Origin: a virus
Length of the DNA: 23,110 bases
Virus record (IMG/VR): IMGVR_UViG_3300011258_001038
Location: 1 to 23,110 of that record
Strand: one strand, 5' to 3'
Shown: positions 1-23,110 of the stretch, piece after piece
Position numbering within the stretch: position 1 is the first letter of the stretch
Layout of the letters: every line of letters begins with the position of its first letter
The notes under the pieces: model-generated
What the model saw: the letters and a program-made list of their open reading frames with translations, nothing else
The model's database searches: none
What the model was told of the DNA's origin: nothing
Position numbers and translations under genes: made by a program

Positions 1-125
1 CTATACCCGTTGTTGTAGGGCGAAGCGAACAGTTACCAATTTGTAGTTGTGAAAATACAGAACGCATAGATGTTGGTGGTGGCGATTGGGTTATACATTG
101 CAAAGATTGTGGCAAAAATTGGTAA
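1..125 (+). CDS. 3' end of a zinc-ribbon small protein (5' truncated by window)
   Basis: Reading from base 3 there is an open frame to TAA at 123-125. The last 40 residues contain a CxC pair (ICSC) and a CKDCGKNW end, so four cysteines in a CxC/CxxC layout that would bind one zinc. The segment VVGRSEQL is almost the same as VVGQSEQL in the gene at 3149-3394, and the DNA at 12-35 matches 3281-3304 at 23 of 24 bases, so the two genes are related. The stop is followed after 4 bases by the hairpin at 130-189. Function unknown; a zinc-stabilised cassette-type protein is the most that can be said. The start lies outside the window. Confidence 0.6.
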   Translation, partial: IPVVVGRSEQLPICSCENTERIDVGGGDWVIHCKDCGKNW

Positions 126-129
126 TTGC

Positions 130-189
130 GTACAACGGTTTGGCTAAAATGCGTATCCCGTAGGGTATGCTTTTTAGGCGTTGTTATAC
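130..189 (+). repeat. attC-like imperfect hairpin 1
   Basis: The left box GTACAAC (130-136) is followed by GGTTT and a long imperfect hairpin. The arm 142-159 pairs with 163-179, with a few bulges and one T-T mismatch, around a 3-base loop. The outer bases ACAACG (132-137) pair with CGTTGT (179-184). The right box is GTTGTTA (180-186) or GTTATAC (183-189). The order RYYYAAC-like box, spacer, long arm, loop, long arm, GTT box is that of an integron attC site. The boxes deviate from strict RYYYAAC/GTTRRRY, so homology to attC is inferred from architecture. A simple terminator is less likely: the stem is mismatched and the T-run lies 8 bases beyond it. Confidence 0.6.
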
Positions 190-219
190 CCTGTTTTTTT
201 GAGGGTCGGCAAAATAATT

Positions 220-271
220 TACAGAAAAGTGTATTTTTATTAGGTGGTTAATACAGAAAGCTGTATTTTTG
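220..271 (+). promoter_or_regulatory. Promoter with two tandem operator-like repeats
   Basis: Two 20-base copies, 220-239 and 252-271, match at 17 of 20 positions and start 32 bases apart, about three helical turns. The second contains a perfect 5-bp palindrome TACAG-aaag-CTGTA (252-265); the first has the degenerate form TACAG-aaaa-GTGTA. The second copy runs directly into TATTTTTG (264-271), an exact match to the Bacteroidetes -7 consensus TAnnTTTG, 20 bases before the ATG at 292. A good -33 element is not seen. The layout suggests that a dimeric regulator binds both sites and controls the 292-927 genes. The regulator is not identified. Confidence 0.5.
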
Positions 272-291
272 ATTTATCAAAACGATAATAA

Positions 292-561
292 ATGAAAAAG
301 ATAGTAACATATCAAACAGAAAAAATAAAAATAGAATTTGAATCTGCAAATCAAACAAGAATCGTTGATAGAATGGAAGGCGTTAGAATTGCAGATGCTC
401 ACGGTACTAAGGATTTTATCATTAACGGAAAAACTTATTTAGTAGAGTGGACAATGAAGTATAAAAATACTCACAGCGTTCAACTTCATTTTGAAGGATT
501 TACTTGTGGAGATTCTGAAAAGAAAATGATTGAACATATACTTTCAAAATACGGAATATGA
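292..561 (+). CDS. Hypothetical small protein (89 aa), first gene of cassette-like unit B
   Basis: An 89-residue soluble protein beginning MKKIVTYQTEK, with alternating beta-type stretches (KIKIEFES, DFIINGKTYLVEWTM, HSVQLHFEGF) and a C-terminal helix (SEKKMIEHILSKYGI). There are no transmembrane segments and only one cysteine, so no metal site is evident. It is not recognised. The ATG follows the TAnnTTTG promoter by 20 bases, and its stop overlaps the next start (ATGA at 558-561), so translation of the two is probably coupled. Codon use is AT-rich, unlike the phage genes from 3465 on. Confidence 0.75.
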   Translation: MKKIVTYQTEKIKIEFESANQTRIVDRMEGVRIADAHGTKDFIINGKTYLVEWTMKYKNTHSVQLHFEGFTCGDSEKKMIEHILSKYGI

Positions 562-776
562 AAACCGCTAAACCTTTTAATCATCATAAATTTTGGAGAA
601 ATGAATTTTTAGACGTTATTTTTTATGATGGTGGTGATTTAACATATCAAAGATGGTGTATTTCAATGGATGGAAATTATATAACCTCAAGAGGTGGTTT
701 AAATCAAGCAAAAAACTTTGTAAACCAAAGAAGGGGTGTAAAAACAAAATGGATTAAAATAAATTCACATGAGTAA
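558..776 (+). CDS. Hypothetical small protein (72 aa)
   Basis: A 72-residue basic protein beginning MKTAKPFNHHKFW. It contains several aromatic residues (FWRNEF, YQRWC, KWIKI) and a short GG-DLTYQRW-ISMDGNYITSRGGL stretch. This could be a small beta-sheet fold such as those found in small modification or DNA-binding proteins, but no family is recognised. It overlaps its upstream neighbour by 4 bases and its downstream neighbour by 8 bases, which indicates one translationally coupled operon of three genes. Confidence 0.7.
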   Translation: MKTAKPFNHHKFWRNEFLDVIFYDGGDLTYQRWCISMDGNYITSRGGLNQAKNFVNQRRGVKTKWIKINSHE

Positions 777-927
777 AGACTTAATAAAATGGAGTGAACT
801 GAGCCGTAAACTAAGTGGTTCAGATAACTCTATCCGACCAAATAAAATACCCAAGAAATACGAAAGAAAAGTAAATCGTTTGCTATGGATTCTAGATTTG
901 TGGGGGCGTTGGGCAAATAGGGTATAA
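769..927 (+). CDS. Hypothetical basic small protein (52 aa)
   Basis: This short gene encodes a 52-residue protein beginning MSKDLIKWSELSRKLSG, with a middle section SIRPNKIPKKYERKVNRLLWILDLW. It is strongly basic and predicted helical. The pattern W-S-x-L-S-R-K-L-x-G, then I-R-x-N-K-I-P-K-K, then a C-terminal amphipathic helix resembles tiny proteins I associate with Bacteroidetes phages, which would suggest nucleic-acid binding, but no function is known. The ATG at 769 lies within the end of the preceding gene. Its stop TAA (925-927) is part of the following attC-like box. Confidence 0.6.
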   Translation: MSKDLIKWSELSRKLSGSDNSIRPNKIPKKYERKVNRLLWILDLWGRWANRV

Positions 928-965
928 CAATTGGATATGTGCAACACTGCATATATCCTACCAAT
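922..965 (+). repeat. attC-like hairpin 2, terminal to the first cassette block
   Basis: After GTATAAC (922-928), 930-942 pairs with 949-965. The core is GGATATGTGC / GCATATATCC (9 of 10 plus a G-T pair) around the loop AACACT, with ATTGG / CCAAT outside a 3-base bulge. No GTT box follows CCAAT, so the right half of the core site is missing or altered. The 19 bases at 926-944 recur exactly at 3403-3421, where the second cassette block ends. This position marks the change from cassette-like to phage-like genes. Confidence 0.5.
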
Positions 966-991
966 TTACATAAATATAAACACCAAAACAA

Positions 992-1474
992 ATGAATTAC
1001 CAAGACATCCAAAAGCTAGAAAAGCTAAACCATGCCTTTGACTTTATATGTCAGTACATGGACATTGAGCCTGATAGATTAAAAGAACGGAATCGGAAGT
1101 TATCCGTAGTATTTGCCCGGCAAACATTCTACTACCTAATGCGGAAATATCACTATGACGTTCCGTTTGAACTTATCGGAGGATTTGTAAACTACTCTCA
1201 TGCAACCGTGATGCACGGAAACTCGGCAATATTAGATCGGATGAAAATTGAGCCTAGATTACGGAAATACATAAACGATTTAGAAACGGCCTATACTCCG
1301 ACTATTGAGAAGTTTAAATACATCGAACCAACGCACTTAAAGGACACGACTATTGCAAGCCTCCAAGGTCGGATAGATAAGCATTTAACGGACTGGAAAG
1401 CAATGAGCAAATTAGTAGTAAGCCTATCAAATCAGATTGAGGAGATAAACCAGTTAATCAATAGTAAGTTGTAA
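992..1474 (+). CDS. DnaA domain IV-like DNA-binding protein without an ATPase domain
   Basis: 160 residues. The segment at about 35-82 (VVFARQTFYYLMRKY, then ELIGGFVNYSHATVMHGNSAI) follows the C-terminal DnaA domain IV pattern: the R-Q and Y-L helix, the I-G-x-x-F turn, and SHATVMHG in place of the signature D-H-T-T-V-L-H-A that contacts the DnaA box. There is no Walker A or AAA+ region, and the protein is about one third of a full DnaA. The C-terminal 60 residues are helical. Such free-standing domains occur in Bacteroidetes phages and probably bind origin or promoter sites; the role here is inferred. The ATG follows an A-rich leader (CACCAAAACAAATG). Confidence 0.75.
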   Translation: MNYQDIQKLEKLNHAFDFICQYMDIEPDRLKERNRKLSVVFARQTFYYLMRKYHYDVPFELIGGFVNYSHATVMHGNSAILDRMKIEPRLRKYINDLETAYTPTIEKFKYIEPTHLKDTTIASLQGRIDKHLTDWKAMSKLVVSLSNQIEEINQLINSKL

Positions 1475-1521
1475 ATTATTTCTTTACAACTGACTTATGT
1501 AAAAAAATTATTTTACATTTG
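1468..1521 (+). promoter_or_regulatory. Promoter with two perfect 8-bp palindromes
   Basis: GTTGTAAA (1468-1475) and TTTACAAC (1483-1490) form a perfect inverted repeat around 7 bases, overlapping the stop of the DnaA-like gene. ATGTAAAA (1497-1504) and TTTTACAT (1511-1518) form a second one around 6 bases. The second overlaps the exact -7 promoter match TACATTTG (1514-1521), 24 bases before the ATG at 1546. Palindromes on a promoter suggest operator control. A transcript hairpin from the first palindrome is also possible, but it lacks a G/C-rich stem and U-tract, so it is not a standard terminator. Confidence 0.5.
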
Positions 1522-1545
1522 CTTAGAATTTAAACCCAAAACACC

Positions 1546-1767
1546 ATGACACTAGACATCGAACTAGGAGAAAAATTAGTAGTAGTAACAGTACACTACA
1601 CTATTGAAGAGGGGCAAGCGGAAACGCGGACAGACCCACCCTACCCAACTACCATAGAAATATCCTCAATCGAGCATAAGCGCGAGGACATCCAAGACAT
1701 TATTACGGATGAGATATTTGAAGACATCGAGAATCAATTGTATAATTTTCACGGACTAGAATACTAA
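1546..1767 (+). CDS. Small acidic phage-type protein (73 aa)
   Basis: 73 residues, acidic, with a beta-rich N-terminus (GEKLVVVTVHYTIEEGQ), a DPPYPTTIEISSIEHK segment and an acidic helical end (DIQDIITDEIFEDIENQLYN). The layout (beta strand, Pro-rich loop, then IEI-x-x-V/I and E-D-I-E-x-x) recurs in small conserved proteins of tailed phages. I know no function for them. It is the first gene after the palindromic promoter and overlaps the next start (TAATG at 1765-1769). Confidence 0.7.
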   Translation: MTLDIELGEKLVVVTVHYTIEEGQAETRTDPPYPTTIEISSIEHKREDIQDIITDEIFEDIENQLYNFHGLEY

Positions 1768-1910
1768 TGATAAAAGTCACCAACAACTTCAACAACGAGG
1801 TATTTGTAACCTCATCAACTGGACAAGACTTAAAAGCCGAGATCCGAGCAGAAGCCAAAAAACACGGAAAGAAAGTAACCGATTTTAAAACAGAGCCTTT
1901 TAGGGCGTAA
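1767..1910 (+). CDS. Hypothetical protein (47 aa)
   Basis: A 47-residue frame opens at the ATG overlapping the previous stop (TAATG). The sequence begins MIKVTNNFNNEVFVTSS and ends in a basic helix (AEIRAEAKKHGKKVTDFK), as if a short beta hairpin were followed by one helix. The tight overlap, the shared strand and the absence of any other gene in the interval make it probable. It is not recognised. Confidence 0.55.
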   Translation: MIKVTNNFNNEVFVTSSTGQDLKAEIRAEAKKHGKKVTDFKTEPFRA

Positions 1911-1924
1911 ACCAAAAACGGAAA

Positions 1925-2206
1925 ATGCAAGAACCAATAAAATATAAGGACGTAATAGATTTAGGCTTTAAACGCGAAGAGATACACGATTCGCAGTATC
2001 TTGACCAGTTCGGTTATGATTACGCCACAGTAACAAAAAACATCACTAAAAGCCTTTATTTTGATTGGGACATAGAAACGCGATATGCAACTTTAGTCCG
2101 ATTGAAAAACCATAAGGAAGGGGATATTGGGAACGTACTACCAATAACCAACCTAGAGCATTTGAAATTATTAGTAAAATTTTTCACGGAAAATGCCACA
2201 AGATAA
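1925..2206 (+). CDS. Hypothetical protein (93 aa)
   Basis: 93 residues, soluble, beginning MQEPIKYKDVIDLGFKREEIHD, with a mid-region YDYATVTKNITKSLYFDWDIE and a C-terminal helix LEHLKLLVKFFTE. The opening resembles small proteins of Bacteroidetes phages that start by stating a 'DLGF' motif and contain an aspartate/tyrosine-rich sheet; no activity is assigned to them. The A-rich leader CGGAAAATG supports the start. The next gene begins inside its last codons. Confidence 0.7.
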   Translation: MQEPIKYKDVIDLGFKREEIHDSQYLDQFGYDYATVTKNITKSLYFDWDIETRYATLVRLKNHKEGDIGNVLPITNLEHLKLLVKFFTENATR

Positions 2207-2354
2207 AACACCACCATCGACAGGAAAGAAAAGCCTCGGAAGCTATTTAAAGAACCGCTACGACATCCGATGGGCTTTGGAGAATAAACACACGGAAACA
2301 CTTTTAACTAATCACCTCGCCTTACATTTTGGGATATACGAGAGTAATAAGTGA
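2193..2354 (+). CDS. Hypothetical basic protein (53 aa)
   Basis: A 53-residue protein beginning MPQDKTPPSTGKKSLGSYLKN, with a helix RYDIRWALENKHTETLLTNHLA. It overlaps the previous gene by 14 bases and shares the phage-like base composition. The stop (2352-2354) is 3 bases from the next cassette-type box (2358-2365). It is not recognised. The basic flexible N-terminus followed by a helix would be compatible with nucleic-acid or protein binding, but nothing more can be shown. Confidence 0.5.
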   Translation: MPQDKTPPSTGKKSLGSYLKNRYDIRWALENKHTETLLTNHLALHFGIYESNK

Positions 2355-2357
2355 TTG

Positions 2358-2390
2358 CCGCTAACGGCAACGGCTATGTTGTCGTTGCGA
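2358..2390 (+). repeat. attC-like hairpin 3 (compact)
   Basis: The box CCGCTAAC (2358-2365) is followed by GGCAAC-GGCTAT-GTTGTC (stem 5 of 6) and the box GTTGCGA (2384-2390). AAC pairs with GTT outside the stem, giving the attC order R''-L''-loop-L'-R' in 33 bases. The alternative pairing GCAACG/CGTTGC (2367-2372 with 2383-2388) is also perfect. The upstream cassette that would own this R'' box has no matching GTTAGCGG start in the window. Confidence 0.45.
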
Positions 2391-2414
2391 ATATTAACCG
2401 AAAATTAGATTAAA

Positions 2415-2732
2415 ATGAAAAGCGAAAATTACAGACAGTTACTTAACAACGAAAGAGATTCTTTAGAACTAAAGCCAGAAGAATTTGACAATACTCTTAT
2501 GCACTTTGCTGAATTGTACCACACAGAAAAGCAATGCAATATAGCCAATGTTGTAAAACGTACTTTGGAGCAAAAAGAAGCAGCTTATCTTTGTGTGAAT
2601 ATGTGGTATGAAAAAGATTACGATAGCTCAACCCCTGATGATGAAGTTGCAAGTATGGATAAAGAAGCTGCGGAATTAAATACACAAATTAAGGTGTTAA
2701 GAAATATACTTTCAGAAGTGGGTGACCTGTGA
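2415..2732 (+). CDS. Hypothetical helical protein (105 aa) of a cassette-like unit
   Basis: 105 residues, acidic and mostly helical, beginning MKSENYRQLLNNERDSLELK. Long heptad-like helices occur at both ends: ELYHTEKQCNIANVVKRTLEQKEAAYL, and EAAELNTQIKVLRNILSEV near the C-terminus. It could be a small coiled-coil dimer. No enzyme motif is seen and it is not recognised. It is bounded by attC-like sites at 2358-2390 and 2742-2837, so it forms a single-gene unit. The leader CCGAAAATTAGATTAAAATG lacks a Shine-Dalgarno site. Confidence 0.7.
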   Translation: MKSENYRQLLNNERDSLELKPEEFDNTLMHFAELYHTEKQCNIANVVKRTLEQKEAAYLCVNMWYEKDYDSSTPDDEVASMDKEAAELNTQIKVLRNILSEVGDL

Positions 2733-2741
2733 TAGTATGTT

Positions 2742-2837
2742 TTACAACGGTTTGTGTATGTGTAGTAAGGCTATGCACGTACATTGAACCGAAGAACTGA
2801 ACTAAATTAGCCTTATTACATATACACTTTGTTAGCG
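2742..2837 (+). repeat. attC-like long hairpin 4
   Basis: The box TTACAAC (2742-2748) is followed by GGTTT. The 19-base arm 2754-2772 pairs with 2809-2827 at 17 of 19, and the two exceptions become G-T pairs. The loop is 36 bases, and the right box is GTTAGCG (2831-2837). At 96 bases this falls in the size range of known attC sites (roughly 55-145). It is the clearest structural attC candidate here. The TTTG/GTT spacing and the unpaired spacer bases beside the arms also fit. Confidence 0.6.
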
Positions 2838-3102
2838 TTTCGTTTTTGAGCGTTGGCATTAATAACTAAAATTATGGAAAACATTGAAAATTTAGAAGTG
2901 ATTCAATTGAACACGAACAAAGAAGGTAAGTTGATTGCAACAATTAGTTACCAAGATACAACAGTACAAGACTTGAATAATGGTTATGCAATAATTGACG
3001 TGCCTGTAAATGTGAGAGCATTACAATTGAGTTCAAGAGATAATGTACTTGTAGACCAATCTATTAAGGGTGAATCTGTGGTGGTGGCAAATGAACGCTA
3101 AC
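2831..3102 (+). mobile_element. Cassette-like unit E with complementary ends
   Basis: The unit starts at GTTAGCGTT (2831-2839) and ends at AACGCTAAC (3094-3102), perfect reverse complements over 9 bases. The single gene between them (2874-3101) has its stop inside the terminal box. This is the second unit in which start and end match each other better than they match the adjacent hairpin halves, as the integron cassette model predicts. Movement is inferred. Confidence 0.5.
2874..3101 (+). CDS. Hypothetical beta-rich protein (75 aa)
   Basis: 75 residues from the ATG at 2874. An upstream TTG at 2853 is in frame, but ATG after AACTAAAATT is the better start. The protein (MENIENLEVIQLNTNKEGKL, then strands LIATISYQD, YAIIDVPVNV, ESVVVANE) is predicted all-beta, with no cysteine, no membrane segment and no recognised motif. 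It fills the unit between attC-like sites 4 and 5, and its TAA lies in the next box. Confidence 0.65.
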   Translation: MENIENLEVIQLNTNKEGKLIATISYQDTTVQDLNNGYAIIDVPVNVRALQLSSRDNVLVDQSIKGESVVVANER

Positions 3103-3126
3103 GGTTTGTGTAAACGTCAGTTGCGG
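3096..3126 (+). repeat. attC-like hairpin 5 (compact)
   Basis: CGCTAAC (3096-3102) is followed by G, GTTT-GTGT-AAAC (perfect 4-bp stem), GTCA and GTTGCGG (3120-3126). The outer AAC pairs with GTT. Only 31 bases long, it is shorter than most attC sites, so it may be a reduced form. It sits between two small genes exactly where the cassette model puts a boundary. Confidence 0.4.
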
Positions 3127-3148
3127 ATAATTTAAACGAAATATTATT

Positions 3149-3394
3149 ATGAATACGGAAACAGTAACAGTACATCCAAAGAACGATGGCTTTGAAATTG
3201 TAGTACAGCACGATCAAACAGGCAGCGCATACGGAATTGATTTATCGAAAGACGCATACGAGCAATTGCGTTTACATTTTGTTGTAGGGCAAAGCGAACA
3301 GTTAAAATGCCCTAATTGTGAGCTTGACTATGATAAAGAAGAGATTGAAATGTTTAGGGGGCTTTGTGAAAGTTGCAGAGACAGGGCATTTTGA
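3149..3394 (+). CDS. Zinc-ribbon small protein (81 aa)
   Basis: 81 residues. The C-terminal part holds C54-P-N-C57 and C73-E-S-C76, a four-cysteine zinc ribbon or knuckle. The N-terminus (VTVHPKNDGFEIVV, AYGIDLSKDAYEQLRLHF) looks like two strands and a helix. The VVGQSEQLKCPNC section matches the protein ending at 125. Zinc ribbons of this size usually bind nucleic acid or a protein partner; which one applies here is unknown. The leader AACGAAATATTATTATG is A/T-rich. It is the last gene of the second cassette block. Confidence 0.75.
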   Translation: MNTETVTVHPKNDGFEIVVQHDQTGSAYGIDLSKDAYEQLRLHFVVGQSEQLKCPNCELDYDKEEIEMFRGLCESCRDRAF

Positions 3395-3398
3395 TTGC

Positions 3399-3432
3399 CT
3401 ACAACAATTGGATATGTGCAATATTAACCAAA
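3399..3432 (+). repeat. attC-like hairpin 6, terminal to the second cassette block
   Basis: CTACAAC (3399-3405) precedes TTGGATAT-gtgca-ATAT-taa-CCAA (3408-3431), the same TTGGATAT / ATAT..CCAA fold as at 930-965. The right-hand GTT box is again absent. The 19-base copy 3403-3421 is identical to 926-944. A third, partial copy GGATATGTGCAAC lies at 3449-3461, immediately before the NUMOD1-type gene. Confidence 0.45.
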
Positions 3433-3464
3433 ACACCTCAATCTATGGGGATATGTGCAACTAA

Positions 3465-3728
3465 ATGAATCGGATAAAATGCCATTGCGAAAAACCCGCA
3501 ATAAAAAACAATCTTTGTAAGGGATGCGGAAAGGCTGAAAACAAACACCGCGTTCCAGTAGTCCAAATGGATATCGACGGAAACGAAATAGAACACTTTC
3601 CAAGCATAATAGAAGCATCCTATGAAATGGACATTGCCCCTATCGGAATACGGAAAGCTATTGACGGACGACAAAAGACAGCAGGGGGGTATAAGTGGAA
3701 AAAGTATAAATCAGAAATAACAAACTAA
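3465..3728 (+). CDS. NUMOD1-type DNA-binding protein with N-terminal zinc knuckle
   Basis: 87 residues. The N-terminus has CHC and CKGC (cysteines near residues 6, 8, 18, 21), a possible zinc knuckle. Residues 31-80 (VVQMDIDGNEIEHFPSIIEA, then IRKAIDGRQKTAGGYKWKKY) match the NUMOD1 helix-turn-helix plan: dGxxixxFxSixEA, an I-xxAIxG turn, and the AGGYKWK end. NUMOD1 normally sits beside HNH or GIY-YIG homing nucleases; here no nuclease domain is attached, so it may act alone or in trans with the nuclease at 5321-5929. The stop overlaps the next start (TAATG). Confidence 0.75.
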   Translation: MNRIKCHCEKPAIKNNLCKGCGKAENKHRVPVVQMDIDGNEIEHFPSIIEASYEMDIAPIGIRKAIDGRQKTAGGYKWKKYKSEITN

Positions 3729-4084
3729 TGCAAGTAAAAACAATCGCAGTAAAACACCCTGAATTAGGTGAAATTACCGTACACTCAGAAGTACCATACG
3801 AATTAATGCAACAAGTCGGAACGATCGTACCGCATTATTCAAAAATGAAACCTTTTTTTAGCGGTACAATTTGGGAAAATGACGATAAAACCTTTACGAT
3901 TCAATATCTTAGAATGGTAAATACTGAAATAGTAGGCGTCGGAGAAAAAAGAGATGGTAATAGTATTCAAGGAGGGGTGACAATAATAACTAATAAGCGG
4001 GTAGATAATAACTCAGATAGAATTGAAATATATCCTAGCGCGGTTTTATCAGTAATACGACAAAAGGAAAATGCAACAGATTAG
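3728..4084 (+). CDS. Hypothetical beta-rich protein (118 aa)
   Basis: 118 residues, beginning MQVKTIAVKHPELGEITVHS. Predicted strands alternate with short turns (TIWENDDKTFTIQYLRMVN, GGVTIITNKRV, RIEIYPSAVLSVI). There is no signal peptide, metal site or membrane segment. It is not recognised. It overlaps its neighbours at both ends (1 base upstream, 14 bases downstream), so it belongs to the 3465-5269 operon with the acyltransferase and glycosyltransferase. Confidence 0.7.
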   Translation: MQVKTIAVKHPELGEITVHSEVPYELMQQVGTIVPHYSKMKPFFSGTIWENDDKTFTIQYLRMVNTEIVGVGEKRDGNSIQGGVTIITNKRVDNNSDRIEIYPSAVLSVIRQKENATD

Positions 4085-4586
4085 CCCAAACGCCAAGATT
4101 CACCCGACAGCTATTATAGGTCCGAACGTAATTATCGAGGGAGATGTTGAAATTGGCCCATATTGCTTAATCGGACTTCCTGCCGAAAAGAAAGGAGCTA
4201 CCGAGGATAAAGGAGTAGACATAAAACAAGGGGCTAAACTATTCGGACATTGTACCATAGATAGCGGAACGGAAAGAGCCACTATTATAGGCGAGGACGT
4301 TTGGTTAATGAAAGGCGCACACGTCGGACATGATGCCATTATAGGGGCTAATTGTGTTCTATCATGCCATTGCGCAATAGGTGGACACGTTGTATTAAGT
4401 GAAAATTGTAACATCGCTTTAAACAGCTCAGTTCATCAATATTTAGAACTACCAGAGGGAACGATGCTAGGAATGAATAGCTGCCTAACAAAAAAAGCAC
4501 AAATGCAGCCCTTTGAAATTTGGGCGGGCGTTCCTGCTAGACGGATTAAAACAAATGAGGTGTTATTAAATAGGCTAAAACTATGA
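4071..4586 (+). CDS. LpxA-like left-handed beta-helix acyltransferase, short form
   Basis: 171 residues of hexapeptide repeats (I/V-x-x-x-x-x) from residue 8 to about 140. The order follows LpxA (UDP-GlcNAc O-acyltransferase): IGLPAEKKG, TIDSGT, then AHVGHDAIIG with H84/H87 where LpxA has its catalytic HxAHD, then IGGHVVL and SSVHQY. The LpxA C-terminal helical domain (about 70 residues) is missing and is replaced by a GVPARRIK end typical of sugar acetyltransferases. LpxA starts lipid A synthesis; this shorter protein more likely acylates a sugar, but the substrate is inferred. Its 3' end overlaps the glycosyltransferase start (ATGAG at 4583), pointing to a shared pathway. Such a gene is unusual in a phage packaging region. 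Confidence 0.8.
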   Translation: MQQISPNAKIHPTAIIGPNVIIEGDVEIGPYCLIGLPAEKKGATEDKGVDIKQGAKLFGHCTIDSGTERATIIGEDVWLMKGAHVGHDAIIGANCVLSCHCAIGGHVVLSENCNIALNSSVHQYLELPEGTMLGMNSCLTKKAQMQPFEIWAGVPARRIKTNEVLLNRLKL

Positions 4587-5269
4587 GAATAATTGTACAA
4601 AGCGCAATGCACGGAAGGTATAAAACAGTAAAAAAATGCCTCGATTACTTAATGATTGTAGCGGATAATTTAGCGCCCGATATTGATTTATGTTTTATCT
4701 ATGGTTATACCAACAAAGAGGATGGGAATCTACTAGAAAGCTACTCAGAACGATTACAAAGCTATAAAGTAGGGAATATACCTCTTTGGAATAAGTTTCA
4801 CCAAGGATTTGAATTAATGAAAGGCCAAGATTTTGACGCGGTTATTTGCATAGGTTCGGACGATATTTTTAATGAGGACTTTGTGAGGTTTATTACTGAG
4901 CAAATACAAAACTACGATCATATTGCATTTTCGGATATATACTTTTATTCCTTACAGACTGAGAGGCATTATAGATGGCCTGGATATACAAACCACCGAA
5001 AAGGAGAGCCAGCAGGAGCAGGAAAAACATACTCAAAGGAATCACTAGAACGGATTGACTATAAAGTTTTTCAACCTAGTAAAGACATTGGACTAGATGC
5101 CGGAACCTTTGACCTAATAAAAGATCACGGACTAAGCTATAAGTTTTTCAGTTTAAAAGAGGAAGGTTTATATTTATGTGATATAAAGGACGGACAAGGA
5201 CTAACACCTTTAGAGAGGTTTTTTAATTTAGAAAGCGGAGAACACGAACAAGGACTACCAAAACCATAG
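4583..5269 (+). CDS. GT-A-type glycosyltransferase-like protein
   Basis: 228 residues. An N-terminal beta-alpha start (MRIIVQSAMHGRYKTVKKCL) leads to FDAVICIGSDDIFNEDFV, where GSDD (91-94) sits as the DxD-like metal/nucleotide-sugar site of GT-A enzymes. Further on, a GAG (145-147), S-x-E-S-L and GLD (170-172) pattern is shared with the protein at 14236-14937, so the two are paralogues. No membrane segment is seen. Its coupling to the LpxA-like gene suggests that they build or decorate one glycan. Whether the target is host envelope, virion or DNA cannot be told from the sequence. Confidence 0.7.
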   Translation: MRIIVQSAMHGRYKTVKKCLDYLMIVADNLAPDIDLCFIYGYTNKEDGNLLESYSERLQSYKVGNIPLWNKFHQGFELMKGQDFDAVICIGSDDIFNEDFVRFITEQIQNYDHIAFSDIYFYSLQTERHYRWPGYTNHRKGEPAGAGKTYSKESLERIDYKVFQPSKDIGLDAGTFDLIKDHGLSYKFFSLKEEGLYLCDIKDGQGLTPLERFFNLESGEHEQGLPKP

Positions 5270-5320
5270 AACAATCGGAAAGCAACTAATTAACTACCTT
5301 AGCAAAATAATACAAAGGAC

Positions 5321-5929
5321 ATGGCTTACACTAAAAAACAGATAGATAGCATCTTTGATTCAATATGTGAAAGGATAGAACAAGGCCAATCAGTTAACCT
5401 AATTTTAAAGGATAGCGATATGCCATCTTCTAGGACGTTTTGGAAATGGTTGAACTCCGATGATATTGATACTTCACGATATGATTTGGTAATACAAAAC
5501 CCAAAGTATAAAAAACGAATAAAATGTCAAGCAAACGTTTTAGGAAGTAGAGCCAAAAAACTAAATGATTACCGTAGGGATAATGCGCGAAAGGTGAACC
5601 AGGTAAAATTCCCAAATAGCAGTATTTACATTATAAAATCAAAAGACGATAATATTTATAAAATCGGTGTTTCTAGTAATCCTTCACGAAGGTTAAAAGA
5701 CATAGAGGCAATACTTCCTTTTGACATTGAGACGATTTTAGTCAAAAAAGTGAATCAAGCTTATGACTTAGAGTTTATTATTCATAATTATTTAAAGGAA
5801 CATCATTTAAAAGGAGAGTGGTTTAAACTTCAAAGTATAAAAGAAATCATTAATATTATAGAGACATGGGAGCAGGAAGGCCAAGCACATACGACTACGA
5901 GTTATGTAAAGAAATATGCGATCAAATAG
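5321..5929 (+). CDS. TerS-like helix-turn-helix fused to a GIY-YIG (T5orf172/MUG113-type) nuclease
   Basis: 202 residues. Residues 5-48 (SICERIEQGQSVNLILKDSD, then SSRTFWKWLNSDD) resemble the N-terminal helix-turn-helix of the terminase small subunit encoded just downstream. Residues 100-183 form a GIY-YIG-family domain: SIYIIKS, then IYKIGVSSNPSRRLKDIE with the Arg pair (123/124), the Glu in LEFIIHNYL (E151) and the closing GEWFKL. The start follows AATACAAAGGACATGG. The end overlaps TerS by 64 bases. It may be a homing-type nuclease that captured a terS 5' end, or a packaging nuclease guided by the same DNA site as TerS; both are inference. Confidence 0.8.
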   Translation: MAYTKKQIDSIFDSICERIEQGQSVNLILKDSDMPSSRTFWKWLNSDDIDTSRYDLVIQNPKYKKRIKCQANVLGSRAKKLNDYRRDNARKVNQVKFPNSSIYIIKSKDDNIYKIGVSSNPSRRLKDIEAILPFDIETILVKKVNQAYDLEFIIHNYLKEHHLKGEWFKLQSIKEIINIIETWEQEGQAHTTTSYVKKYAIK

Positions 5930-6291
5930 CAGATGGACAAAACATTAAAGCTGTTTTAAAATCTGAAAAACATTATCCAGCATGGTCAACTTTCCGATTG
6001 TGGAAACAAGATCATGATGAATTATCGGCCCTGTATGTAAAGGCTGTTCAAGATAAGGCAGAGTCGGTTGATGAAAAGATTGACGAAATAATGGAGGATG
6101 TTCATATTGGAACTATTGAGGCATCGGTAGCTAATGTTATGATACAGACCCTTAAATGGAAAGCAAGCAAGTATTACCCTAAGATGTTTGGGGACGCTCA
6201 AAAAGAACCAAGCGCGACAATCAACTACAACGTAAACGTAGATAAGGACGAAATTAAGGGTATATTAGATGACTTTAACAATGAATTATAA
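5866..6291 (+). CDS. terS: Terminase small subunit
   Basis: 141 residues. It opens with GAGRPSTYDYELCKEICDQI, the GRPs-x-Y start typical of small terminases, then A-D-G-Q-N-I and W-S-T-F-R-L-W of the DNA-binding helix-turn-helix. A helical oligomerisation region follows (AVQDKAESVDEKIDEIM), then LKWKASKYYPKMFGD, a motif found before the portal-binding tail in many TerS proteins. TerS recognises the packaging site and regulates TerL. It lies directly upstream of TerL, separated by 104 bases. Confidence 0.85.
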   Translation: MGAGRPSTYDYELCKEICDQIADGQNIKAVLKSEKHYPAWSTFRLWKQDHDELSALYVKAVQDKAESVDEKIDEIMEDVHIGTIEASVANVMIQTLKWKASKYYPKMFGDAQKEPSATINYNVNVDKDEIKGILDDFNNEL

Positions 6292-6395
6292 AAAATACCT
6301 CATTTAGTCGGATGCTTAATTTTAAAGGGATTGGTTAACATCTCTCACGGGGTGGAGACAAGTAAAAAGCTAAAAAATACCCGAAAACGTCGAAA
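6292..6395 (+). other. Non-coding gap between terS and terL
   Basis: A 104-base gap in an otherwise tightly packed cluster. It holds an imperfect hairpin TCTCAC-GGG-GTGGAGA near 6341-6358. In the TerS frame it stays open after the TerS TAA for another 35 codons, to the TGA at 6397-6399. No tRNA cloverleaf, promoter consensus or recognised packaging site could be made out. It could hold a packaging (cos/pac) signal, since these often lie near terS, but the sequence gives no direct proof. Confidence 0.3.
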
Positions 6396-7787
6396 ATGAG
6401 TTTATCACCAAAGCACATAGTAATTTACAGAGAGGTTTTAACGGCCTCTTTTTTGCGTTTTAATCAGTATTTCCATAGAAAGCTACATAATGAGCCTTTT
6501 ATCATTGCCGACCATCACCGAGTTATTGTTGAGGCTTTGATGCGGGTTTATAGTGGAGAGGTTAAAAGGCTATTGATAAACATAGGGCCGCGATACGGAA
6601 AGACACAAATAGCCGTTAAGAATTTTATTGCCTGGTGCTTAGCAAATAACGAAGGGGCCGCATTTATTCACCTCAGCTATTCAGATAGTTTAGCCCTTGA
6701 TAATTCCGAGGCCGTCCGAGATATAATTACCTCAGCGGAATATAAAGATCTATTTCCCCACGTTCAGATAAAGAAGGACAGCAACGCAAAAAACAAATGG
6801 TACACTACTCAAGGCGGTGGGGTTTATGCTACTTCGACGGGTGGACAAATTACAGGGTTTGGCGCGGGTTCAATTCAGCCTAGTGGCAAGTTTGATGGGG
6901 CTATAATTATAGACGATCCAATTAAACCAGACGACGCGGAAAGCCAAACTATAAGAGAGCGTATAAATCAACGTTATGATAGTACCATAAAGAACCGTGT
7001 AAATAGTCGGGATACTCCTATTATCGTAATTATGCAACGATTACACCCTGAGGACTTATGCGGCTATCTAATCGAAGAAGATACGGACGACTGGGAAGTA
7101 ATAAAGATTCCAGTAATTAAAGAGGACGGCACCGCTTTATGGCCTCACAAGCATACTATCGAGGACTTGCAAAAGATGCGAAAGGCAAACCCCACTAACT
7201 TCGATAGGCAGTATATGCAGAATCCCGCACCGCGCGAAGGTGTTTTATATTCCGAGTTCCGTAAATACTCAGATTTACCAACGGACGGACGTTACAAGAT
7301 TGAAGCATACATAGATACCGCCGACACGGGGAAAGATTATCTTTGCTCAATTGTATATCTCGTTAAAGATGAATTAGTTTATCTCTTAGACGTGGTTTAC
7401 ACTCAAAAACCAATGGAGGACACGGAGCGCATGGTAGCGGCTCAGCTTGAAAAGTACGAAGTTTCTTTAGCTAGAATCGAAAGTAATAACGGCGGGCGGG
7501 GATTTGCGCGAAATGTCGAAAGGATGTTAAATGAGGGTCGGGTGCGGTGTAGTATTAAATGGTTCCACCAATCCAGTAACAAAGAATCTCGGATATTTAG
7601 CCAAAGTGCAAATGTTCAAAATTTTGTTAGGTATCCTCAGGACTGGGAAACGCGATGGTATGAGTTTAGCGAGGCAATTAAGAGATACATGGCAAAGGGC
7701 AAGAACAAACACGATGACGGACCCGATGCTTTGACAGGAGTGGTAGAGAATAGCGTAAAAAAGAAAGTGCAATTTTATTTCGATTAA
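6396..7787 (+). CDS. terL: Terminase large subunit (ATPase/nuclease)
   Basis: 463 residues. The N-terminal ATPase has Walker A GPRYGKT (64-70) and Walker B AIIIDD (169-174, following GKFDG), with a VIMQRLHPEDL coupling segment (211-221). The C-terminal RuvC-like nuclease shows YIDTADTGKDY (305-315), RIESNNGG (360-367) and KHDDGPDALTG (438-448), the acidic residues that bind metal. This is the usual length and order for TerL, which pumps DNA into the procapsid through the portal and cuts it at the end of packaging. Start: ATG after GTCGAAA. Confidence 0.95.
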   Translation: MSLSPKHIVIYREVLTASFLRFNQYFHRKLHNEPFIIADHHRVIVEALMRVYSGEVKRLLINIGPRYGKTQIAVKNFIAWCLANNEGAAFIHLSYSDSLALDNSEAVRDIITSAEYKDLFPHVQIKKDSNAKNKWYTTQGGGVYATSTGGQITGFGAGSIQPSGKFDGAIIIDDPIKPDDAESQTIRERINQRYDSTIKNRVNSRDTPIIVIMQRLHPEDLCGYLIEEDTDDWEVIKIPVIKEDGTALWPHKHTIEDLQKMRKANPTNFDRQYMQNPAPREGVLYSEFRKYSDLPTDGRYKIEAYIDTADTGKDYLCSIVYLVKDELVYLLDVVYTQKPMEDTERMVAAQLEKYEVSLARIESNNGGRGFARNVERMLNEGRVRCSIKWFHQSSNKESRIFSQSANVQNFVRYPQDWETRWYEFSEAIKRYMAKGKNKHDDGPDALTGVVENSVKKKVQFYFD

Positions 7788-7790
7788 AAT

Positions 7791-9077
7791 ATGGGTCTAT
7801 TTGATAATATTTTCAAAAAGCAAGTTAATAAGGACGAAGTAGTCAAAGAATTAACCGATCCGAGTAAAAAGGTAGCGCGGGCAATTTATCAATATCTTGG
7901 TAGTAAGGTCCCAATTTGGAAGGAAGCAAATACTACTCAATATGTAACGAATGGTTATAACATTAATCAGCTCGTTTACGCTATTATCCAATGGAAAGCG
8001 CAAAAGTGCGCAATGATTGACTTTGAGGTAGTGGAATATTTAAAAGGTGGTAAATACAAGGTAATTGAAGACCATCCGGTACTTGATCTTTTAGAGAATC
8101 CGAACAAGTGGCAAGGGAAGCAAGAATTTTTCGAGCAGTTCTACGGGTTTAAGTTTATTGACGGCAATAGCTACATTTATACACCTTTCATTGAGAACGG
8201 AGTAAATAAGGGTAAACTAAATGAGATGCACGTACTACCCGCACCTATTACAGAAATTGTGACGGGTTCAGACTTTAATCCTATTGGCGGTTATATCGTA
8301 AGGCATACGCCCGTAATTGATAGCAAGTTTGAAGCCAACGAGGTAATGCACTCACGATATGCCAATTATGATGCTGACTATTCTAGCTACGTTTACGGAG
8401 TTTCACCAATGCAAGCGGCCTGGAGATTAATACAAAAATCAAATAGCAATAACGCGGCGGCAAAGTCAAGCTTTGATAATATGGGGGCGCTTGGGGTCTT
8501 ATTCCAAAAAGATACGGAACTAGCGCGAGATATTACGGACGAACAGCGCAAGAAAGCACAATACCAACTAGATCGCAAAGTAAGAGGTACGGATAACAAG
8601 GGCCGCATCATTAATACCATAGGAGACTACGGTTATATTAATTTTGGGGCTAATCCCGTTGACCTTGCTTTGATTGAGGACGCGAGAATGACACGCGAGG
8701 AACTTTGTACCGTTTTTCATGTTGACCCTGCTTTATTTGGAGCTAAACAGGCAAGTTCATTTAACAACATGAAGGAGGCGAGAAAGGTTAGTTTCATTGA
8801 CGGGGTACTTCCAGAGGTGCAAGGTTTCGCGGATGAATTTAACAGGCACGTAATGCCCGCCTACGGAAAGAATTTACAAATACGAATTGTAAAGTCTAAC
8901 ATCCCCGAACTACAAGCCGACCTAAAAGAGATGTCCGAATGGTTATCCCGCGCTTATTGGTTAAAGGAAAATGAAAAGCGCGAAGCAATGGGATATAAAG
9001 CAGATTCGACAATGGACGTGTTTCACATCCCTGCGAATCTATTACCGCAAGATGGTAGTACGGAAAATATTCAGTAA
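7791..9077 (+). CDS. Portal protein (HK97 family)
   Basis: 428 residues, the normal size. Typical elements are MGLFDNIFKK at the start, YVTNGYNINQLVYAIIQWKA, then HPVLDLLENPNKWQ and FYGFKFIDGNSYIYTPF, later the MHSRYANYD/YGVSPMQAAWRLI stretch, and a stem region around FGANPVDLALIEDARMTREELCTVFHVDPALFG. These match the phage_portal family, dodecameric rings at the capsid vertex through which TerL moves DNA. It begins 3 bases after terL ends. The C-terminus contains EMSEWLSRAYWLKENEKREAMG, a common portal end. Confidence 0.93.
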   Translation: MGLFDNIFKKQVNKDEVVKELTDPSKKVARAIYQYLGSKVPIWKEANTTQYVTNGYNINQLVYAIIQWKAQKCAMIDFEVVEYLKGGKYKVIEDHPVLDLLENPNKWQGKQEFFEQFYGFKFIDGNSYIYTPFIENGVNKGKLNEMHVLPAPITEIVTGSDFNPIGGYIVRHTPVIDSKFEANEVMHSRYANYDADYSSYVYGVSPMQAAWRLIQKSNSNNAAAKSSFDNMGALGVLFQKDTELARDITDEQRKKAQYQLDRKVRGTDNKGRIINTIGDYGYINFGANPVDLALIEDARMTREELCTVFHVDPALFGAKQASSFNNMKEARKVSFIDGVLPEVQGFADEFNRHVMPAYGKNLQIRIVKSNIPELQADLKEMSEWLSRAYWLKENEKREAMGYKADSTMDVFHIPANLLPQDGSTENIQ

Positions 9078-9100
9078 GTTTGGTGTAAATAACCAAAACA

Positions 9101-9412
9101 ATGAGTGAAATCAAATTAATGGTCTATGTCGGTGATAAGTGCATAGGTGAAGTATCAACCAATAAATTACCAGTCAATTGCGGTTTAGTAAAAGATGATA
9201 CACTGAATCAGTCCTACACTTGGACAATAAAAAACATTAGGAGAGGCGAAACGGATCAAAACAAGTTATTAGCCGATGCAGTAAAATATAATGGTATTAT
9301 TTGGTCAGCTCCATTAAGCACTATTTTAAACGATCTTTTGAAAGAAAAAGATGAGGTTGAAAATTATACCGAAGCTTTTCAAAAATACATTGATTTTAAT
9401 AAACTTAATTAG
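9101..9412 (+). CDS. Hypothetical protein (103 aa) between portal and head morphogenesis genes
   Basis: 103 residues, beginning MSEIKLMVYVGDKCIGEVST. It has two beta strands, then a helical second half (LADAVKYNGIIW, LSTILNDLLKEKDEVENYTEAF). It is not recognised. A small accessory or moron gene inserted in the head operon is likely, as its AT-rich codon use differs slightly from the portal gene. The start follows AACCAAAACAATG. Confidence 0.65.
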   Translation: MSEIKLMVYVGDKCIGEVSTNKLPVNCGLVKDDTLNQSYTWTIKNIRRGETDQNKLLADAVKYNGIIWSAPLSTILNDLLKEKDEVENYTEAFQKYIDFNKLN

Positions 9413-9420
9413 TCTCTACC

Positions 9421-9573
9421 ATGTATGTAATCATAATAATTTTTGCAGCCGCTTTTCTTTTGCTTATAGGCCGTTTATTAGGCGCTTGGCTATTCCGTAT
9501 TGACGAGGTAATAAAACTCCTTAAACAAATTCTACATGAGCAGCGCGAGGCGAAATTGGACAAGGATAGATAG
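9421..9573 (+). CDS. Small single-pass membrane protein (50 aa)
   Basis: 50 residues, starting at ATG 9421. Residues 2-25 (YVIIIIFAAAFLLLIGRLLG and AWLF) form one transmembrane helix, followed by a charged tail (EVIKLLKQILHEQREAKLDKDR) that could be a cytoplasmic amphipathic helix. Its 3' end overlaps the head morphogenesis gene by 38 bases in another frame, so coupling is likely. The role is unknown. It resembles spanin- or holin-sized membrane peptides, but the position in the head operon gives no support for lysis. Confidence 0.6.
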   Translation: MYVIIIIFAAAFLLLIGRLLGAWLFRIDEVIKLLKQILHEQREAKLDKDR

Positions 9574-10396
9574 ACAAAAGCGAGTATTTGAAAGGTTCTA
9601 TCAAAAGGAATTTGAGAAAGCTTTAAACGAGCAATTACAGCAAGTTTATTCTTTAATTCCGCTTATGACCAATCCTAAGCAGGTCGAGCAGCTAAGTAAT
9701 AAGATAAACATGGAGCCTATTAAAAAGGTATTCCATGACTTATATACCCGCGTTCCAGTTCAATTTATGGTCGTAACAATGGATCAACTTAAAAGCGCGG
9801 GCGAATTAGTGCAAAAGGAATTTGACCCACCAATGGAAGATGGTTTATTTACAAGTCCTGATAGCTTTGTGTATCTATGGGAAACGCAATTAGATAGCTG
9901 GATTCTTAATAATGTCGGGGATAGGATTGTGACTATAACAGGAACGAGCCAAAAGGAATGGATGCGAATAGTTCAAAACATCACTAGCGAAGCCTTAGAA
10001 CGCGGTTTATCAATTCCCGATACAATTAATCTACTCAATACTGAAATCCCGAAAGAGTGGAGGAAAACACTATACAGAGCAGAAACAATAGCACGAACTG
10101 AAATACTTTCAGCAAGTAACGAGGGATCTTATTTTGCTGCAAAGAGTACTGGATTAGATTTAGTCAAGGTATGGACGGCAAGATTAGACGGACGCGAAAG
10201 ATTAGCACATAGAGAGGCTAATGGTCAAATGGTTGATATGGATAAGCCTTTTATCGTGGACGGACAAGAATTAAGCAAACCAGGAGACCCAAGAGGAAGC
10301 GCGGAGAATGTAATTAATTGCCGTTGCGTTATGCAATTTGTTCGTCGTCAGGTTCCAATAGCGGCGGGTGGTGAAGGTCAAGGACTTTTAGTATAA
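9536..10396 (+). CDS. Head morphogenesis (Mu gpF / SPP1 gp7-like) minor capsid protein
   Basis: 286 residues. The C-terminal third carries the family pattern: RTEILSASNEGSYFAAKSTG, KVWTARLDGRERLAHREANG, DMDKPFIVDGQELSKPGDP and NCRCVMQFVRR, with the H-x-x-x-N-G-Q and C-R-C residues characteristic of Phage_Mu_F. The N-terminal half is helical. Proteins of this family are minor head components needed for DNA delivery or early assembly. It lies directly downstream of the portal region, the usual position. Confidence 0.88.
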   Translation: MSSARRNWTRIDRQKRVFERFYQKEFEKALNEQLQQVYSLIPLMTNPKQVEQLSNKINMEPIKKVFHDLYTRVPVQFMVVTMDQLKSAGELVQKEFDPPMEDGLFTSPDSFVYLWETQLDSWILNNVGDRIVTITGTSQKEWMRIVQNITSEALERGLSIPDTINLLNTEIPKEWRKTLYRAETIARTEILSASNEGSYFAAKSTGLDLVKVWTARLDGRERLAHREANGQMVDMDKPFIVDGQELSKPGDPRGSAENVINCRCVMQFVRRQVPIAAGGEGQGLLV

Positions 10397-10550
10397 ATCC
10401 ATCACTAATATTAGCGCCGTATTTATCATTTAGTTCCTTTACTCTTTTAATAGAGTAGGCTACCTTTCGTTGATAGCCCATTTTTCGATTAGATAAAAAC
10501 TTTGCTCTTATCTCATTGCAGTACATTTCTATTAAAGCGCTAGTATTCAT
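10329..10550 (-). CDS. Reverse-strand hypothetical protein (73 aa)
   Basis: The only likely gene on the reverse strand. From the ATG at 10550 it encodes 73 residues: MNTSALIEMYCNEIRAKFLS, then a basic section SNRKMGYQRKVAYSIKRVKELNDKYG, then ISDGFILKVLDLHHPPLLE. TAACTTTG (10562-10569, reverse strand) matches the -7 consensus just upstream, and the leader GAAAAAAAAGGA is A-rich. An in-frame upstream TTG (10613) would give 94 residues but is less likely. The last 68 bases overlap the head gene convergently. No family is recognised; the basic helical character could fit a regulator or inhibitor. Confidence 0.5.
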   Translation of the reverse strand: MNTSALIEMYCNEIRAKFLSNRKMGYQRKVAYSIKRVKELNDKYGANISDGFILKVLDLHHPPLLEPDDEQIA

Positions 10551-10561
10551 TCCTTTTTTTT

Positions 10562-10606
10562 CAAAGTTAAATAAAATACACTCAAAAAAATAGTGTTGTA
10601 TTTTTG
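10562..10606. promoter_or_regulatory. Divergent promoter region between reverse-strand gene and protease
   Basis: On the plus strand TATTTTTG (10599-10606) fits TAnnTTTG, 18 bases before the protease ATG at 10624. On the minus strand TAACTTTG (10562-10569) fits for the 73-aa gene. Between them lies a 5-bp inverted repeat ACACT-9 bases-AGTGT (578-582 and 592-596 of the 10 kb block), which could bind a regulator of both. No clear -33 elements were found. Confidence 0.4.
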
Positions 10607-10623
10607 CTAACAAAGATTATTTG

Positions 10624-11328
10624 ATGTTCAAGGAATTTGACTTTAAAGGCGAAAACCAGATTGTAGATATAGACCTTACCAAAAACACGGTAAGCGGCTA
10701 TTTATCTGCATGGGATGTAGTCGACAGCGATCAGGATATGTTGATGCGTGGGGCCTTTGCTAAGTCAATCCAAGAGCGCGGGCCATTGTCATCTGGAAAT
10801 AGAAAGATTGCATTTTTGCGCAGTCATAACACGGATAGACCCGTAGGCCGTTTTACTGAATTAGAGGAGGATAACAAAGGTTTGCGCTATGTGGCCAAGA
10901 TGAGCCAGAGCGCGGATGGTAGAGATACCTTAATTCAGATTCAGGAAGGTCTTTTAAATGAGCATTCAATTGGTTATCGCAGGATTTGGGATAAAGAGCA
11001 ATGGAATGACCAAGCGCAATATAACGAAGTCCGAGAAGTAAAACTTATGGAGGGTTCCGTTTTAGTGTTTGGGGCTAATTCCGAAACGCCAATAAGCGAA
11101 ATTAAAAGCGAGGACAAAGTCAAGATGTTAGCCGACTTATCTACTCGCATGGATAAAGTTACAAGGGTAATTAGTAAAGGCCAAGGATTAACGGACGAAA
11201 CCTTTACCCTATTAGAAATCGAGCTAACAAGAATCAAAAGTAAATACGAAGCACTTATTAAAGAGCCGATGAAAGTCACTCCAAAACAAGATAAGCCGCT
11301 CACTCTATACACAATTAGTCTAACTTAA
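10624..11328 (+). CDS. Prohead protease (HK97 gp4-like, S78)
   Basis: 234 residues from ATG 10624 (a TTG lies one codon upstream). The features match the prohead protease family: NTVSGYLSAWDVVDSDQDML, then AFLRSHNTDRPVGR with the catalytic His (H68), then LLNEHSIGYR with the catalytic Ser (S115), and LMEGSVLVFGANSET. These enzymes cleave the scaffold part of the capsid protein during maturation. The last ~60 residues are a helical extension. The gene lies directly before the major capsid gene, as expected. Confidence 0.9.
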   Translation: MFKEFDFKGENQIVDIDLTKNTVSGYLSAWDVVDSDQDMLMRGAFAKSIQERGPLSSGNRKIAFLRSHNTDRPVGRFTELEEDNKGLRYVAKMSQSADGRDTLIQIQEGLLNEHSIGYRRIWDKEQWNDQAQYNEVREVKLMEGSVLVFGANSETPISEIKSEDKVKMLADLSTRMDKVTRVISKGQGLTDETFTLLEIELTRIKSKYEALIKEPMKVTPKQDKPLTLYTISLT

Positions 11329-11339
11329 ATTTTATTATC

Positions 11340-12596
11340 GTGGAAATCAACGATCAATTAAAAAGCATGGAGAGCGGTCTTAAAGACAAAATCTCTGAAA
11401 TCGAAAAGAACGTAACCGAAAAAAACGAGGGACGTTTAAAGGAACTTAAATCAGAACTTGAAAGACAGTTATCTGATTATACCGGCAAGGTAAAAGAAGA
11501 AGGCGGTGAGCGTCAAAAGCAATTAGATGCGGTTGAAACCAAACTAAAGACTTTAGAGAAATCGGGAATGAACGCTAAAAACTCTATTGTTAAGAGTTTG
11601 CATGAAATCCTAGCCGAAAACTTAGAAGCTGAATCAGAGGCTTTCAAAAGTTGGGCTGAAAAAGGTAGTTTCAAAAACGGCGCACCGAGTAAAGAGTTTT
11701 CATTGAAAGCGGCTGGTACTATGACCTTTGGATCTAACACCACTGGAAACGTAGTAAACAACGCCTATCTACCTGGCATCTTTGGAACTGAGCGTAGAAA
11801 TACCCGCATCCGTAATTTTATTCCTACGGGATCAATGACAGGAAGCGCGATTAACTACGTGGTTCAGTCAGGTGGTGAAGGTGGTGCTAATAATGTTGAT
11901 GAAGGTGGTACTAAACCAACTACTGACAAAGATATTATCCTAAAGACAGCTCCTGCGCGTAAGATTGCCCACAATATGCGCGTATCTGAGGAAATGGTAA
12001 ATGACTTACAAGGTCTTTCTGCTTTCCTTACTTTCCAAGGTATTGAAGATCTTTATGATAAAGAAGATCAACAATTACTTTACGGAACAGGCTCAGGTAC
12101 TCCTACTCAATTGGAAGGTTTAACCGTTGGTGGTGCATTAACCGCTGCTAGTACTACCTTAACAGGTGTGCAAAACCCTCAAAAAGTAGATGCCTTAATT
12201 GCTGCAATGGAAGCATTAGCGCAAGTAAACTACATGGCCGACACTATCATAATGAATCCTGCCGATGTGTATGGTATTCAAGTATTGAAAGAGTCAGCGG
12301 GTAACTACTTAAACCGCGTTAACTTCACTACTGATGGCCGTTTGGTTATCAATGGTATTGTAGTAGGGTTGAGTACTGCTGTAACCGCTGGTGACGTAGT
12401 TGTAGCTAACATGGCTAAAGCCGCGTTAATGTTACAACGTGATGCTCCTAGTGTTCGTTTCTACGATCAAGATCAAGATAACGCGATTAAAAACTTAATT
12501 ACAATCGTAATTGAGGAAAGAATTGCCTTAGCTAAGCCTTATCAAAATGCAATCTTCTACGATTCATTTGCCGACGTAATTACTGCAATTAGCTAG
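11340..12596 (+). CDS. Major capsid protein (HK97 fold) with N-terminal scaffold domain
   Basis: 418 residues, starting at GTG 11340 in the usual position 11 bases after the protease. Residues 1-95 are a charged coiled coil (KDKISEIEKNVTEKNEGRLK and similar), the delta/scaffold domain removed by the protease. From about residue 120 the HK97-fold pattern begins: SKEFSLKAAGTM, VVNNAYLPGIFGTERRNTRI, IPTGSMTGSAINYVVQ, then TAPARKIAHNMRVSEEMVND and the C-terminal VVANMAKAALMLQR/PSVRFYDQDQDNAIKN. It is the shell subunit. An in-frame ATG at residue 10 is an alternative start. Confidence 0.9.
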   Translation: MEINDQLKSMESGLKDKISEIEKNVTEKNEGRLKELKSELERQLSDYTGKVKEEGGERQKQLDAVETKLKTLEKSGMNAKNSIVKSLHEILAENLEAESEAFKSWAEKGSFKNGAPSKEFSLKAAGTMTFGSNTTGNVVNNAYLPGIFGTERRNTRIRNFIPTGSMTGSAINYVVQSGGEGGANNVDEGGTKPTTDKDIILKTAPARKIAHNMRVSEEMVNDLQGLSAFLTFQGIEDLYDKEDQQLLYGTGSGTPTQLEGLTVGGALTAASTTLTGVQNPQKVDALIAAMEALAQVNYMADTIIMNPADVYGIQVLKESAGNYLNRVNFTTDGRLVINGIVVGLSTAVTAGDVVVANMAKAALMLQRDAPSVRFYDQDQDNAIKNLITIVIEERIALAKPYQNAIFYDSFADVITAIS

Positions 12597-12615
12597 TAGT
12601 TAATTCCCATAAATT

Positions 12616-12643
12616 AAAGCCTCGCATCATGCGGGGCTTTTTT
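12616..12643 (+). terminator. Rho-independent terminator after the capsid gene
   Basis: AGCCTCGC-ATCAT-GCGGGGCT forms an 8-bp stem with one T-G pair, followed by TTTTTT. It lies 20 bases after the capsid stop and shortly before the next promoter, so it probably insulates capsid expression from the tail operon. Confidence 0.8.
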
Positions 12644-12645
12644 GT

Positions 12646-12653
12646 TATCTTTG
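12646..12653 (+). promoter_or_regulatory. -7 promoter element TATCTTTG
   Basis: An exact match to TAnnTTTG, 14 bases before the ATG at 12668 and directly after the terminator, so it probably starts the connector/tail operon. No -33 TTTG is seen at the expected distance. Confidence 0.5.
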
Positions 12654-12667
12654 TATAAATCAAGAAT

Positions 12668-12886
12668 ATGCAAGTTAAAGTTATTCGCACTCATTTAGAT
12701 AGGGATCATATCAAGCGCGCAAAGGGCGAGATTTACACCACATCTAGCTATAATGGCAAATGGTTAAAGGACTTGGGAATGGTTTCGGAATATATCGAAA
12801 GTCCCAAGATTGAAAAGCCAAAAGACCAAGGAAAGCCAAAGGATGTAGTACCCGCAAAAAAGCGCAAAAACGTAAAAGGAAAATAG
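12668..12886 (+). CDS. Small basic protein of the head-tail region (72 aa)
   Basis: 72 residues, beginning MQVKVIRTHLDRDHIKRAKG, with a Lys/Pro-rich tail (KIEKPKDQGKPKDVVPAKKR and KNVKGK). It probably has a small folded first half (residues 1-48) and a disordered basic end. Proteins of this size often lie between capsid and connector genes, but I recognise no function. Its stop is directly followed by the next ATG. Confidence 0.7.
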   Translation: MQVKVIRTHLDRDHIKRAKGEIYTTSSYNGKWLKDLGMVSEYIESPKIEKPKDQGKPKDVVPAKKRKNVKGK

Positions 12887-13462
12887 ATGCTAATTCAAAA
12901 CAAGATTGTAAGCGAAACAGGGGCCGAGCCAGTTACAACGGCTTACCTGAAGAACTATTTGCGTATTGGATTTGATACGGATGACGACACTATTACATCT
13001 GTTTTGAAGTCAGCAAGGCAATTAGTTGAAAAGTACATTGAACAAGCTTTAGTTAGTAAGAATTACAAAGCGTATTTCTATTCTTTTGAAGAGTGGGACG
13101 TGGTAAACTACTACTATAAACTAGAACTACCTATAAGTCCAGTAACAGAGGTTACGGCAGTTAAAATTGTAGCGGTAGATGGTACGGAAACAGCAACTAC
13201 TGATTTCACCACCACGGGACTGGATGAAAAGACTATAACAGTACCGATTGCTTTAAATCTAGCGGGTAGTGTTGGTGTTGGTTACATTGTCGAGTATACC
13301 GCATTTAATGATGCTATTGATGAACCTATCAAAGATGCCATTTGTAAACTAGCGGGCGAACTATACGAAAATAGACAAGATAGCGCGGTAGATGTTAGCA
13401 TTAGTGCATTGCCTTTTGATGTTAAACGGATTCTAAACGTATATCGCAAAACCTTTATATAA
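12887..13462 (+). CDS. Head-tail connector (HK97 gp6-like)
   Basis: 191 residues. The N-terminus has PVTTAYLKNYLRIGFDTDDDTITSVLKSARQLVEKYI, the LK-xx-L-RI..D-D-D-I.. pattern of the gp6-like connector (Phage_connect family), and residues 95-190 form strands and a final helix ending in DVKRILNVYRKTFI. It would form a ring beneath the portal. It overlaps the next gene by one base (ATAATG). Confidence 0.83.
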   Translation: MLIQNKIVSETGAEPVTTAYLKNYLRIGFDTDDDTITSVLKSARQLVEKYIEQALVSKNYKAYFYSFEEWDVVNYYYKLELPISPVTEVTAVKIVAVDGTETATTDFTTTGLDEKTITVPIALNLAGSVGVGYIVEYTAFNDAIDEPIKDAICKLAGELYENRQDSAVDVSISALPFDVKRILNVYRKTFI

Positions 13463-13800
13463 TGCCAAAGGGTATAAACATAGGATCATTCAGGGACCGA
13501 GTAAGCTTTGAAACGGCAAGCGCGGTAAGTGATGGCCAGGGTGGTCAGATACTTACATGGAGTCAGGAATTTGCTAGTTATGCTGAGGTAATAGAAATGT
13601 CAGGAGATAGAGCCGAAAGGTTTGGACAAGTGAATTATAATCGAGCCTTTAAGATTCGTTTAAGGTTCCGAAATGAGGACACTACTAATTACGAAACGAA
13701 GTACCGGATAATTTACCAAGGCTTAGTTTTAACGATCCATAGGATATTAAGCAATAATGAGAGTATCGTTGAAATCCTAGCTTATACGACGGGGAAATGA
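13462..13800 (+). CDS. Head closure / head-tail adaptor (SPP1 gp16-like)
   Basis: 112 residues, beginning MPKGINIGSFRDRVSFETAS. The family pattern of Phage_H_T_join is seen: R-D-R-V-x-F, then GQGGQILTWSQEFASYAEVIEMSGDRA, then FKIRLRFRNEDTTNYETKYRI and the closing VLTIHRILSNNESIVEILAYT. These small beta-barrel proteins seal the head below the connector. It is coupled to its neighbours at both ends. Confidence 0.85.
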   Translation: MPKGINIGSFRDRVSFETASAVSDGQGGQILTWSQEFASYAEVIEMSGDRAERFGQVNYNRAFKIRLRFRNEDTTNYETKYRIIYQGLVLTIHRILSNNESIVEILAYTTGK

Positions 13801-14252
13801 TAACGGCAAAGATTCAGCAAGTAGATATTAATGCACTTGTATCACGGTTTAAAAAAGCGGGGGCAGAACTTAATAAGTCCGTAGCTGATGATTTAGCCGA
13901 AAGCGCTTTAGAGATTCGCAACGGGGCAATTAGGCGCGCACCCGTCGATGGTGGACGTTTACGCGGGGATATTAATATCCGTAAGATTAGGCCAAATGGC
14001 TTACTTTGGAATGTAAACGTAAAAGCTAAATACGCGCCTTACATGGAGTTTGGGACGGGTAAAAAAGTGAACCTTACCGAATTAACAGACGCGGGTTTTC
14101 CTGAGACATACGCAGCCCAATTTAAAGGCCAAGGAATTAAGCAAGTGAACCTACAACCGAAACCCTTTTTATTTCCAAGTGTAAACGAGGAAGCACCGCG
14201 ACTAATGAAACAACTAAGAAACACAATCCGAGTAAGTGGGCGTAAATTCTAA
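13797..14252 (+). CDS. Neck protein (HK97 gp10-like)
   Basis: 151 residues. A helical start (VSRFKKAGAELNKSVADDLA) leads to RNGAIRRAPVDGGRLRGDINIRK, the AP-V-D-x-G-x-L-R pattern of the gp10-like family, then NVKAKYAPYMEFGTGKKVN and LQPKPFLFPSVNEEAPRLMKQL. Such proteins join the head connector and the tail. It overlaps the upstream gene by 4 bases, and its last codons overlap the next gene's GTG start by 17 bases. Confidence 0.85.
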   Translation: MITAKIQQVDINALVSRFKKAGAELNKSVADDLAESALEIRNGAIRRAPVDGGRLRGDINIRKIRPNGLLWNVNVKAKYAPYMEFGTGKKVNLTELTDAGFPETYAAQFKGQGIKQVNLQPKPFLFPSVNEEAPRLMKQLRNTIRVSGRKF

Positions 14253-14937
14253 ATTTAAGGTAGTCGTATTTACTCCGATATGGGGTAGGCATGATATTGT
14301 AAAGATATGGCATCAAGGGATTGATAGAATTAAAAACTATTGGCCTGATGCTATTGAAATTATTCCTTTCTGCATGGTATCAAATAAGGCTGATAGAGAC
14401 CTTATTGATTCTTTTGGTTATCAATACACCTATTGTGATAATAAACCTTTAGGATTGAAGCATAACGCGGGCGCAATGGCTTTAAAAGATATTGACTTTG
14501 ATTACATATTACAATTAGGATCGGACGACCTTATTACAAACGAATATTTGGAATATGCTTTAGCGGCAATGGTAGAAGGCAAACAACTATTTGGAGTTGA
14601 TAAGCTACTATTTTGCGAACCAAAGAAACAAGAAGCTTGTAGTTTTCATCTTACCACACAATCAAATAATCTTATTGGCGCGGGTCGATTTATATCGCGC
14701 GAGGCAATCGAGAAACTAAATTATAAACTTTGGCCCGATGGAATAAATCGCGGCCTTGATATGACTAGCCAATCAAATCTAGCTACAATTGGGATTAGTC
14801 CAGAGGTTTTAGAGATTCCTAAGTATTGCGTTTTAGATGTCAAGTCGGACACTAATATTTGGAGCTTTGAACACTTTGCCGACAATCACCCGAAAGCGAG
14901 TTACAACCTTGTAAAACATTTATTTCCCGAAATATGA
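14236..14937 (+). CDS. Second GT-A-type glycosyltransferase-like protein, inside the tail operon
   Basis: 233 residues, starting at GTG 14236, which overlaps the previous gene; no later ATG would keep the first beta strand. VVVFTPIWGRHD is the opening strand of a GT-A fold, and FDYILQLGSDDLITNEYLEYAL carries GSDD (95-98) as a DxD-like site. NNLIGAGRFISREAIEKLNY and NRGLDM match the same GAG..S-x-E and GLD points in the gene at 4583-5269. It sits between the gp10-like and tail-terminator genes, a position normally held by structural genes. It could glycosylate the virion or a host glycan; this is inference. Confidence 0.65.
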   Translation: MGVNSKFKVVVFTPIWGRHDIVKIWHQGIDRIKNYWPDAIEIIPFCMVSNKADRDLIDSFGYQYTYCDNKPLGLKHNAGAMALKDIDFDYILQLGSDDLITNEYLEYALAAMVEGKQLFGVDKLLFCEPKKQEACSFHLTTQSNNLIGAGRFISREAIEKLNYKLWPDGINRGLDMTSQSNLATIGISPEVLEIPKYCVLDVKSDTNIWSFEHFADNHPKASYNLVKHLFPEI

Positions 14938-15365
14938 AAGATCCTAGCAATAAAGTAGCTCAGGCGGTTTATGCCCTACTAAATAATAACGTGACTGTTT
15001 CAGGGATTACATGGCCCGTTTATCAAGTGGTTCCTGATTCCGTGGAAACGGGATACGTATACATTGGAGATTTCCAATACTCGGATGACAGCACAAAGGA
15101 TAGATTTTTAAGTTCGTGTAATTTACAAGTCCAGGTTGTAAACTACCAACTAGACCAAGGAGGAAGTGCGAAGTTTTTTAAGGACATGGTTAGCAAGGTG
15201 CAAGAGTTGATAAACCCAACTGTTACAAGCACCTTAGATTTATCACCTACATTTAATAATACTTATCTTTACACGCAAAATGTGATAGATGCGGGCGGTT
15301 TTTTCCCGAATGGAAACGAACAAAGGGCCGTTATTACTTTTAACCTTGAAATTGAGCAACTTTAA
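14934..15365 (+). CDS. Tail terminator / completion protein
   Basis: 143 residues, beginning MKDPSNKVAQAVYALLNNNV, with VTVSGITWPVYQVVPDSVET, a strand-rich middle, and LEIEQL at the end. Length, position (between neck and tube genes) and the VAQAVY..L start agree with the tail completion/terminator families (for example DUF3168-like). This is a fit by context and weak motifs, not a clear match. The stop overlaps the next promoter-free gap of 9 bases to the tube gene. Confidence 0.7.
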   Translation: MKDPSNKVAQAVYALLNNNVTVSGITWPVYQVVPDSVETGYVYIGDFQYSDDSTKDRFLSSCNLQVQVVNYQLDQGGSAKFFKDMVSKVQELINPTVTSTLDLSPTFNNTYLYTQNVIDAGGFFPNGNEQRAVITFNLEIEQL

Positions 15366-15374
15366 TAAATAGAA

Positions 15375-15776
15375 ATGGCAGTTACTAACGGAACATCGGT
15401 ATTACTTCAAATTGGAGGTACAACCATTAACGCTACTACCAATCATACCTTTAGCTTGTCTATTGATATGATTGATGTTACTACTAAAGATAGTGCAGGG
15501 CATAAGGAATATATAGCGGGCGAAGATGACGCTACTATATCTTTGGAGGGTCTTTACGATCCCGCTGCGACTTATTCATTTAGTGATTTATTTGCAGCCG
15601 CAACGGGTAAGGCCGCCGCTACTTTAATCTTTGGACTTGAGAGTATTGGAGCCAAGGCTTATCAGTTAAACGGGTTAATTATGAACCTAGAACTTAGCGG
15701 GGCTAAAAACGAAGCTGGTACTTTTACTTGCGAATTTCAAAAAAGCGGTGCAGTAACTGAGATTACTATTACCTAA
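15375..15776 (+). CDS. Major tail tube protein (TP901-1 family)
   Basis: 133 residues, beginning MAVTNGTSVLLQIGGTTINA. The order SLSIDMIDVTTKDSAGHKEY, then GEDDATISLEGLYDPAATYS and the closing MNLELSGAKNEAGTFTCEFQ matches the phage_tail_2 (TP901-1 type) tube protein. It polymerises into the tail tube around the tape measure. Confidence 0.88.
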   Translation: MAVTNGTSVLLQIGGTTINATTNHTFSLSIDMIDVTTKDSAGHKEYIAGEDDATISLEGLYDPAATYSFSDLFAAATGKAAATLIFGLESIGAKAYQLNGLIMNLELSGAKNEAGTFTCEFQKSGAVTEITIT

Positions 15777-15779
15777 TTT

Positions 15780-16154
15780 ATGAAGCAATTAGAGATTAAT
15801 GGCAAAACCTATAATGTAGAGTTTAATAATTACGTTCTGCATTTATACGGTGATATTGCTGGTTTGGATAAGTATAGCGATGTAGCTGAGGACTTAAACG
15901 AAATCAGCGAGGTGATGCAAGGTAAAAACGAGGCTAAAATTTCTACTCATAAGAAATTAGCCCGACTTTGTTTTGCTTGCTTGAAATCTTCTAATAAAGA
16001 CTTTGATTTATCCGAGGAAGATATTTTAAAGGAGCTTGTAAATAGTCCAGAGGTTGCAATTGTTATTTTAACAGAGACCCACGACGCAATGCCAAAACCT
16101 CACAAAGAGGATAGGGTAGATAGTGATAAAAAAAAAGTGTATCCGAAAAAGTAG
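15780..16154 (+). CDS. Tail assembly chaperone, short form (gpG-like)
   Basis: 124 residues, beginning MKQLEINGKTYNVEFNNYVL, helical and acidic, with a KP-rich end (HDAMPKPHKEDRV). It lies between tube and tape measure genes, the position of the lambda G / HK97 gp13 chaperone. The 3' end contains the run of nine A (16128-16136) that is the likely frameshift site, so this is the shorter of two products. Confidence 0.8.
   Translation: MKQLEINGKTYNVEFNNYVLHLYGDIAGLDKYSDVAEDLNEISEVMQGKNEAKISTHKKLARLCFACLKSSNKDFDLSEEDILKELVNSPEVAIVILTETHDAMPKPHKEDRVDSDKKKVYPKK
16130..16136 (+). promoter_or_regulatory. Probable -1 frameshift slippery site A-AAA-AAA
   Basis: In the chaperone reading frame the codons AAA AAA (16131-16136) follow an A, giving X-XXY-YYZ; the run is nine A and is followed by G. 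Frame 0 ends at TAG 16152. The -1 frame stays open from 16130 to 16469. Both are conditions for a -1 shift, as in many tail chaperones. No pseudoknot was identified. Confidence 0.7.
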
Positions 16155-16471
16155 AAATATACTTTGACGACCTGCTAGATTTAGCAGCGGAGATAAGTTT
16201 GCGAGAGAGGGATTATTTTGAGATGAAGCCGCGAGAGTTTGATAGACTTTATCGCGGCTTTTTACTTCGCGAGGAAAGGCAATGGGAACGGATAAGAGAC
16301 CTTATTTTTATTACAATAAAGGTCAATACTAATAAGGGGCCAAAGAAACCTGAGGACATCCGTAGATTACCAATAATTGACGCTTTAAAACCTAAAGTAA
16401 TTCACCAAGATAACGAAGTACACGAAAGGCTAAGGACTTTAGCGGCAAAGCTGAATAAAACTAATAAGTAA
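16136..16471 (+). CDS. -1 frame extension of the tail assembly chaperone (gpGT-like part)
   Basis: From the slip point, reading continues SVSEKVEIYFDDLLDLAAEI, then SLRERDYFEMKPREFDRLYR, to NKTNK and TAA at 16469-16471, about 111 residues. Fused to the first 119 residues of the upstream gene it gives a protein of about 230 residues. The region has no good start codon of its own (TTG at 16199 only) and no leader, so fusion by frameshift is the more likely expression. The helical, charged pattern fits the T part of lambda GT. The tape measure follows after 1 base. Confidence 0.75.
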   Translation, partial: SVSEKVEIYFDDLLDLAAEISLRERDYFEMKPREFDRLYRGFLLREERQWERIRDLIFITIKVNTNKGPKKPEDIRRLPIIDALKPKVIHQDNEVHERLRTLAAKLNKTNK

Positions 16472-16472
16472 A

Positions 16473-18245
16473 ATGGCAAATACAACGGGCGATTTAAACG
16501 TAGACATCGGAGCAACTCTAACCAAGTTAGATAAGGCGCTCAAAGATTTAGGAGGCAAGTTTGATAAAACTAATAAGGGAGTCGAAAGTAGCGCAAAACA
16601 ATCTAGTGCTAAAGTTGAGTCATCTTGGACTACTGGATTAAATAATATCGCTTATAGCATGGCAGCGGCTTTCTCCGTTCAAGCTATTGCCGCATTTGCT
16701 AAGGAATCCTTTTTAATGGCCGCAAGCCTAGAAGGTATTGAAAACGCATTTAATCGTATTGGCAGTAAGAAGGTTTTTGACGACTTGCAAAAAGCCACGG
16801 CGGGGACGGTAAGCCAATTAGATTTAATGAAGGCGGCTGTACAAGCCTCAAACTTTCAAATACCTGTTGAAAAGTTAGCAAGCTTATTCGAGTTTGCAAG
16901 ACGCAGGGCTAAAGAAACGGGCGAAAGCGTAGATTACTTAGTTAACTCTATTGTAACGGGTATTGGTAGAAAATCTCCACTTATTCTCGATAACTTGGGT
17001 ATTAGTGCGGTTAGATTACGCGAAGAGTTAAAAGGGGTGGGAGTAGAATCTGCTACCGTTGGAGATATTACAGAAATTGTAGGCCGTATTGCTCAGGAGG
17101 AAATGGGCAAGATGGGCGAAGAGGTTAAAAGTTCAGCCGATGAGGTACAACGATTAGCCGCTGAATTTGATAACCTTAAAATTTCAATAGGTAAAAAGCT
17201 TATTAATGAAGCTGGCGGGTTTTTATCAGATTTGCCAGACTTTTTAAAGGCTTTACAAAACCTTATTGAAGTCGGATCATTAACCGCTGAGGCGGGCGAA
17301 ACTTTTAATAAGGCTATGGAGTCGGGTTCAAATGATGCCCGAAATCAAATACAAGCCTTAATAGACTCTGGTGATAAATATGCACAAAGTCGTGCTTTTT
17401 TAGTAATTAGTCAAGATTTAGCAAAGGCTAAAGAAGGATTAAAGGCAATTGAAGGAATGAAGCTAGGAGGCGATAAAAGTCGCTTAATAGCTCAAAAAGG
17501 ATATATAGAAGGATTGCAAAAGACTTTAGACGCTTTACCTAAAGTGATAAAGGAAATGCAAACCAAAAACACGGAAACGGAAAAGGAGGCGAAAGCAATT
17601 CTATCGGTTGAGGACGCATTGAAAAAAGCAACTTTAGCCCAAGAAAAGCTAATGCGTTTAGATGCTGGTTTAGTAGGTTTAAACAACGGAACAATAACAG
17701 GCCCAGGTAATGCACTAGCAAACGTAACACCCGAAGATTTAGCAGGATTACAAGCCTTTATAGATCAAGATTTGGCGGGTATTCAAAACCTAGATGCGGC
17801 AAGTGCTGAATTTTTCGCAAAGAGACAAACGGACTTACAAAACCTTTCAAGCGCATCTATGTTTTTTGGTGCATCTTTAACTAATGCTTTCCGTCAAAGC
17901 ATGGACGAAGGGGCCGACTTTGGAGATGTACTAGGGAAAATGCTAGAAGATGTAATTAAGCAACTACTAGCGGCGGCTGCTGCGGCCTTTGCTTTGTCGG
18001 TTATTATGGCTAGTTTTGGAATGGGCGGTTTTGGATTAGCGAAAGGCGCGACTTTTAGCCAATTGTTTACGGCTGGATTTGGGAATATGTCAGGACTTGG
18101 ATTAAGTACTAGTAATTTAAGCGGTGCAAGTGGATCTAGTAATAAGAACATGAATATCAATGTTACGGGTCGAATAAAAGGAAATGACATAGTTTTAAGC
18201 AACGAAAGAAGCGAGATAAACAGAATACGAGAAAGAGGATTTTAA
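16473..18245 (+). CDS. Tape measure protein
   Basis: 590 residues, mostly helical, sitting directly after the chaperones. The N-terminus is a coiled coil (DIGATLTKLDKALKDLGGKF). Hydrophobic stretches occur at about 55-75 (SMAAAFSVQAIAAFAKESFL) and 500-520 (LLAAAAAAFALSVIMASFGM), which would enter the host membrane or gather at the tip. The TMP sets tail length; at 590 residues, using about 0.15 nm per residue, the tail would be near 90 nm, a rough estimate only. No lytic motif is visible. Confidence 0.88.
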   Translation: MANTTGDLNVDIGATLTKLDKALKDLGGKFDKTNKGVESSAKQSSAKVESSWTTGLNNIAYSMAAAFSVQAIAAFAKESFLMAASLEGIENAFNRIGSKKVFDDLQKATAGTVSQLDLMKAAVQASNFQIPVEKLASLFEFARRRAKETGESVDYLVNSIVTGIGRKSPLILDNLGISAVRLREELKGVGVESATVGDITEIVGRIAQEEMGKMGEEVKSSADEVQRLAAEFDNLKISIGKKLINEAGGFLSDLPDFLKALQNLIEVGSLTAEAGETFNKAMESGSNDARNQIQALIDSGDKYAQSRAFLVISQDLAKAKEGLKAIEGMKLGGDKSRLIAQKGYIEGLQKTLDALPKVIKEMQTKNTETEKEAKAILSVEDALKKATLAQEKLMRLDAGLVGLNNGTITGPGNALANVTPEDLAGLQAFIDQDLAGIQNLDAASAEFFAKRQTDLQNLSSASMFFGASLTNAFRQSMDEGADFGDVLGKMLEDVIKQLLAAAAAAFALSVIMASFGMGGFGLAKGATFSQLFTAGFGNMSGLGLSTSNLSGASGSSNKNMNINVTGRIKGNDIVLSNERSEINRIRERGF

Positions 18246-18246
18246 T

Positions 18247-20670
18247 ATGGCATACGGGGCATTATTACAAGCTGAGGGTGGTAATTTATCTGGAGATAAT
18301 TACAGAATAACAATTTTTGAGAATGCTTTTGCAGGGTCGGTAATTACCGCAACTTTAGAGGCATCTTTATTTGATTTAAGATATCAACCTACAACCGATG
18401 ACATATCTAGCCGCTTATGTCCTAGTGTTTTAGATTTCTACATTATTCAGGATAGCCAATCGATCGAAGATATTATTGCCGATGTTTTGGAATATCAGCA
18501 AAGCAACCAGTATTTAGTATTAGTTGAGAGAGATACGGGTGCAGGATATTACGATTATTGGCGCGGGATTTTACTACAAGACCAAATACAAATTATAGAT
18601 CAAAGCAACCCTACCGTGGTTCAATTTACCGCTTTAGATGGATTAGCGTATTTGCAAACAGTAAAATACGATTTTAACAATACCGAAAACACAACCGAGC
18701 CACTACATACTAAGGTTATTGATATTATCCGTAATGCTTTAAGTAAAGGAATAAGTACAGATTTTTGGGGGGTAAGCGATAGCTATCTTGTAACGTCCGT
18801 TAATTGGTGGGAAGATGACCAAACCTACGGACTACTATTAGACCCTTTAGATACTCAGCTTTTTGACATTAGAGCATGGGTGAAGAGGGTAGATAGAAAT
18901 GATAATTTTTTAGAGCTGGAATTTTTATCATGCTTTGAGGTTTTAACACAAATTGCAAAAACGTATTTATCGCGTATTTACATGGCTAATGGTCATTATG
19001 TTTTTGAACAAATACCATTGAGAGCTACGCAAAATGTAAAGCAAGTTTTTTATGATAAGTCCGGAACTCAATTAACGGCGGGGCTAATTAATCTAGGACA
19101 AACTATATCTCAAGATGTGGACGGGGCAAGATTAGCAAAGAATGTATTTAATTACTTTCCTGCTCTCAAATCTGTATCCGTAGAAATGGATGCTTACGGG
19201 TCTAATTTTGAGAATCTAGCAAGTTTGCCTACTATTGGCTACACCGCAAGTACGGTTAAGGAATATGGATATTTCGACCAAAGCATAGGTAATATTATAG
19301 CGGTTGGTAATGTAGTTCAGTCCTTTGTTATTAATGCAGATTTCAATGTATCGGTAGATTACGATTATAGTTCTAGTGATGTTATTTCCTACGGGCCTAG
19401 CGCTGTTTTAGGGTACGTTGGGATAAGACCTATATTCACTTGCCAAATAAAACTAAACGACCTTAATAGCGCAACGGATTACTATTTTGACGGATCCAAT
19501 TGGGTTACGTCCGTAACTTCATTTATAATTATCGGAGCAAATAAATTAATCAATGTACCAGTATTAAACTCAGGTACTATCCGATTAAGGCCCGCTGATA
19601 ATGTGACACAAAGAATCCAAACACCACCAATACCCGCGACGGGTAATGTAACAGTTACTATGTCAACTTATAGGCTGCAAAAATTAACAGCCTTACCAAA
19701 TACCTATACTAGCATAACTCCGTTTTCCGTGGTTAATCCTAGTAATTGGTTAGGACAAATAGACTTCACTTTAAGCACTTTTTTTGATCGCGGTAATACA
19801 GTTAGGATTATCACTATTGAAAACTCAAATACAAATATTGCAGATAATCAAATATACGATTATGGTAAATTAGAAATCCGAGACGGATCACTTCAAACGG
19901 GTAGTATTATAATCGAACCAACGGCGGGAAACTTTGAAGCTTGTAATAATTGGCGGATAGGGAATGGTAGTGAGGATATTGCATTAGGAGCGTTATTAGT
20001 TAAGCAGCGACTAGAAATACAAAAGCAAGTAATACAGCGTTATGATGGTACTGTAATGACTGGATTAGGATATATGTATGCCATTGTTTTTGATTCTACT
20101 TTATGGATTGCTACAAATTACTCATTTAATGCGGGGTCTAATAGGGTTAATGGCTCATGGTATAAGATAGGAGTGACCACCGAGGGAACCAATGTCGCAA
20201 CTGAGCGAAATCCAATACTTACAAATTTTGCAATAGGGTCTAATGGCTTTTTTAAATTTGGGGGTGTAAATACACTTGGTAATTTAAACTTTGGCCCTAA
20301 TATTTTTGGAGGCCTGGTTTTAGATGACGGACAAATAGTATCACCGCAACCTTATTTAATGGCTACGGGACAAAGGAATAATTACGTTTTAGTGGATGCT
20401 AGTGCAGGTAGTAGTAACTCTTTAGATGTGGATAGTACAATAGTGCTTTATACATGGTCAGGCGGGAACGGCGCACATGATACGGAAATACCAGACCCTT
20501 CAACAATGGATGGAGGTTTGATTGAACTGCGCTTAGATGGTAGTTTTACTACTGGTGATAATATTAGTGTAACGCCTGCGGCGGGTTTAATTCGCGGGGC
20601 CGCTGATTTAGAGATTAACGGCGCTAATTCCGTTGTATTTTTAAGGGCCTTAAATGGTAATTGGTATTAA
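18247..20670 (+). CDS. Large tail tip protein (807 aa), probably distal tail/hub
   Basis: 807 residues, beta-rich. The start YRITIFENAFAGSVITATLE and a later YYDYWRGILLQDQIQIIDQ are typical of the large tip proteins that follow the tape measure in Bacteroidetes siphoviruses. The middle (for example YLSRIYMANGHYVFEQIPLR) and the end (repeats of small Gly/Asn-rich strands) suggest several beta domains. There is no peptidase or hydrolase motif. By order it replaces distal tail and tail-associated lysin/hub genes. The exact counterpart is not known. Its ATG is in TTTTAATATGG, 1 base after the tape measure stop. Confidence 0.7.
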   Translation: MAYGALLQAEGGNLSGDNYRITIFENAFAGSVITATLEASLFDLRYQPTTDDISSRLCPSVLDFYIIQDSQSIEDIIADVLEYQQSNQYLVLVERDTGAGYYDYWRGILLQDQIQIIDQSNPTVVQFTALDGLAYLQTVKYDFNNTENTTEPLHTKVIDIIRNALSKGISTDFWGVSDSYLVTSVNWWEDDQTYGLLLDPLDTQLFDIRAWVKRVDRNDNFLELEFLSCFEVLTQIAKTYLSRIYMANGHYVFEQIPLRATQNVKQVFYDKSGTQLTAGLINLGQTISQDVDGARLAKNVFNYFPALKSVSVEMDAYGSNFENLASLPTIGYTASTVKEYGYFDQSIGNIIAVGNVVQSFVINADFNVSVDYDYSSSDVISYGPSAVLGYVGIRPIFTCQIKLNDLNSATDYYFDGSNWVTSVTSFIIIGANKLINVPVLNSGTIRLRPADNVTQRIQTPPIPATGNVTVTMSTYRLQKLTALPNTYTSITPFSVVNPSNWLGQIDFTLSTFFDRGNTVRIITIENSNTNIADNQIYDYGKLEIRDGSLQTGSIIIEPTAGNFEACNNWRIGNGSEDIALGALLVKQRLEIQKQVIQRYDGTVMTGLGYMYAIVFDSTLWIATNYSFNAGSNRVNGSWYKIGVTTEGTNVATERNPILTNFAIGSNGFFKFGGVNTLGNLNFGPNIFGGLVLDDGQIVSPQPYLMATGQRNNYVLVDASAGSSNSLDVDSTIVLYTWSGGNGAHDTEIPDPSTMDGGLIELRLDGSFTTGDNISVTPAAGLIRGAADLEINGANSVVFLRALNGNWY

Positions 20671-20692
20671 ACACCTTAAACTTTACAAATAT

Positions 20693-20700
20693 TATCTTTG
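20693..20700 (+). promoter_or_regulatory. -7 promoter element TATCTTTG
   Basis: An exact TAnnTTTG match 31 bases before the ATG at 20732, in the only sizeable gap of the tail-tip genes (20671-20731). It probably starts a separate transcript for receptor-binding and lysis genes. No -33 match is visible. Confidence 0.45.
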
Positions 20701-20731
20701 TCTTTGAAACTGAATAAAATACATAAATATA

Positions 20732-21001
20732 ATGGCAGATAACGACTTAACGCAGCAAAGGAATTTTAATGGCCAGACTTTAGGCCAAAACGGAGTTAAG
20801 GAAATATCAGGAACACCGACGGCGGCGGGTGTTTTATTTGGTGTAATCCATTTACTTGAAGAATCAGTATTAACCTCGACTAATAATTGCGGCAAGGGTG
20901 ATAATTTTACGGCTAAAACTTTACCCGCTGGATATTACTATGGCAGGTGGAGCGCGGTATCGGTAAGCTCAGGAAGTGCAATCGCTTATTATTTATCGTA
21001 A
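20732..21001 (+). CDS. Small virion-type protein (89 aa)
   Basis: 89 residues, beginning MADNDLTQQRNFNGQTLGQN, with the section ISGTPTAAGVLFGVIHLLEE and a beta-hairpin end (FTAKTLPAGYYYGRWSAVSV, then SSGSAIAYYLS). Proteins of this form recur near the tail fibre genes of Bacteroidetes phages and are thought to be small structural units, but no function is established. The stop overlaps the next start (TAATG at 20999-21003). Confidence 0.65.
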   Translation: MADNDLTQQRNFNGQTLGQNGVKEISGTPTAAGVLFGVIHLLEESVLTSTNNCGKGDNFTAKTLPAGYYYGRWSAVSVSSGSAIAYYLS

Positions 21002-22167
21002 TGTTAGGTTTAGGATTAGGGTTGCAATATCGTAGCCTTATTAATATTGCGCCTACATTTAAAAGTATTTTCGGTACACCAACCGCTGCTTTTGATTTAA
21101 GCGACTTAGGTGGTAATCCTAATGTATTACGAGTTAGAAGGTCTAGCGATGATGCTGAGGCAGATTTTAAGCCTAGCGATATATTGTCGGGTGCGGTTAC
21201 AGCTTGGGTTAATGGCCTTTTAAACGAGGTAATGGTTAATCCTGATATAACGAGTGCAACGGGATGGACTTTAGGAACAGGTGTAGCTTATAACGCGGGT
21301 ACAGAAGCCTTTGATTTAACAGCCGCTTCGGGTTTTGCAATTCGGCAAGATGTAAGCGAAGCGGGCATAGAGTATGAGGTAACTTTTACAATTAGTTCTT
21401 ATACTTCGGGGTCGGTTAGAGTTTATGCAGGTGGTACGCAAAGTATAGATTATTCCGCAGCGGGGACTTATACGGTTACCATTGTAGGTGGCTCTAGTAA
21501 TGCTATTTTAGGAATAAATACCGTGGGAAGTCCTACACTTTCTATTAGTGAGTTTAGTTCTATTCAGCAAACAGCAGATGGTGCGGTAAGGACTTTTTAC
21601 AACCAAGGAAGTGGAGCAGATGCAAATCAAACTACTGCTACCTTACAGCCTTTAATAGTAGATAAGGGAACACTTTACACGGAGAACGGATTACCCGCGC
21701 TTAAATTTAACGCAACCAATCAGAAATTAGATTTAGCGAGTACAATTACGTTAACGGATGAGTTTTACTTCTTGTCCATTTTCAATATCGCAGGAACTAA
21801 TGCCTATGGTTTATTAGGTGGTTCAACGGCTAATGATGATGCAATTTTAATCTTCAATGGTTTAACTAGATTTAAAATAGACAGTAATAACAATCAAACA
21901 TTTGGGACTAATCCTTTTGGGGCGCAGTACTTATTCGATTGGCAAAGAGATGGTAGTAATAACCTAAATGTAACTAGCAATAATGTAACTTATGGTTCTA
22001 CCGTAGCGGGCGCAAGTGGGGTGTTCTCCCTAAACACAATCGGCACAAACATAGGTATTAATTCTATTGATGGGGCTTTGCAAAGCATTATCGCTTTTGA
22101 TTCGGATAAGTCGGCAGAAGCCTCAGATATTAGAGCTAACAGAAACGAATACTACTCAATCTACTAA
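21001..22167 (+). CDS. Receptor-binding-type tail protein with lectin domains
   Basis: 388 residues from ATG 21001, which overlaps the previous stop; an in-frame upstream TTG at 20947 is unlikely. Residues 30-50 (AAFDLSDLGGNPNVLRVRRSSDDAE) carry the RVRRSSD pattern seen in arabinofuranosidase-type lectin and phage fibre proteins, which normally continues to TTWYDQS. Here a jelly-roll-like module (about residues 78-185, SATGWTLGTG to SSIQQ) sits in between, and the pattern resumes at AVRTFYNQGSGADANQTTAT. The last 130 residues form a LamG/concanavalin-like sheet. A role in host glycan binding is inferred from the fold and its place near the lysis genes. Confidence 0.7.
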   Translation: MLGLGLGLQYRSLINIAPTFKSIFGTPTAAFDLSDLGGNPNVLRVRRSSDDAEADFKPSDILSGAVTAWVNGLLNEVMVNPDITSATGWTLGTGVAYNAGTEAFDLTAASGFAIRQDVSEAGIEYEVTFTISSYTSGSVRVYAGGTQSIDYSAAGTYTVTIVGGSSNAILGINTVGSPTLSISEFSSIQQTADGAVRTFYNQGSGADANQTTATLQPLIVDKGTLYTENGLPALKFNATNQKLDLASTITLTDEFYFLSIFNIAGTNAYGLLGGSTANDDAILIFNGLTRFKIDSNNNQTFGTNPFGAQYLFDWQRDGSNNLNVTSNNVTYGSTVAGASGVFSLNTIGTNIGINSIDGALQSIIAFDSDKSAEASDIRANRNEYYSIY

Positions 22168-22168
22168 T

Positions 22169-22375
22169 ATGAAGTACTACGTTTTTACCACAGAACAAGC
22201 CGCTTTAGATTATGATATTGAAGCAACCGCAAAGCATAAATTTGTAACTACTCAGAACTGGTCAACACCTATTAAACACCCTACCTTAAATAAGTGGGCG
22301 GTAGCGGTTAGTCCTAAGTATATTATCGAGGGTAAAACTTCGCAAGTATTAACTAATTCATGGTTTACTGAATGA
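22169..22375 (+). CDS. Hypothetical protein (68 aa)
   Basis: 68 residues, starting at ATG 22169 after CTACTAAT, beginning MKYYVFTTEQAALDYDIEAT, with a KWAVAVSPKYIIEGK strand region. It may be a small tail-associated or lysis-timing protein but is not recognised. The start 102 codons back in the same frame lies inside the fibre gene and is not supported. Its TGA overlaps the next ATG (ATGA). Confidence 0.65.
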   Translation: MKYYVFTTEQAALDYDIEATAKHKFVTTQNWSTPIKHPTLNKWAVAVSPKYIIEGKTSQVLTNSWFTE

Positions 22376-22701
22376 TTTACTACATCGCTATACTAGCTTT
22401 TTTCTTTGCTGCCTTTCGCGAGCTTTCAGAACACGCTAAAGAAGGAAATTTTAAAGGTATGCCCGATTGGTGGAATACGCCTAAGAGTTGGACTAATAAG
22501 CATGAATGGGGCGGTAAATTACCTAAATGGGTATTTGGTTCTGTTCTGGTTTGGGTAACTGATGCCGAGCATTTTTTCCAGTTCCTTAGCTTAATCTCCG
22601 TAGTTGCTTTACTAACTTTAATTCATCCGTGGTTTGGCTTGGCCTTTTATTTAGGCGCGCAGTTTTTCGGATTTGTGAAATCATTTACTAATTTAAGATA
22701 A
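22372..22701 (+). CDS. Membrane protein, holin-like (109 aa)
   Basis: 109 residues with a short hydrophobic N-terminus (MIYYIAILAFFFAAFRE) and a hydrophobic C-terminal half (FLSLISVVALLTLIHPWFGL, AFYLGAQFFGFV), so two or three transmembrane helices. The middle is Trp-rich (WWNTPKSWTNKHEWGGKLPK). Size, membrane character and place immediately before the M15 peptidase fit a holin, but no holin family is recognised. Start and stop overlap both neighbours (ATGA and TAATG). Confidence 0.55.
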   Translation: MIYYIAILAFFFAAFRELSEHAKEGNFKGMPDWWNTPKSWTNKHEWGGKLPKWVFGSVLVWVTDAEHFFQFLSLISVVALLTLIHPWFGLAFYLGAQFFGFVKSFTNLR

Positions 22702-23110
22702 TGACGGACTTACTTACTAGACTAGAAAAGAATTTTATACTCCGCGAGTTTATCATTTCGGACTTTTATTCACCTGATATGCAAGACCGCGTATTAGAGG
22801 CTTTCCGATTAGAAGAGGATGAGATACTACCAAGGATTAAGAAGCTTGCTAAGAACCTCCAAGTGTTAAGGGAATACTTGGATTCACCTATAAACATAAA
22901 CATTGCTTACCGTCCGTTATTTTGGGAATTAAAACAAAAGCGTTCCGGCAAGTCTCAACACGTTAAAGGATGGGCAGCGGATATTGTTTGCGATGACTTT
23001 AGCCCGAAAGAGGTTCACGCGGCTATTTCTAAGCTTATAGACGAGGGTAAAATGGAAGAGGGCGGTTTGGGTTCTTATCCCAACTTTACGCATTATGATA
23101 ATCGAGGATT
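22701..23110 (+). CDS. Peptidase M15-type peptidoglycan hydrolase (3' truncated by window)
   Basis: At least 136 residues, starting at ATG 22701 in the TAATG overlap. The M15 zinc site is seen as SQHVKGWAAD (residues 85-94, ligands H87 and D94 in S-x-H-x-x-G-x-A-x-D), and FTHYDNRG (129-136) carries the third ligand H131. NINIAYRP (65-72) is the usual strand before it. The helical N-terminus (ILREFIISDFYSPDMQDRVL) resembles the start of M15A peptidases encoded by phages. It probably cuts cell-wall peptide bridges at lysis. The end lies beyond the window. Confidence 0.85.
   Translation, partial: MTDLLTRLEKNFILREFIISDFYSPDMQDRVLEAFRLEEDEILPRIKKLAKNLQVLREYLDSPININIAYRPLFWELKQKRSGKSQHVKGWAADIVCDDFSPKEVHAAISKLIDEGKMEEGGLGSYPNFTHYDNRG

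Follow-up and report, generated by a model that had tools for sequence, protein, structure and literature searches.

Integrons are bacterial platforms that stockpile genes. Can a phage keep such platforms as well, and which recombinase would serve them? The question is raised by the left end of a viral contig of 23,110 nucleotides (IMG/VR record IMGVR_UViG_3300011258_001038; this whole stretch is called the window), where small plus-strand genes are separated by AAC...GTT elements. The 23.1-kb contig carries terminase, portal and major head genes and is a fragment of an HK97-type Bacteroidetes phage. The function of the genes at its left end is mostly unassigned; Pfam and PHROGs gave none for most cassette genes, and blastn of window positions 1-5300 found no match among named phages. 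A preliminary description, made from the letters alone, had read six hairpins between these genes as the layout of an integron cassette array, and had proposed that a phage captured chromosomal cassettes or that an unrecognised recombinase is at work.

Two probable cassette platforms in the window

We consider it very probable, from comparisons at the sequence level, that a Bacteroidetes phage has two integron-type cassette platforms here, at positions 1-978 and 2355-3464 of the window (Table 1). The sites were scored with R1, a covariance model of the site family built from 46 sites, and the array ends with R2, a model made from 14 chromosomal integrase-adjacent attI-like sequences only.

Table 1. 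Features of the two platforms in the window
Feature	Position	Strand	Remarks
Platform 1	1-978	+	Left end lies beyond the contig start; left junction not covered
Cut cassette, right part (ORF 3-125)	1-135	+	Ends at AAC box 134-136
attC-like site S1: box GTACAAC, hairpin, box GTTATACCC	127-192	+	R1 67.7 bits, E 9e-16 (site of the R1 training set)
Cassette A1: hairpin, then genes 292-561, 558-776, 769-927	136-927	+	Body ends are inverted repeats
attI-like site of platform 1, AACAATTGGATATGTGCA...TGCATATATCC	913-968	+	Best R2 match in the window, E 0.001
Left boundary of platform 2: weak site, boxes CGCTAAC / GTTGCGA	2355-2390	+	From position and boxes only; no R1 match
Cassette B1, gene 2415-2732	2365-2747	+	Limits from AAC/GTT boxes; absent from L004
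attC-like site S4, boxes TTACAAC / GTTAGCG	2739-2840	+	R1 45.5 bits, E 1.6e-9 (outside the R1 training set)
Cassette B2, gene 2874-3101	2748-3101	+	Start box GTTAGCG, end box CGCTAAC, 7/7 match
Weak attC-like site S5, boxes CGCTAAC / GTTGCGG	3093-3155	+	R1 16.2 bits, E 0.27; from position and boxes only
Cassette B3, gene 3149-3394	3102-3404	+	Matches integrase-bearing viral locus L314 over 42 nt (90%)
attI-like right end of platform 2, AACAATTGGATATGTGCAATATTAACC	3390-3427	+	Second-best R2 match in the window, E 0.22

As described at the outset, the elements have AAC on the left, the internal ones also GTT on the right, and the units between them comprise one to three small genes that all run in one direction. 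Tandem cassettes with attC-like sites between them are present, the window having two strong and two weak sites. The six hairpins themselves fared unequally: those at 127-192 and 2739-2840 are far beyond chance, the one at 3093-3155 is weak and the one at 2358-2390 is missed by R1. The remaining two (922-965 and 3399-3432) hold up as array-end elements and not as attC; that they are attI-like ends of arrays explains why the GTT box is missing.

Several units in the window are shared in part with other phages. Bases 1-35 recur without a mismatch inside an array unit of phage contig L229, and the cut cassette to which they belong resembles the cassette gene of B3 (repeat D1). The body of cassette A1 ends in inverted repeats, GTTATACCC...GGGTATAAC (pair I13, 94% over 16 nt), and these unit ends recur in phages L223 and L216 around a different middle. 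The first 50 nt of the B2 body are also present in phage L203, and the stop codon of B2 overlaps its end box. The match between start and end box is good in two of the four complete window units and poor in B1 and B3.

Related phages that lack units, to which the preliminary description had pointed as a test, do exist. The contig filed as L001, L003 and L006 (one and the same) lacks platform 1: DnaB lies directly before the DnaA-C gene (window 992), and from 979 onwards, as far as the comparison went, its identity to the window is 99.6%. L004 and L005, with 91% identity in the DnaA-C protein, lack platform 1 in the same way. At platform 2, the window departs from these two at the left boundary, which begins directly after the stop of the conserved gene 2193-2354; between the conserved genes that flank the platform, L004 holds wholly different units. 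Its array end (7472) has the sequence of window 3390-3427 despite the different cassettes. That relatives differ by whole cassettes supports the reading of these units as integron-type cassettes.

Sites that fold on one strand

How widespread are such sites? A search pattern drawn from the sites of the window and L004 matched 108 stretches in prokaryote genomes, mostly of Bacteroidota, and 48 in viral contigs. R1 finds tandem arrays in both viral contigs and chromosomes, among them 15 sites on one strand over 12.9 kb in L203 and four sites in Polaribacter phage P12002L; since the family is defined by the window/L004 motif, its matches are not an unbiased census.

On the strand that reads AAC..GTT, G.T pairs outnumber A.C pairs 251:14 (218:15 when a conserved CGT/ATG pair is left out), and this excess marks it as the folding strand. 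With DNA parameters, site S1 folds with z -2.57 on the coding strand and -0.4 on the opposite one, and S4, whose coding strand forms a stem of 20 bp that includes G.T pairs, with z -2.0 and -1.2. The single-strand folding expected of attC thus appears to be present. The preliminary description had looked for it on the bottom strand; the bottom strand of the site does fold, but here this is the coding strand, the genes being inverted.

Other hallmarks are less clear. The boxes do not follow RYYYAAC/GTTRRRY, little being conserved beyond AAC, GTT and the adjoining base. Unpaired T was found 48 times on the arm other than R''-L'' in 182 sites, in no uniform pattern, and the classical extrahelical bases are not clearly present ('left G' bulges, probably from cropping, were disregarded).

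Units with the box pairing expected of circles

In an integron array the two boxes of an attC come from different cassettes, and the boxes of one cassette meet on circularisation. Complementarity within a site was considered as evidence of structure and dropped, as no excess of it was found; box pairing was then tested within units. Start and end boxes of a unit are 62% complementary vs 40% when shuffled for viral units (z 8.2, n=50), 73% vs 36% for those of genomes (z 11.8, n=43) and 69% vs 46% for those of integrase-bearing viral loci (z 7.4, n=42). Boxes that pair within the unit and not within the site are as expected of cassettes that move as circles.

Where does the break fall? When two arrays share only the right-hand unit next to a site, the hairpin is common to both in 9 of 17 pairs, and when they share only the left-hand unit, in 0 of 5 (the pairs are not all independent). 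The hairpin goes with the right-hand unit, which places the break on the AAC side. This swap test and the Freya phages discussed below point to an AA|C break of the folded strand, located in Freya to within the repeated box.

With whom are the units shared? Among 53 phage units, 27 match another phage contig and three a locus of the chromosomal set, both sets having been chosen by the site pattern. Integrase-less and integrase-bearing viral contigs have units in common: one unit of L203 has a full-length match in L348. It is very probable in our view that phage units circulate among phages. Gene direction differs as well: in 45 of the 48 viral intervals the longest ORF between sites points the same way as the site, and in 37 of the 44 chromosomal ones it points the other way (Fisher p 4e-15, the intervals of one array not being independent). 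In phage cassettes the genes are therefore inverted with respect to those of chromosomal cassettes. With this opposite orientation and the scarcity of chromosomal matches, the initial proposal that a phage captured chromosomal cassettes is not supported. Three of the seven chromosomal orientation exceptions lie in L133, whose genes include phage-type replication genes.

Integrases and attI-like ends

In Tenacibaculum, Crocinitomicaceae and others, tyrosine recombinases adjoin the chromosomal arrays. Of 149 genomes sampled from one class, 18 have sites and 88 have this integrase; the distance from a site to it is at most 4 kb in seven of the 18 genomes with sites. The chromosomal integrases beside arrays are related to IntI, the IntI-specific additional domain being absent, and no related integrase exceeds the TIGR02249 cut-off. 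Between chromosomal array and integrase lies a short element of AAC and hairpin, which is taken as attI.

The top two R2 matches in the window are the right ends of the two platforms (E 0.001 and 0.22, the next at 1.6), and R2 also finds matches beside integrases outside its training set (L271, L273 and, weakly, L272). On other integrase-less phages it gave no convincing attI-like end. The right ends at 913-968 and 3390-3427 would accordingly be classed by their sequence as attI-like rather than attC; the latter, which has no second hairpin arm, reaches an E of only 0.22 and is convincing because of its position.

Integrase relatives, possibly with Xer relatives among them, occur in at least 585 viral stretches. 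In the best 80 of these loci, about 34 have sites at E <=0.1, and 99 of 99 site matches lie on the integrase strand. A TAACTATTATATATA-like motif precedes the integrase in 64 of 79 viral loci by a loose pattern. The phage integrases form one group in the tree (93/98), in which the Freya integrase is a long branch of unsure placement. TerL, searched with one PHROG, was found in 6 of 33 integrase-bearing viral contigs tested, so that most such contigs are phages only by their IMG/VR label. These data support a phage clade that encodes its own integron-type integrase together with an attI-like site.

A natural series of insertions is offered by Freya, ten phage records from one host that differ in length, six of which were compared. 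Freya_1 has no unit before the integrase. An insertion of 842 bp distinguishes Freya_2 from it; Freya_5 has 902 bp in addition, and Freya_6 another 472 bp on top of these. Each insertion lies between AAC and the same ACCCCTATAAC, the rest of the compared stretch being identical, and in this series of four every unit was added at the attI end. The 902-bp unit is present in Freya_10 and missing from Freya_8, and this break is also at AAC|. R1 barely detects the Freya cassettes (E 0.19), so that the link between Freya and the window rests on architecture and integrase homology. In some Freya sites the hairpin arms seem, on reading the sequence and not from a statistic, to enclose an ORF. The length differences among Danklef phages fall outside the array. 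The Freya array suggests that the enzyme beside it is an integron integrase.

An integrase stands next to attI in the chromosomal relatives and in other phages and is absent from the window contig. No tyrosine recombinase was found in these 23.1 kb, which are a fragment. Longer contigs with arrays (71 and 93 kb) and the 48.7-kb record of P12002L have none either. The proposal of an unrecognised recombinase thus stands for the relatives, with their phage clade of integron-type integrases, and not for the window contig itself, which is filed as an integrase-less platform and not as a complete integron. An integrase serving it would have to act in trans or sit on unsequenced DNA: it might come from the host, a co-infecting phage or an unsequenced part of the phage's own genome, and use in trans seems the likeliest reading. 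Taken as a whole, Bacteroidetes phages probably have their own integron system: an integrase clade without the extra domain of IntI, a phage attI and a pool of inverted-gene cassettes, with cassettes, attI and integrase in one direction, natural cassette gain at attI as in the Freya series, and integrase-less phages such as that of the window using the pool in trans.

A possible mechanism and its alternatives

How might such a platform work? It would be a row of units with an attI-like site at the right end, each unit comprising hairpin, GTT box, one or more genes and AAC box. The strand that reads AAC..GTT from left to right, in the window the coding strand, would fold into the hairpin, and an integron-type tyrosine recombinase would cut after the AA of the AAC box. 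The unit would close as a circle, its own two boxes pairing, and the circle would be joined to attI at AAC|, beside the newest cassette. Phage cassettes, their genes being inverted, are read with the phage operon. The DNA itself shows that units are gained and lost, that breakpoints fall exactly at AAC (in Freya), that boxes pair within a unit, that folding favours one strand and that the arrays have attI-like ends; the cutting chemistry and the circle we infer. Presence and absence of units, unit sharing, circle complementarity, attI-like ends and the exact Freya insertions together bear out the cassette layout that the preliminary description had seen.

Could the hairpins instead be fixed RNA elements of the phage operon, terminators or 5' leaders, with units differing by ordinary mosaicism and coding-strand folding reflecting RNA? 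Phage genomes are mosaic, and in phages the fold is on the coding strand and the site stands before the gene. Yet chromosomal arrays fold the same strand, which there is the template strand of the cassette genes, and an Rfam scan of window 1-6000 returned nothing relevant. RNA elements would predict neither boxes that pair within a unit but not within a site, nor exact AAC breakpoints, nor attI-like sites beside an integrase, and we regard them as a very improbable explanation. Homologous recombination between repeated hairpins, with no site-specific integrase, could also swap units: the sites of one array are alike, Freya phages have RecT and the window contig has no integrase. However, neighbouring hairpins are very different and the breaks still fall at a short AAC box, the additions in Freya_1, 2, 5 and 6 are each at the attI end, and box pairing within units would have no role; this too is quite unlikely. 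It is barely conceivable that we are dealing with IS200/IS605- or REP/RAYT-type single-strand transposons, since the ends of the units are unit-specific inverted boxes and not fixed guide sequences, and the tandem arrays end at an attI-like site beside a tyrosine recombinase, even if hairpins folding on one strand would suit such elements. Cassettes moved by an integron-type integrase remain our preferred reading.

Relation to known systems

Parts of this picture have precedents. Integrons have been reported in Bacteroidota (PMC8618304), and IntegronFinder 2.0 names a complete integron in Salinibacter (PMC9024848). Phage integrons and CALINs are already published (Qi et al. 2023, PMC9892861): the parts of that study consulted here describe integrase-less attC clusters in phages including the virulent Polaribacter phage P12002L, one attC of which (not necessarily a site matched here) recombined with IntI1 in an assay. 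Divergent attC directions in P12002L are described in those parts, inverted cassette genes as a rule are not; what sets the present system apart from the CALINs they report is the inverted-gene phage pool, the attI-like ends and the phage integrase clade. Proteins of the flavophages Freya, Danklef, Leef and Ingeline were annotated as integrases and taken to indicate that these phages may be temperate (Bartlau et al. 2021, PMC8776804), in a main text from which 'integron' and 'cassette' are absent; the Freya array suggests an integron integrase. A word search of the open-access literature found no description of the inverted cassettes of phages, of their integrase clade or of the series seen in Freya, which thus appear to be new, phage integrons and attC clusters being already known.

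If this reading is true, phages keep gene-capture platforms of their own with reversed gene orientation, and their recombinase does without a domain that integrons were believed to need in order to work. Some of the variable small genes of flavophages would be accounted for, and the presence of an integrase gene in a phage would not have to mean lysogeny. Freya on Polaribacter is a cultured system for direct tests of cassette capture. In Vibrio, excision is far more frequent when the attC strand that folds lies on the lagging-strand template (PMC11023631), and by analogy the orientation of phage cassettes could bring higher excision.

How close does this come to a classical integron? Shared are the cassette array, a folded strand apparently cut at AA|C, the G after AAC, pairing of unit boxes over ~9 bases, insertion at attI and a tyrosine recombinase related to IntI. 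Unlike in classical integrons, the integrases described here lack the IntI extra domain, the boxes are not RYYYAAC/GTTRRRY and the extrahelical bases follow no uniform pattern. The chromosomal integrase points towards the array, as in the Treponema integron (PMC3607928), and the phage cassettes carry inverted genes, with which the phage integrase is co-directional.

Integrase genes and their neighbours

In the Danklef flavophages (L389 and L390) the integrase gene may be broken, as its annotation covers a 44-aa fragment adjoining an opposite-strand ORF and the tblastn integrase match spans half of the protein. The chromosomal integrases, IntI-related tyrosine recombinases beside Bacteroidota arrays, have in two genomes a divergent neighbour that encodes a zinc-ribbon-like protein, a possible partner; Pfam and NCBIfam searches with it returned no match. 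Three integrases with SPLD ends lie inside 10 kb of a Persicobacter plasmid (L288). Several chromosomal-type integrases among the 149 genomes of the class sample are found at most 300 bases from a contig end, as if the assemblies break in the adjoining array.

Genes around the phage cassettes

Platform 2, the second of two integron-type cassette rows in the window, is immediately followed by a NUMOD-like gene. Other genes of the window and of the related phage contig L004 are also listed. In the Polaribacter phage Freya_10 (L391), the ORF of some cassettes is seemingly flanked by both hairpin arms, and thus seems to lie inside the loop of the recombination site.

Genes, with likenesses read from the sequence except for NUMOD
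Sequence	Position	Feature
Window	3465-3728	NUMOD-like, 87 aa
Window	4071-4586, 4583-5269, 14236-14937	Phage genes: one hexapeptide acyltransferase-like, two glycosyltransferase-like
L004	2735-5109	Helicase-like and DNA methyltransferase-like genes, in place of window gene 1925-2206
L262	16417-16815	Zinc-ribbon-like, 132 aa
L272	8721-9119	Zinc-ribbon-like, 132 aa
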